A DNA stretch of 64,000 nt, taken from positions 62,001-126,000 of the forward strand of contig NZ_MTQO01000050.1 in NCBI RefSeq assembly GCF_001984155.1, written 5' to 3'. How positions within the stretch are numbered: the first letter of the stretch is position 1; each line of letters begins with the position of its first letter. The position numbers were made by a program, and so were the translations under genes. The DNA comes from Actinosynnema sp. ALI-1.44. GTDB taxonomy: Bacteria > Actinomycetota > Actinomycetes > Mycobacteriales > Pseudonocardiaceae. Of this stretch, positions 1 through 64,000 are shown piece after piece. The notes under the pieces were generated by a model. That model did not search any database. It had not been told where the DNA came from and worked only from the letters and a program-made list of their open reading frames with translations.

Positions 1-2
1 GA

Positions 3-545
3 CTGCTGACGGCCCCGCTCGCCCGGGCCGCCGTCGACGCGGCGAGGCGGATCACCAGCCGGGCCGTGGTGAGCACGGTGTTCGCCGAAGTCGTGTTCCA
101 CAAGGGCGTCCGGCTGGACGAGCTGAACACCGAACTTGTCGTGGGCACACGGCGTGGCGCCGCGCTGTGTCAGGAAGTGCTGCACGACATGGGCGGGCGT
201 ATCCGCTCAGGTGTCGCGTCCCTGGCTCGTGACCTCGTCCTTCGCGCCGGGCTACCCCCGCCGCGATGGAACGCGCCCGTAGACGACGCCATGGGCAACC
301 CCCTCGGCGCTGTCACCGGGACATGGGACGACATGCGGCTGGCGTGGGACGTGCACGCCTTCGACTTCGACCCCGATCCCGACAGCTACCCGACCGCGCT
401 GAAACGAGGGTCCCGGCTGGCCGCGACCGGCCTCCTCGTTCTGCACACACCGGCCACCCGGCTGCGTTCCGACCCGCAAGGAGTGATCGCCGAGCTGATC
501 GCCACGTTCGACCAAGCCCGAACCCGTGTCTGCCCGAGCGCTTGA
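3..545 (+). CDS. Hypothetical protein, C-terminal part (gene starts upstream of the window)
   Basis: The frame is open to the left edge, so the 5' end lies outside the window and about 180 C-terminal residues are seen. The C-terminal half, from roughly the stretch around PPPRWNAPVDD to the end, resembles the endonuclease-like (DUF559/Vsr-fold) module common in actinobacterial hypothetical proteins: a short beta element, an acidic strand (AWDVHAFDFD) where the usual family has a Glu-x-Asp active-site strand, a helix and a conserved LLVLHTPATRLR strand-turn. The acidic residues do not match the catalytic spacing well, so nuclease activity is doubtful. Nothing is known of its role. It ends normally and is followed by about 700 bases without a gene. 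Confidence 0.6.
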   Translation: MLTAPLARAAVDAARRITSRAVVSTVFAEVVFHKGVRLDELNTELVVGTRRGAALCQEVLHDMGGRIRSGVASLARDLVLRAGLPPPRWNAPVDDAMGNPLGAVTGTWDDMRLAWDVHAFDFDPDPDSYPTALKRGSRLAATGLLVLHTPATRLRSDPQGVIAELIATFDQARTRVCPSA

Positions 546-1252
546 CCCGTCGCGTCACAAGCACCGCGTGGCCGGGTGTACGCCCCCAGCCGCCTGGCCG
601 CGCGGCCCCACTTGTCTCCAACGAAAGGAGAACCATTTGCTGTTATAGCCGCGAATGTCCCTGCGGACGCTTGTTCCGAGGTCTGGTCGTCCGCATAGGC
701 GATCGTCCGCAGTGGACGGAATCGCTCTGAATGGATTCGTGCTGTGTTCACGCTGCCGGTCCGGTCGCGGACCTCCACCCGCACCGACCGGCAGCTGGAC
801 AGGACACCGATCCATAGGCCTCCCGCATGAGCGTTCCGCGCCGATGAACCTGCGGGGCGGCATGGTGTCTACGCAGCCGGGCGGCGTGGTGGTGACCGCA
901 GATCAAACCACCACAACAAGACAGCGTGTTCGCGGATGCGCAGCCTTCCGCCTGGAAGACATCCTCTGTTCCGTGCGTTTAGCGGGCACACGGCGCGCCG
1001 GTCGGCGTTGCGGTGATCTCCGCGCCGAGCGCTCTAGGTCGTACACGATCAGGGTGGGCGGAGGGCGTGAACGTCCGCAGTCCTTCAGTCTTTCCCATGT
1101 GGCCACGGCAGGTGGAGCTCGTCGGCCAGTGGGACGCACCGGGTCGACAGTCCGGGGAAGCGAGCGTGGAGCGCCCCCGGACGGGTGTCCCCGCTGTTTC
1201 CTCGTGAGTCCCGGTGTGCTGGCTGGGACTCACGAGGGACGGCAACCGCAGG
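546..1252. other. Non-coding stretch between the first gene and the IS element
   Basis: No reading frame here has recognisable protein similarity. The open frames on both strands are arginine- and proline-rich translations typical of non-coding GC-rich DNA. The only structure found is a strong hairpin at 1200-1237, immediately outside the left end of the IS element. Confidence 0.5.
1200..1237. repeat. Perfect 13-bp inverted repeat (hairpin) beside the IS left end
   Basis: CTCGTGAGTCCC at 1201-1212 is exactly complementary to GGGACTCACGAG at 1225-1236, and C1200/G1237 add one more pair. The loop is 12 bases. There is no T-tract, so it is not an obvious terminator. It lies 16 bases outside the IS left inverted repeat and may be a remnant of another small mobile element or a structured target site. 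Confidence 0.6.
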
Positions 1253-1312
1253 TGAACCGCTCCCTGGAAGCTGGACTGGGAATCCAGTTCCGACTCTCCG
1301 GGAAGCGGTTCG

Positions 1313-1777
1313 GTGTATCCAGGAAGTTCGTTGTCTGAGCGGCAGCGGGAGGCTGCTTTCGCGTTGTTCGAGGCTGGGTATGGCGAGAAGGCCGTGTCGG
1401 CCCGGTTGGGGGTGTCTGCGACGGCGGTGCGACGCTTGCGTGATCGTTGGAGGCTGCGAGGCGCGGGAGCGCTGGTGATGAACCCGGGCAAGCGGTCGTT
1501 CACGTTCGAGTTCAAGCTCGAGGTCGTGCGCCGGTTCGTCGCGGGTGAGGCGAGCGCGATCGAGCTGGCACGCGAGCACGATCTGTCCTCGCCCAAGCTG
1601 GTGGAGGGCTGGGTTCGGGCGTACCGGCGTGACGGCGAGGAAGCGTTGCGGTCCAAGCGAAAAGGCCGACCGGCCAAGCCCGCCGACACCTCCAGGCTCA
1701 GCGAGCTGGAGCGCTTGCGGCAGGAGAACCTCGAGTTGTCCGCGAAGGTGGCATACCTGGAAAACTGCGGGCCTTGA
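1313..1777 (+). CDS. IS3-family transposase OrfA (helix-turn-helix protein)
   Basis: The product is about 154 residues. Two helix-turn-helix units are visible, one in the first 50 residues (QREAAFALFEAGYGEKAVS) and one around residues 70-105 (ELAREHDLSSPKLVEGW), followed by a short leucine-rich coiled coil (ELERLRQENLELSAKVAYLE). This is the usual DNA-binding partner that recognises the terminal repeats. The frame ends just after a GAAAAC stretch, where a -1 shift leads directly into OrfB residues (LRALKEQ). That matches the programmed -1 frameshift by which IS3 elements make the OrfAB transposase. OrfA itself looks intact, but the element is probably dead because OrfB is broken. Confidence 0.75.
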   Translation: MYPGSSLSERQREAAFALFEAGYGEKAVSARLGVSATAVRRLRDRWRLRGAGALVMNPGKRSFTFEFKLEVVRRFVAGEASAIELAREHDLSSPKLVEGWVRAYRRDGEEALRSKRKGRPAKPADTSRLSELERLRQENLELSAKVAYLENCGP

Positions 1778-2416
1778 AGGAGCAGGGGCGAGACCCGCAC
1801 GCGGAGCTCACAACCGCGATCATCGAGACGTTCGGGCCGCCCACGGCCGCTACGGGCACCCGGCGGATCCACACAGTGCTGACCCGCCAGGGCTGGCAGG
1901 TGGCCAAGAAACGGTGCTCACGCTGATGAACACCCTCGGCCTGGTCTGCGAGGTCCGGTGGCCACGCCGCCACCGGTCCTGGCTCGGGCAGACCGGCACG
2001 ACCGCCAAGAACGCACCCAACCGCGAGTTCACCGCGTCCGCGCCGGACACGAAATGGGTCACTGACGTGACCGAGTTCCGCATCGGGGACCGCAAGGTCT
2101 ACGACCCTGCTCGCCGCGGCCGCACCGCTGGTGCACTCCGACCAGGGCTTTCAGTACCAGCACGCATCCTGGCGCACCCTGCTGGCCGACGCGGGTCTGA
2201 CCCAGTCGATGTCGAGACGAGCCCACTGCCCGGACAACTCCGTCGCCGAGAACCTCTTCGGCCATCTGAAGGAAGAAATGGTCCACCACACCACGTTCGA
2301 CACCGTCGCCGAGTTCACCACGGCCCTCGACGAGTACATCGACTGGTACAACCCGTGTCTCGGCCACTCGAGGGCCTGAGCCCGGTCGAATACCGAGCCC
2401 AGGCCCTCGCGGCCTG
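1763..2416 (+). pseudogene. IS3-family transposase OrfB remnant (DDE integrase)
   Basis: Recognisable pieces of an IS3 OrfB occur in order but in different frames. They are the N-terminal part (LKEQGRDPHAELTTAI), a central part starting TVLTLMNTLGLVCEVR, the first DDE block (KWVTDVTEFRI), and the C-terminal block beginning HSDQGFQYQ with CPDNSVAENLFGHLKEE. The last block supplies the second Asp and the final Glu. Frameshifts occur near 1855, 1910 and 2370. The segment between the first Asp block and HSDQG is shortened by an internal deletion around 2100-2130. No functional transposase can be made. Confidence 0.8.
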
Positions 2417-2486
2417 ACCTTCAGTCAGCCAGTCCAGCTTTCGGGGACCAGTTCAGGGGCCAAGTCCTTCTCGGCCCTGTACCGGG

Positions 2487-3872
2487 TCAGCAGCCCGGCA
2501 GTTGGGCGGCCAGGTAGGCCTCGAGCTTGTCGATCGAGACTCGCTCCTGGGTCATGGTGTCGCGTTCGCGGACGGTCACCGCTTGGTCGTTGAGCGAGTC
2601 GAAGTCGACCGTGACACAGAAAGGAGTCCCGATCTCGTCCTGGCGGCGGTAGCGGCGGCCGATCGCGCCGGCGTCGTCGAAGTCCGTGTTCCAGTTGCGG
2701 CGCAACGCCGCGGCCACGTCGCGTGCCTTCGGGGAGAGGTCCGCGTTACGCGAAAGGGGAAGCACCGCGACCTTGATCGGGGCCAGCCTCCGGTCGAACC
2801 GCAGCACGACGCGCTTGTCGACACCGCCCTTGGCGTTGGGCGCCTCGTCCTCGTTGTAGGCGTCCAGCATGAAGGCCATCATCGCGCGGCCGACACCGGC
2901 TGCCGGTTCGATCACGTACGGCCGGTAGCGGGAGTCCGTGGTCTGGTCGAAGTAGGACAGGTCCACGCCCGAGTGGTTGGAGTGGGTCGTCAGGTCGAAG
3001 TCGGTCCGGTTGGCGATGCCCTCCAGCTCGCCCCACTCACCGCTGGCGATGCCGAAGCGGTACTCGATGTCCACCGTCCGCTTGGAGTAGTGGGACAGCT
3101 TTTCCTTCGGGTGTTCGTACAGACGGAGGTTGTCCGGATCCATGCCCAGATCGACGTACCAGCGCATGCGCTCGTCGATCCACGTCTGGTGCCATTCCTC
3201 ATCGGTGCCGGGCTCGACGAAGAACTCCATCTCCATCTGCTCGAACTCGCGCGTGCGGAAGATGAAGTTGCCGGGGGTGATCTCGTTGCGGAACGACTTG
3301 CCCATCTGGCCGATGCCGAACGGCGGCTTGCGACGGGAGGTGGTCTGCACGTTCAGGTAGTTCACGAAGATGCCCTGCGCGGTCTCGGGCCGCAGGTAGG
3401 CCATGCCCTCGGCGGACTCGACCGGACCGAGGTAGGTCTTGAGCATCATGTTGAACGCGCGCGGCTCGGTGTACTGGCCGCGGGTACCGCAGTTGGGGCA
3501 CGGTACGTCGGTCAGGTCGCTCTCGTCGGTCGCCTTGCCGGACCGCTGCTCGTACTCCTCGGCGAGCTGGTCGGCACGGAACCGCTTGTGGCAGCTCAGG
3601 CACTCCACCAACGGGTCGGTGAACACCTTCTCGTGGCCGGAGGCGACCCACACGTCACGGGGCAGGATCACCGAGGAGTCGATGCCGACGACGTCCTCGC
3701 GGCCCTGCACGACGGCCTTCCACCACTGCCGCTTGATGTTCTCCTTGAGCTCGACGCCCAGTGGCCCGTAGTCCCAAGCCGACCGCGTACCGCCGTAGAT
3801 CTCCCCGGACGGGTAGACGAAGCCACGGCGCTTGCAAAGGCTGACGACGGTATCTATCCGATCGGCGGGCAC
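2487..3872 (-). CDS. glyS: Glycyl-tRNA synthetase
   Basis: This is a class II aminoacyl-tRNA synthetase of the homodimeric (alpha2) type, charging tRNA-Gly with glycine in the cytoplasm. It has the signature N-terminal block [14 protein letters not shown], a Cys4-type insertion (CLSCHKRF ... CPNCGTRG), the class II motif 2 region ([20 protein letters not shown]), the motif 3 region ([18 protein letters not shown]) and a C-terminal anticodon-binding domain. I chose the GTG at 3872, giving 461 residues, because GGAG lies 5 bases upstream. A GTG at 3893 would add seven residues without a good ribosome site. The homologue in M. tuberculosis is about 463 residues. The gene is transcribed away from the metal-handling genes. 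Confidence 0.95.
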
Positions 3873-4054
3873 GAACACTCCATACAGGTACACGGGGAAC
3901 AGCTCGGGGACTGCCAGGGTAGCCGCCTGTCAGCGGCCACCACGAGGGGATTCCCCTTTCACCCCATTGGCTTGATCGACACGGATCCGACTTGTGATGC
4001 ACGCATACGAATCCGACCATTCACCAGAGAGGATACCGCCGAAGGGACCAATCG

Positions 4055-4387
4055 ATGACCACGGTCGAACACCACCAGGCAGAGGCACACCGCCACACCC
4101 ACGGGCCAGGCTGCGGACACGAGGCCGTCGTGCACGCCGACCACGTCGACTACCTGCACGACGGCCATGTGCACCGGGAGCACGTGACTGACCGCGGCGT
4201 GCACTACGACGAGTGCGACGTCTGCACTTGTCCCCATTGCTCGGACTCGTGCGCTGTGTGCTCGTGCTCGGACTGCGCATGTCCGACGTGCAACCACGCG
4301 GCGTGTTCGTGCAGCTCATGCTCGGATTCGTGCGCCAACTGCACCTGCGCCGACTGCAGTTGCCCGACTTGCGAACACGCAGCGTGA
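4055..4387 (+). CDS. His/Cys-rich metal-binding protein with duplicated cysteine cluster
   Basis: The product is 110 residues. The N-terminal half is His-rich (EHHQAEAHRHTHGPGCGH, HVDYLHDGHVH), a motif found in small proteins of many actinobacteria. The C-terminal half carries 19 cysteines, arranged as two near-identical 22-residue units, CSDSCAVCSCSDC... and CSDSCANCTCADC..., each ending in CPTC-x-HAA and separated by CSCSS. At DNA level the units are 4238-4303 and 4319-4384. The Cys-x-Cys and Cys-x2-Cys spacing is metallothionein-like, so binding of Zn(II), Cu(I) or a similar metal is likely. The neighbouring SmtB and Zur genes suggest zinc. No signal peptide is seen, so it should be cytoplasmic. 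The start has a GAAGGG ribosome site. Confidence 0.8.
   Translation: MTTVEHHQAEAHRHTHGPGCGHEAVVHADHVDYLHDGHVHREHVTDRGVHYDECDVCTCPHCSDSCAVCSCSDCACPTCNHAACSCSSCSDSCANCTCADCSCPTCEHAA
4238..4384 (+). repeat. Intragenic tandem duplication, 2 x 66 bp, encoding the cysteine clusters
   Basis: The units at 4238-4303 and 4319-4384 encode 22-residue repeats differing at five residues, separated by 15 bases. Codon choice differs between copies (ggactcgtgc against ggattcgtgc), so the duplication is not recent or has been re-randomised. Confidence 0.75.
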
Positions 4388-4494
4388 TCCGGCACGAGTA
4401 GCGGACGCGTCTCCACACCCCGTTCCTGGAGTTGGACGTGTTCACACGTTCGTGTGCACCTCGTGCCCCCAGGACCAGGGGCGATTCAGCGAGT

Positions 4495-4866
4495 TCAGCG
4501 GGGCATGGCTGGACCGCTGGCGTCGCGTGGGCCCGCAGTACCGGCGTCGGCGGCAACCACGCTGACGCGGTTGTCGGCTTCACCGTCGGTGGCCGTGGTA
4601 TGGACCTCGTAGGCGCTCGCGTCGCCGCGGGACAGGAACGGGATGACGTGTTCCCGCACGTCAAAGGGGGACATCGCGCGGCGGTAGGCGACCACCGAGG
4701 TGAATTCCACAGTCAGCGCCCAGCGGTCGGGGTCGTCGGCGGAGTGCCCGAGCACCGCGCGGACACAGCCGTCCTGGGCGGTCAGCAGTCGTATCGCCTT
4801 GGTCGCGTCGGCGGAGAACCCGGCTGACTCCGCTTCCGGCACGGTGAACCCACAGACCAGCAGCAC
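4495..4866 (-). CDS. Antibiotic biosynthesis monooxygenase (ABM) domain protein
   Basis: This is a small protein of about 123 residues with the dimeric alpha-beta barrel pattern: a start strand (VLLVCGFTVPE), a helix ending ATKAIRLLTAQDGC, a strand (RWALTVEFTSVVAYRRAMS) and a VREHVIPFLS segment. Such proteins include heme-degrading and quinone-forming monooxygenases, but many members have no known activity. The C-terminal 25 residues are Ala/Gly-rich and look disordered. The GTG at 4866 is favoured over 4929 because an AAAGG stretch precedes it and the homologous core begins there. It diverges from the small membrane protein at 4933. Confidence 0.6.
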   Translation of the reverse strand: MLLVCGFTVPEAESAGFSADATKAIRLLTAQDGCVRAVLGHSADDPDRWALTVEFTSVVAYRRAMSPFDVREHVIPFLSRGDASAYEVHTTATDGEADNRVSVVAADAGTAGPRDASGPAMPR

Positions 4867-4932
4867 GCTGACGCCTTTCTGCCCGACACTACGATGCGAC
4901 GACACGGTATCGCCGAGCCGAGGAGGCACACC

Positions 4933-5208
4933 GTGCGAGGCAGAAGGAACATGCGGGCGCAGCTCATCGCCGGTGACGGGCCGCTGGCGCGGGTGCGGCC
5001 GATCGCCGTGTTCGTCGTGGTCATCGCACTGTTTTTGACCGGTGTGCTGGTCAGCGGCCTGATCGGGGCCGTTCTGCTCGGGCTGCTCGCGGCCGGTGTC
5101 GGCGTCCTGCTCGCCACCACGTGGTCGGTGCTCAGGCCCAACGAACGGCTGCTGCGCGTGCTCGTCCTGGGGATCCTGATCGCCGTCGCGATCATCCAGC
5201 TGCGCTGA
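4933..5208 (+). CDS. Small integral membrane protein, unknown function
   Basis: The product is 91 residues with a short basic N-terminus and two to three hydrophobic helices (IAVFVVVIALFLTGVLVSG, AVLLGLLAAGVGVLLATTW, LVLGILIAVAIIQL). The GTG start has an excellent AGGAGG ribosome site at 4921-4926. A conserved-looking motif RAQLIAGDGPLARVRP precedes the first helix. No function can be assigned. It is followed 55 bases later by the ArsR gene, so it could share its transcript. Confidence 0.6.
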   Translation: MRGRRNMRAQLIAGDGPLARVRPIAVFVVVIALFLTGVLVSGLIGAVLLGLLAAGVGVLLATTWSVLRPNERLLRVLVLGILIAVAIIQLR

Positions 5209-5275
5209 ACACGACTACCGAATTCATTAGCGACTAGACTTGGGTCAGGGGCGAACCTAGCAAGTGAGGTGGCTG

Positions 5276-5656
5276 ATGCTCGAACAGTCGACGACAGACC
5301 TGGGCGTTGATCCGGCCACCACTGAGCATTCGCCGGGGCGGACATCGACAGAGCCAGCTCCAGGGCGCTCACCCGCGACGCTGACCGCGGCGGGCGACCT
5401 GCTGCGTGCTCTCGCGGCGCCGGTGCGGATCTCGATCGTGCTGCAGCTGCGTGAGTCCGACCGGTGTGTGCACGAACTCGTCGAAGCGCTCGGGGTGGCC
5501 CAGCCCCTGATCAGCCAGCACCTCCGGGTGCTGAAGTCGGCGGGCGTCGTGTACGGCGAACGACACGGCCGTGAGGTGGTCTACCGGCTGGTCGACGAGC
5601 ATCTCTCGCATATCGTGGTGGACGCGGTAACGCATGTGGAGGAGGCTCACACTTGA
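5276..5656 (+). CDS. smtB: ArsR/SmtB-family metal-sensing repressor
   Basis: This is a winged-helix repressor of about 126 residues. The recognition helix region reads ELVEALGVAQPLISQHLRVLKSAGVV, followed by the wing GERHGREVVYRLVDEH and a C-terminal helix with HLSHIVVDAV, where the Asp/His residues fit an alpha5 metal site. Such proteins release DNA when loaded with zinc or a similar metal. The ATG at 5276 has GAGGTGG just upstream, while a GTG at 5264 is possible. The stop codon TGA overlaps the ATG of the Zur gene (TGATG), so the two are translationally coupled. The SmtB-Zur pair next to glyS matches the M. tuberculosis arrangement. Confidence 0.85.
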   Translation: MLEQSTTDLGVDPATTEHSPGRTSTEPAPGRSPATLTAAGDLLRALAAPVRISIVLQLRESDRCVHELVEALGVAQPLISQHLRVLKSAGVVYGERHGREVVYRLVDEHLSHIVVDAVTHVEEAHT

Positions 5657-6072
5657 TGACGATCAACCGCACGCCACCCACCACGGCCCGGCGCTCGACC
5701 AAGCAGCGCGCCGCGGTCTCGGAGCTCCTCAACGACCTGGACGACTTCCGTTCGGCCCAGGACCTGCACGAGGAACTGCGCAAACGTGGTGAGGGGATCG
5801 GTCTGACAACGGTCTACCGGACCTTGCAGTCGTTGGCGGACGCGGGCGAGGTGGATGTGCTGCGCACGGACACCGGTGAAGCGATCTACCGTCGTTGCTC
5901 CAGCCACCACCACCATCACCTGGTGTGCCGCGTATGCGGTCGCACGGTGGAGGTCGAGGGCCCGGCGGTGGAGAAGTGGGCAGACCGGGTCGCCGAGGAG
6001 AACGGCTTCTCCGAAGTCAGCCACACCGTGGAGGTCTTCGGTACCTGCGCGAGCTGCACCAAGTCGGGCTGA
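5656..6072 (+). CDS. zur: Fur-family zinc uptake regulator Zur (FurB-like)
   Basis: The product is a 138-residue Fur-family protein. It has an N-terminal winged helix (RRSTKQRAAVSELL, RSAQDLHEELRKRG, GLTTVYRTLQSLADAG) and a dimerisation/metal domain with the SSHHHHHLVCRVCGRTVEV block, where His and Cys-x2-Cys ligands form metal sites, ending with CASC. Zinc-loaded Zur represses zinc uptake genes. In mycobacteria it is itself controlled by the upstream SmtB. ATG 5656 overlaps the smtB stop codon. A strong bidirectional hairpin follows at 6096-6135. Confidence 0.9.
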   Translation: MTINRTPPTTARRSTKQRAAVSELLNDLDDFRSAQDLHEELRKRGEGIGLTTVYRTLQSLADAGEVDVLRTDTGEAIYRRCSSHHHHHLVCRVCGRTVEVEGPAVEKWADRVAEENGFSEVSHTVEVFGTCASCTKSG

Positions 6073-6095
6073 CGACCGCCCTTTCGAGCTGATCG

Positions 6096-6135
6096 ACGCC
6101 GGTCAGGCCCCCCGATTCGGGGGCCTGACCGGCGT
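6096..6135. terminator. Bidirectional transcription terminator between zur and the TIGR03943 gene
   Basis: A perfect 17-bp stem is formed by 6096-6112 (ACGCCGGTCAGGCCCCC) pairing with 6119-6135, with a 6-base loop. It lies 23 bases after the zur stop and 32 bases from the stop of the convergent operon, so it can serve both strands. Confidence 0.85.
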
Positions 6136-6167
6136 TCGGCGCTAGTGGTTGGCCAGCGAGAGCCCGG

Positions 6168-6902
6168 TCAGTACTCGTACGGGTCCGGGGGTTCGGGGAC
6201 GGACTGGAAGTCGGTCACCGTCACCGTGGGCACGTGCCGGGATTCTTTGGTGGACGTGCCTGGCTGGTAGCGCACGACCGCTTTCACCCAGGTGTCGCTG
6301 ACCAGGGTGTTCAGTCCTTGCCCTTCGAGCTTCACCTTCACCGGGTAGGCGTCCGCCGCGCAGCAGCCGATGGCGAGCCGCGCCAGGTAGGTGGAGTCGC
6401 CGTTGTGCGCGATGAAACCGGTCAGGCGGATGTTGCGGTCGTTCAGCGTTCCGGCCTTGTCCCAGGCCGCTCGGTCGACGAAGTCCATCACGCGCTGGTC
6501 GACCACGTCTCCCGCGGGCAGCGCCGGGAAGCTGTACTCCGCGGCCGGTGGTGGCGGCGTTCGTCCCGCTGCCCTGTTCACCGCGTCCTCGCCGAGCGCC
6601 GGGGGCGCCAGGAAGACCGCGAGGACCGGCAGGATCAGCAGCCAGGTGCTGTGTGACTGGATGCCGTGCCCGTGGTCATGGCCGTGGTCGTCCACGGCGG
6701 CCGTCACCTGTTCCGGCTTTCTCGCCGCCAGCACGTCCCGGGTGATCGACACGAAGGCGATCACCACCATCACCGCGCCCGCCGCGATCAGCCATGCCTG
6801 CTGGCCCGGTTTGACGTAGCGCAGGTAGGTGCCGTTCAGCGCGATCTTCAGCAGGGCCCCGCCCAGCAGGACCAACAGGATGTTCTGCGTTTCCCGCTTC
6901 AC
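6168..6902 (-). CDS. TIGR03943-type membrane protein, partner subunit of the YraQ permease
   Basis: The product is 244 residues: two N-terminal membrane helices (residues about 7-55), a His-rich loop DDHGHDHGHG near residue 78, another helix (WLLILPVLAVFLAPPALG) and a large extracytoplasmic domain with a GCCAADAYPV motif. The family is known to occur in pairs with DUF318 permeases. Its GTG overlaps the permease stop by four bases (GTGA), which indicates coupled translation. The His-rich loop and Zur next door suggest metal, probably zinc or cobalt, transport or handling, but this is inference from context. Confidence 0.8.
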   Translation of the reverse strand: MKRETQNILLVLLGGALLKIALNGTYLRYVKPGQQAWLIAAGAVMVVIAFVSITRDVLAARKPEQVTAAVDDHGHDHGHGIQSHSTWLLILPVLAVFLAPPALGEDAVNRAAGRTPPPPAAEYSFPALPAGDVVDQRVMDFVDRAAWDKAGTLNDRNIRLTGFIAHNGDSTYLARLAIGCCAADAYPVKVKLEGQGLNTLVSDTWVKAVVRYQPGTSTKESRHVPTVTVTDFQSVPEPPDPYEY

Positions 6903-7930
6903 CGCACGCCTCCGAACACCACTAGTCCCGCCACGACCCCGCAGACGATCGCCACCGCGAACGTCATCGGCGCGAACCGGAAGGCGAACTTCTTGCCGAA
7001 CGTGCCCGCCTGCAGCGCCACCAGTTTCACGTCCACCGCCGGGCCCACCACGAGGAACACCAGGCGCGGCAGCAGCGGGAGCATCGACAGCGACGCGGCG
7101 ACGAACGCGTCGGCCTCGCTGCAGATCGCGAGGATCACCGCGAGCAGCGCCATCACGATCACGCCGAGGATGATCTGCCCGCTCAGGCTTTCCAACCACG
7201 ACGCGGGCACGACGACGCTCAGCACCGCCGCGGTCAGGCCACCGATGACCAGGAAGCCGCCCGAGTCGACCAGGTCGTGCCTGGCCGTTTCGACGAAGGT
7301 CACCCAACGGGAGCGGCCGTCCCGGTCGGGCAGGCGCCGCAGCGCGCGCTCGGCCATCCACTCCAGCTTGCCGAAGCGCGCCCACAGCCATCCCATCACG
7401 ATGGCGGTCGCCAGCGAGCCGACGAACCGGGCGAGGACCATTTCCGGGTTGCCGGGGAACGCCACCGCCGTCGAGACCAGGACGATCGGGTTCACGGCGG
7501 GCGCCGCCAGCAGGAACGCCAGCGCGACCGACGGCGCCACGCCCTGCTGGATCAGGCGCCGCGACACCGGCACCGACGCGCATTCACAGCCGGGGAGAGC
7601 GACACCCGCGACGCCTGCCACCGGCACGGCCAGCGCTTGCCTGCGCGGCAGGACCTTGCGCAACACGCTCGGGGGCACGAACGCCGCGATCGCGCCGCTG
7701 ATGAGCACCCCGAGCACCAGGAACGGGATCGCCTGGGCGCACACCGCGACGAACTTCGTCGCCCCGGTGCGGATCTGTTCGGAGCTGAGCAGGCTCGCCA
7801 ACTGGTCCTGGAACACCACCGCGGCGACAAGAAGGACGCAGAGGATCTCCAGCGACCCGATCGGCAGTCGGCGCTTCCTCGGCGCCGGATGATGATGCGT
7901 GTCTTCTTGATCCGCTGCGACTGTGGTCAC
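6899..7930 (-). CDS. YraQ/DUF318-family permease (ArsP-like)
   Basis: The product is a polytopic membrane protein of 343 residues with about eight to ten hydrophobic helices. It has the family hallmarks LPGCECASVPVSRRLIQ (Cys-x-Cys) and the pore-like repeat LLAAPAVNPIVLVST, plus ICSEADAFVAAS in the second half. The N-terminus begins with a His cluster (DTHHHP). Relatives export organoarsenicals or are predicted metal permeases. It is sandwiched with 4-base overlaps between a YbjN-like gene (stop at 7927) and the TIGR03943 gene, so the three form one translational unit downstream of uppS. Confidence 0.8.
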   Translation of the reverse strand: MTTVAADQEDTHHHPAPRKRRLPIGSLEILCVLLVAAVVFQDQLASLLSSEQIRTGATKFVAVCAQAIPFLVLGVLISGAIAAFVPPSVLRKVLPRRQALAVPVAGVAGVALPGCECASVPVSRRLIQQGVAPSVALAFLLAAPAVNPIVLVSTAVAFPGNPEMVLARFVGSLATAIVMGWLWARFGKLEWMAERALRRLPDRDGRSRWVTFVETARHDLVDSGGFLVIGGLTAAVLSVVVPASWLESLSGQIILGVIVMALLAVILAICSEADAFVAASLSMLPLLPRLVFLVVGPAVDVKLVALQAGTFGKKFAFRFAPMTFAVAIVCGVVAGLVVFGGVR

Positions 7931-8346
7931 TGGTGCGATCCCGCCACTAGATCCGTCCGGAACGAGGAGGCACCGGACACGACCAGCATGAACAACGTGC
8001 CCAGCGCGTTGACGTCGAGACCCTCCGCGGGGAACGTGTAGCGCAGAGTGACGTCGATGCCGTGGTCAGTGTGCACGACCGCCGCGGTTCCGAACAGGGC
8101 CTCTCCGCCCCTGTTGGCGACCGACGTCATGACCTCCGCGGAGTCCGGCAGGTCCCACGCCACCACGCACTGCAGGCTCAGCACGTTGAGGCCCTCGGCC
8201 AGTTGCATGGCCTGCACCGCGCAGGGCACTTCGCCGTGCCGGAAGGTCAACGCGCCGTCGTCGTCGACGAAGACGTGGTGGTACATCTCCAGTGCCTCGC
8301 GGGCCTTGCTGAGCAGTGCCGCCGTGCTCGCGGCCTCGCTTGTCAC
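7927..8346 (-). CDS. YbjN-domain-like small protein
   Basis: The product is 139 residues with no membrane segment and an alternating strand/helix pattern as in YbjN/type III secretion chaperone-like proteins ([61 protein letters not shown]). Function is unknown. It probably corresponds to the conserved hypothetical gene between furB and uppS in mycobacteria. The GTG at 8346 overlaps the uppS stop (GTGA) and its own stop overlaps the permease start in the same way. Confidence 0.65.
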
Positions 8347-9167
8347 TGTGGATCTCCCGTTGTTTCGTTGGCGGTCGCCGCGTCGATGGCGCCACCGAAG
8401 CGGCGGTCGCGGTTGGCGTACGCCTCGCACGCGCGCCAGAGGTCACGGCGGTCGAAGTCCGGCCACAGGATGTCCATGAACACCATTTCGGCGTACGCGG
8501 ACTGCCACAGCATGAAGTTCGAGGTGCGCTGCTCACCGGACGGCCGGATGAACAGGTCCACGTCCGGCATCTCGGGCTGGTAGAGGTATTTGGCGATGGT
8601 CCGCTCGTCCACCCGGTCGGGGTTGATCTTGCCTGCCGCGACGAGCTTGGCGACCTCCCTGGCGGCGTCGGCGACCTCGGCGCGGCCACCGTAGTTGACG
8701 CACATCGTCAGGTTGAGCACATCGTTGTCCTTGGTGCGCTCGTCGGCGATCTTGAGCTCGTTGACCACGCTGCGCCACAGCTTGGGCAGCCGGCCCGCCC
8801 ACCGCACGTGCACGCCGAGCGCGTCGAGTTCGTCGACGCGGCGGTGGATGACGTCGCGGTTGAAGTTCATCAGGAACCGGACCTCGTCCGGGCTGCGCTT
8901 CCAGTTCTCGGTGGAGAAGGCGTAGACCGACAGCCACTTCACCCCGACCTCGATACAGCCCTTCACGACGTCGAGCACGACTTCCTCGCCGCGCTTGTGG
9001 CCCTCGGTGCGGGGCAGGCCGCGCTGGTTGGCCCAGCGACCGTTGCCGTCCATGACGATGGCGACGTGCGCGGGCACCTGGTCGAGCACAGGCGGTTTCG
9101 CACCGGACGGATGCGGGTCCGGCGGACGGAACTCGGGCCGCTCGCGGTCACGGCGTCGGCGAAGCAA
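8343..9167 (-). CDS. uppS: Cis-prenyltransferase (polyprenyl diphosphate synthase, decaprenyl type)
   Basis: The product is 274 residues. It has the complete signature of Z-prenyltransferases: [11 protein letters not shown] with the catalytic Asp near residue 40, [26 protein letters not shown], and the C-terminal block [20 protein letters not shown] ... [12 protein letters not shown]. It extends a short allylic diphosphate with isopentenyl diphosphate to make the lipid carrier for peptidoglycan and arabinogalactan synthesis. The start is an uncommon TTG, supported by GAAGGAG 8 bases upstream. It is the first gene of the uppS - ybjN-like - permease - TIGR03943 unit. Confidence 0.93.
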
Positions 9168-9231
9168 CGAACTGCTCCTTCGGGGCTGGGAACAGGGGCA
9201 CTGACAAGGTACTCACCCCGCGGGTGCGCCC

Positions 9232-9264
9232 CTGTGGCCACCGCCGTGCGGGCGGTGGCCACAG
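9232..9264 (-). terminator. Terminator-like hairpin downstream of the Pls-type synthetase
   Basis: A perfect 14-bp stem is formed by CTGTGGCCACCGCC at 9232-9245 pairing with 9251-9264, with a 5-base loop. It lies 16 bases past the stop of the 1280-residue synthetase gene and before the uppS start, separating the two transcription units. No T-run is evident, as is usual in actinobacteria. Confidence 0.75.
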
Positions 9265-9279
9265 CCACAGCCACCGGGC

Positions 9280-12200
9280 CTACTCCCAGGCGCGGACCGG
9301 GTTGCCGAGCCAGCGGCTGCGACCCGGCAGGTCCTCGCCACGCATCACCAGCGACACCGGGCCGACCGTGGTCGCGGTGCCGACCGTGGAGCCCGGCAGC
9401 GCGATGCTGTTCGGGCCGAGGGTCGCGCCGCCTTCGACCCGGACGGTGTCCAGGCGCATCAGGCGGTCGTGGAACAGGTGTGTCTGCAACACGACACCCC
9501 GGTTCACCGAAGCACCCGCGTCGAGGTGCACGAGGTCGCTCTCGGGCAGCCAGTGCGTCTCGATCCACACGCCACGGCCGATCCGGGCGCCGAGGCTGCG
9601 CAGCCAGGTGTTCAGCCACGGCGTGCCCGGCGAGCTGCGCACGAGCCACGGCACGGCCAGCAGTTCCACGAAGCAGTCGAACAGCTCGTTGCGCCACACG
9701 AACGAGCTCCACAGCGGGTGCTGCCCTGGCCGGAACCGGCCGACGAGCAGCCACTTCGCCGTGGTGGTGAGCGCACACGCGAGCACACCGACAACTCCGA
9801 GCAGCACACCGCTGATGGCCAGCGCCATGCCGAGGCCGAAGTTGGTGACGACCTCGTCGAGCACGGCCAGTGCCATCACGCCCAGCAGCGCGCTGAGCAC
9901 GATCGGCACCACACGGCACGCCTCGATCGCGGCTCGCGCGAGGACAAGCCGCCGCGGTGGTTCGAACGTGCGGGTGGCGTCCACTGTCTCCGCGACGCGC
10001 GGCAGTTCGATGGCGGGCCGTCCCAGCCACGACGACCCCGGCGCGGACACTGCGGGGGCAGAGGACAGCACCCCGACCAACGCGCGGTCCGGGACTGCTC
10101 GGCCCGGCCCGAGGATGCCGGAATTGCCGAGGAAGGCGCGTTCACCGACCTGCACGTGCCCCAGCCGCATCCAACCGCCGCGCGACTCGAACGGCGCGAG
10201 CAAACCGTCGTCGGCGAGGAAACTGCCGTCGCTGACCCGAGTCAACCGTGGCAACGTGACGACTGTGGAAGCCTCGACGTTACGGCCGACACGGGCACCC
10301 AACGCACGCAACCAGGTTGGGGTGGCAAGGCTGGCGTACAAGGGAAAGAGATTCACCCGGGAACTACGCATGAGCCGGTCGGTGAGCCACACGCACCAGG
10401 CCGCTCGACCCAGCGCCGGATGCGTGCCGTCGGCTATGCCCATCCCGGCCAGACGCACCAGTGAGACGACAACCCCGGCGTACACGACCACCGCACCCAC
10501 TGTCGCGAACGGAACGATGAGGACCATGTGCCACATGAAGGCACTCAGGGTTTCGTCGTTGCGGACCAACGAGTACCCGAGCAGCACCCACGGGATCGTC
10601 AGCAGCACAGGCAGTGCGGCCAGGCCGATGAGCGACGCCGTGTACACGGCGTTCCAGCCACGAGCGCGGGTTGTGCCGCGGGGCTCAGGCCAGTCCTCGC
10701 CCGCCGCACCGACGTCATGCAGGGGCGTGCCCGCGTAGCGACGACCGGCCGGAACCGTTGCGGTGACGCAGGAACCCGGCAGGATTTCGGCACCGTCGCC
10801 GATACGCGCGCCCGGCAGCACGGTGCTACGCGTGCCGACACGGGTGTCGGCGCCGATGTTGATCGTGCCGACGCGCAGCACGTCACCGTCGAGCCACCAG
10901 CCCGCGAGGTCGACTTCGGGTTCGATCGTGCACCGGTCGCCGAAGACCGCGAGGCCGGTCACCGGGGGCATCGAGTGCAGCATGACGTCCGCGCCGACGG
11001 CGCAACCGAGGACGCGGGCGTACCGGGAAGCCCAGTGCGTACCGGTGAACCCGGACATGCCGAACGTGGCCGCGATGCGTTCCAGCGTCCACAACCTCAG
11101 GTGGACGCGCCCGCCGCGGGGATGTTCACCGGGGGTGATCCCCCGCCGCAGCAGGCGGGTACTCGCGTACACGATGCCCAGCCTGCCGATCGGGCTGACC
11201 AGGGCGAGCCAGATGCCCAGCGCGATCCACCACGACGTCCGGGGCGCCCACGGGTCCGGGTCGATCAGGTCGACCAGGTCGTTCAGGATGATCAGGGCGA
11301 GCACCCATTTCGCGCCGGTCAGGGTGAACAGCACGAACTGCACGGCCGCCTGCACCAGCCCGGCACGCCGGGGCGTCGGCAGGACTGTGCGGGTCCCGGG
11401 TTCGTCCACGTGCAGGGTGTCCAGCCAGCCGGCCTGGTCGGAGAGACTGGGCCGCTGGTAGACATCCGGTACCGAGACCGCCGGGAAACGCTTGCGCACC
11501 AAGGAGACCAGTCGCGCGGCGGCCAGGCTGCCGCCGCCGAGGCCGAAGAAGTCGTCGCCGCGGCCGGCCTGCACACCCAGCACTTCGGTCCACTGGTCGC
11601 CCAGCCACTGCTCGGTTTCGGTCCGGAACGGCTCGGCGTCGGCGGTGGTCGTGGTCAGCGGCCACGGCAACGCGGCCCGGTCGACCTTCCCGGAGGTCTT
11701 CATCGGCAACGCGGGCAGTTCGACCAGACGCGGAACCAGGCCCGCGGGCAGACGGCCGGTCAGGATCTCCCGGGCATACGTCTCGTCGAACGTCTCGCCT
11801 GGCACGACATAGCCAACAAGCACAGGCGCACCGGTCGCGGCCTGGTGCACCGCGCACGCGGCGGCCGTGACACCGGGCAACGCGGACAACGCCGCGTCGA
11901 TCTCGCCGAGTTCCACTCGCCGTCCGGAGATCTTCACCTGGTCGTCCACACGGCCGACGAACAGCAACCCGGCGGCCTCGGCGCGGACGAGATCGCCTGT
12001 CCGGTACGCGCGTTCCCAGCCAAGGGCCGCCAGCGGCGCGTACCGCTGGGTGTCACGGACCGGGTCGAGGTAGCGGCCGAGACCGACACCGCCGATCACG
12101 AGCTCGCCCACTTCGCCATGCTGGACGAGGTTGCCCGCGGTGTCGACGACCGCGAGTTGCCAGCCGTCCAGGGGCAACCCGATCCGGACGGCTTCGTTGT

Positions 12201-13122
12201 CGTGCAACCGTGACGCGCACGCCACCACGGTCGCCTCGGTCGGGCCGTAGGTGTTCCATACCTCTCGTCCGTCGGCGGCAAGTCGTGTCACCAACTCGGG
12301 TGGACACGCTTCGCCACCGAGGATCAACAACCGCACACCGTCCAACGACTCACGCGGCCACAGCGCGGCGAGCGTCGGCACGGTCGACACGACGGTGACC
12401 TTGTGGTCGGCGAGCCAGGTCCCGAAGTCCACACCGGACCGCACCTGGTCACGAGGCGCCGCGACGAGGCACGCGCCGTGCCGCCACGCGAGCCACATCT
12501 CCTCGCACGAGGCGTCGAACGCGACCGACAACGCGGCCAGCACACGGTCACCCGGCCCGATGGGGTCGTCCTGGCAGAACAGCCGCGCCTCGGCGTCGAC
12601 GAACGCGGCCGCCGCGCGGTGGGTGACCGCGACACCCTTGGGCGTGCCGGTCGATCCGGACGTGAAAATCACCCAGGCGTCGTCCGAGTTGTTCGGAGCT
12701 TTTCGCACGGCGGCCGCACCGCGACCTGAATTGTGCGAAATTATTTCGAGGTTCGCACCGAGGACGGCACACACCCCGGCCTGTACCCAGACGACGTCGG
12801 CCCGGTCGGGTGGATCGTCGAAATCCACAGGCACATAGGCGGCGCCAACGGACAATACCGCCAGTATGCCGACGTAAAGGTCCGATGTGCCGGACGGAAT
12901 ACGCACTCCGACGCGGTCCCCCGCGCCGACGCCTGCGGCAACCAGCCGCTCAGCAACGGCGTTCACCTGCGAAGACAGTTCGGTGTACGTCAGGCAAACG
13001 TTCTCGTCCGCCAAGGCGGGCGCATCAGGGAAAGTTCCCGTGGTCACCGCCAGAATGTCGACAAGCGTGCGCGGCGACGGACTCGAATCGGACGTGAAAA
13101 CAGCAAAACCAGACCCGCTCAT
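9280..13122 (-). CDS. Pls-type NRPS-like enzyme: adenylation domain, carrier protein, membrane/left-handed-helix C-terminal domain
   Basis: The product is 1280 residues. An adenylation domain spans about 20-490, with core motifs VIFTSGSTGTPKGVAVTH, FDASCEEMW, NTYGPTE, YRTGDL and the A10 motif KTSGKVDR (Lys479). A carrier domain follows with GLGGGS, phosphopantetheine on Ser532. The remaining roughly 700 residues alternate membrane helices with three hexapeptide-repeat modules. This is the architecture of the Pls/PosA terminal domain, as in epsilon-polylysine synthetase, which makes homopolymers or amide-linked oligomers without a condensation domain of normal type. By eye the ten specificity residues read D203 A204 E207 S246 I267 G269 T291 V299 V300 K479, close to known lysine-activating codes. 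There is no TE domain and no tailoring gene nearby. AAAGGGG precedes the ATG. Confidence 0.85.
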   Translation of the reverse strand: MSGSGFAVFTSDSSPSPRTLVDILAVTTGTFPDAPALADENVCLTYTELSSQVNAVAERLVAAGVGAGDRVGVRIPSGTSDLYVGILAVLSVGAAYVPVDFDDPPDRADVVWVQAGVCAVLGANLEIISHNSGRGAAAVRKAPNNSDDAWVIFTSGSTGTPKGVAVTHRAAAAFVDAEARLFCQDDPIGPGDRVLAALSVAFDASCEEMWLAWRHGACLVAAPRDQVRSGVDFGTWLADHKVTVVSTVPTLAALWPRESLDGVRLLILGGEACPPELVTRLAADGREVWNTYGPTEATVVACASRLHDNEAVRIGLPLDGWQLAVVDTAGNLVQHGEVGELVIGGVGLGRYLDPVRDTQRYAPLAALGWERAYRTGDLVRAEAAGLLFVGRVDDQVKISGRRVELGEIDAALSALPGVTAAACAVHQAATGAPVLVGYVVPGETFDETYAREILTGRLPAGLVPRLVELPALPMKTSGKVDRAALPWPLTTTTADAEPFRTETEQWLGDQWTEVLGVQAGRGDDFFGLGGGSLAAARLVSLVRKRFPAVSVPDVYQRPSLSDQAGWLDTLHVDEPGTRTVLPTPRRAGLVQAAVQFVLFTLTGAKWVLALIILNDLVDLIDPDPWAPRTSWWIALGIWLALVSPIGRLGIVYASTRLLRRGITPGEHPRGGRVHLRLWTLERIAATFGMSGFTGTHWASRYARVLGCAVGADVMLHSMPPVTGLAVFGDRCTIEPEVDLAGWWLDGDVLRVGTINIGADTRVGTRSTVLPGARIGDGAEILPGSCVTATVPAGRRYAGTPLHDVGAAGEDWPEPRGTTRARGWNAVYTASLIGLAALPVLLTIPWVLLGYSLVRNDETLSAFMWHMVLIVPFATVGAVVVYAGVVVSLVRLAGMGIADGTHPALGRAAWCVWLTDRLMRSSRVNLFPLYASLATPTWLRALGARVGRNVEASTVVTLPRLTRVSDGSFLADDGLLAPFESRGGWMRLGHVQVGERAFLGNSGILGPGRAVPDRALVGVLSSAPAVSAPGSSWLGRPAIELPRVAETVDATRTFEPPRRLVLARAAIEACRVVPIVLSALLGVMALAVLDEVVTNFGLGMALAISGVLLGVVGVLACALTTTAKWLLVGRFRPGQHPLWSSFVWRNELFDCFVELLAVPWLVRSSPGTPWLNTWLRSLGARIGRGVWIETHWLPESDLVHLDAGASVNRGVVLQTHLFHDRLMRLDTVRVEGGATLGPNSIALPGSTVGTATTVGPVSLVMRGEDLPGRSRWLGNPVRAWE

Positions 13123-13232
13123 TACTACCCCTTTAAGTTCCCCTGCCCTGATTCATGCACCCATCGATAAGGACGATCGAGAGCGCACGAAGTTGTGCGT
13201 GACAAGGGCAACACCCAGAGCCGCCGGCGAAG

Positions 13233-13970
13233 TCAGTATGATTTGCGCTCAACAAGCGGCAGAGACCGCAGTTGACGCTCCAGGTGCCATTGCAGGTGGG
13301 CGGCCACGAGACCGCTGACTTCGCGGCGGGCGGAGGAGTTGGACAGGTCCGCCGTGTCCCAGACGCCATGCATGAGCGCGTCCATCAGCACGAACGAGTC
13401 CTGCGCCGGGCTGGCTGAGCCAGGCGGACGGCACACGGGACACACCGCGCCCCCCGCGGGCACGCTGAAGGACTGGTGCGGGCCCGGGGTACCGCACTTG
13501 GCGCACTCGAACACCGCAGGCGCCCACCCCGCGAAGGCCATGGCCCGCATCAGGAAGGCGTCCAGCAGCAGCGACGGATCGCGCTCGCCCGCCGACAACG
13601 CCCGTAAGCAGCCGGCCACCAGCATGTACAGGCGCAGCACGGGCTCGCCCTCTTCGGCCGAGAGGCGCTCGGCCGTCTCCAGCACCGCGCAGGCCGCCGT
13701 GTAGCGCTGGTAGTCGTCGACGAGTTTGGGCGCGAAGGCGTCGACCGTCTCGACCTGGGTGATCACGTCGAGCGTCCGGCCGGTGTAGCACTGCACGTCG
13801 ACGTGGCAGAACGGTTCGAGCCGGGCGCCGAACCGGGATGTCGTGCGCCGCACGCCTTTGGCCACCGCGCGGAGCTTGCCGTGGCGGCGGGTGATCAGGG
13901 TGATGATCCGGTCGGCTTCGCCGAGTTTCTGCACGCGCAGCACTACGCCTGTGTCGCGGTACAGAGTCAC
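13233..13970 (-). CDS. recO: DNA repair protein RecO
   Basis: The product is 245 residues. It has the N-terminal OB fold (LYRDTGVVLRVQKLGEADRI, VAKGVRRTTSRFGARLEPF), a helical middle and a C-terminal zinc motif CAKCGTPGP ... CPVCRPP. RecO loads RecA onto SSB-coated DNA in the RecFOR pathway and anneals strands. The stop lies 110 bases from the start of the synthetase gene. It follows the CD225-like gene by 12 bases in the era-recO strand of housekeeping genes. Confidence 0.93.
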   Translation of the reverse strand: MTLYRDTGVVLRVQKLGEADRIITLITRRHGKLRAVAKGVRRTTSRFGARLEPFCHVDVQCYTGRTLDVITQVETVDAFAPKLVDDYQRYTAACAVLETAERLSAEEGEPVLRLYMLVAGCLRALSAGERDPSLLLDAFLMRAMAFAGWAPAVFECAKCGTPGPHQSFSVPAGGAVCPVCRPPGSASPAQDSFVLMDALMHGVWDTADLSNSSARREVSGLVAAHLQWHLERQLRSLPLVERKSY

Positions 13971-13982
13971 CTGGTCATTGTC

Positions 13983-14429
13983 TCAGATCGGCCCGTACCG
14001 CGAGAACGCGTTCAGCATGAAGAAGAACATCAGGAATCCGAACACCAGCATGACCCCGCCGATCACGGTGGCGACCACGCACAGCGTCTTGGTGGAGTCC
14101 GACGCCTGCCTGGCCAGATCCGGCTGGCCCATCGCCCAGTACCGCTCCACCTGGCCGGACTTGATCAGCGCCGCGATCGCGACCGGCCAGAACAGGAAGA
14201 TCGCGCCGATCGCCCAGCCGAGGTAGTTCGGTGGCGGCGGCTGTTGTGGGAGGTACGCCGGGTAGCCGTACGGCGGCGGGTATCCCGGCTGCGGGTAGCC
14301 CATCGGCTGGTAGCCGGGCGGCGGCGGATAACCCGGCTGTTGCGGATAGGGCGCGAACGGCTGCTGGTAGGTCTGCTGCTGGGCGTCGAGGTACTCGGAC
14401 GGAACCGGATCCTGCGGCCGTTCAGCCAT
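13983..14429 (-). CDS. CD225/dispanin-like membrane protein with proline-rich N-terminus
   Basis: The product is 148 residues. The first 75 are a low-complexity Pro/Tyr/Gln tail with repeated PGYPPP-type units. Two membrane helices follow (YLGWAIGAIFLFWPVAIAAL and VATVIGGVMLVFGFLMFFF) with the CD225 hallmark between them, a basic segment followed by LARQASDSTKTL. Such actinobacterial proteins are predicted to sit in the membrane with a cytoplasmic Pro-rich domain. No function is established. It lies between recO and the RDD gene on the same strand. Confidence 0.7.
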   Translation of the reverse strand: MAERPQDPVPSEYLDAQQQTYQQPFAPYPQQPGYPPPPGYQPMGYPQPGYPPPYGYPAYLPQQPPPPNYLGWAIGAIFLFWPVAIAALIKSGQVERYWAMGQPDLARQASDSTKTLCVVATVIGGVMLVFGFLMFFFMLNAFSRYGPI

Positions 14430-14499
14430 CGCTCACTCCCCTGCCCTGTACGAGCCAGGATTCCAGAAAACGACACAGAGCGGGTGTCAATGGCGCAAC

Positions 14500-14934
14500 T
14501 CAGGCGGCGATGACGACTGTTCCGGCCAGCCGGTCGTGCCCGCCGCGGTAGGTGCTTTCGTCGAACAGCGCGGACACGGCGGGCACAAGGTTCGCGGGAA
14601 CGCTGGAGATCGCGCGGATGAAGGCGTGAGTGAAACCGGGCGGGCGCCCGGTGGCCACCCGCACGACCTTCACGCGCGCCAGCCGCTTGCCCGGTGTGGC
14701 ACCGGTCTTCGCGACCAGCACGGTCTCGTACACCACCAGCACGACCTGTGTGGCGAGAAGCACAGTCAGGAAACTGTCCGGGACCGCGACGGCGACGACG
14801 ATGTACACCGGCAGGAACACGATCACGATGTCGGCCAGCTTGGCCACGATCCGGCCGCCGAGCGGGGCCAGCAACACCTCTCGGAGCTCGCCGACCACCG
14901 CGGTCGCCACGTCGGCCCGGTGCGCACCGAGCAT
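14500..14934 (-). CDS. RDD-family membrane protein
   Basis: The product is 144 residues with three hydrophobic segments. It carries RDD hallmarks: an Arg and Asp in the first helix region (GGRIVAKLADIVIVFLPVYIVV), a second helix (VLLATQVVLVVYETVLVAKTGATPGKRLARVKVV) containing the GATPGKR motif, and a C-terminal FIRAISSVPANLVPAV segment. RDD proteins are of uncertain function, and some affect ion exchange. Its first base is shared with the end of era (14934), so it is cotranslated with era. Confidence 0.8.
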   Translation of the reverse strand: MLGAHRADVATAVVGELREVLLAPLGGRIVAKLADIVIVFLPVYIVVAVAVPDSFLTVLLATQVVLVVYETVLVAKTGATPGKRLARVKVVRVATGRPPGFTHAFIRAISSVPANLVPAVSALFDESTYRGGHDRLAGTVVIAA

Positions 14935-15839
14935 CAGAAACCCAGCCTGCGCAACTGCTTCGGGTCCCGCTGCCAGTCCTTGGCGACTTTCACGTGCAGG
15001 TCGAGGTAGACCTTCGCGCCCAGCAGCGCCTCGATCTGGGTACGCGCCGCGGTGCCGACCTTCTTGAGCCGCTCACCCTTGTGGCCGAGGATGATGCCCT
15101 TCTGGCTCGGCCGCTCCACGTACAGCTCGGCGTGCACGTCGATCAGGTCGTCGCGGCCTTCCCGGAACGCCATCTCCTCGACCACCACCGCGATCGAGTG
15201 CGGCAGCTCGTCCCGCACACCTTCCAGCGCGGCCTCCCGCACGAGCTCGGCGACCAGCGTCACCTCGGGCTCGTCGGTCAGCTCACCCTCCGGGTACAGC
15301 GGCGGCCCCTCCGGCAGCTGCGTGACCAGCAAGTCCGACAGCTGCCCGACCTGGTAGCCGTTCACCGCGGACACCGGGATGAACTCGGCGAAGTCCATCA
15401 GCTCCTGCGCGGCCACCAGCTGCTCGGCGACCTGCGCGGGACCGACGAGGTCGGTCTTGGTCACCACGCCGATCACCGGCGTGCGCTTGGACACCTTCGA
15501 CAGCTGCTGGGCGATGAACCGGTCACCCGGCCCGATCTTCTGGTCGGCGGGCAGGCAGAAGCCGATGACGTCCACTTCGGACCACGTCGACATGACCACG
15601 TCGTTGAGCCGCTGGCCGAGCAGGGTGCGCGGCCGGTGCAGACCCGGTGTGTCCACAATGATCAGCTGGGCGTCCGGCCGGTGCACGATGCCGCGGATGG
15701 CGTGTCTGGTGGTCTGCGGCTTGCTGGAGGTGATCGCCACCTTGGTGCCGACCAGCGCGTTGGTCAGGGTGGACTTGCCCGCGTTCGGGCGACCCACGAA
15801 ACAAGCGAAACCTGACCTGTGGCCGTCGGGAATGTTCAC
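14934..15839 (-). CDS. era: GTPase Era
   Basis: The product is 301 residues. It has G1 (GRPNAGKST), G2 (TTRHAIRG), G3 (DTPG), G4 (TKTD) and G5 (SAVNG), then a C-terminal KH domain around HAELYVERPSQKGIILGHKGERLKKVG. Era binds the 3' end of 16S rRNA and assists assembly of the 30S subunit. It starts with GTG and is followed directly by the RDD gene. Upstream it is preceded by the cytidine-deaminase-like gene. Confidence 0.95.
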   Translation of the reverse strand: MNIPDGHRSGFACFVGRPNAGKSTLTNALVGTKVAITSSKPQTTRHAIRGIVHRPDAQLIIVDTPGLHRPRTLLGQRLNDVVMSTWSEVDVIGFCLPADQKIGPGDRFIAQQLSKVSKRTPVIGVVTKTDLVGPAQVAEQLVAAQELMDFAEFIPVSAVNGYQVGQLSDLLVTQLPEGPPLYPEGELTDEPEVTLVAELVREAALEGVRDELPHSIAVVVEEMAFREGRDDLIDVHAELYVERPSQKGIILGHKGERLKKVGTAARTQIEALLGAKVYLDLHVKVAKDWQRDPKQLRRLGF

Positions 15840-15853
15840 CCGACCATTGTCGC

Positions 15854-16177
15854 CTACGCCAGCTCCCCTCGGGCATTGGCACGGAGCACGGGCGCAGTCG
15901 GCGACAGGTCGTGCACGGCGGCGAGCGATTCGGCGTCCACCGAGTCCGCGTCGGTGACCACGGCAGCGGCTTCGAGGCCGTCGGCTCCGCTGGCCACGGC
16001 CGCGGCGACGGCGGCCTGGAGCGCGGTCAACCTCAACGACGGCAACGCGACCGTGCAGGCGGAGTACGTCCGGCCCATCGTGTCGCGGACCGCCGCGCCC
16101 TCCGCGGCACCTGTCCGGGCCCTGGCCGACCGCGCCAGCGTGATGATCTTGCTGTCCTCCGGGTCGAGCTCAGCCAC
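15854..16177 (-). CDS. Cytidine deaminase-like protein lacking zinc ligands
   Basis: The product is 107 residues. The pattern [43 protein letters not shown] matches the cytidine deaminase fold, in which the second part normally contains His/Cys-Ala-Glu. Here the equivalent reads TALQAAV, without Glu or Cys. The second Pro-Cys-x2-Cys element is also absent. It is therefore probably catalytically inactive. Homologues sit next to era in other actinobacteria, including mycobacteria. The first codons overlap the last bases of the CorC-like gene (16170). Confidence 0.7.
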
Positions 16178-17486
16178 GCTCGCCGCTCCTTTCCTTCACC
16201 GGTACATCGTCAAGCGTCTTAGCCGAACGGCACACCACCACGGTGGTGATCCGCATCCGGCCGCGGTTGTCCTTGCCGCCTTCAGCGCGCATCCGCAGCC
16301 CCGCGACCTCGGCCTCCGCGCCGGGCAGCGGCACCCGGCCGAGGCTCTGGGCCAGCAGGCCGCCGACGGTCTCCACGTCCAGGTCGTCGAACTCGGCACC
16401 GAACAGCTCACCCAGGTCCTCGACCGGCAGGCGGGAGCTGACGCGGACCGCGCCGTCCTCGAGGTGCTCGATCGGCGGCCGGTCGTCGGTGTCGGACTCG
16501 TCGGTGATCTCGCCGACGATCTCCTCGATGATGTCCTCGATCGTCAGCAGGCCCGCGGTGCCGCCGTACTCGTCGACCGCGATCGCCATGTGGTTGCGCG
16601 ACAGCTGCATCTCCTTGAGCAGGTCGTCCAGCCGCTTGGTGTCCGGGACGAACTCGGCAGGCCGCATCAGCTCGTGCACCTGGCGCGCCGTGTCGCCGCT
16701 GTCGACGACCTGCTTGACCAGGTCCTTGAGGTTCACCACGCCGACGATGTCGTCCACGCTCTCGCCGATCACCGGCAGCCTGGTGAACCCGGTGCGCATC
16801 GACAGCGCAAGCGCTTGCCTGACGGACTTCGCCTGCTCGATCCAGATGATCTCGGTGCGCGGCACCATCACCTCGCGTGCGATGGTCGCCCGCAGCTCGA
16901 AGACAGAGTGGATCATCTCCCGCTCGTCCTCGTCGACCACGCCGCGTTCACCGGCGAGATCGACGAGCTCCCGCAGCTCCACTTCGGACGAGAACGGGCC
17001 TTCCCTGAACCCCTTGCCCGGCGTGATCGCGTTACCGATCACGATGAGCAGGCGGCTCAACGGCCCGAGCACCAGCCCGAGCGCACGCACGGGCGCGGCG
17101 GCGACCAGGCCGACCGCGTACGGGTGCTGACGACCGAGCGTCCTGGGACCAACACCGACCAGCACGTACGACACGACGACCATGCCGACGCCCGCGATCA
17201 GCACCGCGAGGCCGTCCGGCTGGATCAGGTTGAGACAGGCGACGGTGAACAGCACCGTCGCCACGAGCTCACAGGCCAGCCGCAGCAGCAACAACAGGTT
17301 CACGTGCCGCGGCCGGTCGCTGACCACGTACAGCAGCTGACGCGCCCCGGCGCGGCCCGCGCGGAGCAGGCCCTCGACGCGCGCCCTGGAGACCGCGCTC
17401 AGCGCCGCGTCGGCCGCGGCGAACAGTCCCGCGAACAGCACCAGCAACACCGCGACTACGAGCAGCGTGGCGGAGTTCGACGTCAC
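16170..17486 (-). CDS. CNNM/CorC (hemolysin)-family transporter-associated protein
   Basis: The product is 438 residues. An N-terminal DUF21 membrane domain with four hydrophobic helices (residues 1-150) is followed by a CBS pair ([12 protein letters not shown] ... [22 protein letters not shown], and [16 protein letters not shown] ... [26 protein letters not shown]) and a C-terminal transporter-associated CorC_HlyC domain. Relatives are involved in Mg2+/Co2+ handling. The old label hemolysin is misleading. It lies 14 bases downstream of ybeY, in the same order as in mycobacteria. Confidence 0.88.
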
Positions 17487-17500
17487 CGCGGGGCCTCGCT

Positions 17501-18049
17501 TCAGTTATGGGGGCGTTTCGGCTCGTCCAGCCCGACCGCACCGAGCACCTTGTCGTCGGCGGTTCGCTGGACGGCCAGCCGTCTCGCTTCGGCCCTGGCC
17601 ACCCGGAAGTCCGCCAGGATCCTGTTCTGCAGGGAGAACATCTCGCGTTCCTCAGCGGGTTCCGCGTGGTCGTAGCCGAGCAGGTGCAGGCAGCCGTGCA
17701 CGGTCAGCAGGTGCAACTCGTCCAGCAGGCTGTGGCCCGCCTTGCGCGCCTGGTCCTTGGCGAACGCCGGGCACAGCACGATGTCGCCCAGCAACGCCGG
17801 ACCCGCCTCCGAGGCGTCCGGGCGGCGCACGGAGTCCAGTTCGTCCTGCGGGAACGCCATCACGTCCGTCGGACCGGGCAGGTCCATCCAGCGCTCGTGC
17901 AGGTCGGCCATCACGTCGAGGTCGACGAGCATGATCGACAGTTCGGCGAGCCTGCTGACGCCCATCCGGTCGAGCGCGAACCGGGCGGCGGCGACGATCG
18001 AGGCGTCGTCGACCGCCACGCCGGATTCGTTGGCTATCTCGATGCTCAC
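17501..18049 (-). CDS. ybeY: Endoribonuclease YbeY (rRNA maturation factor)
   Basis: The product is 182 residues. The diagnostic zinc-binding motif is [20 protein letters not shown] near the C-terminus, with three metal His residues. The conserved upstream block [13 protein letters not shown] is also present. The enzyme is a metal-dependent single-strand RNase needed for 16S rRNA 3' processing and ribosome quality control. The phoH stop is 12 bases upstream, so the two are likely cotranscribed, as in most bacteria. Confidence 0.93.
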
Positions 18050-18061
18050 TTGCTCAGAACC

Positions 18062-20266
18062 TCACCGACCACGGCGGTGGTCGCTCCCGGTGCGCGGCTT
18101 GCGGATCTCCGTCTTGTCCTCGTCGACCTGCCAGCGCTCGTAGGCGTCCACGATGTCCGCGACGAGCTTGTGGCGGACCACGTCCGCGCTGGTCAGGGTC
18201 GAGAAGTGGACGTCGTCCACGCCGTCGAGGATATCCCGCACCACTTTCAGGCCACTGCGCTGCCCTCCGGGCAGGTCGACCTGGGTGACGTCACCGGTCA
18301 CCACGATCTTGGACGAGAACCCGAGCCTGGTCAGGAACATCTTCATCTGTTCCGGCGTGGTGTTCTGCGCCTCGTCCAGGATGATGAACGCGTCATTCAA
18401 CGTGTTGTGCGTCAGCAGGTAATCCTCGGTGACATACAACGAGTCGGCCGCCGCCACCTGGATGCACACGGCCTCTGCGCGACCAGCGGGCTCGATGCTG
18501 TCGATGTGCCGCATCGGGCGTCCACCACCGCCAGCAGCGTGGTACTTCTCCCGCTTGCGAGCGAGCCGGAAGGGCTCGATGCCCGATGGAAGGCGGAGAT
18601 CGACGATGTGTGCGTCGTGGCGGTAGGCGACATCGCGGCCGTTGGCACGACCGGGCTTCCGGCCTTTCGCGGGGCGCACTCGCGTGTAGGCGACACCACC
18701 AAGCGACCTGACCAGCCCGATCACGCCATCCTTGAGCGCGGGCGACGTGGTCGTGTACTGGATGCGGCAGGTCCGGTCGAGTTGGGTGACCGGGCCGCCA
18801 TCGCTGTCGAGCAGTCCCTGCAGGATGGCGAGACGGACCTCAGTGGTGTTCTGGAGGTAGACATCCGGAATGAACTTCGAGTGCGACTTCATGCCGAGTA
18901 GGTTGAGCGAGCGGAGCGCACCCGTCACCGGATTCTCCAGGGTGATGACGTCACCCGGCTCCCGCACCCGGTTCAGGATGTAGTCCGGGCCGCTCTTCCA
19001 CCGAACCGCGACGCCAGGTAGCGCGAATTCCAGCGCTTCGACGAGTTCCGGGTCCCCGGTGGAGAAGGAGGGGGTGGTCGCCCCTGTCAGGCATCCGTCG
19101 CCCAACAACAGGCCGAGAGCGTACGGATCCATCGGGACAGTCCGCTCGGGATGACACACAGGCGCGGACAGCACCGGCAGTTCGTAACGCCGGGCATGCG
19201 CGGCACGCAGCCTGCCGATCATCTCCTTGGTCTGGAGTACTCGCCAAGGCTTGTTCCGGCGTCGGTCCGAAGCAGTCCGGACCGTCCAGAGGTGCTCACC
19301 ACAGCAGAGCGCTGACGCGCCGTCCTGAGCAGTGACGCGGTAGATGTCCTTCTCGCCCTGGGGGTACACGCCCAACACGGGTGTAGGTTCGCCATTCGAT
19401 CCGATGACCAGATCGCCGACCGACAGCTCGCCGATCGGGCGGAAGCCATCCGGCGTGAGCACCTTCGTGGACACCGGTTGCGCCCGACCACGCATGTACG
19501 CGAGCGGCGCGACCTCGATCGTGCCCGCCTGGGTCAGCCTCGGGATCGACTCCGGGTCGACCATGTCGTGCAGCGCGTCGTACAACGGCCGCAGGTACGG
19601 GTCGATCTTCTCGTAGAGGGTGCCGGGCAGGTAGCCCAGCCGCTCCCCCGCCTCGACCGCCGGCCGGGTCAGGATGATCCGGTTGACCTGCTTGGCCTGC
19701 AGCGCCTGCACGGCCTTGGCCATCGCCAGGTACGTCTTGCCGGTACCGGCCGGGCCGATGCCGAACACGACGGTGTGCTTGTCGATCGCGTCGACGTAGT
19801 GCTTCTGGTTCAGCGTCTTCGGCCGGATCGTGCGGCCGCGCCTGGACAGGATGTCCAGGCTGAGCACCTCGGCCGGGGACTCGGCCGTGCCTGCGGAGAG
19901 CATGCCGATCGAGCGCCGGACGGCGTCGGCGGTCAGCGGCTGGCCGCTGCCCGCGAGCGTGGACAACTCGGCGAAGACGCGCTCGCCGAACGCCACGTCG
20001 GCCGGGCTGCCCGACAACGTGACCTCGTTGCCGCGGACGTGGACATCCGCGGCAAGGAGTTCCTCGACGATGCGGAGGTTCTCGTCGCGCGAGCCGAGCA
20101 GCGACAGCAGTGCCGCGTCGGGCACGGAGAACCTGGACTGCGCCGCGTGACCGGGCTGATCGGACTTGGGGGCGGACGCGTTGGGGTCCACCTGAGGTGA
20201 GCCGTTCTTCCCGTTGACGGGAGTCTCGGATGATCGGGCGGCTCCACCCGGTGCGGTACCGGCCAC
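18062..20266 (-). CDS. phoH: PhoH-family ATPase interrupted by an in-frame intein
   Basis: The product is 734 residues, against about 330-360 for the family. The host protein is residues 1-261 plus 622-734: Walker A GPAGTGKT at 171-178, GERLGYLPGTL, Walker B FIILDEAQNTTPEQ at 627-640, and the sensor block VTGDVTQVDLPGG. The junction sequence AYMRGR/TLNDAF is contiguous in ordinary PhoH proteins, so the 360-residue insert between them (A262-N621) is an intein that must be spliced out for function. PhoH proteins are cytoplasmic ATPases, often linked to RNA metabolism and encoded next to ybeY. The start is GTG, and the first 45 residues are low complexity. Confidence 0.95.
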   Translation of the reverse strand: MAGTAPGGAARSSETPVNGKNGSPQVDPNASAPKSDQPGHAAQSRFSVPDAALLSLLGSRDENLRIVEELLAADVHVRGNEVTLSGSPADVAFGERVFAELSTLAGSGQPLTADAVRRSIGMLSAGTAESPAEVLSLDILSRRGRTIRPKTLNQKHYVDAIDKHTVVFGIGPAGTGKTYLAMAKAVQALQAKQVNRIILTRPAVEAGERLGYLPGTLYEKIDPYLRPLYDALHDMVDPESIPRLTQAGTIEVAPLAYMRGRAQPVSTKVLTPDGFRPIGELSVGDLVIGSNGEPTPVLGVYPQGEKDIYRVTAQDGASALCCGEHLWTVRTASDRRRNKPWRVLQTKEMIGRLRAAHARRYELPVLSAPVCHPERTVPMDPYALGLLLGDGCLTGATTPSFSTGDPELVEALEFALPGVAVRWKSGPDYILNRVREPGDVITLENPVTGALRSLNLLGMKSHSKFIPDVYLQNTTEVRLAILQGLLDSDGGPVTQLDRTCRIQYTTTSPALKDGVIGLVRSLGGVAYTRVRPAKGRKPGRANGRDVAYRHDAHIVDLRLPSGIEPFRLARKREKYHAAGGGGRPMRHIDSIEPAGRAEAVCIQVAAADSLYVTEDYLLTHNTLNDAFIILDEAQNTTPEQMKMFLTRLGFSSKIVVTGDVTQVDLPGGQRSGLKVVRDILDGVDDVHFSTLTSADVVRHKLVADIVDAYERWQVDEDKTEIRKPRTGSDHRRGR
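18404..19483 (-). other. Intein coding segment within phoH (360 residues, LAGLIDADG endonuclease domain)
   Basis: The segment codes for A262 to N621 of the precursor. Splicing blocks: an N-terminal Ala start (AQPVSTKVLTPDGFRPIGEL), block B GEHLWTV with Trp327, block F AVCIQV with Cys601, and block G YLLTHN followed by Thr. Two LAGLIDADG helices are LGLLLGDGC (384-392) and LQGLLDSDG (482-490). The lack of a nucleophile at position 1, the Trp-Cys-Thr triplet (block B Trp, block F Cys, block G Thr619) and Thr as the first C-extein residue together fit class 3 inteins. The insertion site is the conserved stretch just before Walker B. The endonuclease domain looks full-length. Confidence 0.9.
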
Positions 20267-20370
20267 GAGGCCTCTGGCCTGCTTTCTGCGCTGACGCGCC
20301 CTGCTAGTCGTTCGTCGCTGACATTGACGATGCTAGCCGCAGGGGCAGGCAAGTCGCAGCGAATACCTGC

Positions 20371-20721
20371 TCACGGGGTGCCGAAGTGACCCAACTGTGC
20401 ACCGCCGAGCAGGTGCATGTGCACGTGGAAAACCGTCTGCCCGCCGTCGGCGCCGGTGTTGAACACCAGGCGGTAGCCGGATTCGGCGAGCCCCTCGGCC
20501 TCGGCGACCGCACCGGCGGCGACTGTCAGGTCGCCGAGCAGGGCGGGCTCCTTCTTGGCCAGATCGACCGCGTCGGTGTAATGCGCGCGGGGAACGATCA
20601 GGATGTGCGTGGGCGCCTGCGGGTGAAGATCTCGGAACGCGAACGTGGTCTCGGTCTCGTGCACGGCGGTCGACGGCAATTCACCGGACACGATCCGGCA
20701 GAACAAGCACTCGGAGCTCAT
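20371..20721 (-). CDS. HIT-family nucleotide-binding protein
   Basis: The product is 116 residues. It has an N-terminal CLFCRIVSGE block typical of Hint/PKCI-type HIT proteins, the central HILIVPRAHY segment and the C-terminal histidine triad HVHMHLLGG. These enzymes hydrolyse AMP-lysine or AMP-amine adducts and related nucleoside phosphoramidates. The gene precedes phoH on the same strand with a gap of about 100 bases. Confidence 0.9.
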   Translation of the reverse strand: MSSECLFCRIVSGELPSTAVHETETTFAFRDLHPQAPTHILIVPRAHYTDAVDLAKKEPALLGDLTVAAGAVAEAEGLAESGYRLVFNTGADGGQTVFHVHMHLLGGAQLGHFGTP

Positions 20722-20775
20722 GCGCGAAGACTAATAGCTCCCGATCCCCGCATTTCCGGGACGCCATCAAGGCCC

Positions 20776-20795
20776 GCGTCCACTCCAGTGGACGC
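20776..20795. promoter_or_regulatory. 20-bp palindrome upstream of the HIT gene
   Basis: GCGTCCACT at 20776-20784 and AGTGGACGC at 20787-20795 form a perfect 9-bp inverted repeat with a 2-base centre, about 55 bases upstream of the HIT start codon. It could be a dimeric repressor site or an RNA hairpin. No regulator is assigned. Confidence 0.35.
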
Positions 20796-20856
20796 CTGCG
20801 AATAGGGAACACCCGGTACGAGAAGGTGGGGAGATCAGATGATGGGAGGCTTGGAC

Positions 20857-20895
20857 GCTCCGCTGCGGCTGGGCTCGCGCCCGCCGCAGCGGAGC
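20857..20895. terminator. Long imperfectly continuous hairpin in the HIT / hydrolase-pseudogene intergenic region
   Basis: GCTCCGCTGCGGC (20857-20869) pairs exactly with 20883-20895, and an inner GGGC/GCCC stem continues after one unpaired T, leaving a 4-base loop. That gives 17 base pairs in total. No T-tract follows. It may be a terminator left from a lost gene or a structured RNA. The region 20722-21149 otherwise shows no gene. Confidence 0.5.
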
Positions 20896-21149
20896 TCCGC
20901 CGGACCGAGGGGGGAGGTGTCCGGCGGCTTCCATGACGCCCTGACGAGCGCCAAGTCTTGTCGGCGCCCAGGTGGACACCCAGGCGACGGCCTTCGAGGC
21001 AGAGCGTAGACCGTCCATCACCAAGTGCGCCACCAGGTCAGGAAAATTGATCTTTCCCGATGACAGGAGCCCCTTGTCAGTCTACGCGCGTCCAGTGGCT
21101 CGCAGACCTCACGCGCGATTCCTACTTGGTGGAAGGATGGCTCACTGTG

Positions 21150-21738
21150 CGCATGACTTCTGGGGGTGTCGTGGCACGTTCCGTCGTTGTGGCGAGCGTG
21201 GTCGCGGCCGTCTGTGCCATGGTGCCGATTGCCGCCGCCCAGCCGCAGCCGAGCGTGCGACCGGCTCTGACCTGGTCGGACTGCGGTGGCGGTTTTCAGT
21301 GCTCGACGCTGCCGGTGCCGCTTGACCACGACAAACCGTTCGGTTCGAGCATTGACCTCGCCGTGATCCGGTTACCCGCGAGTGATGGGGCCAAACGGAT
21401 CGGTTCACTGTTCGTGAACTTCGGCGGGCCCGGTTCCGGCGGTTTGCAGCGGCTTCGCCGAACGGGCCAAATGGCCATGGCTGTTCTCCGACGAGGTGCG
21501 TTCCCGGTTCGATCTGGTCTCGTGGGATCCGCGCGGGATTGCCGGCAGCGCGGCGGTCCGGTGCTTCGACACGCTGGCCGAGCAGCTGGAGTTCTTCGGA
21601 GAATTCCCCGAAATGCCGGTCACCCCTGCGGGTGAGTCGCCGTTCTACGCCAAGTCCGCACAACTCGCGGACCGGGGTGCCGGGACGTTCCCCGCAACTG
21701 GCAAGGTCGGCGCACCGGACGCGAACCCCTTCGGCTGA
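21150..21738 (+). pseudogene. Broken secreted alpha/beta-hydrolase (tripeptidyl aminopeptidase type)
   Basis: It begins with a signal peptide-like segment (SVVVASVVAAVCAMVPIAAA) and the typical mature start LTWSDCGGGFQCSTLPVPLDHD. The motif FVNFGGPGSGG (oxyanion region) is then followed by a frameshift near 21440-21460. Homology resumes in another frame with GFAERAKWPWLFSDE and RFDLVSWDPRGIAGSAAVRC. It stops at 21738 after unrelated residues, before the nucleophile GxSxG and the rest of the catalytic domain. It is both frameshifted and 3'-truncated (about 190 of roughly 500 residues remain), so it is not functional. Confidence 0.8.
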
Positions 21739-21764
21739 CCCGGGTCCGCGTTCGCCGGAGGCAG

Positions 21765-22889
21765 GTGCGGAAATGGGATGCTTGCCGGGTGCCAGGGGCG
21801 GTCGAGCAGAACCTGCGGCGGATGAGCCACGTGATCGTGGCTGCTCTGCGCACCACCGTTCTGGTGGGCGTGACTGTCATCGCGGCACTGCGGGGCGGTC
21901 CGGAGCTCTGGTGGGTGCCGGCGGTCGTCGTCGCGTGGAGTGTGACGTTCGTCCTGTGCCGCGACAAGGCGTGGATCGTGCCCGCCGACACGGCACTCGT
22001 CGTGGGGCTGTGCCTGGCTCAACAGTGGCTCGTGGCCCCCGAAGACCTCAGCACCAGCACGAACTGGGTGCTCACAGCGGTTTCCGTGACCGCGGTGGCG
22101 CATCAGTGGTTCGTCGGCATCGGGGCCGCGAGCGTGTCCGTCACGGCGTTGGTCGCCGCTTACCTGGTGGGCGTGTGGCTGGCGTCCCCCACGGACTGGC
22201 TGTCGGCGCTGCCGATCGGCTTGTGGACGTACGGCGAGGCCACGGCTTCGCGCGCATTGTTCTTGCTGCTGAGGTCCGGGGCACGGGCTGTCGACCGGAC
22301 CGCGGCGCAGTTGGAGCAGACACGGCGGGACACCGCGATCGCCGTCGCCCGCCGCGCCGAGGAACGCCACCACCTCGCCGCGCTGCACGACACCGCGGCC
22401 GCGACAATGCTCGCCGCCGGGTTCGGCATGGTCGACGGCAACGAGCCGTGGCTGGCCGAACAAGCGGCGCGGGATATCCGTGTGCTGACCGAGCAGGCCG
22501 ACGAACCCGTTGGTGTGCTTGATCTTGTCGACGTCCTCGCGGACGTCACGCGGTTCAGCCCGCTGGCCGTCGTGGTGAGCGGTCCGGAGTCGCTGCCGCT
22601 GCCCGCCGGGCCCGCGCTGGAAATCGGGCGGTGCGTGCGGGAGGCGCTGACGAACGTCGCGCGGCACGCAGGTGTCGACAGCGCCGAGATCAACACGACG
22701 TCCTCGCCGGTCAGCGTTCGGATCGTCGACCGGGGCAAGGGATTCGACCCGGCGGACGTGCCGGTGCACCGGCGCGGCATCTCGGGCTCCATTGTGGAAC
22801 GGATGCGCCGGGCGGGCGGTACGGCGGCGGTGTTGTCCAAGCCCGGCGGGGGGACGACAGTGCGGTTGGTGTGGCCCCATGACCGGTGA
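21765..22889 (+). CDS. Membrane-bound sensor histidine kinase (NarL/DesK-type)
   Basis: The product is 374 residues. It has five to six hydrophobic segments between residues 22 and 168, a coiled stretch, a dimerisation/phosphoacceptor helix with LHDTAAATM (likely His208), and a GHKL ATPase domain with N-box REALTNVARHAG and G-box DRGKGFDP. It is the only one of the three genes with both His and ATP-binding boxes. It presumably phosphorylates the response regulator encoded at 23991. The GTG at 21765 has GGAGG close upstream, and GTG 21789 is an alternative. It overlaps the next gene by 11 bases. Confidence 0.8.
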   Translation: MRKWDACRVPGAVEQNLRRMSHVIVAALRTTVLVGVTVIAALRGGPELWWVPAVVVAWSVTFVLCRDKAWIVPADTALVVGLCLAQQWLVAPEDLSTSTNWVLTAVSVTAVAHQWFVGIGAASVSVTALVAAYLVGVWLASPTDWLSALPIGLWTYGEATASRALFLLLRSGARAVDRTAAQLEQTRRDTAIAVARRAEERHHLAALHDTAAATMLAAGFGMVDGNEPWLAEQAARDIRVLTEQADEPVGVLDLVDVLADVTRFSPLAVVVSGPESLPLPAGPALEIGRCVREALTNVARHAGVDSAEINTTSSPVSVRIVDRGKGFDPADVPVHRRGISGSIVERMRRAGGTAAVLSKPGGGTTVRLVWPHDR

Positions 22890-24000
22890 ACCAGTCGACT
22901 CCACAGTCCGGGACCTGACGATTTCCCAGCTGTCGCGGGGTTTCCGGATGGCGAACCTGGTGATCGTGCTCGTCACCCTGCTGGGTCTGGCGTTGCCGTC
23001 GCTGCTGTCGAACGCGGCTGTGTACCACAGCTTCGCCGTGCAGGTCGTCGTGTTCACCGCCCAGGTGCTGGTCGCCGTCATCGCCGGACTGCTGATCCGG
23101 CACGAGCGGCTCGGGACCGTCACACGGTGGTTCCTGCTGTTCGTGAGCGTTGCCACGTACTTGGTCGCCACCACCGGGGTCCCCGCGTCGCACCAGGTCG
23201 CGCAGGAGACGGACTGGTCGTTCGGGGTGATCGGCTGGCTCGGGATGTTGTTGCTGCTCGACCGGACGGTTCTCGGCGCGGTGCTGTTGCTGAGCGGTGT
23301 CAACGTCTTCGCCGCCGGGTACCTGATCGCCATCGGTGAGGACGTGCTCAGGTTCGCCGTCGGCGCGATCCTCGTACTCGGCTTCCAGCTCGCCTTCGCG
23401 GCGGCGGCCGGAACGCTGCGCCGGTTCGCCGCGAGCGCGAGCACGGCGGTGCGCGACGCCCAGCGGCTGCGGACCGCGCAGGCTGTCGCCGACCAGGTCC
23501 AGTCGGACCGCAGAGCCCGGTACACCGGCCTCGCCGAAACCACCGTCCCGCTGCTCACCGACCTGGCGACCGGCCGCACGGACCTGACCGACGAACGGAC
23601 ACGAGCCAGGTACGCCGTCGAGGCAGCCCGGATGCGCAGGCTTTTCGCCGAGACCGACGAGGTGCCCGATCCCCTTGTGCACGAACTGAAAGCGTGTGTC
23701 GACGTGGCCGAACGCAATGGCGTCGCGGTACACATGGACACGTGGGGCGAGCATCCGGTGCCGCCGGTGGAGATCCGCCGTACGCTGATCGAACCGGTCA
23801 TGCGGACACTCGCGGTGATCTCCGGGACGACCGCGCGTGTCACGGTGCTCGGTTCGGGGAACGCGGTGACCGTCAGCGTCGTCACAGAAGGGGTTGTCGC
23901 AGAAGAAGTCACGGACTCGACGGCCGCGGACGCGCCGGTGACCGTGCGCACGACGACCACCGACGGGATGATCTGGGTGGAGGCGACCTGGTGGACGTGA
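22879..24000 (+). CDS. Membrane protein resembling a sensor kinase without catalytic motifs
   Basis: The product is 373 residues. It repeats the layout of its neighbour: hydrophobic helices over residues about 22-185, then a coiled linker and a C-terminal domain with an ATPase-like strand-helix order. However, the phosphoacceptor region reads RARYTGLAETTVPLLTDLAT with no His, and neither the N-box nor a DxGxG box is present. It is therefore probably a pseudo-kinase acting as a co-sensor or a regulator of the upstream kinase. ATG 22879 lies inside the kinase gene, and its end overlaps the response-regulator start by 10 bases, so the three are translationally coupled. Confidence 0.65.
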   Translation: MTGEPVDSTVRDLTISQLSRGFRMANLVIVLVTLLGLALPSLLSNAAVYHSFAVQVVVFTAQVLVAVIAGLLIRHERLGTVTRWFLLFVSVATYLVATTGVPASHQVAQETDWSFGVIGWLGMLLLLDRTVLGAVLLLSGVNVFAAGYLIAIGEDVLRFAVGAILVLGFQLAFAAAAGTLRRFAASASTAVRDAQRLRTAQAVADQVQSDRRARYTGLAETTVPLLTDLATGRTDLTDERTRARYAVEAARMRRLFAETDEVPDPLVHELKACVDVAERNGVAVHMDTWGEHPVPPVEIRRTLIEPVMRTLAVISGTTARVTVLGSGNAVTVSVVTEGVVAEEVTDSTAADAPVTVRTTTTDGMIWVEATWWT

Positions 24001-24647
24001 TCAACGGGATCAGTGTGGCCGTCGTCGACGACCACCCGGCGATCGCGGCCGGGATCGAGGCGTGGTGTGCCGCAGCGGATCCGCCTGTCCGCGTGGTCGA
24101 TTCCGGCAGCACGCCCGCGGTGGCGTGGGCCGGTCCGGGTGGCGACGCGGACGTGGTCGTGTTCGACCTGCAACTGGGCGGTCAGGTGCCCGCCTACCGC
24201 GACCTGCGGCACCTGGTCGACGCGGGCAGGCAAGTGGTCGTGTACTCGATGCGCGACGACCGGGAGACCGTGCTGACGTGCCTGGACATCGGGGTTTTCG
24301 CGTACCTGAGCAAGACCGAGGGACCGAGGCACCTGGTGCCCGCGATCCAGGCCGCGGGCCAGAACCTGCCGTACACGCCGCCGGTGATGGCGCGCGCGTT
24401 CGGCACCGACACCCGCACCGAACGCCCCCAACTCACCCCGCGCGAGGTGGACGTGCTCGTCAGCTGGTTCGCCTGCGAGTCCAAGGACATGGTCGCCCGC
24501 AAGCTGGGCATCACCGTGCGGACGGTGAACAGCTACATCGACCGGGCCAGGATCCGGTACGCGCACGCTGGCCGTCCGGCGCCGACGAAGGCCGCCTTGG
24601 TCGCGCGGGCGATCCAGGACGGCCTCGTCGGGTTGGAGGAGTTGTAG
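23991..24647 (+). CDS. LuxR/NarL-family response regulator
   Basis: The product is about 218 residues. The receiver domain has an acidic pair VVDDHP near residues 12-15, phosphoacceptor VVVFDLQ (Asp59) and conserved Lys in YLSKTEG. The C-terminal GerE-type helix-turn-helix reads LTPREVDVLVSWF ... VARKLGITVRTVNSYIDRAR. It completes the kinase/pseudo-kinase/regulator cassette. The GTG at 23991 overlaps the preceding gene, while GTG 23997 would also serve. Targets are unknown, as no adjacent transporter or enzyme is obviously controlled. Confidence 0.85.
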   Translation: MDVINGISVAVVDDHPAIAAGIEAWCAAADPPVRVVDSGSTPAVAWAGPGGDADVVVFDLQLGGQVPAYRDLRHLVDAGRQVVVYSMRDDRETVLTCLDIGVFAYLSKTEGPRHLVPAIQAAGQNLPYTPPVMARAFGTDTRTERPQLTPREVDVLVSWFACESKDMVARKLGITVRTVNSYIDRARIRYAHAGRPAPTKAALVARAIQDGLVGLEEL

Positions 24648-24716
24648 GTCACGGCGTTTGTGGGTTGAACGACCGGCAGCGCGTGGCCTCGGTCGGCATA
24701 CCGTCGTGACTGGGGG

Positions 24717-25451
24717 TTACCAGCGGGGGGAGAGAGCGCCGATGGCTCCCAGAGCCACGGCGGCGGCAGTAGAAGCGCGCAGGACGCTCGGACCGAGTCG
24801 GACGGCCTGCGCGCCCGCCGCACGCAGCACGGCCATCTCCTCGTCGCTGACGCCGCCTTCCGGGCCGACGACCACGACGATGTCGCCGTGCCGCGGCAAT
24901 GCGACATCCGCGATCCGCTGACCGGCCGAGCCTTCGAGCACCAGGCCGAGCGCGCCGTCCAGGAGTTCCACCAGGTCCTTGGTGCCGACCGGGTCACGCA
25001 CTTCGGGCACCCACGGGCGCCGGGCCTGTTTGGCCGCCTCGCGGACCGTGTTGCGCCAACGCGCCAGCGCCTTTTCCCCGCGCGGGCCGTCTTCCCACTT
25101 GGCCACGCAGCGGGACGCGCGCCACGGCACGATCTCGTCCGCGCCCGCCTCGGTGGCCAGTTCCACCGCCAGCTCACCGCGATCGCCCTTGACCAGCGCC
25201 TGCGCGACCAGCACACGCGGCTGCGGCGCGGGCACGTCCGCTCGCTCGGTCACCCGCAGCCGCAACGCGTCCCGGCCTTCAGGGGCGTCGACCACGCACG
25301 TCGCCACACCGCCCGCGCCGTCCGAGACCGTCAGGGTCTCGCCTGGGCGCAGGCGTTTCACCGTTGCCGCGTGCCTGCCTTCCGGGCCGTCGAGGACGAA
25401 GTCGCCGTCCCGGGGCAGGGTGTCGACCAGGAACAGCGGTGGTGTGCTCAC
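24717..25451 (-). CDS. rsmE: 16S rRNA m3U1498 methyltransferase RsmE
   Basis: The product is 244 residues. An N-terminal PUA-like domain (FVLDGPEGRHAATVKRLRPGE) is followed by a SPOUT domain with the knot motifs AVELATEAGADEIVPWRASR, VVVVGPEGGVSDEE and VRLGPSVLRASTAAAVAL. It methylates U1498 of 16S rRNA using SAM. The stop of dnaJ lies three bases upstream of its start, so the two are cotranscribed. This is the same dnaJ-rsmE order as in mycobacteria. Confidence 0.93.
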   Translation of the reverse strand: MSTPPLFLVDTLPRDGDFVLDGPEGRHAATVKRLRPGETLTVSDGAGGVATCVVDAPEGRDALRLRVTERADVPAPQPRVLVAQALVKGDRGELAVELATEAGADEIVPWRASRCVAKWEDGPRGEKALARWRNTVREAAKQARRPWVPEVRDPVGTKDLVELLDGALGLVLEGSAGQRIADVALPRHGDIVVVVGPEGGVSDEEMAVLRAAGAQAVRLGPSVLRASTAAAVALGAIGALSPRW

Positions 25452-25453
25452 CG

Positions 25454-26614
25454 TCAGCGGGAACGGTGCGAGCGCAGCCGGGAGAACAGGCCGCCGCCCT
25501 TGCCGTTGGTCGTGGCCAGGCCGCCTTCGTCCTCACCTCGCAGGGACGCCAGCTCCCGCAGCAGCTCCTGCTGGCGCGCGTCCAGCCTCGTCGGCACCTC
25601 GACGTCCACGTGCACGTGCAGGTCGCCGCGGCCGTCGACCCGGCCGGACTGACGCAGCTTCGGCATGCCCCGGCCGCTCATCAGCAGCTCGGTCCCGTGC
25701 TGGATGCCGGGCTCGAGCTCCAGTTCCTCGACGCCGTCGAGCGTCTCCAGCGGGAGCACGGCACCGAGCGCGGCCGTGGTCATCGGGACGCGCAACGTGC
25801 AGTGCAGGTCCGCGCCGGACCGCTCGAACGTCGCGTGTGGCTGTTCCTCGACCTCGACGTACAGGTCACCGGCGGGGCCGCCGCCCGGGCCGACCTCACC
25901 CTGGCCGGACAGCCGCACGCGCATGCCTTCCGCGACGCCCGGTGGCACCTTCGCCACGATCGTGCGACGCGAGCGGACGCGGCCGTCGCCCGCGCACTGG
26001 CGGCACGGGTCCGGGATGACCTCGCCGAGACCACGGCACACCGGGCACGGCCGCGCGGTCACGACCTGGCCGAGGAACGAGCGCTGTACCGCCTGGATCT
26101 CGCCGCGGCCACCGCAGGTCTCGCACACCTCGGGCGCGGTCCCCTCAGCGCAGCCCGACCCGCGGCACAGCTCGCACAGGATCGCGGTGTCGACGGTGAG
26201 TTCCCTGCTCACACCGGTGAGGCACTCCTCGAGCGTGAGCCGCATCCGGATCAGCGCGTCCGCACCGGGCTGCACCCGGCTGCGCGGGCCACGCGTGCTG
26301 CCTCCGGCCGCGCCGAAGAAAGCGTCCATGATGTCGCCGAGACCGAACCCGGCGAACGGGTCCCGCATGCCACCGCCAGCGGCGGCGTTGTCCAGCGGGT
26401 CCCCGCCCATGTCGACGATCTTGCGCTTCTGCGGGTCGGACAGCACCTCGTAGGCGGCTGTGACCTCCTTGAAGCGGTGCTGCGCCTCCTCGTCCGGGTT
26501 GACGTCCGGGTGCAGCTCGCGCGCGAGCTTGCGGTAGGCGCGTTTGATCTCGTCGGCACCGGCGTTGCGCTGCACGCCCAGGATGCCGTAATAGTCCCTG
26601 GCCACCTTCGTCAT
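25454..26614 (-). CDS. dnaJ: Chaperone protein DnaJ (DnaJ2 type)
   Basis: The product is 386 residues. The J domain has [22 protein letters not shown] and HPD. A Gly-rich linker ([12 protein letters not shown]) follows, then four zinc-finger repeats ([33 protein letters not shown]) and the C-terminal substrate-binding domains. It stimulates DnaK ATPase and binds unfolded clients. Its location after hrcA rather than with dnaK marks it as the DnaJ2 paralogue of actinobacteria. The short C-terminal tail is basic (RLRSHRSR). Confidence 0.93.
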
Positions 26615-26675
26615 GTCCTCCTGCCGCAGTGCGGTCCGCGGTATGGCACCGCACCCGGCTCTGCCCCGTTGATGA

Positions 26676-27698
26676 TCATCGAGCTGTCAGAATCTCCCCG
26701 ACGTAGTTGGCAACCGCTCGAACCGCGGCGATAGTTCCCGGGTAGTCCATCCGCGTCGGGCCGACGACTCCCATCCCGCCGAGCAGCTCGGTACCGCCGT
26801 AGCCGATGGACACCACCGAGGTGCTGCGCATCTGCTCGGCCTCGTTCTCACCGCCGATGTGCACGGTCACCGTGCCCGCGTCCTGCGCGGAGGCGAGCAG
26901 CTTGAGGATGATGACCTGCTCCTCGAGCGCCTCCAGCACCTGGCGCAGGGAGCCGGGGAAGTCGGCGACGCTGCGGGTCAGGTTGGCCGTGCCGCCGAGC
27001 ACCAGCCGCTCCTCCGGGTGGTCCACCAGCGATTCGACCAGCACCGAGCCGACCCGGGTCATGGCGTCGCGCAGGTCGTTCGGCGCGGACTCGATCAGCT
27101 CGGCGACCTTGACCGCGGCGTCGGTGAGCCGCTGTCCGGCCAGCGTCGAGTTGATCATCGTGCGCATCCGGGCGAGCGCGTCCTCGGTGATCACGTCGCC
27201 GAGGTCGACCATCCGCTGGTCCACCCGGGCGGTGTCGGTGATCATCACCAGCATCAGCCGCGCCGGGGTGATCAGCACCAGCTCGATGTGCCGGACCGCG
27301 GCGCGGGTCAGCGTCGGGTACTGCACGACGGCGACCTGCCTGGTCAGCTGGGCGAGCAGGCGCACGCTGCGGCGCAGCACGTCGTCGAGGTCGACCGCGC
27401 CTTCCAGGAACGTGCCGATCGCCCGGCGCTCGGCCGCCGAGAGCGGCTTGGCCTCCGAGAGCCGGTCGACGAACAGGCGGTAGCCCTTGTCGGTCGGGAT
27501 CCGGCCCGCGCTGGTGTGCGGCTGCATGATGTAGCCGTCCTCTTCCAGCGAGGCCATGTCGTTGCGGACCGTCGCGCTGGAAACACCCAGGCTGTGCCGG
27601 TCGACGATCGCCTTCGACGCCACCGGCTCGTGGTTGGACACGTAGTCGGCCACGATCGCGCGAAGCACTTCGAAACGACGTTCGTCGGCGTTCACCAC
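26676..27698 (-). CDS. hrcA: Heat-inducible transcription repressor HrcA
   Basis: The product is 340 residues. The winged-helix N-terminus ([53 protein letters not shown]) is followed by the GAF-like dimer domain with [14 protein letters not shown]-type and [11 protein letters not shown] segments. It represses groE-type genes through CIRCE operators, with help from GroEL. I did not find a CIRCE element in this window, so its targets are elsewhere. The GTG at 27698 has GGGGAGGA just upstream, and GTG 27695 is equally likely. A 61-base gap separates it from dnaJ. Confidence 0.93.
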
Positions 27699-27922
27699 TG
27701 TCCTCCCCACTCGACTGGCCGGCTCGACCCCGCTGGTGCTCACCTCAAGTTTACGGAGCGACCCGGTGGGTTGGCGCCACCACTTGGTCTCGACTGCGTG
27801 GCGGCTGGTCAACACCGGTCCGGGTGACGTGGCGCACCCCTTGGCGGCCGTCGCCGCCACGAACAGAGCAGGGGGACGAATCCGCTGGGTGACCACCCGC
27901 CCGGCTGCCGCCACTCTCCGTG

Positions 27923-27962
27923 CTGGACCACGATTGGTCCAGTGGTTGCGAACGGGGGTTCG
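27923..27962. promoter_or_regulatory. Two palindromes upstream of the XRE-ImmA gene, one resembling an SOS (LexA) box
   Basis: CTGGACCA-CGAT-TGGTCCAG at 27923-27942 is a perfect 8-bp inverted repeat. CGAAC-GGGG-GTTCG at 27949-27962 matches the spacing of the mycobacterial SOS box TCGAAC-N4-GTTCGA, with only the outermost base of each arm different. Both lie 80-120 bases upstream of the GTG at 28041. The first could be an autoregulatory site for the XRE domain. Confidence 0.45.
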
Positions 27963-28040
27963 TTGGGGGTATTCGGCAGACTTCCGTTCGTGACCACTGG
28001 CGATGGTCGTCTGTCCGCGCACCTCTGAGGGAGTTCGCCC

Positions 28041-29141
28041 GTGCACCCGGATGCCCCCGCCGCCGTGCGGGCATTCGCCCCTGCCCGGCTGACGATGGCC
28101 AGGCAGCTCGCGGGCTGGCGCAGGCGGGACCTCGCCAAGGCGATCGACCGCACCGCCGCGGCCGTGTCGCAGTACGAACTGGGCCAGTCCAAGCCCGGCG
28201 CCGAGACGCTGTCGCGGTGCGCACGGGTGCTCAACGTGCCGCCGTCGTTCTTCACCATGGGCCGCCCACAGCTGCTCCTGGACACGGCACAGGCTCATTT
28301 CCGTTCGTTGCGCGCGACGACCGCGACCCAGCGGCAGCAGGCGCTGGCGTACGTCGAACTGATGTGGGAAGTGCTCGAACAACTCGACCGGGTGATCGAA
28401 CTGCCCGCGTTGGACGTGGGCATCCCGCTCGGTGTCCCGCACAGCGATCCCGGTCTGACGGCGCGCATAGTGCGCACGGTGTGGGGAGTGCCGGTCGGGC
28501 CGGTGGCGCACCTGGTCCGCAATCTCGAGGCACGCGGTGTGGTCACCACGCGCATTCCCATGCCGGACAACGACGCCATCGACGCGTTCTCGTCCGCTTT
28601 GACCGGTCGTCCGGTCATCGCGTTGACCTGCAAGGAAAACCCCATGCGGCAGCGGTTCTCGGTCGCGCACGAGCTCGGCCACCTGCTGCTGCACCCTGAG
28701 CCGGAGCCGGGCAGCCCGCGGCACGAGCACGAGGCCGACGACTTCGCGGCGGAGTTCCTCATGCCGGAGGACGAGATCCGCGACCAGCTGCCGTGTCCGG
28801 CTGACTTCGAGGCGCTCAAGGACCTCGCTGACCACTACGGCGTGTCCACCGCCGCGCTGGCCCACCGCGGCAGGAACCTGGGGGTCTACGACGAGCCCGC
28901 TCTCCGGCTGATCACGGCCACGCTCACCCGGCTCGGCTGGCGCACGCACGAACCGGTCAACTCCGGCCACCCCGGCGAACAGCCCGAGCTGCTACGACTG
29001 GCTATCGACCTGGCCGCGGCGAACGGGCCCGCGCTGCCGTCGCTGGCCGCCCGGCTCCACATCGGACTGCCCCGGCTGCGCGCGTTGATCGGGCTGTCGG
29101 ACACGCGCCCGCGCCTCCGGCTCATTACAGGCGCGGGCTGA
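28041..29141 (+). CDS. XRE helix-turn-helix protein with ImmA/IrrE-type metallopeptidase domain
   Basis: The product is 366 residues. Residues 15-75 form an XRE helix-turn-helix ([18 protein letters not shown] ... [13 protein letters not shown]). Residues about 170-290 carry an M78 peptidase domain with HELGH at 210-214 and the downstream Glu in [15 protein letters not shown]. The remainder is helical. Proteins of this type include phage/ICE anti-repressors and Deinococcus IrrE, where a metallopeptidase cleaves a repressor after DNA damage. Here both domains are fused in one chain and no obvious partner or phage genes surround it. It probably regulates itself or distant stress genes. Confidence 0.85.
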
Positions 29142-29185
29142 TCACGCCTGTTCACGCCGTACGCGTGCGGCGTTCCCGCGCTGAT

Positions 29186-29263
29186 TCGACACGGTGTCGA
29201 CGACCACCCAAATGGAGCAGTGGTCTAAACCTTCCCCGAGTTTGGAAAGTTTGTTAACGTTTC
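29186..29263. promoter_or_regulatory. Palindromes upstream of the kduI remnant (possible IclR operator)
   Basis: TCGACAC-G-GTGTCGA (29186-29200) is a perfect 7-bp inverted repeat. GAAAGTTTGTTAACGTTTC (29245-29263) is an imperfect palindrome with GAAA/TTTC ends, a shape common for IclR-family operators. They lie 50-130 bases upstream of the kduI-kduD-iclR group, whose last gene encodes an IclR regulator. Confidence 0.35.
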
Positions 29264-29313
29264 AGGCCCCGGTCAGCGGTTCACCACGCCGGTCATCGGT
29301 ACATGGAGGAGTC

Positions 29314-29604
29314 GTGGACGTCAGGTACTCGACCAATCCGGCGCAGGCACGCGGGTTCGACACCGCGCAGCCGCATCGGCACCACCTGGTCGAGGACGTG
29401 CCGTCACGCCTGGAGCCGACCGGCTCCCCGCGCACGGACCACTTCTGCGAACGGCGCGAGCCCGCAGCTTTCTGCGTCGACGGCCGCGGAGCGGTGATCT
29501 ACGACGGTACCGCGTACGAGCTCGAACGGGGAGACCTTGTTCACATCGGGCGCGGGCGCTACATCGACGACATGGACCACGCCGCCATGACGGATCCGCG
29601 ATGA
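29314..29604 (+). pseudogene. kduI: KduI (5-keto-4-deoxyuronate isomerase) remnant with internal in-frame deletions
   Basis: The frame is 96 codons, against about 280 for the enzyme. The N-terminus (VDVRYSTNPAQARGFDTA, HHLVEDV) and the block HFCERREPAAFCVDG ... VIYDGTAYELERGD align with the first half of KduI. The last residues IDDMDHAAMTDPR match the very C-terminus. About 30 codons after HHLVEDV and about 165 codons before IDDMDH are missing, yet the frame stays open. The metal-binding His/Glu residues of the cupin core are lost, so no isomerase activity is expected. A good GGAGGA ribosome site remains, and the stop overlaps kduD by ATGA. Confidence 0.75.
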
Positions 29605-30368
29605 CGTACCTCGACGAGCTCTTCTCGCTGGCGGGCAGGACCGCGCTGGTGACCGGCGCCCGCACCGGCATCGGCCGGGCGATCGCGGTGGCACTGGCCG
29701 GCGCAGGCGCGGACGTGGTGCTGCTCGGCCACGGCGGCGACTTCTCGCCGGTGCGCGCGGAGATCGCCGCACTCGGGCGTGGACAGTCCACTGTGGTCAC
29801 CGTGGACCTGTCGGAGCCCGCCGGGGTCGCCGCCGGAGCGCGTGCGGTCCTGGCCGGGCAGCGGATCGACATCCTGGTCAACAACGCGGGAATCATCCGG
29901 CGTTCCGACGCGGTCGAGCACTCCCTCGAGGACTGGCGCGCGGTGCTGTCGGTCAACCTCGACTCGGTGTTCGAGCTGACCAAGACTGTCGCCGAACCGA
30001 TGCTGCGCCGCCGGTCCGGCAAGATCATCACCATCGCTTCCCTGCTCAGCTTCCAGGGCGGGATCAGGGTTGCCGCGTACACCGCGAGCAAACACGCGGT
30101 CGCGGGGCTGACGAAGACGCTGGCCAACGAATGGGCAGCAAGCAATGTGCAAGTCAACGCGATAGCCCCCGGCTACTTCGCGACCGACAACACCGCGGCA
30201 CTGCGCGCCGATCGGCAGCGCGACGCGGAGATCACCGCCCGCGTCCCGATGGGACGGTGGGGTTCTCCCGACGAACTGGCCGGTGCCGCGGTCTTCCTTG
30301 CCGGTTCGGCTTCTGACTACGTAACTGGACACGTATTGGCGGTGGATGGTGGCTGGCTCGCTCGCTGA
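29601..30368 (+). CDS. kduD: 2-dehydro-3-deoxy-D-gluconate 5-dehydrogenase KduD (SDR family)
   Basis: The product is 255 residues. It has a Rossmann fold with TGARTGIGRA (NAD-binding), NNAGI, Ser in IASLLSF, and the catalytic Tyr-x3-Lys in AYTASKHA, ending with the usual VDGGWLAR. The closest family by motif is KduD, which acts after KduI in pectin- and uronate-derived sugar catabolism. Position directly behind a kduI-like frame supports this. With KduI lost, the enzyme may serve another route or be on its way out. It overlaps the IclR gene by 23 bases. Confidence 0.85.
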   Translation: MTYLDELFSLAGRTALVTGARTGIGRAIAVALAGAGADVVLLGHGGDFSPVRAEIAALGRGQSTVVTVDLSEPAGVAAGARAVLAGQRIDILVNNAGIIRRSDAVEHSLEDWRAVLSVNLDSVFELTKTVAEPMLRRRSGKIITIASLLSFQGGIRVAAYTASKHAVAGLTKTLANEWAASNVQVNAIAPGYFATDNTAALRADRQRDAEITARVPMGRWGSPDELAGAAVFLAGSASDYVTGHVLAVDGGWLAR

Positions 30369-31203
30369 GAACCTGTACCGAGATGTCGTCCCGCTCAACG
30401 GGGCGCCCCCACAAGCTCCCGCGCCCAGGGAGGAAGAGACAACCGACAAGCGCAGCCACACCGGCACGCTGGAACGCGGTCTGGCGGTGCTCGAACACGT
30501 CGGGCTGCGCCAGGAGATCTCCACCAACGCCATCGCGACCCAACTGGGCCTGTCGCGCAGCGCGATCTACCGGATCGTGCACACGCTCAAGGAACTGGAG
30601 TACCTGGAGGCCGACCACGTCACCGGCCGCGTGCGACTCGGCCCGCGCCTGGTCGAACTCGGCGTGCAGGCGATGGCCTCGACGGACCTGCACAAGGCGG
30701 CGCCGCAGTACCTCGCCGGGCTCGCCACCCGCAGCGGCGAGACGATCTTCCTGGCCGTGCCGGACGGCGACGGGATGGTCTATGTCGCCAAGGACCGGGG
30801 CGCCAACGCGGTCACCCTGCACTGCCAGCTGGGCACAAGGCGCCCGCAGCACGCGTCGTCCCTCGGCAAGGCATGGCTCGCCGCACTCGCCCCCGCCGAT
30901 CGCGTCGAACGCGTCACCCGGATGCGGCTGGACCGCCTGACGCCCAACACGATCGTCGACCGCACCCAGTTGCTCGACGAACTCGACCGGTCGAGCAAGC
31001 GCGGCTGGGCCGTCGACAACGTGGAGAACGAGCCCGATGTGGCGTGTGTCGCCGCGTCGATCCGTGACCGCACAGGGCAACCCGTCGCGGCGATGAGCAT
31101 CGCGGGCCCAGCCGGGCGCGTGCTCATGCGGATCGAGGAACTGGGTCAGCTGGTCGCGGACACGGCCGGGACGTTCTCGCGCCGCCTGGGTTACCTGCCG
31201 TAG
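30346..31203 (+). CDS. IclR-family transcriptional regulator (KdgR-like)
   Basis: The product is 285 residues. The helix-turn-helix region is LERGLAVLEHVGLRQEISTNAIATQLGLSRSAIYR, preceded by an unusually long Pro-rich N-terminal extension of about 40 residues. The effector-binding domain has ETIFLAVPDGDGMVYVA, PQHASSLGKAWLAA and VAAMSIAGP. IclR proteins sense small carboxylates. In uronate operons the KdgR member responds to 2-keto-3-deoxygluconate. It is encoded at the end of the kduI-kduD group, so it likely regulates that group. The start within kduD is the only in-frame ATG, and the true start could be a few codons later. Confidence 0.85.
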   Translation: MVAGSLAENLYRDVVPLNGAPPQAPAPREEETTDKRSHTGTLERGLAVLEHVGLRQEISTNAIATQLGLSRSAIYRIVHTLKELEYLEADHVTGRVRLGPRLVELGVQAMASTDLHKAAPQYLAGLATRSGETIFLAVPDGDGMVYVAKDRGANAVTLHCQLGTRRPQHASSLGKAWLAALAPADRVERVTRMRLDRLTPNTIVDRTQLLDELDRSSKRGWAVDNVENEPDVACVAASIRDRTGQPVAAMSIAGPAGRVLMRIEELGQLVADTAGTFSRRLGYLP

Positions 31204-31333
31204 CGGGAACGCGCCGTGCTCCAGGATCGGCACCATCCTCAACGGATTGCCCGCGCGGCGTGATCTCGTCGCTCCAGGCCGAAGTGCTCAGCTGGATGAT
31301 CCCGACGCGCTGACCACGGGTACGGTAGGTGAG

Positions 31334-31846
31334 GTGAAGCCGGGCCTGCTTGTGTCGATCATCGCCGCGATCGCGCTGGTGATCGCGGGCGCGGCGACGA
31401 TCGTGCTCGCGGCCAACCAGCCGGAGCGTCCCCGGGACTACTCCTACACACGGGAAACACGCGATCCCAGCCTGCCGCCGGCCTGCATGCACAGGTTCGA
31501 GATCTCGTTCCGCACCGACGCGGAGATGATCAAGGCGTCGGACAGCCTCGAGAACGACAGGCGCTTCTACAACCCGAGCTTCATGACGCAGGCGCAGAAC
31601 TACGAACGGCTCAAGCAGACCTTCGCCAACCAGCCGGAGGTGCTCAAGCTGCTGCGAGAGGACACCGTGCCCGCCACCGGCACCCTGTTCCCGTCCTATT
31701 CGGATCCGGGCAACACGCGGGAGCTGATCGAAGAGCTCCGGCGCGAGTACGGGTCCGCCAGAGTGACGGACCCGTGTGAAACGCCCAGCAGCTCCAGGCG
31801 ACCGGTACCGACCACCGCCACGAGCGCTACGCGGCCTAGCCGGTGA
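31334..31846 (+). CDS. FtsX extracellular-domain protein with one membrane anchor
   Basis: The product is 170 residues. A single N-terminal helix (LLVSIIAAIALVIAGAATIVLA) is followed by a domain resembling the extracellular loop of FtsX: a strand with ISFRTDAEMIKAS, a helix ending NYERLKQTFANQPEVLKLL and a final strand LIEELRREYGSARV. FtsX normally has four helices and pairs with the ATPase FtsE. Here the permease portion is missing, so it cannot work as a transporter-like activator by itself. Two cysteines (near residues 53 and 154) may form a disulfide. The Ser/Pro/Thr-rich tail overlaps the hsp20 gene end. Confidence 0.7.
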   Translation: MKPGLLVSIIAAIALVIAGAATIVLAANQPERPRDYSYTRETRDPSLPPACMHRFEISFRTDAEMIKASDSLENDRRFYNPSFMTQAQNYERLKQTFANQPEVLKLLREDTVPATGTLFPSYSDPGNTRELIEELRREYGSARVTDPCETPSSSRRPVPTTATSATRPSR

Positions 31847-32261
31847 CCTCGATGCGGCGGGGCTTGGCCACGTCCTTCTTGGCGACCGTGACGGTCAGGA
31901 CACCGTCGGCCAGCTTGGCCTCGACCTTGTCCGCGTCCAGGTTGCGCGGCAGCGACAACCGGTAGGAGAACTTGCCGGTGCGGCGAGTGCTGTGCCGCAC
32001 CGCGCCCTTGTTCTCGCGTTCCTTGAGCTCACCCGTGATCGACAGGCCGGTGCCGTTCAGGTCGACGGTCACGTCCTCTCGCTGGACGCCGGGTACGTCG
32101 AGTTCGACCACGTAGTCGGTCTCGGTCTCCGTCACGTCCGCGGCCGGGGTCCACGCGGCCTCCCGGCTGTACCGGCCGAGCTGCGAGAACAAGGTCTCGA
32201 ACTCGCGGAACGGGTCCCAGCGCTCGGTGGGGCTCAGCGTACGGACTGCAGGCAGCGCCAT
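31836..32261 (-). CDS. hsp20: Small heat-shock protein Hsp20
   Basis: The product is 141 residues. Its alpha-crystallin domain runs from about residue 40, including ADVTETETDYVVELDVPGV, the GELKE loop and the conserved C-terminal motif LADGVLTVTVAKKD (A-x-x-x-n-GVL). It is an ATP-independent holdase. The upstream region has a GGAGGTGG ribosome site and a 6-bp inverted repeat at 32311-32325 that could be an operator for a heat-shock regulator. It is convergent with the FtsX-like gene, overlapping by 11 bases. Confidence 0.93.
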   Translation of the reverse strand: MALPAVRTLSPTERWDPFREFETLFSQLGRYSREAAWTPAADVTETETDYVVELDVPGVQREDVTVDLNGTGLSITGELKERENKGAVRHSTRRTGKFSYRLSLPRNLDADKVEAKLADGVLTVTVAKKDVAKPRRIEVTG

Positions 32262-32310
32262 GATCTTCCACCTCCATCACCACTTCGGCCGCCCTGGCCG
32301 AACTACTCAC

Positions 32311-32325
32311 CTCAACGAGGTTGAG
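32311..32325. promoter_or_regulatory. Inverted repeat upstream of hsp20
   Basis: CTCAAC-GAG-GTTGAG lies about 50 bases upstream of the hsp20 start codon. Another GTTGAG half-site begins at 32344. The sequence differs from the HspR (HAIR) and CIRCE consensus, so a different regulator is implied if it is functional. Confidence 0.35.
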
Positions 32326-32351
32326 CGGAGGCTTGTTCCCAAAGTTGAGTG

Positions 32352-33851
32352 TTACTCACGCAACTTCAGGACGTGTCGCAGCGCCCCCCGGAGATCCCCC
32401 TCGGCATCCGGCGTCCGCCATGCGACGAAGAAGTCCGGCCGGACGAGAACAGCCCCTGCCTCCGTCACGCCGTACGCCTTCGCCCAGGCCTCGCCTTCGA
32501 GCAGGTGAGCGGTGAGACCGACCTCCCGCGCCTTGACCACCCAGTGCGCCGAGCCGGTCAGCACCACGAAGCCGCGGCCGAACAGTTCGATCGTGGAAGA
32601 CCCGTCCGGGAGCACGACGTGTGGCGCACGAGAGCCCGGCCGGCCGGTCGGCTCCGGTTCGAGCAGTTCGCCCTCGTCTCCCGGTTCCAGCACGACGGCG
32701 TCGCTGACGTGCCGGTAGCCGAAGAACAACATCGAGGTGGGGTCAGCAGGCGGCATGAGCGTGCCGTCGTCCAGTTCCGGGGCCATCCGATGGACGTAGA
32801 AGGTGTACTGCTGCTCGGCGATGTACTCCGAGTACGGCCGCCGCTCGGGTGTGTGGCTGTCGAGCAACTCGGGCCCCGCCTCGCCCTTGATCACCATCGC
32901 GAGCTTCCACGCCAGGGAGAACCCGTCCATGATCGCGGTGTTCCCGCCGAACGCGCCGGTCGGCGGCATCACCCTGACCGCGTCGCCGACCAGGTGCACG
33001 CGGCCGGAGCTGAACGAGTCCGCCACCCAGTGCTGGGTGTCGCTGTTCCCGCTCACCTCCAGCAACCGGACGTCGAGACCGGGGACACCCGCGGCGACCC
33101 GGATCATCTCGACCCATCGGTCCTCGTCGTACTCGCCCGTGCCGACGCCCAGCGCGTACCGGCCGGGCTCGTCGGTGCTGACCAACACGCCACCCGCGCC
33201 GGGCAGCTCCGGATTCTTCAGGTATACCAACGCGTTGCGCGGCAGCACGGACGACAGGTCGGCCTCGAAGATCGCACCGACCCCGGTGCCCAGCACACCT
33301 CGACCGGCCACGCCGATGCCCAGCGCCTCGCGGATCGGACTGCGGTGGCCGTCGGCGCCGACCATGTAGTCGACACGGACGGTTTCCTCCTCCCCCGTTG
33401 CCAGGTCACGCAGCAATGCCACGACGCCGTCCTGGTCCTGGGTGAACTCGACGAGCTCGGTCGAGAAACGCACGGTCGCGCCGAGGTGCACGGCGCGTTC
33501 GGCCAGGATCGGCTCCACGCGTTCCTGACTGGCGTTGGCCCAGCCCGCCGACGAGAAGTCCGACAGGTCGGGGCCCCCGTCGTCCACCAGGATCTCGCTG
33601 TGGACGGGCCCGGCGGCCGTCCCGGCGACGATGATCCGGAACTGGAAGTCCGGCGGCGACGCGTCGGCGACGCGCTGGTCGACACCCGCCAGCCGCAGCG
33701 CTTCCATCGTGTGCGGGAACTGCCCGCGGGCTTTCGGGTGCAGCGACGTCGTGGCGTGCCGCTCGACCACGAGCGACTCCACGCCGTGCAGCCCCAGGAA
33801 CATCGCCGTGGACAGACCCGACAAACCCGCTCCGACTATCAGAACCCGCAT
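32352..33851 (-). CDS. FAD-dependent aromatic monooxygenase (PheA/TfdB-type)
   Basis: The product is 499 residues. It has an N-terminal GxGxxG FAD motif (VLIVGAGLSGLSTAMFLG), the middle DG motif VGADGHRSPIREAL and GDAVRVMPPTGAFGGNTAIMDG, where FAD ribityl contacts lie. The C-terminal region has the thioredoxin-like fold of this group, ending VRPDFFVAWR. The substrate is probably a polyketide or a phenolic compound. The ATG at 33851 (MRVLIVGAG) has GGGAGGGG upstream. It is divergent from a TetR regulator with three operator-like repeats between. Confidence 0.88.
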   Translation of the reverse strand: MRVLIVGAGLSGLSTAMFLGLHGVESLVVERHATTSLHPKARGQFPHTMEALRLAGVDQRVADASPPDFQFRIIVAGTAAGPVHSEILVDDGGPDLSDFSSAGWANASQERVEPILAERAVHLGATVRFSTELVEFTQDQDGVVALLRDLATGEEETVRVDYMVGADGHRSPIREALGIGVAGRGVLGTGVGAIFEADLSSVLPRNALVYLKNPELPGAGGVLVSTDEPGRYALGVGTGEYDEDRWVEMIRVAAGVPGLDVRLLEVSGNSDTQHWVADSFSSGRVHLVGDAVRVMPPTGAFGGNTAIMDGFSLAWKLAMVIKGEAGPELLDSHTPERRPYSEYIAEQQYTFYVHRMAPELDDGTLMPPADPTSMLFFGYRHVSDAVVLEPGDEGELLEPEPTGRPGSRAPHVVLPDGSSTIELFGRGFVVLTGSAHWVVKAREVGLTAHLLEGEAWAKAYGVTEAGAVLVRPDFFVAWRTPDAEGDLRGALRHVLKLRE

Positions 33852-33865
33852 AACCCCTCCCAGGA

Positions 33866-33916
33866 CGAACACCGTTCGATGGTTTCGAACGCTGTTCTAA
33901 CTTCGAACATCGTTCG
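33866..33916. promoter_or_regulatory. Three tandem CGAAC-N3-GTTC operator repeats
   Basis: CGAAC-acc-GTTCG (33866-33878), CGAAC-gct-GTTCT (33886-33898) and CGAAC-atc-GTTCG (33904-33916) are spaced 20 and 18 bases apart in the 85-base intergenic region between the divergent monooxygenase and TetR genes. Each is an inverted repeat, which suits a TetR dimer site. The spacer of three bases distinguishes them from the SOS box (four). Confidence 0.75.
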
Positions 33917-33936
33917 TGTCAAGTACAGTGTTCCCC

Positions 33937-34629
33937 GTGGAGCTACCGGACCCGCCATGGCGCACGGCCGCGCGCAAGCCCGTACGACAGCCGTTGAGCC
34001 GCGACAAGATCGTGGACACCGCGCTGGGCCTGCTGGAAAAGGAAGGCATCGACGCCCTGTCGATGCGCCGGGTCGCCCAGGCGCTGAACACCGGACCGGC
34101 GTCGCTGTACGCACACGTACGCAACCGCGACGAACTGTGCGAGCTGATGTTCGACCGGATCCTCGGCGAAATCGACTTCCAGCCACCCGACCCGGGGCGT
34201 TGGCGCGCGCAGCTCAAACAGCTCTGCTTCGACCAGGTCGCGGCGATGGTCAAATACCCCGGCATCGCCTCGGTCGTGATGAACGCGATGATCCCCCTCG
34301 GCCCCAACGCGCTGCGGCACGGCGAGGCGATGCTGGCGATCCTGCGCAGCGGCGGCCTGTCCGAACGGCAGGCGGCATGGGCATTCGACGCGCTCGGCCT
34401 CTACGCCAAGGCCTACGCGGCCGAGGTGGCATCGTGGCGGGACGGAGCCGAGGAGGAACTGGCCGAGCGGGGGCGCCAGATGGCCGAGTACATGCGGTCG
34501 CTCCCGGCGGGCACGTTCTCGAATCTGATGGCCATCGGGCCGTTGTTCTCCGCCGAGACCGCGCGGGAGCGCTTCGAGTTCGCGATCGACACGTTCATCG
34601 CGGGCCTGGACGCGCTGGCAGAGCGCTGA
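33937..34629 (+). CDS. TetR-family transcriptional regulator
   Basis: The product is about 230 residues. The N-terminal helix-turn-helix is SRDKIVDTALGLLEKEG ... SMRRVAQALNTGPASLYAHVRNRDEL. The C-terminal ligand-binding helices fit the TetR_C_11-type pattern. I favour the GTG at 33937 (VELPDPPWR) because the third operator extends to 33916. GTG 33916 and GTG 33928 are alternatives, and the transcript may be leaderless. It presumably represses the adjacent monooxygenase and itself, and is released by the substrate or product. Confidence 0.85.
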   Translation: MELPDPPWRTAARKPVRQPLSRDKIVDTALGLLEKEGIDALSMRRVAQALNTGPASLYAHVRNRDELCELMFDRILGEIDFQPPDPGRWRAQLKQLCFDQVAAMVKYPGIASVVMNAMIPLGPNALRHGEAMLAILRSGGLSERQAAWAFDALGLYAKAYAAEVASWRDGAEEELAERGRQMAEYMRSLPAGTFSNLMAIGPLFSAETARERFEFAIDTFIAGLDALAER

Positions 34630-35847
34630 TCAGGGCAGCAGGCGGCGCACGATCCCGTCCGCCAGCAGCCGCCCCTCGTCGGTCAGCACCGCGCGGCCCG
34701 CGTCGAACGCGGCGTGGCTGAGCAGGCCGTCGGCCACCGCCACCTTCGCCTCGGCCACACCGGGCTCGTCGAGGACGCTCAGCGGAAGTCCTTCGACCAG
34801 ACGCAGTTCCAGCAGCACGCGCTCGACCCGGCGGTCCTCATCGGACAGTGTTTCCCGTGCGGCTGCCGGGGACCTGCCCTCCGCCAACGTCTGCGCATAG
34901 CGCGCCGGGTGTTTCACGTTCCACCACCGCACCCCGCCGACATGGCTGTGCGCGCCCGGTCCGGCGCCCCACCAGTCGTGGCCGCGCCAGTAGTTGAGGT
35001 TGTGCCGGCAGCGGGCCGCCGTGGACGCGGCCCAGTTGGACACCTCGTACCAGCGGAAACCACTCGTCGAGAGGACCGCGTCGACCTGCTCGTAGCGTTC
35101 GGCGAGCACGTCGTCGTCCGGCGAGGGCAGTTCGCCGCGACGGATCCGCCGCTCCAGCGCCGTGCCCTCCTCGACGATCAACGCGTACGCCGACACGTGG
35201 TCGACACCGGCGTCGAGCACCGCGTCCAGCGATGCCTGCAGGTCGTCGGGTCGTTCACCCGGGGTGCCGTAGATCAGGTCCAGGTTCAGGTGCTCGAACC
35301 CCGCCGCCCGCGCCTCCGCCGCCGCGGCGACCGGACGGCCGGGTGTGTGCTTGCGGTCCAGGATCCGCAGCACGTGCGGCGCGACGGACTGGGCGCCGAG
35401 CGACACCCGGTTGTACCCGGCGCGCAGGATCTCGGCGAAGAACTCCGACGACGTCGACTCCGGGTTGGCCTCGGTGGTCACCTCCGCCCCGGAGGTCAGG
35501 CCGAACGAGCCGCGCACCGCGTCCAGCACCGAGGCCAGTCCGCTCGCGCCCAGCAGCGACGGGGTGCCGCCGCCCACGAAGACCGTGCTCACCGGCGGCG
35601 CCGACCCCAGTACCCGGGCAGCCAGGTCCAACTCCCGGCGCAGGCCCTCCAGCCAGGACTCCGGCGACGCGGACGTGCCCAGCTCACCGGCGGTGTACGT
35701 GTTGAAGTCGCAGTAGCCGCAGCGGGTCGCGCAGAACGGCACGTGCACGTACACCCCGAAGGGCCTGCTGCCCAGCCCGGCGAGCGCCTCGCCCGGCAAC
35801 GCGCCGTCGGCGGGTGCCGGATCACCAGGGGGAAGTGTGGAGGCCAC
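34630..35847 (-). CDS. hemW: Radical SAM protein HemW (HemN-like heme chaperone)
   Basis: The product is 405 residues. The radical SAM cluster motif is FCATRCGYCDF (Cys-x3-Cys-x2-Cys), with GGGTPSLL and EANPEST in the barrel. The HemW-type C-terminus has CRHNLNYWRGHDWWGAGPGAHSH and a winged-helix domain. It lacks the extra Cys of true HemN, so it is most likely the heme chaperone rather than coproporphyrinogen oxidase. The stop lies next to the tetR stop (34629/34630) with no terminator visible. The start GTG at 35847 was chosen because the residues upstream of it are not conserved. Confidence 0.9.
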   Translation of the reverse strand: MASTLPPGDPAPADGALPGEALAGLGSRPFGVYVHVPFCATRCGYCDFNTYTAGELGTSASPESWLEGLRRELDLAARVLGSAPPVSTVFVGGGTPSLLGASGLASVLDAVRGSFGLTSGAEVTTEANPESTSSEFFAEILRAGYNRVSLGAQSVAPHVLRILDRKHTPGRPVAAAAEARAAGFEHLNLDLIYGTPGERPDDLQASLDAVLDAGVDHVSAYALIVEEGTALERRIRRGELPSPDDDVLAERYEQVDAVLSTSGFRWYEVSNWAASTAARCRHNLNYWRGHDWWGAGPGAHSHVGGVRWWNVKHPARYAQTLAEGRSPAAARETLSDEDRRVERVLLELRLVEGLPLSVLDEPGVAEAKVAVADGLLSHAAFDAGRAVLTDEGRLLADGIVRRLLP

Positions 35848-35965
35848 GTCCAAGATTCTCGCACCCGCATGCCGGGACGAGGGGCGCAGGTCAAGCCCCG
35901 GTGTCCCTTGTCCCAGCATGCGGATGGCAGTAGACCACCTGATGGACGCGTGGCACGCTGAGGTC

Positions 35966-36049
35966 ATGTCTGCTGTCGTGCCGGTCCTCCTCGTGGCTCG
36001 TCGCCACGTGGATTTCCTGCGCGTCAACAGCGACTTGTGCCGGCGCTGA
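35966..36049 (+). CDS. Cys-operon leader peptide (27 residues)
   Basis: The short frame encodes a peptide with the typical actinomycete leader form: a hydrophobic start (MSAVVPVLLVA), an RRHVDFLRV core and a terminal DLCRR containing the only Cys, codon TGC at 36038-36040. Such peptides are known upstream of sulfur assimilation genes in actinomycetes, where the ribosome senses Cys-tRNA supply. GAGG lies just upstream of the ATG. It sits 114 bases before the sulfite reductase start and inside a set of alternative hairpins. Confidence 0.8.
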   Translation: MSAVVPVLLVARRHVDFLRVNSDLCRR

Positions 36050-36098
36050 CCCGTTCGCCGGACAGTTGTTTCTTCACACCGGCGTCGGACACGCCGGT
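36038..36098 (+). promoter_or_regulatory. Transcription attenuator of the sulfur operon
   Basis: There are four segments. Segment 1 is CCGGCG (36040-36045), overlapping the Cys codon. Segment 2 is CGCCGG (36056-36061). Segment 3 is CCGGCG (36079-36084). Segment 4 is the second arm of ACCGGCGT/ACGCCGGT (36078-36085 with 36091-36098), followed by TTTTCC. Segment 2 can pair with 1 or with 3. Pairing of 3 with 4 makes a terminator-like hairpin. A ribosome stalled at TGC would cover segment 1 and free segment 2 to pair with 3, preventing the terminator. This is the classical attenuation logic. Confidence 0.7.
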
Positions 36099-36162
36099 TT
36101 TCCGTGTCCTCGGATGAGGTCGGGCTGGCGTGTGCGAGCGCCCCGATCCCGAAGGACGCCAC

Positions 36163-37845
36163 ATGGCTCCGCCAACCACCACCCCCAAGCGGGCCAAGCA
36201 GCGCCGGGGCGAGGGACAGTGGGCACTCGGTTACCGCGAACCGCTCAACCCGAACGAACGCAGCAAGAAGGACGACAACCCGCTCAACGTCCGTGACCGG
36301 ATCGAGAACATCTACGCGCACGGCGGGTTCGAGTCGATCGACCCGGCCGACCTGCGCGGCAGGTTCCGCTGGTACGGCCTCTACACCCAGCGCAGGCAGG
36401 GCATCGACGGCGGCCGCACGGCCACGCTCGAGCCGGAGGAGCTGGACGACGAGTACTTCATGCTGCGCGTGCGCATCGACGGCGGTGCGGTCACGACGCG
36501 GCAACTGGCCGTGATCGGCGAGATCTCGCAGACCTACGCGCGCGACACGGCGGACATCACCGACCGGCAGAACATCCAGTACCACTGGATCCGCATCGAG
36601 GACATGCCGGTGATCTGGCAGAAACTCGAAGCCGCGGGGATGACCACGATGGAGGCGTGCGGCGACAGCCCGCGTGTGATCCTCGGCTCACCCGTGGCGG
36701 GCATCTCCCGTGACGAGGTGATCGACGGCACACCCGCCATCGAGGCGATCAAGAACACCTACATCGGCGACAAGGCCTTCTCGAACCTGCCGCGCAAGTT
36801 CAAGACCGCGATCTCCGGTCTGCAGGACATCGCGCACGAGGTCAACGACGTGGCGTTCGTCGGGGTGGTGCACCCGGAGCACGGTCCCGGCTTCGACGTG
36901 TGGGTCGGCGGTGGGTTGTCGACCAACCCGATGCTGGGCAAGCGGCTCGGCGCGTGGGTGCCGCTCGACGAGGTGCCGAAGGTCTGGGAGGCGGTGATCA
37001 GCGTCTTCCGTGACTACGGCTACCGGCGGCTGCGCCACCGCGCCCGGATCAAGTTCCTCGTCGCCGACTGGGGCCCGGAGAAGTTCCGCGAGGTCATGGA
37101 GGAGGAGTACCTCGGGTACAGGATGGTGGACGGCCCCGCGCCGGAAACCCTGGCGTACCAGATCGACCACATCGGCGTGCACGAGCAGAAGGACGGCCGG
37201 TTCTACCTCGGCGCGGCACCGATCGCCGGGCGCGTCTCCGGGTCGACCCTGGTCGAGGTCGCCAAAGCCGCCGAACGCGCGGGCTCCGGCCGGGTCCGGT
37301 TCACCCCGCACCAGAAGCTGCTGGTGCTGGACGTGCCCGAGGCCGAAGTCCCCGCGCTGAAGGCCGAACTGGCCAAGCTGGGCCTGCAGACCGACCCGTC
37401 GCCGTGGCGGCGCGGCGTGATGGCGTGCACCGGCATCGAGTTCTGCAAGCTGGCCATCGTGGAGACGAAGGCCCGTGCGGCCGACCTGGTCTCCGCGCTG
37501 GAACAACGGCTGGCCGACGTGCAGGCGGGTGTCGAGCACCCGGTGACCGTGCACATCAACGGCTGCCCGAACTCCTGTGCCCGGATCCAGACCGCGGACA
37601 TCGGTCTCAAGGGCCAGATCGTCACCGACGCGGACGGCAACCAGGTCGAGGGCTTCCAGGTGCACCTGGGCGGCGGGCTCGGCCTCGACGCCGGGTTCGG
37701 CCGCAAACTCCGGGGCCACAAGGTGACCGCCACCGAACTGTCGGACTACGTGGAACGGGTCGTCCGCAGCTACATCAAGCAGCGTTCCGACGGTGAGCGC
37801 TTCGCGCAGTGGGTTCAACGCGCGGACGAGGTTGATCTCAAGTGA
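36163..37845 (+). CDS. sir: Ferredoxin-dependent sulfite reductase (NirA/Sir type)
   Basis: The product is 560 residues. It reduces sulfite to sulfide with siroheme and a [4Fe-4S] cluster. Cluster ligands are visible as ACTGIEFC and NGCPNSC. The two repeated ferredoxin-like halves include RQNIQYHWIRIEDMP and RFTPHQKLLVLDVP. The first segment RFRWYGLYTQRRQG and ACGDSPRVI contain the Tyr and Cys that form a crosslink in the mycobacterial enzyme. The ATG start has GAAGGA upstream. It is followed with a GTGA overlap by the small zinc-ribbon gene. Sirohydrochlorin chelatase at the operon end would help make its cofactor. Confidence 0.95.
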   Translation: MAPPTTTPKRAKQRRGEGQWALGYREPLNPNERSKKDDNPLNVRDRIENIYAHGGFESIDPADLRGRFRWYGLYTQRRQGIDGGRTATLEPEELDDEYFMLRVRIDGGAVTTRQLAVIGEISQTYARDTADITDRQNIQYHWIRIEDMPVIWQKLEAAGMTTMEACGDSPRVILGSPVAGISRDEVIDGTPAIEAIKNTYIGDKAFSNLPRKFKTAISGLQDIAHEVNDVAFVGVVHPEHGPGFDVWVGGGLSTNPMLGKRLGAWVPLDEVPKVWEAVISVFRDYGYRRLRHRARIKFLVADWGPEKFREVMEEEYLGYRMVDGPAPETLAYQIDHIGVHEQKDGRFYLGAAPIAGRVSGSTLVEVAKAAERAGSGRVRFTPHQKLLVLDVPEAEVPALKAELAKLGLQTDPSPWRRGVMACTGIEFCKLAIVETKARAADLVSALEQRLADVQAGVEHPVTVHINGCPNSCARIQTADIGLKGQIVTDADGNQVEGFQVHLGGGLGLDAGFGRKLRGHKVTATELSDYVERVVRSYIKQRSDGERFAQWVQRADEVDLK

Positions 37846-37997
37846 CTGAGCGTGCAACACCGTTTCATTGCCCTTACTGTGGCGAAGAAGACCTTCGCCC
37901 ACAGGAGGAACCGCAGGCGGCCTGGTTGTGCACCGGGTGCCGCCGCGTGTTCGTGGTGAAATTCGTCGGGATCTCAATGGGACAGGTGTCGAAGTGA
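37842..37997 (+). CDS. 51-residue zinc-ribbon protein between sir and cysH
   Basis: The product is VTERATPFHCPYCGEEDLRP... with a second pair CTGCRR, giving Cys-x2-Cys ... Cys-x2-Cys typical of a treble-clef or zinc-ribbon metal site, then a short hydrophobic strand VFVVKFVGI. It overlaps sir and cysH by four bases each (GTGA on both sides), so all three are translated as a unit. Its size and location are conserved in actinomycete cys operons as far as I can recall. Its function is unknown. It could assist SiR/CysH or act as a cluster or thiol carrier. Confidence 0.75.
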   Translation: MTERATPFHCPYCGEEDLRPQEEPQAAWLCTGCRRVFVVKFVGISMGQVSK

Positions 37998-38692
37998 CGA
38001 CAGCAACCGATGAGTTAAGGGATCTGGCTGAGAAAGCGTCGGGGGAACTGGCCGACGCGAACGCGGCCGAAGCGTTGGAATGGACCGCGCGGACGTTCGG
38101 CGACGACTGGATTCTCGCGTCCAACATGCAGGACGCGGTCCTGATCGACCTCGCGGTCAAGGCGAAGCCGGACTTCGACGTGCTGTTCCTGCAGACCGGC
38201 TACCACTTCCCGGAGACCATCGGTCTGCGGGACGCGGTCGCCGCGACCTACCCGGACATCACCATCGTCAACGCCCTGCCGGACAAGACCGTCGCGGAAC
38301 AGGACGCCGAGGAAGGCCCGGACCTGTGGCAGCGAGCACCGGACCGCTGTTGCGCGATGCGCAAAGTGGTGCCGTTGCGGCGAACCCTGGCCAACTACGA
38401 CGCGTGGGTCACCGGTGTGCGCCGGGTCGACGCGCCGACCAGGGCGAACACCCCGATCGTGCAGTGGGACGAGCGCAACGGGCTGGTGAAGATCAACCCG
38501 ATCGCCCCGTGGACCGACGAGGAGTTCCGCGAGTACATCGACCGCAACGGGATCCTGGAGAACCTGCTGGTGGCGGAGGGATATCTGTCCATCGGCTGCG
38601 CGCCGTGCACGGCGAAGGTGGCGCCGGGCGCGGATCCCCGCAGCGGCCGGTGGGCGGGTCAATCCAAGACCGAGTGCGGTCTGCACGGCTGA
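37994..38692 (+). CDS. cysH: Adenylylsulfate (APS) reductase CysH
   Basis: The product is 232 residues. It reduces APS to sulfite and AMP using thioredoxin. The adenylyl-binding P-loop-like motif LASNMQDAVLID and the [4Fe-4S] ligands CCAMRK (residues about 117-118) and CAPC (about 203-206) mark the APS-type, not the PAPS-type, enzyme. The C-terminal active Cys lies in SKTECGLHG. This fits the absence of an APS kinase gene. GTG 37994 overlaps the small zinc-ribbon gene. It is followed by cysD after 12 bases. Confidence 0.93.
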   Translation: MTTATDELRDLAEKASGELADANAAEALEWTARTFGDDWILASNMQDAVLIDLAVKAKPDFDVLFLQTGYHFPETIGLRDAVAATYPDITIVNALPDKTVAEQDAEEGPDLWQRAPDRCCAMRKVVPLRRTLANYDAWVTGVRRVDAPTRANTPIVQWDERNGLVKINPIAPWTDEEFREYIDRNGILENLLVAEGYLSIGCAPCTAKVAPGADPRSGRWAGQSKTECGLHG

Positions 38693-38704
38693 GAAGGGGT
38701 ATCT

Positions 38705-39616
38705 GTGACGCTCGCGCTTGACCGTAAAACGGGGAATCTCGACGCGCTGGAGTCGGAAGCGATCCACATCTTCCGCGAGGTGGCGGGCGAGTTCGACCGG
38801 CCGGTGATCCTGTTCTCCGGTGGCAAGGACTCGACACTGCTGCTGCACCTGGCGATCAAGGCCTTCTGGCCCGCGCCGGTGCCGTTCCCGCTGTTGCATG
38901 TGGACACCGGGCACAACTTCGACGAGGTCATCGAGTTCCGGGACCGCGTCGTGGCCAAACACGGCCTGCGCCTGCACGTGGCGCACGTCCAGGACTGGAT
39001 CGACGACGGCAGGCTGACCGAGCGTCCCGACGGCACCCGCAACCCGCTGCAGACCGTGCCGCTGCTGGACTCGATCACCGAGCAGAAGTTCGACGCGGTG
39101 TTCGGCGGCGGCAGGCGTGACGAGGAACGCGCGCGGGCCAAGGAACGGATCTTCAGCCTGCGCAACGCGTTCGGCCAATGGGAGCCGCGCAGGCAGCGTC
39201 CCGAACTGTGGAACCTGTACAACGGCAGGCACCGTCCGGGAGAGCATGTCCGGGTGTTCCCGCTGTCGAACTGGACCGAACTGGACGTCTGGAACTACAT
39301 CGCCCGGGAGAAGATCGAACTGCCGGACATCTACTACGCGCACGACCGCGAGGTCTACCTGCGCGACGGCATGTGGCTCGCCGAAGGACCGTGGGGCGGC
39401 CCGCGCGAGGGCGAGACGCTGGAACGCCGGACGATCCGGTACCGCACGGTCGGCGACGGATCCTGCACGGGCGCGGTCGATTCGGACGCGAGGACCATCG
39501 AGGACGTGATCGCCGAGGTCGCCGCGTCGCGGTTGACCGAACGCGGCGCGACCCGCGCGGACGACCGGTTGTCCGAGGCGGCCATGGAGGATCGCAAACG
39601 CGAGGGGTACTTCTGA
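38705..39616 (+). CDS. cysD: Sulfate adenylyltransferase small subunit CysD
   Basis: The product is 303 residues. The N-type ATP pyrophosphatase P-loop SGGKDST is at residues 39-45. The family blocks LLHVDTGHNFDE, FGGGRRDEERARAKER and HRPGEHVRVFPLSNWTELDVW are all present. With CysN it makes APS from ATP and sulfate. Its TGA stop overlaps the cysN ATG (TGATG). Confidence 0.95.
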   Translation: MTLALDRKTGNLDALESEAIHIFREVAGEFDRPVILFSGGKDSTLLLHLAIKAFWPAPVPFPLLHVDTGHNFDEVIEFRDRVVAKHGLRLHVAHVQDWIDDGRLTERPDGTRNPLQTVPLLDSITEQKFDAVFGGGRRDEERARAKERIFSLRNAFGQWEPRRQRPELWNLYNGRHRPGEHVRVFPLSNWTELDVWNYIAREKIELPDIYYAHDREVYLRDGMWLAEGPWGGPREGETLERRTIRYRTVGDGSCTGAVDSDARTIEDVIAEVAASRLTERGATRADDRLSEAAMEDRKREGYF

Positions 39617-40941
39617 TGAGCGATCTTCTCAGGCTCGCGACGGCGGGCAGCGTGGACGACGGGAAGTCCACCCTGGTCGGACGGTTGCTGTACGACACGA
39701 AGTCGGTGCTGGCCGACCAGTTGGACGCGGTGCACCGCGCCAGCGCGGACCGCGGCTTGTCCACACCGGACCTGTCGTTGTTGGTCGACGGTTTGCGGTC
39801 GGAACGCGAACAGGGCATCACGATCGACGTGGCGTACCGGTACTTCGCCACGCCCAAGCGGTCCTTCGTGCTCGCCGACACACCCGGACACGTCCAGTAC
39901 ACGCGCAACACCGTCACGGGCGCTTCGACCGCGCAGTTGGGGATTCTGCTCGTGGACGCGCGCAACGGCGTCGTCGAGCAAACGCGCAGGCACGCGGCCG
40001 TGCTCGCGTTGCTGGGTGTGCCGAGGCTGGTTCTGGCTGTCAACAAGATCGACCTGGTCGGCTACGACGAGTCGAACTTCGAACTGACCGCCAAGGAATT
40101 CGCCGCGCACGCCAGCGCGTTGGGGTACGCCGATTCCGAAGTGCTCACCATTCCGGTGTCCGCACTCGTCGGTGACAATGTCGTGGAACGGTCCGACAAC
40201 ACGCCTTGGTATACCGGGCCGACGTTGCTCGAGTACCTGGAAACAGTTCCGGTCGAACCGGATCCGCACCACGTACCGTTCCGTTTCCCGGTTCAGTACG
40301 TGATTCGCCCCCGTACTCCCGAGTATCCCGATTACCGCGGCTACGCCGGACAGGTCGCCGCGGGCACCATCACGCCCGGCGAGGAGATCGTCGTGCTGCC
40401 GTCGGGATCGCGCAGCATCGTCGAACGCATCGACACCCCGGACGGCGAACTGGCCGAAGCGACAGCCGGCCAGTCCGTCACCCTTGTCCTTTCCCACGAT
40501 CTGGATATCTCGCGCGGGGACTTGATTTCTGTCGCGAGTACTCCCCCGGTCGTCGCCGACGAGTTCGGTGCGACGCTGTGTTGGTTGGCGGACAAGGATT
40601 TGCGGCCGAACGCACGTGTGCTGGTGAAGCACGGGACAAAGACCACTCATGCGTTCGTCACCGAATTGATCTCGCGTTTCGACGAACAAAAGCTGTCCAG
40701 TGTGGAGTTGCCCGAATCGTTGCAGTTGAATGAGATCGGCCAGGTTAGGATTCGCACCGCGGAACCGTTGCCCGTGGACGACTACACCGCCAGTCGACGA
40801 ACCGGAGCATTCCTGGTCATCGACGCGAGTGACGGAACCACATTGGCCGCAGGTCTCGTCGGCGCACCGTTGCCCGTCCGAGACCCCATTCGTGACCCCG
40901 TTCGTGACCCCGTTCGTGACGCTGTCGACCCCGGACCCTGA
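39616..40941 (+). CDS. cysN: Sulfate adenylyltransferase GTPase subunit CysN
   Basis: The product is 441 residues, of EF-Tu-like architecture. G1 is AGSVDDGKST, with DVAYRYFATPKRSF, G3 DTPGH and G4 NKIDL, followed by two beta-barrel domains. GTP hydrolysis drives APS formation by CysD. The C-terminal APS kinase (CysC) domain found in fused versions is absent. The last residues contain a short tandem RDP repeat (IRDPVRDPVRD) encoded by three 12-base units at 40882-40917, probably a recent slippage expansion with no function. Confidence 0.93.
   Translation: MSDLLRLATAGSVDDGKSTLVGRLLYDTKSVLADQLDAVHRASADRGLSTPDLSLLVDGLRSEREQGITIDVAYRYFATPKRSFVLADTPGHVQYTRNTVTGASTAQLGILLVDARNGVVEQTRRHAAVLALLGVPRLVLAVNKIDLVGYDESNFELTAKEFAAHASALGYADSEVLTIPVSALVGDNVVERSDNTPWYTGPTLLEYLETVPVEPDPHHVPFRFPVQYVIRPRTPEYPDYRGYAGQVAAGTITPGEEIVVLPSGSRSIVERIDTPDGELAEATAGQSVTLVLSHDLDISRGDLISVASTPPVVADEFGATLCWLADKDLRPNARVLVKHGTKTTHAFVTELISRFDEQKLSSVELPESLQLNEIGQVRIRTAEPLPVDDYTASRRTGAFLVIDASDGTTLAAGLVGAPLPVRDPIRDPVRDPVRDAVDPGP
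40882..40920 (+). repeat. 12-bp tandem repeat (3 copies) at the 3' end of cysN
   Basis: gaccccattcgt, gaccccgttcgt and gaccccgttcgt follow each other, encoding IRDPVRDPVRD in the C-terminal tail of CysN. Confidence 0.8.
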
Positions 40942-40974
40942 CTCCCCTTTCTTGGCGCTTGAGAGGAAAGAACC

Positions 40975-42027
40975 GTGAGCACAACTCGCACGCTTCGCTT
41001 ACTGGCCGCCGCGACAGCGGCACTAGCCCTCGCAGCGGGGTGTTCACGAGCCGACAGCGGCAACGCACCGAAACAAGCGCAGGCAGAGGGACCAGCCGAG
41101 GTCCGGCTCGGCTACTTCCCGAACGTCACGCACGCGCCGGCGATCATCGGGCACAAGAAGGACTACTACACCAAGGAACTGGGCTCGACGAAGCTCGCGG
41201 TGACGAACTTCAACGCGGGACCGGAAGAGGTCAACGCGCTGCTGGGCAAGTCGCTGGACATCGGGTTCATCGGCTCCGGACCGGCGATCAACGCGTACAC
41301 CAAGTCCAACGGCACGATCCAGCTGGTCTCCGGCGCGGTCTCGGCGGGCGCGCAGCTGGTCACCAAGCCCGAGATCACGTCGATCGAGCAGCTTCCCGGC
41401 AAGAACATCGCCACGCCGTCGCTGGGCAACACGCAGGACGTCTCGCTCAAGAAGCTGGTCAAAGAGAAGAACCTGGCAGGCGTCAAGATCACCAACCTGG
41501 ACAACCCGAAGACGCTGGACGCGTTCCGCAAGGGCGAACTGGACGGCGCGTGGCTGCCTGAGCCGTGGTCGTCGCGGCTGGTGCTCGACGCGGGCGCGAA
41601 GGTGCTGCTGGACGAGAAGTCCCTGTGGCCGGACGGTCGTTTCCCGACCACGGTGATCATCGTGCGGCAGGAGTTCCTGCAGCAGTACCCGCAGACCGTC
41701 CAGGCGGTCCTGCGTGGCCACGTCAAGGCGACCGAGTGGGCCAGGGGCAACGAGGCCGACGCGAAGAAGGTCGTCAACGACACGCTCAAGGAGCTGACCG
41801 GCAACGCGTTGGGCGCGCCGGTGCTGGACAGCTCGTTCAAGGCGATCGAACTGACCATCGACCCGATCGCGTCGACGCTCCCGCAGCTGGCCAAGGACTC
41901 GGTCACCGCGGGGATCGTGAAGTCCGCCGCCGACCTGAAGGGCTTCCTCGACCTGTCCGCGCTCAACGAGGCGCTGAAGGCGACCGGCAAACCGGCGGTG
42001 GACGCCGCCGGACTGGACAAGAAGTAG
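40975..42027 (+). CDS. ABC transporter substrate-binding lipoprotein (SsuA/sulfonate type)
   Basis: The product is 350 residues. The signal peptide ends in lipobox LAAGC, so the mature protein is lipid-anchored on the outer face of the membrane. The NMT1/SsuA-like core has VRLGYFPNVTHAPAIIG, ALLGKSLDIGFIGSGPAI and GAWLPEPWSS. These proteins bind aliphatic sulfonates, taurine or nitrate. Position within the cys operon points to a sulfur compound, but no desulfonating monooxygenase is present, so the ligand could be sulfate or a simple sulfonate. GAGGAAAG precedes the start. Confidence 0.85.
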   Translation: MSTTRTLRLLAAATAALALAAGCSRADSGNAPKQAQAEGPAEVRLGYFPNVTHAPAIIGHKKDYYTKELGSTKLAVTNFNAGPEEVNALLGKSLDIGFIGSGPAINAYTKSNGTIQLVSGAVSAGAQLVTKPEITSIEQLPGKNIATPSLGNTQDVSLKKLVKEKNLAGVKITNLDNPKTLDAFRKGELDGAWLPEPWSSRLVLDAGAKVLLDEKSLWPDGRFPTTVIIVRQEFLQQYPQTVQAVLRGHVKATEWARGNEADAKKVVNDTLKELTGNALGAPVLDSSFKAIELTIDPIASTLPQLAKDSVTAGIVKSAADLKGFLDLSALNEALKATGKPAVDAAGLDKK

Positions 42028-42037
42028 GAGCACGGCA

Positions 42038-42823
42038 ATGACCGCCACACTCAGCACTTCCGAGCACGTGCAGTCCGGCATCGCGGTGGAACTCTCGGCG
42101 GTGGGCAAGGTGTTCGGCCGCGGGCAACAGGCCGTGGCGGCGCTGGACGGGGTGGACCTCACCGTCGCGCCGGGCGAGTTCGTCTGCCTGTTGGGCGCGT
42201 CCGGCTGCGGCAAGTCCACGCTGCTCAACCTGGTCGCGGGGCTCGACGCGCCGACGGCGGGCGAGATCGTGCTGAACACGTCCCGGCCCGCGGTGATGTT
42301 CCAGGAAGCCGCGCTGATGCCGTGGCTGACCGCGGCCCGCAACATCGACCTGCCGCTGCGGCTGGCCGGGTTCGGCAAGGCCGACCGGCAGACCAAGGTG
42401 GCGGAACTGCTGGATCTGGTGCGGTTGAGCGGCGCCGGGACCAAGCGTCCGCACGAGCTGTCCGGCGGTATGCGTCAGCGTGTGGCCCTCGCGCGCTCGC
42501 TCGCCGCGACCCAGCGGGTACAGGGCGCGGACGAACCCGCCATGTTGCTGATGGACGAACCGTTCGCCGCGTTGGACGCGATCACGCGGGATGTGTTGCA
42601 GGGTGAGCTGTTGCGTGTGTACGAGCGGACCAACACCGCGGTTCTGTTCGTGACGCACGACGTCCGCGAGGCCGTGCGGCTCGGGCAGCGCGTGGTCCTG
42701 CTGTCGTCGCGGCCCGGCCGCGTCGTCCAGGAGTGGTCCACCAAGGACGAAACGAACGAGTCGCTGACCGAGGAGATCACGGCAAGGCTGCGCGAGGTGA
42801 TCAGCACCCATGCCAAGTCCTGA
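42038..42823 (+). CDS. ABC transporter ATP-binding protein (SsuB/TauB type)
   Basis: The product is 261 residues. Walker A is LGASGCGKST, the signature motif LSGGMRQRVALARSLA, Walker B MLLMDEPFAALD, and the switch His in VTHDVREA. It energises the importer formed with the preceding lipoprotein and the next permease, whose gene it overlaps by 14 bases. Confidence 0.92.
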   Translation: MTATLSTSEHVQSGIAVELSAVGKVFGRGQQAVAALDGVDLTVAPGEFVCLLGASGCGKSTLLNLVAGLDAPTAGEIVLNTSRPAVMFQEAALMPWLTAARNIDLPLRLAGFGKADRQTKVAELLDLVRLSGAGTKRPHELSGGMRQRVALARSLAATQRVQGADEPAMLLMDEPFAALDAITRDVLQGELLRVYERTNTAVLFVTHDVREAVRLGQRVVLLSSRPGRVVQEWSTKDETNESLTEEITARLREVISTHAKS

Positions 42824-43688
42824 AGTCCAGGACCTGTCGAAGGTCGAGGCCGGCCTCGACGCGCTCGACACGCCGACCACCACGCAGACCGAGCCGCGTC
42901 GGCGGCGCGTCCTGCGTGCGGCGCTGCCACCGGTCATCGCTCTGGTCGTGGTGGTGGCGATCTGGCAGGCGCTGTGGGCAGCGGCCTTCTGGCCGGAGTT
43001 CCAGCTGCCCGCGCCGCTCGCGGTCTGGTCGAAGTTCGAGGACCTGGTCGGCACCGGCAAGATCTGGGAGGTGCTGTGGACGTCCATCCACCGCGCCGCG
43101 CTCGGATTCCTCGCCGCGGTGGTCATCGCCACGCCACTCGGCTTGCTGGTGGCCAAGGTCCGGCACGTCCGCGCCGCGATCGGCCCGCTGCTGAGCGGGT
43201 TGCAGTCGCTGCCGTCGGTGGCGTGGGTGCCCGCCGCGATCCTGTGGTTCGGCCTGAACGACGGGTCGATCTACTTCGTGGTGCTCGCCGGGTCGATCCC
43301 GTCGATCGCCAACGGCCTGGTCGCCGGGATCGACCAGATCCCGCCGATCCTGCCGAGGGTCGGCAAGACGCTCGGCGCGGGCAAGCTGGCCGCGGCCAGG
43401 TTCATCCTGCTGCCCGCCGCGCTGCCCGGCTACATCGCGGGCCTCAAACAGGGCTGGGCGTTCTCGTGGCGGTCGCTGATGGCGGCCGAACTGATCGCGC
43501 AGAGCCCCGACTTGGGCTTCGGGCTGGGCGCGTACCTCAACGAGGGCTCCAACTACAACGACATGGCCGAGGTGCTGACCGCGATCTTCCTGATCCTGAT
43601 CGTCGGGATCGGCATCGACCTGCTGCTGTTCCGGCCGATCGAACGAGCCGTGCTGCGGGCGCGCGGCCTGACCGGAGCGTTGACGTGA
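42810..43688 (+). CDS. ABC transporter permease (SsuC/TauC type)
   Basis: The product is 292 residues. Six membrane helices start at about residue 35 (LPPVIALVVVVAIWQALWAA). The EAA-type loop motif is present as GKLAAARFILLPAALPGYIAGLKQGW, contacting the ATPase. The N-terminal 35 residues are polar and cytoplasmic. The stop overlaps the GTG of the chelatase gene (GTGA). Confidence 0.92.
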   Translation: MPSPEVQDLSKVEAGLDALDTPTTTQTEPRRRRVLRAALPPVIALVVVVAIWQALWAAAFWPEFQLPAPLAVWSKFEDLVGTGKIWEVLWTSIHRAALGFLAAVVIATPLGLLVAKVRHVRAAIGPLLSGLQSLPSVAWVPAAILWFGLNDGSIYFVVLAGSIPSIANGLVAGIDQIPPILPRVGKTLGAGKLAAARFILLPAALPGYIAGLKQGWAFSWRSLMAAELIAQSPDLGFGLGAYLNEGSNYNDMAEVLTAIFLILIVGIGIDLLLFRPIERAVLRARGLTGALT

Positions 43689-44422
43689 TCCCTCTTGTGG
43701 CGGTGGCCCACGGCAGCCGCGATCCCCGTTCCGCCGCGACGATCACCGCGCTGGTCGACGTGGTCAAGGCACTGCGGCCGGGCATGGACGCCCGTGTGTC
43801 CTTCATGGACCTCTCGGCTCCCCGGCTCGGCGACGTGCTCGCCGGGCTGCGGGGCCCGGTGGTCGTGGTGCCGCTGCTGCTCGGCCGCGCGTACCACGCG
43901 AAAGTGGACGTCCCGGCGCTCGTGCGCGAGGCGAGCCTGCGCAACCCGAGGCTGTCGGTGACGGTGTCGGACGTCCTCGGCCCGTCGTCGTGGCTCGAAT
44001 CGGCCGCGCTGCGCAGGTTGAACACCGCGGGTGCGGCATTCGACGATTCGTCGCTCGGTGTGGTCCTGGCGGGCGCGGGCTCGTCGGACGCCCGTGCCAA
44101 CGCGCGGGTCGCGGCCATCGCCGAGCGCTGGTCGGTCCAATCAGGATGGTCTGGTGCGGTAGCGGCTTTCGCGGCCTCCGCCACCCCGGACGTCCCCACG
44201 GCCGTCGCCGCGCTGCGCGAGCGCGGGGCGTCGCGGATCGCCGTGGCCTCGTGGTTCCTGGCACCGGGTCTGCTGCCCGACCGGGTGTACGAGGCCGCTC
44301 TCGCACTGGACCCGCACGCGTTGATCGCCGAGCCGCTCGGTGCGGACCCGGGCGTGGCCGAACTGGTCCTGCACCGCTACGACGAGGCCCTGCAGGGCCT
44401 GGACCTGGAACGCACCGGCTGA
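43685..44422 (+). CDS. Sirohydrochlorin chelatase (CbiX/Che1-like)
   Basis: The product is 245 residues. The N-terminal motif VAVAHGSRDPRSAATITALV and the second half VASWFLAPGLLPDRVYEAAL show two related lobes. The catalytic His is in AHGSRD. It inserts iron into sirohydrochlorin (siroheme for sulfite reductase) or cobalt in cobalamin synthesis. Because it ends the sulfur operon, the siroheme role is more likely. It corresponds by position to the che gene behind cysH in mycobacteria. Confidence 0.88.
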   Translation: MIPLVAVAHGSRDPRSAATITALVDVVKALRPGMDARVSFMDLSAPRLGDVLAGLRGPVVVVPLLLGRAYHAKVDVPALVREASLRNPRLSVTVSDVLGPSSWLESAALRRLNTAGAAFDDSSLGVVLAGAGSSDARANARVAAIAERWSVQSGWSGAVAAFAASATPDVPTAVAALRERGASRIAVASWFLAPGLLPDRVYEAALALDPHALIAEPLGADPGVAELVLHRYDEALQGLDLERTG

Positions 44423-44463
44423 ACGCGGTGTAAATGCTTTGATAGCGCCGTTAGCGTCGAGTC

Positions 44464-44955
44464 ATGGAACTGGTCACCGCCGATCCCCGGTTGCGGCTGC
44501 GGACGCTGGAGATGGCAGACGTCGACGACTACTGGCGTCTGGTCGAGCGCAACCGGGATCACCTGGGCAGGCACGGGGACTACGCGGAACTGCGGGCCGC
44601 GGATCACGAGATGATCCGCGCCGGGTTCGCCCACCCGCTCGACGGCGAGTTCGCGTTCGGCATCCGGGTGGCCGGTGACCTGGTGGGTGAGATGGTGCTC
44701 AACCCGGTCGATCCGCCGCGTTACAGCCTCGGGTACTGGCTCGACGAGAAAGCGACGGGCAACGGCTACGTCACCAACGCGGGCCGGGCGCTGGTCCGGT
44801 GGGCACGGGAGAACACCGCGATCACCGACGTCTACGCGGGCGTGACGTTCGGCAACCGGTCCAGCGTTGCCGTGCTGGACCGGCTCGGCTTCACCAAGGT
44901 GTCCGATCTGGACACCTACACACGGTTCCGGCTCACGCTCCGGGAACCCAGTTAG
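44464..44955 (+). CDS. GNAT acetyltransferase (RimJ/RimL type)
   Basis: The product is 163 residues. The GNAT fold has an N-terminal LRLRTLEMADVDDYW, the acetyl-CoA-binding region YWLDEKATGNGYVTNAGRALVRW and the C-terminal VLDRLGFTKVSDLD. Related enzymes acetylate ribosomal protein N-termini or small substrates. It is convergent with the enoyl-CoA hydratase, overlapping by 23 bases. Confidence 0.88.
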   Translation: MELVTADPRLRLRTLEMADVDDYWRLVERNRDHLGRHGDYAELRAADHEMIRAGFAHPLDGEFAFGIRVAGDLVGEMVLNPVDPPRYSLGYWLDEKATGNGYVTNAGRALVRWARENTAITDVYAGVTFGNRSSVAVLDRLGFTKVSDLDTYTRFRLTLREPS

Positions 44956-45691
44956 GCTTGCGCTTCTGCGCGAACGCGACGATGCCCTCCTGGCCTTCCT
45001 CGCTGGCGAAGAACTCGGCCGACAGCTTCAGCATGGTCGCGAAGTCGCCCGGTTGCGAGCGCAGCAGCGCCTTGGTCGCGGCCAGCGCCACCGGTCCGCC
45101 GAGGACCAGCATGTCGGTGTAGCGCTTGACTTCGGCGTCCAGTTCGTCGGCGGGCACCGCGGAGTTGATCAGGCCGATGGTCGCGGCCCTGGTCGCGTCG
45201 AAGGTCTCGCCGGTCAGGAACAGCTCGTGCGCGGCGCGCGGCAACAGCCGGGGCAGCACGGTCACGGAGATCACCGCGGGCACGACGCCGATGCGGACTT
45301 CGGTGAAGGCGAAGGTCGCCGTGGTCGCGGCGATCGCGATGTCGGCGGCCGCGACGATGCCGACGCCGCCTGCCCGCGCCGGGCCCGCGAGCTTGGCGAT
45401 CACCGGCTTGGGGCCGGTGCGGATCTGGTCGAGGATCTCGGGGAACTCGTTGACGCCCTGGTCTCCCGCAGCGGCCCCGCCCGCTTCCTTGAGGTCCATG
45501 CCCGCGCAGAACACTGGTCCGGTGTGGTCGAGCACGATCACCCGGACGTTGTCGTCGTCGATCGCCGCTGACAGGTGCCCGCGCAGTTCGGCCCGCAGTT
45601 GACGGGACAGCGCGTTGCGGTTGTGCGGGGAATCGAGCGTGATCGTCGCGACGCCGCGGTCGACGGCAATGTGGACCAGTTCGTCAGCCAT
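44933..45691 (-). CDS. Enoyl-CoA hydratase/isomerase family protein
   Basis: The product is 252 residues of the crotonase fold. The oxyanion-hole segments are FCAGMDLKEAG and GPARAGGVGIVAAADIAIA, with a C-terminal helix (FFASEEGQEGIVAFAQKRKP) typical for the family. The Glu pair of classic hydratases is not clearly conserved (VRIGVVPAVIS replaces the usual ELNLGITPG), so an isomerase or another crotonase reaction is possible. The ATG at 45691 gives the usual MADELVHIAVDRGVATITL start. Confidence 0.85.
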   Translation of the reverse strand: MADELVHIAVDRGVATITLDSPHNRNALSRQLRAELRGHLSAAIDDDNVRVIVLDHTGPVFCAGMDLKEAGGAAAGDQGVNEFPEILDQIRTGPKPVIAKLAGPARAGGVGIVAAADIAIAATTATFAFTEVRIGVVPAVISVTVLPRLLPRAAHELFLTGETFDATRAATIGLINSAVPADELDAEVKRYTDMLVLGGPVALAATKALLRSQPGDFATMLKLSAEFFASEEGQEGIVAFAQKRKPNWVPGA

Positions 45692-45708
45692 GGGCCCATC
45701 ATGCACCC

Positions 45709-45734
45709 AGGGCCACCCCGCGCCGGGTGGCCCT
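45709..45734 (-). terminator. Terminator-like hairpin between the secreted protein and the enoyl-CoA hydratase
   Basis: AGGGCCACCC (45709-45718) pairs perfectly with GGGTGGCCCT (45725-45734), with a 6-base loop, 18 bases beyond the stop of the secreted-protein gene on the minus strand. Confidence 0.7.
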
Positions 45735-45752
45735 CGGCACACATCACCGGAA

Positions 45753-46406
45753 TCAGCCGATAGTCGTGCTGGTCAGCACCGGGCTCGGGTTCGGGTACGC
45801 CACCGACGGGGCGTTGACCGGGAACCCGAGGGCGATGATCACGGCGGTGAAGGTCAGCCCGGGGGCGTCGTAGCTGGTGCCGCCGAGCTTGGACTCGATC
45901 TTGCCGGACGAACCGGCGGTCAGGTCGATGGTCACCGTGGGCAGTTCGAACGCCGCGCCGCCCTTGAGCGGACCGGCGACCTTGAGCACCACGTCGTTGC
46001 CCTCACGGGCGATGCTCGGCGGTGTCGTGCCGAGCCCCGAGCCGCCGCTCACGCTCGCCGAGACGAACGTGGAGTTGGCCGGGATCGGCATCTTCAGCGC
46101 GACGGTCTTGATCTCCCTGATCTGGTAGCCGCCACCGGACGACGGGACGGTGTTCGGCGCGGGGTCGATAGTCACCTTCAGCGCGCCACCAGGGGCGACA
46201 CTCGCCGGTGCGGTCGAGTCGACGTCCTGGGTGAGCACGAGTTCCGCGGTCTGGCCCAGTGCCGACGCGCGGACCTGGTAGTTGATGGTCTGGCCAGCCG
46301 CAGAGACAGCCGCGGAGACAGCCGCCGGGGCGGTCGCGCCCAGTGTGAGCAGGGGTGCGAGGGTGAACGCGGCCACCGTGGCCAGCCGCAGGGGAGCCAG
46401 CTTCAT
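45753..46406 (-). CDS. Secreted protein of unknown function
   Basis: The product is 217 residues. A signal peptide (MKLAPLRLATVAAFTLAPLLTLG...) precedes a short Ala/Ser repeat (AVSAAVSAAG) and a beta-rich domain with many Val/Thr/Ser strands (INYQVRASALGQTAELVLTQ, ALKVTIDPAPNT, TVALKMPIPANSTFV). No enzymatic motif is visible. It starts with a strong AGGAGG ribosome site. A hairpin terminator follows at 45709-45734. Confidence 0.65.
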   Translation of the reverse strand: MKLAPLRLATVAAFTLAPLLTLGATAPAAVSAAVSAAGQTINYQVRASALGQTAELVLTQDVDSTAPASVAPGGALKVTIDPAPNTVPSSGGGYQIREIKTVALKMPIPANSTFVSASVSGGSGLGTTPPSIAREGNDVVLKVAGPLKGGAAFELPTVTIDLTAGSSGKIESKLGGTSYDAPGLTFTAVIIALGFPVNAPSVAYPNPSPVLTSTTIG

Positions 46407-46646
46407 CGATGCCTCCTTGAGGTTTTATGCCCTTCAGCGTTCATACCCGAGGGTAATTCACGTTTCAACGGTGCGTGTTTCCCAGAGTTTTCACAGCGCT
46501 ACCCAGCGTGGTGACCTTTCCGCTCGAACATGTCGGGTGTTCGGGGATAGTTGTCGGTAGCTGTGGCGGGCCTTGTGTGGTCAGCAGATGGCTGGGCTGA
46601 GGTCCGGCGAGCGATGTCGGCCGATACCAGGAGGGGTCAGCGGTCC

Positions 46647-46918
46647 TCAGTCCTGGACGGTCGGGCGGATGGTGATGTCGCCGATCTCGACGTCGTCGGG
46701 CTGGTCCACGGCGAAGGCGATGGCCCGTGCGACGGCTTCCGGCGGGATGGCGAACTTCGCCATGTTCTCGCGGATGTTCTGGCGCACCGCGGGGTCGTCG
46801 ACGGAGTCGGCGAGTTCGGTGCTGACGTAGCCAGGCGAGATCGAGGTCGTGCGCAGCACGCCGTCGGTCGACTCCTGCCGCAGACCTTCCAGGATGGTGC
46901 GCACTGCGTTCTTGGTCC
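46647..46918 (-). pseudogene. SDR-family oxidoreductase, C-terminal fragment
   Basis: The frame contains the last 85-90 residues of a short-chain dehydrogenase: TKNAVRTILEGLRQES (the helix after the active-site Tyr-Lys), SISPGYVSTELA, and a C-terminus VDQPDDVEIGDITIRPT. The first two thirds, with the NAD motif and catalytic Tyr, are missing. Homology ends abruptly at about 46918, exactly where homology to a TetR gene on the other strand begins. Confidence 0.75.
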
Positions 46919-47298
46919 CGGCGGAGGTCTACCGCCACGACGTCGAGGAGCTCGTCGCGGCCGCACCGGCCCTGCTCGCCGAGCACAACCCGGTAACCGC
47001 ACTGGCGCACTGGTTCGATCGCGTGGCCGACTACGCACGGGTCAAGCGCGGGGTGTTCGCCGCAGTCGAGGTGGGGATGTGGCAGGACCTCTCCGCGCGC
47101 AGCCTTGGCCCGATCGGCGACGCGATGACCGCGCTGCTGGACGCTGGCAAGGCCGCCGGGGCCATCCGGCCCGACATCGACGCCCGCGACGTCATCCTGC
47201 TCATCGGCTACCTGACCCGGCTCGACGAGGAGGAATGGGACACCCGCGCCCGACACCTGCTGCACGTCGTCCTCGACGGCCTGCGCTTCCGCGAATGA
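46919..47298 (+). pseudogene. TetR-family regulator, C-terminal fragment
   Basis: The frame carries the ligand-binding part of a TetR protein: EVYRHDVEELVAAAPALLAE, ALAHWFDRVADYARVKRG, IGDAMTALLDAGKAAGAIRPD, VILLIGYLTRLDEEEW. The N-terminal DNA-binding domain is absent. Together with the SDR fragment it shows a deletion between two divergent genes that removed both promoters and both 5' ends. Confidence 0.75.
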
Positions 47299-47527
47299 CA
47301 AGCCGCTGACACTCATACTGCACGGTCCGCATGTCCCCACGCTCACCGCAGCGACGTAGCAGTTCCGCCGCCGAAGACGGCTCATCCCGTGAACAGGACA
47401 CGTAAAAGGCTTCCGCCAGACGGTGGTGCGGATGCGACAACCCGCCGCACGGTCATTGGTCCAGACCGACAGCGGCGTCACCGATCGTCCGCGGTTTCCT
47501 TCCACCGCACCGAACCGGGTCCGTCGC
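47299..47527. other. Non-coding gap
   Basis: No supported gene, repeat or hairpin was seen between the TetR fragment and the barstar stop codon. Confidence 0.4.
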
Positions 47528-47794
47528 TCACGCCTCGAGCACGAGCGTGAGCCGGTCCGCGCTGCCGAGGATGTCCACGAACTGCTCGTAGTTGGCCGGG
47601 TCGGCCTTCCGCAGCGTCTGCGGCGAGTGCCACACCAGCGTGTGCGTTCCCGGCGGCAGATCGTTCACCACGTCCACCAGCGCGTCCAGGTTGTGTCCGA
47701 AGTAGTCGGGGAAGCTCATGGCCTTCGCGAGCGCGTCGAGCATCGCGGCCTTGCTGTGGATCCTGCTGCCGTCCAGCGCGTACTTCATCGTCAC
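47528..47794 (-). CDS. Barstar-family ribonuclease inhibitor
   Basis: The product is 88 residues. It has the barstar core: SRIHSKAAMLDALAKAM, then FPDYFGHNLDALVDVVNDL, whose acidic helix plugs the RNase active site, and a closing strand DRLTLVLEA. The GTG start overlaps the stop of the upstream RNase gene by four bases (GTGA), so inhibitor and RNase are translated together. It protects the cell from the RNase encoded next door. Confidence 0.9.
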   Translation of the reverse strand: MTMKYALDGSRIHSKAAMLDALAKAMSFPDYFGHNLDALVDVVNDLPPGTHTLVWHSPQTLRKADPANYEQFVDILGSADRLTLVLEA

Positions 47795-48264
47795 TTCCCC
47801 GGGTCCACGAGCACGAACGAGTCGTAGTGGTTCTCGGTGTAGTAGAGCTCACGTTCCTTGCCGTAGATGAGTCTGCGCGCACCACGGTCCCTGCTGCCCG
47901 GCGTCGGCACGGTGTACTCGTGGTAGTACTCCTTGGCCTTGGCAGGCAGGCGCTTCTCCCGGTTCTCGAACACCACGCCGTCCCGGTCGTACGGGTACGG
48001 GCCGCCCTTCTCGATCAGCCGCCAGGTGGTCGCCGCCTCCTGGGGGAGCTTCGACAGGGCCGTGACCCGCAGGCCGGAGTCCTGGCCGGGAACAGCGGTG
48101 CCCTGGCCGCCCGGTTTCGCCGGGGCCGTGGTGGCACCCTGTCCACCGTTCTGCCCGCCGTTGCCGGGAGCCGGGTCGGAGGTGACCTCGCGGATCAGCC
48201 AGCCCGCCACCACCAGGATGACCAGTCCGACCAGGGCGAACGTGATGCGTCTGCGCGACCCCAT
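47791..48264 (-). CDS. Barnase-type (guanyl-specific) ribonuclease with N-terminal membrane anchor/signal
   Basis: The product is 157 residues. A hydrophobic helix (ITFALVGLVILVVAGWLI) is followed by a Gly/Gln-rich linker and an RNase domain with VFENREKRLPAKAKEYYHEYTV, RGARRLIYGKE and YYTENHYDSF. The Glu in YHEYTV, Arg in RGARR and His in ENHYDSF correspond to the barnase triad Glu73, Arg87 and His102. It is probably exported or tethered outside. Co-encoded barstar follows. Likely use is extracellular RNA degradation or competition. Confidence 0.88.
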   Translation of the reverse strand: MGSRRRITFALVGLVILVVAGWLIREVTSDPAPGNGGQNGGQGATTAPAKPGGQGTAVPGQDSGLRVTALSKLPQEAATTWRLIEKGGPYPYDRDGVVFENREKRLPAKAKEYYHEYTVPTPGSRDRGARRLIYGKERELYYTENHYDSFVLVDPGK

Positions 48265-48275
48265 GGGGGCCAACC

Positions 48276-48470
48276 CTAATCGCAGTCCGGTTCCGCGCTC
48301 CGCGACGGGCTGACTTTGCCCGCCACGAAATCGACGACGCGGTCGATCAGCCACGCCCCGCCGACGCACACAGGCAGCAACACCGCGATGACGATCGCGA
48401 ACTGGGCGGGAAACGGCAGCTGCGTGATCCACAGCTCGACGGCGTTCCACCAATCCGACAACCACGACAC
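48276..48470 (-). CDS. Small membrane protein, unknown function
   Basis: The product is 64 residues with one clear hydrophobic helix (AQFAIVIAVLLPVCVGGAWLI) and a charged C-terminus. The GTG at 48470 is chosen because the upstream part is not protein-like and would collide with the promoter of the divergent oxidoreductase. It lies 11 bases upstream of the RNase gene and could be cotranscribed with the RNase-barstar pair, though no role is known. Confidence 0.5.
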   Translation of the reverse strand: MSWLSDWWNAVELWITQLPFPAQFAIVIAVLLPVCVGGAWLIDRVVDFVAGKVSPSRSAEPDCD

Positions 48471-48537
48471 ACCGATGAGGCTACGCCGTGTCCGACCCCA
48501 CAGGCGCACGAATGGGGTAATCGGTAAGTTGCTGAGC

Positions 48538-49506
48538 ATGTTCGCCGTGTATGCAGCGTCGCCTCAGCCGGACAACCCGCTCGCCGCGCTGACGGTCGGT
48601 GACCGGCCCGACCCGGAGGTCCGGGACGGCTGGGTCCGGGTGTCGGTGAAGGCCGCGAGCCTGAACATGCACGACCTGTGGACGCTGCGCGGCGTGGGCA
48701 TCAAGGCCGACAAGTTCCCGATGATCCTCGGCTGCGACGGCGCCGGTGTGCTCGACGACGGCACCGAGGTGGTGATCCACTCGGTGATCAGCTCGCCGGA
48801 CTGGACCGGCGACGAGACCCTCGACCCCCGGCGCAGCCTGCTGACCGAGGTGCACCAGGGCACGTTCGCCGAGTCCGTGGTGGTCCCGGCGCGCAACGTG
48901 CTGCCCAAACCGGCCAGCCTGTCGTTCGCCGAGGCGGCCTGCATGGGCACGGCGTGGCTGACGGCGTACCGGATGCTGTTCGTGAAGTCCGGGCTGCGGC
49001 CCGGCCAGACCATCCTGGTGCAGGGCGCATCCGGCGGCGTGGCGACAGCGCTCGTGCAACTCGGCCGCGCGGCGGGCTTCCGCGTCTGGGTGACCGGGCG
49101 GTCGGCGGAGAAGCGCGCGTTGGCCGAGTCGCTCGGCGCGCACGCCACGTTCGAGTCCGGGGCGCGGCTGCCGGAGCGGGTGGACGGTGTGTTCGAGACA
49201 GTCGGCAAGGCCACCTGGTCACACTCGGTGAAATCGCTCAAGCCCGGCGGTGTGATCGTGGTCTCAGGCGCGACCAGTGGTCCCGACGCGAACGCGGAAC
49301 TGGCCCGGGTGTTCTTCCTGCAGCTGAGCGTGATCGGCTCGACGATGGGAACCCGCGACGAACTCGCCGACCTGCTGAACTACTGCGACGTCACCGGCGT
49401 GCGGCCGAAGATCGGCACCGAACTGCCGCTGGCCCGCGCCGAAGAGGGCTTCCGGGCGATGCTGGACGGCGAGACAGCGGGCAAGATCGTCTTCACGGCC
49501 GCGTAG
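48538..49506 (+). CDS. Zinc-independent MDR-family (quinone-oxidoreductase-like) dehydrogenase
   Basis: The product is 322 residues. A GroES-like N-terminal domain (VKAASLNMHDLWTLRGVGI, LGCDGAGVLDDG) is followed by a Rossmann fold with VQGASGGVATALVQLGRAAGF (GxGxxx variant) and the last motif AEEGFRAMLDGETAGKIVF. The structural-zinc Cys cluster of true alcohol dehydrogenases is absent, so it belongs to the QOR/MDR group. The substrate is unknown. It is divergent from the small membrane protein gene. Confidence 0.88.
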   Translation: MFAVYAASPQPDNPLAALTVGDRPDPEVRDGWVRVSVKAASLNMHDLWTLRGVGIKADKFPMILGCDGAGVLDDGTEVVIHSVISSPDWTGDETLDPRRSLLTEVHQGTFAESVVVPARNVLPKPASLSFAEAACMGTAWLTAYRMLFVKSGLRPGQTILVQGASGGVATALVQLGRAAGFRVWVTGRSAEKRALAESLGAHATFESGARLPERVDGVFETVGKATWSHSVKSLKPGGVIVVSGATSGPDANAELARVFFLQLSVIGSTMGTRDELADLLNYCDVTGVRPKIGTELPLARAEEGFRAMLDGETAGKIVFTAA

Positions 49507-49569
49507 TCCGAATAGAGCAGCGTCCGCCTCACCCGGAATGGGTACCCCATACGGGAGAGGTGGTGACCT

Positions 49570-50193
49570 GTGAAGACGCGTTGGCTCAAGCCCGCTGCCC
49601 TCGTCGTGGCGGGCGTGCTCGTGGTCGCGGCGGCGCTGCAGATCATCGGCCTGCTGCCGAAGCTCGGTACGTCCACAATAGACAGATCACAACCGGCTGT
49701 GCTGCAGGCTATGCGTGACCTCAGCCAGTACCACGCGGCAGCGGGCGACTACCAGGTGGTCGTGGACATCGAGAAGGACGTGGCGTGGGTGCCGTCGTCC
49801 ATCGCCGGTGAACGGACGCTGTTCGTCGCGGCGGGCTCGGTCGACGCGTTCATCGACTTCGGCAAGCTGGCCGACGGGAACATCAAGGTCTCCGAGGACC
49901 GGACCTCGGTGCAGCTGACCCTGCCCGCGCCCCAGTTGGCCAAACCGAACCTGGACAACAAACGCAGCTACGTGTTCAGCCAGGAACGGGGCCTCATCGA
50001 CACCATCGGCGCGCTCGTGGAACCGCCGCAACAGCAACAGTTCTACGTGGCCGCCGAGCAGAAGATCAGCGAAGCCGCCCAGCGGTCAGGGCTGGTCGAG
50101 CGGGCTCGCGGCAACACACGGGCGATGTTGACCGGGATGATGCAGGCGCTCGGGTACCGCGTCACGTTCCAGGAGAGCCCTCCGCCCCAGTGA
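49570..50193 (+). CDS. DUF4230-family membrane-anchored protein
   Basis: The product is 207 residues. An N-terminal helix (ALVVAGVLVVAAALQIIGLL) is followed by an extracytoplasmic domain with strands (DYQVVVDIEKDVAWVPSSI, GSVDAFIDFGKL, TSVQLTLPAP) and a C-terminal helix RGNTRAMLTGMMQALGYRVTF. This matches DUF4230. The function is unknown. Its 3' end overlaps the convergent DUF885 gene by 32 bases, within a 12-base tandem repeat. Confidence 0.8.
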   Translation: MKTRWLKPAALVVAGVLVVAAALQIIGLLPKLGTSTIDRSQPAVLQAMRDLSQYHAAAGDYQVVVDIEKDVAWVPSSIAGERTLFVAAGSVDAFIDFGKLADGNIKVSEDRTSVQLTLPAPQLAKPNLDNKRSYVFSQERGLIDTIGALVEPPQQQQFYVAAEQKISEAAQRSGLVERARGNTRAMLTGMMQALGYRVTFQESPPPQ

Positions 50194-51847
50194 GTTTCCC
50201 AGTGAACTCTCCAGTGAGTTTTCCGGCGATCCAGTCCGTCACGACCTCGTCCAGCACCGGCATCGGCAGTGCGCCGCCACCCAGCACGACGTCGTGGAAC
50301 TCCTTGATGTCGAAGCGGTCTGCGAGTTCCCGCTCGGCGTTGTCGCGCACGCGCTGGATTTCCAGGCGGCCGACCATGTACGACAGCGCCTGGCCGGGGT
50401 CCTCGATGTAGCGGTCGGTTTCCGACTGCACGTCGACGTCGGTCATCACTGTGTTGGCGCGCAGGTACTCCACCGTTTGCTCGCGTGTCCAGCCCATCGC
50501 GTGCAGGCCGGTGTCGACCACCAGTCGCGCCGCTCGCATGGAGTCCTCCGCCAGCATGCCCAGCCGGGCCAGGTCGTCGGAGAACAAACCCATCTCGTCC
50601 GCCAGGCGCTCCGCGTACAACGCCCAGCCCTCGGCGTACGCGGTGATCGACGCTAGTCGCCGGAGCAGGTGCAGGTCCGTCAACTGCTGGGCGACCGCGA
50701 TCTGGAAGTGGTGGCCCGGAACGGCTTCGTGGAACGCGATCGACTCGGCGTTGTAGCGGGCCCGCTCAGTCGCCTTGTCCGTGTTCGCCCAGTACGTGCC
50801 TTCACGGGAACCGTCGAGCGCGGGCGCGGTGTAGTAAGCGCCCGCGGTCCCGGGCGCTTCGGCGTCCGGGACTTTCTCGACCAGACAACGCTTCTCCGGC
50901 ACCCGCGCGAACCATTGGGGCGCGACGCTCTCGGCACGGGAAATGGTCGCCTTGGCGTGCGCGATGATCTCGTCGGCGCCGCCCCACAGCAGGGAACGGT
51001 CGGTACGCAGCCGCTCCTGCACCTCGGCGGCCGTGCGGACGCCGAAGACGCGGCTGCCGATGGACGCGTACTCGTCCGCCAGCGCTTCGATGAGGTCCAA
51101 TCCCGTGCGGTGCAACTGTTCCGGCGTGCGTGCCGTGGTCGTGTGCACCCTTGTCACCGCGTCGTACGCCGCGTCGCCATCAGGCAGCCAGCACAGACCC
51201 GGCTTGTCGTCCGGGCGGCCGTGCGGCGCCACCTCGTCACGCAGAACCTCGCGATACCGCTCGAACGATGGCCGCACGGCGTCGCGGAGCAGGCGGTCAC
51301 GTTCCGCGCGCAGACCATCGGTGAGAGACGGTTGCGCGAACGTGTCGGGCGTCTGGTCGAGGTACCGGTCGATGTGCTCGATCGCCATCCGCACCATCCG
51401 CGCCACCGGGAGTCGCCGGTCCGCGATCGCCGCGCGGTTGCGGTCAGCCGCCTGTGCCAGGTAGCGCGGGATCTCCGACAGCCGCTGCACGTAATCACGT
51501 TCGGTCTGCTCACTGGTGGGCACGACCCGGGGGACGTACGTGGCGAGCCTGATCGCTGGCGCGGTGAAGAAGTTCGCGACCACGTGGTCGGACAGACCAG
51601 CGTTGAGCTTGTCCACCAACGACGCCGACTGCTGCAGGACCACGCTGCGGGTGACGCTCGCCGGCGCCAGCTCGGCCTCCGCGGCGATGTGCACCGCGCG
51701 GTCGCGGAACTCCGCGTCCGCTTCCTGGCTGAGGTCCCGCAGTTCGTGGTCGTGCCCCGGAATGCCGCCGAGGCTTGCTTCCAGCGGATCTTCCGCGCCG
51801 ATCAGGTCCAGCAACCGGTCGGCGACGCCGTCGATGGGATCCGTCAT
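50162..51847 (-). CDS. DUF885-family metallopeptidase-like protein (copy 2)
   Basis: The product is 561 residues. The zinc-peptidase-like motif is AFHEAVPGHHFQIAVAQ, with second-site Glu in SITAYAEGWALYAERLADEMG. The rest is mostly helical. DUF885 proteins are predicted carboxypeptidase-like enzymes of unknown substrate. It is about half identical by eye to the upstream gene at 51844, with which it overlaps by ATGA, so it arose by tandem duplication. The C-terminal tail GKLTGEFTGKLTG is encoded by 12-base repeats (50187-50222). Confidence 0.85.
   Translation of the reverse strand: MTDPIDGVADRLLDLIGAEDPLEASLGGIPGHDHELRDLSQEADAEFRDRAVHIAAEAELAPASVTRSVVLQQSASLVDKLNAGLSDHVVANFFTAPAIRLATYVPRVVPTSEQTERDYVQRLSEIPRYLAQAADRNRAAIADRRLPVARMVRMAIEHIDRYLDQTPDTFAQPSLTDGLRAERDRLLRDAVRPSFERYREVLRDEVAPHGRPDDKPGLCWLPDGDAAYDAVTRVHTTTARTPEQLHRTGLDLIEALADEYASIGSRVFGVRTAAEVQERLRTDRSLLWGGADEIIAHAKATISRAESVAPQWFARVPEKRCLVEKVPDAEAPGTAGAYYTAPALDGSREGTYWANTDKATERARYNAESIAFHEAVPGHHFQIAVAQQLTDLHLLRRLASITAYAEGWALYAERLADEMGLFSDDLARLGMLAEDSMRAARLVVDTGLHAMGWTREQTVEYLRANTVMTDVDVQSETDRYIEDPGQALSYMVGRLEIQRVRDNAERELADRFDIKEFHDVVLGGGALPMPVLDEVVTDWIAGKLTGEFTGKLTGAEGSPGT
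50187..50222. repeat. 12-bp tandem repeat (3 copies) over the 3' ends of DUF4230 and DUF885 genes
   Basis: ccagtgagtttc, ccagtgaactct and ccagtgagtttt are consecutive. On the minus strand they encode the KLTGEFTGKLTG tail of the DUF885 protein. On the plus strand they contain the stop codon of the DUF4230 gene. Confidence 0.8.
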
Positions 51848-53487
51848 GCCGCTACCCCGGCCGTCCACTCCGCCACGATGCGGTCCAGCGTCGCCATCGG
51901 CACCGCGCCCGAACCGAGCACGAGGTCGTGGAATCCCTTGATGTCGAACGCGGAGCCCAGCTCGTCCTGCGCCCTCGCCCGCAGACGCTGGATCTCCAGG
52001 CGGCCGACCATGTACGACAGCGCCTGGCCGGGCATGCCGATGTAGCGGTCGGTCTCGCCCTGGATCTCCACATCCGACATGACGGTGTTCTCACGCAGGT
52101 AGTCCACGGTCTGCTGACGGGACCAGCCGAGCGCGTGCAGACCGGTGTCCACGACCAGCCGCGCGGCTCGTACCGAGTCCTGCGCGAGCATGCCCAGGCG
52201 CGCCACGTCATCGGAGTACAGGCCCATCTCGTCGGCCAGCCGCTCGCAGTACAGGCCCCAGCCTTCGGCGTACGAATTGATCGCCGCACAGCGGCGCAGT
52301 GCGGGCAGGGAGAGCTCCTGCGCGATCGTGCACTGGAAGTGGTGGCCCGGAACGGCTTCGTGGAACGCCGTGCACTCCGCGACGTACCGGTCCCGCTCCG
52401 TCGCCCGGTACGTGTTGGCGTAGTACACACCCTGCTTGCTGCCGTCCTGCGCGGGCGGGTGGTAGTACGCACCGGCCTCGTTCTGTTCGACAGCAGCCGG
52501 TGTGCGTTCCAGCAAACAGGAGTGCGACGGCATCAGCCCGAACCAGTCCGGTGCCGCGGCCTCGGCACGGTCCATCGCCGCGCGCGCCCCGGCGAGCAGT
52601 TCCTCGGCGCTGTTCCACTTCAACGCCGGGTCGGTGCGCAGCCTGTGGTGCACCTCGGCGACGGTCTTGGCGCCGAACACCCGGCCGCCGATCTCCAGGT
52701 ACTCCTGGGCCAGTGCCTCGATCAACGCCAGGCCGGTCTGGTGCAGGTCTTCCGGCGTCCGTTCGGTCGTGGTGTGCACACGCGCCAGCGACGCGTACGT
52801 CGACTCGCCACCGGGCAGCCAGCACAAGCCGGGTTTCTCATCCGGCCGGCCGTGCGGCGCCACGTCCTGGGCGAGCGCCTCCCGGTACTGGGCGAACGCG
52901 GGGCGGACGAGCACGTCCAGCAGCCGGTCACGCTCGGCGGTGTTGGTCACCGGCACCATCCGCAGCGGGTCCTGCGCCGGGTTGGCGAGGTAGTTCTCGA
53001 GGTAGGTGAGCGCGTACGCGACGCGGGAGGAGACCGGGGGCCGCCCGCCCGCGATCCCGCCTCGGTGCCGCTCGGCGGCGGTGGCCAGGTACTCCGGGAT
53101 GGCCGCCAGACGGGTGAAGTAGTTGCGCTCGGCTTCCTCGTCCTTCGGCCGGACCGTCGGCAGCATCCCGTGCAGCCGGGCGATCGGGCTGACCATCATG
53201 TCCGCGACCTCGGTCTCGACCAGCCGGGACTGCACGCGCGCGGCGATCGCCTCGGCCTGGTCGATGACCACGTCACGGGTGACCCAGTCGCCGTCGACGC
53301 CTTCCTCGCAGGCCTTGGCGCGGCGGGCCGCGTCCAGCGCGCGGGACCGCAAGGTCGCCTGCGCCGCCTCGCCGAGATCGCTCAGCCTGCTGTCCACACC
53401 GGGCAGGCCCTGGATCATCTCGCCCAGCGGGTCCTCCTCGATCAGCAGCTGGAGCACCTCGTCGGCGATCTTGTCGATCTGCGTCAC
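51844..53487 (-). CDS. DUF885-family metallopeptidase-like protein (copy 1)
   Basis: The product is 547 residues. It has the same core as its neighbour: CTAFHEAVPGHHFQCTIAQ (HExxxGHH metal site) and SYAEGWGLYCERLADEMGLY. Long helical regions precede it. It starts with GTG 53487 (VTQIDKIADEVLQLLIEEDPLGE), where homology to copy 2 begins. Retention of the metal motif in both copies suggests both are active but may differ in substrate. Confidence 0.85.
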   Translation of the reverse strand: MTQIDKIADEVLQLLIEEDPLGEMIQGLPGVDSRLSDLGEAAQATLRSRALDAARRAKACEEGVDGDWVTRDVVIDQAEAIAARVQSRLVETEVADMMVSPIARLHGMLPTVRPKDEEAERNYFTRLAAIPEYLATAAERHRGGIAGGRPPVSSRVAYALTYLENYLANPAQDPLRMVPVTNTAERDRLLDVLVRPAFAQYREALAQDVAPHGRPDEKPGLCWLPGGESTYASLARVHTTTERTPEDLHQTGLALIEALAQEYLEIGGRVFGAKTVAEVHHRLRTDPALKWNSAEELLAGARAAMDRAEAAAPDWFGLMPSHSCLLERTPAAVEQNEAGAYYHPPAQDGSKQGVYYANTYRATERDRYVAECTAFHEAVPGHHFQCTIAQELSLPALRRCAAINSYAEGWGLYCERLADEMGLYSDDVARLGMLAQDSVRAARLVVDTGLHALGWSRQQTVDYLRENTVMSDVEIQGETDRYIGMPGQALSYMVGRLEIQRLRARAQDELGSAFDIKGFHDLVLGSGAVPMATLDRIVAEWTAGVAA

Positions 53488-53620
53488 AACTCCCCCGTCA
53501 CCACGTCTGCCAGCACGTCCACCGGCCCTGTACCCACCAACCTGCCACACACCTACGACAGTTTCCGACCCGGCCGCAACTCGTTAATCAAGAGAACCAT
53601 TCTGATCAGTGCGGTAGACA

Positions 53621-54127
53621 GTGCGCATGCGAATTCGTTCAGGTGATGACAGCGACCTCGACTCGATCATGGCGTTGGGCGACGAGGCCGTCAGCTGGAT
53701 GGTCTCGCGGGGAAACACCGAGCAGTGGGGGTCGCGCCCGTGGTCGGAGACCCCGGCGCGGCTGGAGCGGGTGAGATCCATCCTCGCCGAGGGTGACCTG
53801 TGGGCCGCCGAGCTCGACGGGGAGGTGGTCGGCGTGCTGATCGTCAGCGACCAGCCAGATCCGCACATCCCGCCCGCCGACGAGCCCGAGGTCTACGTCC
53901 GGCTGCTGCTGAGCTCGCGGCGGCACGCGGGTATGAAGATCGGCTCGCAGCTGCTGGACAAGGCGGTCGAGGTGGCGCGTGAGCGCGGCGTGTCGCTGGT
54001 GCGTGTCGACTGCTTCCGCGGGGAGGACGGCGAGCTCGTCGGTTACTACGAGCGCAACGGTTTCGAGAAGTCCGGGACGTTCATGGTCAAGGAGTGGCCG
54101 GGTCAAGTGCTGAGCAGGCGGATCTGA
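53621..54127 (+). CDS. GNAT-family N-acetyltransferase
   Basis: The product is 168 residues (166 if ATG 53627 is used). The GNAT core has DLWAAELDGEVVGVLIVSD, the acetyl-CoA loop SSRRHAGMKIGSQLLDKAVEVA and the final YYERNGFEKSGTF. Its substrate is unknown. It is convergent with the nitronate monooxygenase and overlaps it by 41 bases. Confidence 0.88.
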   Translation: MRMRIRSGDDSDLDSIMALGDEAVSWMVSRGNTEQWGSRPWSETPARLERVRSILAEGDLWAAELDGEVVGVLIVSDQPDPHIPPADEPEVYVRLLLSSRRHAGMKIGSQLLDKAVEVARERGVSLVRVDCFRGEDGELVGYYERNGFEKSGTFMVKEWPGQVLSRRI

Positions 54128-55133
54128 TCGCGGCGCGCAGCTGGGCGTCCAGCCGCGCGACGACCTCCGCGACGGGCCCCTGCGGGGCCTGCGAGTACGC
54201 CTGGCCCGCGTACAACGACATCGCCTCCGGGTCGCCTGCCTGCGCCGCGGCCGCCCGGATCGGCTTGGTCATGCTGTTGACCTGGGGATAGGCCGCGGGC
54301 GCCAGGTCGGTGTTGCCGGTCAGGAAGCGGTTGACCAGCGCACGGGCCGGGCGTCCGCTGAACGCCCTGGTGACGGCGGTTTCCCTGTTCTCACCCAGCG
54401 CTTGCCGGTGCAGCGGCTGTGTTCCGGCCTCGGGGCAACGCAGGAACGCCGTCCCCAGCTGTGCCGCGACCGCGCCTGCCGTCAGCACGGCGGCGATGTC
54501 CGCGCCGTGCACGAGACCACCGGCCGCGATCAGCGGTATGTCCACAGCGGCGCCGACCAGTCGCAACGCGGTGAGCAGGCCGTAGGTCGGCGCACCGGAC
54601 GGCGACCCGTCGTCGGTGAAGATGCCGCGGTGCGCACCGGCCTCGAAACCCTGGACGCACAACGCGTCGGGTCGCAGCGCGGCGGCCAGCCGGGCCTCGG
54701 CCGGGCTGGTCACGGTGATCACGATCTTGCTGCCGACCGCGCGCAGCCGCTGCACGTCCGCGACGGACGGCAGGCCGAATGTGAAGGAGACGGTGTCGAC
54801 CGGGTCGCCCGCCAGCACGTCGATCTTGGCCGGGTACTCGTCGTCGGTCCACGCCGGGCCGCCCGGCTCGATGCCGTAGTCCGACCTGAGCTTCTCCGCG
54901 TAGCCGGTCAGATCCACAGAGGACTTCTCACCGGGGACGAAGACGTTGACGCCGAACGGTTTCGTAGTCAGCGCCCTGGTCGCGGCGATCTGCGTGGCCA
55001 GCGCGACGGGCGTGATGTACCCCGCCGCGAGGAAACCGTAGGCCCCCGCGTCCACCGCCCCGGCGACGAGTTCCGGTGTGGACGGGCCACCTGCCATCGG
55101 CGCGACGACGATGCGCGGGATGCTGGGGATCAT
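54087..55133 (-). CDS. Nitronate monooxygenase (2-nitropropane dioxygenase family)
   Basis: The product is 348 residues. It is an FMN-dependent TIM-barrel enzyme. N-terminal VVAPMAGGPSTPELVAGAVDAGAYGFL, the flavin-contacting segment CVQGFEAGAHRG and the phosphate-binding VAAGGLVHGADIAAVLTAGAVAAQLGTAFL are all typical. It oxidises alkyl nitronates, and natural toxins such as propionate-3-nitronate are the usual physiological targets. It is separated from the chitinase by a strong hairpin. Confidence 0.9.
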   Translation of the reverse strand: MIPSIPRIVVAPMAGGPSTPELVAGAVDAGAYGFLAAGYITPVALATQIAATRALTTKPFGVNVFVPGEKSSVDLTGYAEKLRSDYGIEPGGPAWTDDEYPAKIDVLAGDPVDTVSFTFGLPSVADVQRLRAVGSKIVITVTSPAEARLAAALRPDALCVQGFEAGAHRGIFTDDGSPSGAPTYGLLTALRLVGAAVDIPLIAAGGLVHGADIAAVLTAGAVAAQLGTAFLRCPEAGTQPLHRQALGENRETAVTRAFSGRPARALVNRFLTGNTDLAPAAYPQVNSMTKPIRAAAAQAGDPEAMSLYAGQAYSQAPQGPVAEVVARLDAQLRAAIRSACSALDPATP

Positions 55134-55149
55134 GGGAAGAGAATAGAAG

Positions 55150-55195
55150 CCGGGAGTGGCTCTCGCCCGTGGGCTGAGGCGAGAGCCACTCCCGG
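55150..55195 (-). terminator. Terminator downstream of the chitinase gene
   Basis: An 18-bp perfect stem is formed by 55150-55167 and 55178-55195, with a 10-base loop, immediately after the chitinase stop at 55204 and before the start of the nitronate monooxygenase gene. Confidence 0.85.
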
Positions 55196-55203
55196 GGCAC
55201 CTC

Positions 55204-56865
55204 TCAAGGCAGGGTGTCGAGGTGCGGTGCGACAGTGTTCGCGAACTGGTAGCCGTTGGAGGCGTCCCAGTTGATCGACCAGGTCATCGCGCCACGGATG
55301 CCCGGCCATGTGGTGCTCGGCTTGAACGATCCGCAGTTGGTGCCGCGGGCCAAGCAGTTGAGCGCGTTGTTGACGTTGCCCGGCGACTGGTAGCCGCCGC
55401 CTGCGCCGCGCGGCGACGCGGGCAGGCCGAGCCCGACCTGGTCGGGGCGCAGGCCGCCCTGCAACTGGATGCACGCGAGCGCGGTGAGGAAGTTGACCGT
55501 GCTCTGGCTGTGGACCTGCTGGTCGCAGCCCAGCATCGTGCCGGAGTTGTAGTACTGCATGTTGACGATGGTCAGGATGTCCTTGACGGCCAGCGCCAAC
55601 TGGAAGTAGCCGCCCTGGGTCGACTGCATGTCCACGGTCTGCGGCGCCATCGTGATGACCTTGCCGCCTGCCGCGTGGATGCTGCGCAACGCGTTGCCCA
55701 TGTGGGTGGCGTTGATGCCGTTCTCCAGGTCGATGTCCACGCCGTCGAAGCCGTAGCTGCTGATCAGGTTCTTGACGTCGGTGGCGAAGTTGTTCGAGGC
55801 GTTGGCGTCGCCGACCCAGACCGTCCCCTTCTCACCACCGACCGAGATGATCACCTTCTGGCCACGGGCCTGAACGGTCTTGATGTCCTGCCGGAACTGG
55901 GCGTCGGTGTACCCGCCCAGCTGCGACGAGAGACCGGAGTCGAGCGTGAAGCTGACACCGCCGTTGCGCCCGGGAACCGCGTCGACGAAGGCGACCGCGA
56001 TGATGTCGTACGTCGTGGGCACGTCGGCGAGCCGCAGCGCACGGGCTCCGTTGTAGAAGTTCTGCCAGTAACCGGTCAACACGTGCTTCGGCAGCGGACC
56101 GCCGGGGTTGCCACCGCCGGTGCCCGGGGTCGTCACGGACACCGACGTGGTCTTGGGGGATTCGCCCACCGAGTTGACCGAGCTGACCTGGTAGCTGTAG
56201 GTCGTCTCCGCGGTCAGACCGCTGTCGTTGTACGAACTGGCGGTGGGTGACGCGATCAGTTGGTTGTTGCGGTACACGCGGTAGCCCGTCGCGTTGGACG
56301 GTCCGTTCCACGACAGGCTCGCGCTCGTCGGGCTCGTGGCGGACGCGGAGAAACCAGACGGTGCGGCCGGAAGTGTCGGCGTACCACCGGGTCCGTCGAG
56401 CGAGACGTCGTCGGCGTAGAACGTCGGTTGCCCGTACCAGCCGTGGATGTAGACGTTGACGCTGGTGGTCGCCGCGGCGGTGGTGAAGTCGATGGTGAGC
56501 TGCTTCCACCCGGCCACCCCCGACCAGGTGTTGCGGTCAGTGAGGCCGTTTCCGTTGACACCTAGGTAGGTGTACGTGCCGTTGACCCACCCGGACAGCT
56601 TGTACGCGGTGTTCGGCTGCACGGCGATCTGCTGCGTGCACTGCGAGAAGTCCTGCCCGCTCGGCGTCCCCGCCAAGGAACCGGAACCCGTTCGCACCGG
56701 GTTGGTGGCGGCGGCCGCGCCCGTGCACGTCCAACCGGACAGACCGTCCTCGAAACCGGGGTTGTTCACGATGTTGGCGGCGACGGCCGGACTGGCCGGA
56801 ACCACCACGAGCGCGGCAATAGCGGTGGCGGCGGCCACGAGCAGCCGCCTGGTCCTGCTGACCAT
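55204..56865 (-). CDS. Secreted family 18 chitinase with carbohydrate-binding and fibronectin III domains
   Basis: The product is 553 residues. A signal peptide spans 1-29 (cleavage after AVA), a beta-sandwich carbohydrate-binding domain about 30-157 (NIVNNPGFEDGLSGWTC), an FnIII module about 165-247, and a GH18 catalytic domain from about 260, with SVGG and catalytic DGVDIDLE at 374-381 (Glu381 acid). The C-terminus ends with GAMTWSINWD. It hydrolyses chitin outside the cell. The ATG has GGAGA upstream, and two DasR-like operator sites sit 30-60 bases upstream of the start. Confidence 0.93.
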   Translation of the reverse strand: MVSRTRRLLVAAATAIAALVVVPASPAVAANIVNNPGFEDGLSGWTCTGAAAATNPVRTGSGSLAGTPSGQDFSQCTQQIAVQPNTAYKLSGWVNGTYTYLGVNGNGLTDRNTWSGVAGWKQLTIDFTTAAATTSVNVYIHGWYGQPTFYADDVSLDGPGGTPTLPAAPSGFSASATSPTSASLSWNGPSNATGYRVYRNNQLIASPTASSYNDSGLTAETTYSYQVSSVNSVGESPKTTSVSVTTPGTGGGNPGGPLPKHVLTGYWQNFYNGARALRLADVPTTYDIIAVAFVDAVPGRNGGVSFTLDSGLSSQLGGYTDAQFRQDIKTVQARGQKVIISVGGEKGTVWVGDANASNNFATDVKNLISSYGFDGVDIDLENGINATHMGNALRSIHAAGGKVITMAPQTVDMQSTQGGYFQLALAVKDILTIVNMQYYNSGTMLGCDQQVHSQSTVNFLTALACIQLQGGLRPDQVGLGLPASPRGAGGGYQSPGNVNNALNCLARGTNCGSFKPSTTWPGIRGAMTWSINWDASNGYQFANTVAPHLDTLP

Positions 56866-56895
56866 GTTCTCTTCTCCACACCCGCGCCCGGTTTG

Positions 56896-56932
56896 TGGTC
56901 TACACCACTAAAATGGACTAGACCAATGGTCT
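56896..56932. promoter_or_regulatory. DasR (dre)-like operator sites upstream of the chitinase
   Basis: TGGTCTACACCA (56896-56907) and TGGACTAGACCA (56914-56925) each differ at one base from the 12-base dre core TGGTCTAGACCA. A half-site TGGTCT starts at 56927. Centre spacing is 18 bases. In Streptomyces such sites bind the GntR-type repressor DasR, which is released by glucosamine-6-phosphate. Confidence 0.7.
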
Positions 56933-56968
56933 GTGTCAACCCCTAGTTGGCGGGAGTACCGTGCGCGC

Positions 56969-57403
56969 ATGACCTTCGTACTCGACGACGCCATCCGCAT
57001 CGCGCGCGAAGCACACGCTGGTCAGGTCGACAAGAGCGGAAAGCCCTACATCGACCACCCGCTGCGCGTGATGGCACGCGTGCAGGGCACGCACGCCCAG
57101 ATGGCAGCGGTCCTGCACGACGTCATAGAGGACACAGCCGTCACCGCGGAAGCCCTGCGCGCACAAGGCTGCCCGGAGAACGTCGTCACCGCAGTGGTCG
57201 CGTTGAGCAAGCTCGACGGCGAGGCGATGCCGGACTACCTCAGCCGCGTCGCCGCCGATCCCATTGCCGTACAAGTGAAACGCGCGGACATCGGGGACAA
57301 CACCGACCCGGTCCGATTGGCCGCGCTCGACACCGGAACGCAGAATCGCCTCCGCGAGAAATACGCGGAGGCGATCCGTCTGCTCGATGAACTGACTGGC
57401 TAG
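56969..57403 (+). CDS. HD-domain protein resembling small alarmone hydrolases (Mesh1/SpoT-H type)
   Basis: The product is 144 residues. It shows the pattern of a stand-alone (p)ppGpp hydrolase: IAREAHAGQVDKSGKPYIDHPLRV, the HD motif VLHDVIEDTAV, and a later VKRADIGDNTDP in place of KLADKLxNL. The metal-ligand His and Asp residues are conserved. It could lower alarmone levels, but other phosphohydrolase reactions are possible. The ATG at 56969 begins the conserved core. The upstream region contains the dre-like sites of the divergent chitinase. Confidence 0.7.
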   Translation: MTFVLDDAIRIAREAHAGQVDKSGKPYIDHPLRVMARVQGTHAQMAAVLHDVIEDTAVTAEALRAQGCPENVVTAVVALSKLDGEAMPDYLSRVAADPIAVQVKRADIGDNTDPVRLAALDTGTQNRLREKYAEAIRLLDELTG

Positions 57404-57528
57404 TCAAGGCCGGTTCCCCAGCGTCCCCAGCAGTTCGGCAGAGCAGGACCGCTCGGCAGGCGCGACACGGCGATGTCAGGCATCCTGTCCAGGCAACGCA
57501 CCGCAAGCCGCAGTCGAAGAGGCACCCA

Positions 57529-57792
57529 ATGAATGGCCCTGATCTACCCTCGCCTGACGAACTGTTCGACATCGACGCCTGGCAGTACCGCTGGCCCACC
57601 GGAGCCGAGAAGGTGGAACTCTGCCGGGGCGTCATCGTGTTCACCGGCCAGTTCGACGAACGCGACACCGTGATCGCCCAGCGTACATACCCAGGACGGC
57701 ATGTCGTCCTCAACGAAGACGGCGGTGTCGAGATCCACCCGGCTGGCGAGAACCCGCCTCGCTCGATCCTCGAGGCGGTTCTCGAAGGGTGA
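57529..57792 (+). CDS. Hypothetical protein
   Basis: The product is 87 residues, acidic, with no membrane segment. It has an aromatic-rich start (LFDIDAWQYRWPTGAEKVELCRG) and a beta-rich middle (GVIVFTGQFDERDTVIAQRTYPG) ending in an HPAGE helix. I do not recognise the family. It lies alone between the HD protein and the convergent lepA, with normal codon use, so it is probably real. Confidence 0.5.
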   Translation: MNGPDLPSPDELFDIDAWQYRWPTGAEKVELCRGVIVFTGQFDERDTVIAQRTYPGRHVVLNEDGGVEIHPAGENPPRSILEAVLEG

Positions 57793-57826
57793 TCCCCGGA
57801 AACGGGAATCCCATGCCCGGGATGCC

Positions 57827-59695
<1,869 letters not shown>

Positions 59696-59736
59696 GCCTG
59701 ACCGCTCAATAGTCCCATGACCAGTACGCTCGCCGC

Positions 59737-60165
59737 GTGCGTGATCCCGGCGAAGACCCCAAGCCAGCCCGCGGCTACGTCCGTCAGGTGCATGTCGTCG
59801 AGCCCGGCTCGACCCTGGACTACTCCCCCGACCTCGACGGCCTCGCGGATCCCGGCGAGATCGTCTGGGCCTGGGTCCCTTATGAAGAAGACCCGGACAG
59901 GGGTAAGGATAGGCCGTTGCTGGTGATCGGACGAAACGGTCACCGGTTGCTGGCGGTGATGCTGTCCAGCAAGGATCACGAGGGCCAGCGCGGCTGGGTC
60001 GGCCTCGGCAGCGGGGCGTGGGACCGCGACGGCCGCGAGTCGTTCGTGCTGCTGAGCCGGATGTACGAGCTGGACGAGGACGACATCCGCCGGGAAGGCG
60101 CGGTGCTCGAGCCCGACCGGTTCGAACGAGTGGCCACGGCCATGGCCGCACGCGCCCGGGGCTGA
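59737..60165 (+). CDS. PemK/MazF-family toxin-like protein, orphan
   Basis: The product is 142 residues. It has the SH3-like beta barrel of MazF/PemK toxins: the start strand [26 protein letters not shown], then [12 protein letters not shown] and [16 protein letters not shown]. Members cleave mRNA and need an antitoxin, but no small acidic antitoxin gene overlaps or flanks it. The lead-in of about 40 residues before the barrel is longer than usual. It may have lost its toxin role. A GTG start is used. Confidence 0.8.
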
Positions 60166-60168
60166 CCC

Positions 60169-61005
60169 GTGCTGGCCGGGTACCTCGCGCTGCTGGTGGC
60201 GCTCGCGGCCGGGGTACTCACGGCCGTCGCGGTGACGTTCGGCACCACCTGGACCGTCCTGGTCGTCATCCTCGTGCTGCTGTGGCTGTTCGTGCACTAC
60301 GTGCTGCGCAGGAAAGCAGGCGCCGGGCAGCAGGGCGCGTGGATCAACCGCAAACGCCACCCCGAGCTGTGGCAGATGGTCGACGAGGTGGCCGAGATCG
60401 CGGCGACCAGTGCGCCCGACGAGCTCCGGCTGGGGCCTGAGATGCGCGCCGCCGTACGCGAACACGGCGGTTTCCGGTGTCTGGAGATCGGGCTGCCGCT
60501 GCTGGGTGGGCTGTCGGCGAGCGAACTGCGCGCGGTGACCGGTCACACGCTGGCGCTGTTCACGGCCACATCCGTATGGGAGTCACGGTTGCCACGCGCG
60601 ATCATGCTGCCGTACCGGTTGATCACGAAACCGCAGCTGCGCGCACGCCACGACCAGGCCGAGCAGGTGGCGATCTCGGCGGCGGGCGAAGCCGCGGCGA
60701 AGTCCGCGCTGACCAGGCTGCCCGACCTGGACACGGCATGGCGGCGATTCCGGCATTCCGCCGCGCAGGTGACCTACCAGTCGCGCACGCCGGATCTCGT
60801 GCAGCGGTTCAACGCCTCCCTCACCCCCTCGCCGGACGAGGCCGGACCGGCGTGGGAACTGCTCACCGAACCGGACAAATCACTTCCTTATCTCCAGCGG
60901 CAGCTGTTCGAGGAACTCGGCCCCGAGCACAGGCCTGATCCCGCCGGAAACGATCCCGGTCCGGCCGGTGAAGCTCACGACGAGACCGAAACGAAAACCG
61001 ACTGA
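60169..61005 (+). CDS. Degenerate M48-like membrane protein (no HExxH)
   Basis: The product is 278 residues. Two N-terminal helices ([41 protein letters not shown]) and a domain that parallels the next gene: [36 protein letters not shown] and [27 protein letters not shown]. Where the neighbour has GHELGHY, this protein has GHTLALF, so the Glu and second His of the zinc site are lost. It is probably an inactive paralogue that may assist or regulate the active peptidase. GTG start. Confidence 0.7.
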
Positions 61006-61096
61006 CACATTTCCTTGTGGACAAGTGGCCGCCGGCCGGGGCACACTTCCGCGCGCCAGGTCGGGGGATCTGCACATTTTCTGCAAGGGGTGGACT

Positions 61097-62608
61097 GTGG
61101 GGGTACGACTGCGCGCGGGCTTGTCCGTCGTGCTGCTCGCCGGATTCTTCGTCCTGCTGGTCGGGCTGATCGGGGGCCTGGCCGGGCTGGCGATCTACGC
61201 ACTGGCGACGGGCAGGCTGGCCGGGATCAAGCTGGTCGCGATCGCCGGTGTGGCGATCTTCGCCATCGGCGGAGCGCTGTACAAAGTGCTCAAGCAACGC
61301 TCGGAGCCGCACGGCGCGGTGATCACACGCGCCGAGCAGCCCGCGTTGTGGCAGATGATCGACGAGTTGGCGGTGGTCGCCAACACGCGTGGACCTGACG
61401 AGATTCGTCTCGTGCCAGAGGTCAACGCCGCGGTATGGGAGGACAGCAGGCTTCTCGGGCTACGGCCTGGGCGCCGGTACATGGAGATCGGTCTGCCGTT
61501 GCTCGCCGGAATGACCGTCGGCGAACTGCGGGCCGTGCTGGGCCATGAACTCGGCCACTACAGCCACGGACACACCAAGTACGCGGCCGTGACCTACCGC
61601 GCCTCGGCGACCATGGCGCACACGGTCGAGCGGCTGGAGGGTCCGATCGGCTGGCTGTTCGGGTTGTACATGAAGCTGTACTTCGTCGTCGCGCGGTCGG
61701 CCAACCGGGCGCAGGAACTGCAGGCGGACGTGCTCGCGGTGCGCGCCGCGGGCAAGACGGCCGCGCGGACCGCACTCGGCAAGATCCCCGCCATGGCACT
61801 GGCATGGGGGCACTTCAACCGCAGCTACGTCGGCATGGTCCCGCACGCGGGCCGCACGCCCCAGTTGCTGATGGGCTTCCACTCCTACCTGACCAACGAC
61901 ACGCGCCGCCGTCAACTGGCCGAGGTGCAGGGCGAGATGCTCGACACCGAACCCGCGTCCAAATACGACAGCCACCCGCCCATCCGGGTGCGGATCGCGA
62001 CCGTCGACCAGATGGCCGAGCCGGACAAGGCGAGCGACACCCGTCCGGCGTGGGCGCTGCTGGTCCGGCCCGACCAGGCGATCCCCCGGCTGGAAAGCCA
62101 ACTGCTGATCAACGACCTCGGGCCGCGTGCGTCGTGGGAGGAGATCGTGCGGCTCGCGGGCGCCCAGATCGCCGAGAACAACGCGGGTGTGCTCGCCGAG
62201 ATCGCCAAGCAGACCGGGGTGTCGCGCACGGGCAGCCTCGCCGACGTGCTGACCGCTGTCGAACAGGGCAAGGGCGAACTGCTGGCCGCCCAGGTCCTCG
62301 AGGACGACCTGAGCCGGCAGGAACTCGCCGAGGCCGTCCCCGACGTGCTGACCAGCCTGGTCGCCGACACCATCAGCAGCACGCTGATCCGGGCCGGTCG
62401 CGCGCACTTCCAACTGGACTGGTCGGGCCCGAAACTGCTGCGGCTGGACGGCGGCGCGGCGCTGGACCTGCTTGAGCTCGTCCGGCCCGCGATGGACGAC
62501 CCCCGGCAGATGCCGGTACTGCGCGAGTGGATCGCGCGGACGAACGTTTTCCCGGCAGGCGAGGAACCCACTGTGGTGACCGCACCGGTGAGTCCGAAGT
62601 GGACTTAA
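61097..62608 (+). CDS. M48-family membrane zinc metallopeptidase
   Basis: The product is 503 residues. Two N-terminal helices precede a peptidase domain with RAVLGHELGHYSHGH, and the third ligand Glu in the downstream helix RAQELQADVLAVRAAG. A long C-terminal region of about 240 residues follows the usual M48 core. The HtpX-like architecture suggests quality control of membrane proteins. The GTG at 61097 (VGVRLRAGLSVVLL) was chosen as the start of the first helix. It follows its degenerate paralogue by about 90 bases. Confidence 0.85.
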   Translation: MGVRLRAGLSVVLLAGFFVLLVGLIGGLAGLAIYALATGRLAGIKLVAIAGVAIFAIGGALYKVLKQRSEPHGAVITRAEQPALWQMIDELAVVANTRGPDEIRLVPEVNAAVWEDSRLLGLRPGRRYMEIGLPLLAGMTVGELRAVLGHELGHYSHGHTKYAAVTYRASATMAHTVERLEGPIGWLFGLYMKLYFVVARSANRAQELQADVLAVRAAGKTAARTALGKIPAMALAWGHFNRSYVGMVPHAGRTPQLLMGFHSYLTNDTRRRQLAEVQGEMLDTEPASKYDSHPPIRVRIATVDQMAEPDKASDTRPAWALLVRPDQAIPRLESQLLINDLGPRASWEEIVRLAGAQIAENNAGVLAEIAKQTGVSRTGSLADVLTAVEQGKGELLAAQVLEDDLSRQELAEAVPDVLTSLVADTISSTLIRAGRAHFQLDWSGPKLLRLDGGAALDLLELVRPAMDDPRQMPVLREWIARTNVFPAGEEPTVVTAPVSPKWT

Positions 62609-62664
62609 GGCCCCCGCGGGCAGGTGCGACAGCGAAACGTGGCGACGGGCTCGGGCGGTGAACG

Positions 62665-63507
62665 TCAGGAGGCAGCGATCGCCGCGACCCCGGCGAGCAC
62701 GATGAACGCACCGGTGAGCCGCCGCACCGGGTCAGGCTCGCCGAGCCAGCGCCACGCGATCAGGCTGCCGAACACGATCGACAGCTCACGAGCGGGCGCG
62801 ACCATGCTGACAGGCGCGATCCGCATCGCGTACAGCACGCACACGTACGCGACGGGTGACAGGACAGCGATCACCAGGACATCGACCTTGTGTTGCCGCC
62901 ACAACGCGGCGACCCGACTGCCGTTGCGAGCAGCGACCGGCGCGAGTACGAGGCTCTGGATGACCGCGCCGGTGGCGAAGTAGATCAGCGGCGGCATGCT
63001 CTTGACGGAGTGCGCGTCCCACAGCGTGTAGGACGCGATCGTGACACCGGTCAATCCGCCGTAGAACACACTCGGGCCGATCGACACCTGTTTCCGGCCG
63101 ATACCGACAACGAACACACCCACCACGACCAACGCGGCACCCACCAACGCCCACGGCCCAGGCCGCTCGTGCAGGAACGCCATAGCCGCGATGACGGACA
63201 ACAACGGCCCACTCCCCCGCGCGACGGGGTACACCACCGACATGTCGCCCACCGCGTAGCTGCGCTGTAGCACGAGGCCATACGCCACATGCAGCACAGC
63301 GCTCACCCCCGACGCGAACAGCCAACTCCACTGCGGCTCGGCGTACAGCAGGGCGATAGCCCCGACAGGTAAGCAGATGACAGCCGACGCAGCCTGGTAG
63401 AGCCACACGAACAACGCCCCACCCGTGCTCGCCCGCTTGGCAGCGAAGTTCCACGCCGCATGAGCGATCGCGGCGACAAGGACAAGACCAACAGCGACGA
63501 GATCCAC
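62665..63507 (-). CDS. DMT/EamA-family transporter
   Basis: The product is 280 residues. It is a ten-helix membrane protein made of two EamA repeats. The repeat landmarks are [10 protein letters not shown] near the start, [26 protein letters not shown] at the end of the first half, and [23 protein letters not shown] at the end of the second. Substrate is unknown, typically small metabolites or amino acids. The GTG at 63507 gives the first helix [14 protein letters not shown]. It is divergent from rpsT. Confidence 0.85.
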
Positions 63508-63702
63508 AAGCCCACCCTGGTACAACCAGGGGCAACGGTGTTACAGGTTTCCCAGGGGGTGGATTCGTCGGCAGCGGTGACGGGTTGTTACCCTGTCCGA
63601 GTCGTGCCGTGTGGCGTTCCGCCCAGGAGGAAACCCGCGCTTGCGGGGCCAGCAGAGGTGAGCGGTACGACAACCCGGATAGCGACACTGAGGAGTACCA
63701 GC

Positions 63703-63963
63703 GTGGCCAACATCAAGAGCCAGATCAAGCGCATCAAGACCAACGAGGCCGCCCGCCTGCGCAACAAGTCCGTGAAGTCCTCGGTGAAGACGGCGATCCG
63801 GAAGTTCCGCGAAGCCGCCGACGCGGGAGAGAAGGACAAGGCCATCGAGCTGCTGAAGATCGCCAGCCGCCAGCTGGACAAGGCAGCCGGAAAGGGCGTC
63901 ATCCACGCCAACCAGGCCGCCAACCGCAAGTCGGCACTGGCCAAGCGCGCCAACAGCCTCTGA
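63703..63963 (+). CDS. rpsT: Small ribosomal subunit protein bS20
   Basis: The product is 86 residues, lysine-rich, with the full S20 pattern: [25 protein letters not shown], then [19 protein letters not shown]. It binds 16S rRNA helix 9 and 44 during early 30S assembly. The GTG start (63703) has GAGGAG a few bases upstream. In mycobacteria rpsT also lies downstream of lepA in this region. Confidence 0.96.
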
Positions 63964-64000
63964 CAAGAACCCCCGAGAAGGGCCCACGCCACCACGGCGT

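Follow-up and report, generated by a model that had tools for sequence, protein, structure and literature searches.

The DNA analysed here, referred to as the window, is a stretch of 64,000 nucleotides from Actinosynnema sp. ALI-1.44. It contains a phoH gene whose 734-residue product is a precursor made up of the host protein and an intein (Table 1). The GTG start of this gene is given as listed, and the true start may lie further in. Pfam PhoH (PF02562) matches the precursor in two stretches flanking the insert, with an E-value of 4.1e-90 and 301 bits against a cut-off of 27. Pfam matches and neighbouring reading frames give the gene order HIT, phoH, ybeY, CNNM/CorC and Era-like GTPase, and because of these HIT-phoH-ybeY-corC-era neighbours we regard the host as the chromosomal housekeeping PhoH. 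A small reading frame near phoH (15854-16177) had no Pfam match. The source genome measures 11.7 Mb, and the PhoH intein is present in it as a single copy.

The insert spans precursor residues 262-621 between AYMRGR and TLNDAF; it begins with Ala, ends in Thr-His-Asn (THN) and is followed by Thr at position +1. In six of the eight genomes of the genus (L048-L053) phoH is empty and reads AYMRGR|TLNDAF with nothing between, so that the insert is exact to the codon. An earlier note on this DNA had claimed a 360-residue in-frame insert and had proposed comparison with inteinless PhoH and empty sites; its boundaries prove correct to the base. An assembly artefact was ruled out, as the same insert was found in independent genomes. 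From general knowledge, we take the motifs GPAGTGKT and IILDE of PhoH to be its Walker A and Walker B. The insert lies 83 residues past the first, and the +1 residue stands 8 ahead of the LDE of the second (630-632), in agreement with the earlier claim of a site between the two motifs. It is reasonable to infer that the PhoH ATPase would be inactive before splicing.

Table 1. Features of the phoH precursor gene, in positions of the window
Feature	Position	Strand	Basis
PhoH precursor gene (host protein and intein)	18062..20266	-	Open reading frame, PF02562 in two stretches
N-extein, PhoH residues 1-261, ends AYMRGR, holds Walker A GPAGTGKT	19484..20266	-	
Walker A of PhoH, GPAGTGKT, residues 171-178	19733..19756	-	Read from translation
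Intein, 360 aa, class 3 type	18404..19483	-	Empty sites, conserved residues, alignment to solved inteins
HINT splicing domain, N-terminal part, intein residues 1-95, blocks A and B	19199..19483	-	
His64-Leu65-Trp66, block B (B:10 His, B:12 Trp)	19286..19294	-	Conservation and gp41-1_WCT alignment
LAGLIDADG homing endonuclease domain, about intein residues 117-300	18584..19135	-	Pfam LAGLIDADG_3, PI-SceI matches
First LAGLIDADG motif, residues 120-130, catalytic Asp129 by motif	19094..19126	-	
Second LAGLIDADG motif, residues 214-229, catalytic Asp228 by motif	18797..18844	-	
HINT splicing domain, C-terminal part, residues 320-360, blocks F and G	18404..18526	-	
Cys340, block F:4, predicted first nucleophile	18464..18466	-	Conservation and alignment
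Thr358-His359-Asn360, block G:5-G:7	18404..18412	-	Conservation and gp41-1_WCT THN alignment
C-extein, PhoH from Thr+1 (TLNDAFIILDEAQ...) to stop, holds Walker B	18062..18403	-	
Walker B of PhoH, IILDE, residues 628-632	18371..18385	-	Read from translation

A class 3 intein in phoH

Sequence comparison lends good support to reading the insert as a class 3 intein. The earlier note had based this assignment on the Ala start and a Trp-Cys-Thr (WCT) set, numbered Trp327, Cys601 and Thr619 in the precursor and Trp66, Cys340 and Thr358 in the intein, and had proposed alignment to known class 3 inteins. In that alignment Trp66 falls on the engineered Trp of gp41-1_WCT and on Trp B:12 of the solved inteins Msm DnaBi1 and MchDnaB1. 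Cys340 matches both the Cys engineered into gp41-1_WCT and, in MchDnaB1, the Cys of block F. The THN end likewise aligns with the THN of gp41-1_WCT.

His64, Trp66, Cys340, Thr358, His359 and Asn360 are invariant in all 138 distinct PhoH inteins, although the extraction itself, by requiring THN at the C-junction followed by Thr, Ser or Cys, predetermines part of the agreement at THN and +1. No intein-bearing reading frame was lost to this filter, and a looser extraction found THN|T in 162 of 163, the exception being a misplaced boundary. The 138 inteins, one of them viral, were drawn from 169 PhoH loci, of which 163 hold an intein, duplicates included; omitted are L152 (intein at the same site with THN|T, Walker A outside the search pattern), L089 (halves in different frames) and L285 (match at a contig end). 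Because the same residues recur in 138 of 138 homologues, chance is no concern, and the earlier assignment gains support from this conservation as well as from the alignment.

Position 1 of the intein is Ala in 122 of the 138 and Ser in 16, and never Cys. Besides lacking Cys1, the window copy shows further class 3 traits: B:12 is Trp, F:4 is Cys, G:5 is Thr, the +1 residue is Thr (Ser would also fit the class), the end is His-Asn and the fold is HINT. A class 1 reading of the window copy was ruled out, position 1 being without a nucleophile. The four Ser1 rows in a thinned 98-row tree require four separate changes, as expected if position 1 performs no chemistry. The Ser1 inteins (L074, L116-L118, L121, L279 and others; 16/138) were also seen to retain the complete WCT set.

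Decay of the endonuclease and retention of the splicing residues

Pfam LAGLIDADG_3 matches precursor residues 476-537 above its cut-off (E 1.2e-07), and a confident structure model joins the HINT splicing fold to a PI-SceI-like LAGLIDADG endonuclease. Helices 120-129 and 214-228 of the model are the two LAGLIDADG helices, and catalytic Asp129 and Asp228 are both there. The LAGLIDADG domain claimed in the earlier note and its suggestion that the intein may still home both hold at the level of sequence, and the homing endonuclease of the window copy is apparently intact. We infer that the window copy may still be cutting DNA.

Asp129 is retained in 133 and Asp228 in 124 of the 138 PhoH inteins. 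Nineteen of the 138 rows have lost an Asp or are shorter than 340 residues, L084 and the viral L181 being counted solely by length, and all 19 retain WCT. The 17 bacterial rows with a damaged endonuclease need at least 15 changes on the tree, which indicates that the endonuclease has been damaged repeatedly while the splicing residues persisted. In the damaged rows the endonuclease averages 0.58 identity to the window copy, down from 0.71, but the two splicing parts still average 0.78 and 0.84, down from 0.82 and 0.86.

Between the same-genus copies G000 and G005, which are 90% identical, the splicing parts have a dN/dS of 0.03, the exteins 0.03 and 0.05, and the endonuclease 0.25. These ratios are the strongest evidence here that the PhoH intein probably splices in nature.

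Occurrence and movement

Counting one genome per species, 55 of 390 genomes of the source's family (Pseudonocardiaceae) carry the PhoH intein (hand count, at least 61% identity in at least one stretch), and 332 have an uninterrupted PhoH (E <= 1e-75). With phoH present in 387 of the 390, the family offers one site in full, decaying and empty states, a series suited to the question of how frequently inteins go on splicing after losing their endonuclease. Three genomes (G114, G198, G314) showed neither uninterrupted PhoH nor intein; their assemblies are fragmented (710-920 and 610 contigs), and the matches in them reach only 33-38%. Of the 55 intein-bearing family loci, 54 were extracted, each with PhoH as host and the intein at the same place. 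At L089 (G300), in a 78%-complete genome, the halves of the PhoH intein lie in different reading frames, through a pseudogene or a sequencing error.

Wider draws (E <= 1e-40, not all in PhoH) gave matches in 56 of 397 genomes of the order and 18 of 396 of the phylum, and same-order genomes of another family (f8, L266-L272) have the same intein at the same site. A genome scan found 392 related stretches; among the best 80 of these, all 80 have the PhoH LDEAQN motif and WCT, the hosts include Streptomyces, Lentzea, Kutzneria, Glycomyces, Actinoallomurus and others, and 79 have both endonuclease Asp residues, in a set that leans to intact copies. Of 634 records matched in a plasmid collection, one, of chromosome size and from Nonomuraea, spans 80% or more of the precursor.

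The intein and host-gene trees disagree, which indicates that the intein has crossed family borders. With 89 rows, the family (f1) label needs nine changes on the intein tree against two on the extein tree, and a 92-row version gives eight against two. When the 52 f1 rows are forced into one group, the log-likelihood drops by 240 units for the inteins (AU p 1.3e-13) and by 0.39 units for the exteins (p 0.475); the label was taken from taxonomy codes rather than from trees, and the test was chosen after viewing the 98-row intein tree. That tree holds 98 of 99 selected inteins, with every fourth Streptomyces only, and long-branch rows were dropped from it for the smaller trees, six (the viral one included) for 92 rows and nine for 89. 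All trees are of the 'quick' kind, and the 92-row extein tree was flagged for long branches meeting. Precise empty sites and a history unlike that of the host gene, the marks of a mobile intein, are both found. The window copy itself pairs on the tree with an intein from the same genus (support 99), and the nearest host gene (99% identity) comes from that genome too; since intein and host gene are nearest to the same partner there is no sign of recent arrival in the source strain.

Two further inteins were noted in the source genome. Its ribonucleoside-diphosphate reductase alpha gene (NCBIfam; L096:1129-4659, plus strand, G000:C44) carries a Cys1 intein with junctions VAVNQ|CFAPE...GLAHN|GGKRKGA, where the +1 residue is Gly and the C-extein nucleophile is absent. 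This Gly+1 junction occurs in five of the eight genus genomes (L096, L005, L013, L014, L016). The gene is empty in G004 and G007 (AVNQ|GGRRKGA), and beside the junction these empty genes (L301, L302) read GGRRKG versus GGKRKG in the intein-bearing ones. Another, uninterrupted reductase-type gene is present in all eight genus genomes and is the sole one in G003. The DnaB of the source genome (L095:1854-4442, minus strand, G000:C50) has a class 3-looking intein at its P-loop, with junctions RPGVGK|ALALDT...MIPTHN|STLGLDW, and the same junctions are seen in six of the eight genus genomes (L003, L004, L007, L008, L009, L012).

Splicing, homing and alternative readings

The anatomy, the empty sites, the conserved class 3 residues, the selection acting on the splicing domain, the decay of the endonuclease and the movement between families lead us to conclude with high confidence that housekeeping phoH in the window houses a class 3 intein, which is full-length and whose LAGLIDADG homing endonuclease is apparently intact. 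Its chemistry is modelled on that of published class 3 inteins. By this analogy Cys340, aided by His64 and Thr358, would attack the Arg261-Ala262 bond and take the N-extein into an internal thioester branch; Thr+1 would then attack the thioester to form a second branch, Asn360 would cyclise and free the intein, and an O-N acyl shift would leave ordinary PhoH. In homing, the freed intein (or the precursor) would cleave an empty phoH allele at its RGR|T codons, and repair of the break would insert a copy of the intein.

An unlikely addition to the class 3 reading is a redox switch, in which the Cys60-Cys61 pair near His64 would form a disulphide with Cys340 on oxidation and withhold PhoH until stress ends. 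A redox disulphide to the catalytic Cys has been published for the class 3 DnaBi1 of M. smegmatis (PMC6195587), and Cys60 and Cys61 are present in 102 and 117 of the 138 PhoH inteins; however, Cys48 of DnaBi1 is described as non-conserved, and in the PhoH inteins Cys60 is replaced by Ala in 35 of 138 and Cys61 by Ser or Thr in 21 of 138. Among the best 80 of 375 viral relatives, 17 of the 79 in other proteins have the Cys pair as well, so that it resembles a trait of the lineage, and the patchy presence of the intein (55/390) argues against an indispensable switch.

It is very improbable that the intein is decayed and non-splicing and that the strain does without PhoH from the window locus. 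Splicing is here predicted from sequence, and the genome does have a second PhoH-domain gene (G000:C47:333662-334273, in an open frame of 525 aa); yet the catalytic residues are all intact, the reading frame is open throughout and dN/dS of the splicing parts is as low as in the exteins. A class 2-type pathway, in which Thr+1 would attack the N-terminal junction directly and Cys340 would not be a nucleophile, agrees with Ala1 and the +1 nucleophile but is scarcely credible given that Cys340 and Trp66 are invariant in 138 of 138 and both align with class 3 structures.

Viral copies and choice of site

The class 3 PhoH intein has relatives in IMG/VR. WCT is present in all of the best 80 of 375. 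The host is a protein other than PhoH in 79 of them, and in one (L181, IMGVR_UViG_3300029915_000731) it is a PhoH encoded on a 100-kb viral contig, with the intein at the same junction, AFMRGR|TLNNAF. Such a copy provides material for asking in which direction infection runs. When the L181 intein served as query in another viral scan, 12 loci matched, ten of them new (L291-L300), and the PhoH LDEAQ motif was found in the intein-bearing frame of none of these ten. Another candidate for the same site, the phage PhoH record MK557849.1 (L290, Caudovirales GX15bay), was rejected since its intein lies at about LIGG|SLRL...THN|TNFIV; this intein in an annotated phage PhoH is of the same kind, at 36% identity.

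In an 86-row unrooted tree, built from 22 PhoH rows hand-picked from the 138 and 64 of 91 others after thinning of near-copies, the 22 PhoH rows lie on one side of a branch with support 100, and L181, the one viral PhoH row, falls outside the 21 bacterial rows with support 98.6. In the 98-row PhoH-only tree, which has no outgroup, L181 is a long branch inside a mixed bacterial clade, and that tree gives no support for a sister position.

Gly-Lys (GK) directly precedes the intein in 75 of the 79 viral non-PhoH relatives among the best 80 of 375 (hand count, starts unadjusted) and in nine of ten further viral loci. With bacterial relatives added and starts adjusted the count is 85 of 91, the adjustment seeking G[KR] within a few residues and so leaning to GK; a strict Walker A pattern fits 48 of the 91. 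The PhoH intein sits at R-G-R|T, though the Walker A of PhoH itself offers GK|T.

We tentatively put forward one possible history, in which the PhoH intein came from class 3 inteins of P-loop G-K|T sites, jumped in a phage PhoH to R-G-R|T, a similar-looking junction ahead of Walker B, and then seeded actinobacterial phoH, its landing set by short chemical fit (Gly at -2, a basic residue at -1, Thr or Ser at +1) rather than by P-loop function. Such a jump from GK|T to GR|T, with later seeding of bacteria, fits the GK preference and the place of L181 outside the bacterial clade. Tori and Perler proposed a phage origin for class 3 inteins generally, as cited in PMC3196547. With a junction that looks like a P-loop, limits on new insertion sites become testable at the bench.

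Relation to known inteins

PI-SceI, the yeast VMA intein, which splices by the class 1 route, differs from the PhoH intein in its host protein and shares about 20% identity with it. The solved class 3 inteins Msm DnaBi1 (6bs8) and MchDnaB1 (6rix) have the HINT fold and the aligned Trp B:12 in common with it, and MchDnaB1 also the aligned Cys F:4; unlike it, they are chains of 139 and 145 residues. According to PMC6195587, DnaBi1 further differs in being without an endonuclease, in lying in the P-loop of DnaB and in having Asp at B:7, where the PhoH intein has Cys.

Class 3-type inteins of phage terminases, helicases and other P-loop proteins (Phrappuccino and many IMG/VR contigs) resemble the PhoH intein in WCT, THN and 33-44% identity, and both LAGLIDADG Asp residues are present in 75 of the 79 viral non-PhoH relatives among the best 80 of 375. 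Of these 79, 75 lie directly after G-K, as in a P-loop G-K|[T/S], whereas the PhoH intein follows R-G-R outside the P-loop. The P-loop position is known for TerL1-a and other inteins from PMC5050341, which makes no mention of PhoH. L181 shares WCT, the same protein and site and 54% identity with the window copy, and differs in its length of 333 aa.

PMC6195587 names, in its Fig. 6a legend and its methods, class 3 PhoH inteins from M. fortuitum (OBK00716) and M. xenopi (EID13626), which by that legend share host protein and class with the window copy. PMC7360933 mentions a PhoH intein of M. smegmatis, and a 2020 survey (PMC7891396) counted 1701 class 3 inteins, 82.5% of them with LAGLIDADG motifs. 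The claim in the earlier note that class 3 inteins are rare outside phages and DnaB or replication genes is refuted by these accounts and by the genome scans. Beyond PMC6195587 and PMC7360933, literature searches judged largely by title and opening of the abstract yielded nothing further relevant on PhoH inteins, and the lists of Tori and Perler 2011 and Novikova 2016 may include PhoH. As an object, the PhoH intein is ordinary to intein specialists. Added here are its host range, the repeated decay of the endonuclease with the splicing residues kept, and the PhoH intein at the same site on a viral contig, so that an intein of a kind already known is described with more natural history than we found in print.
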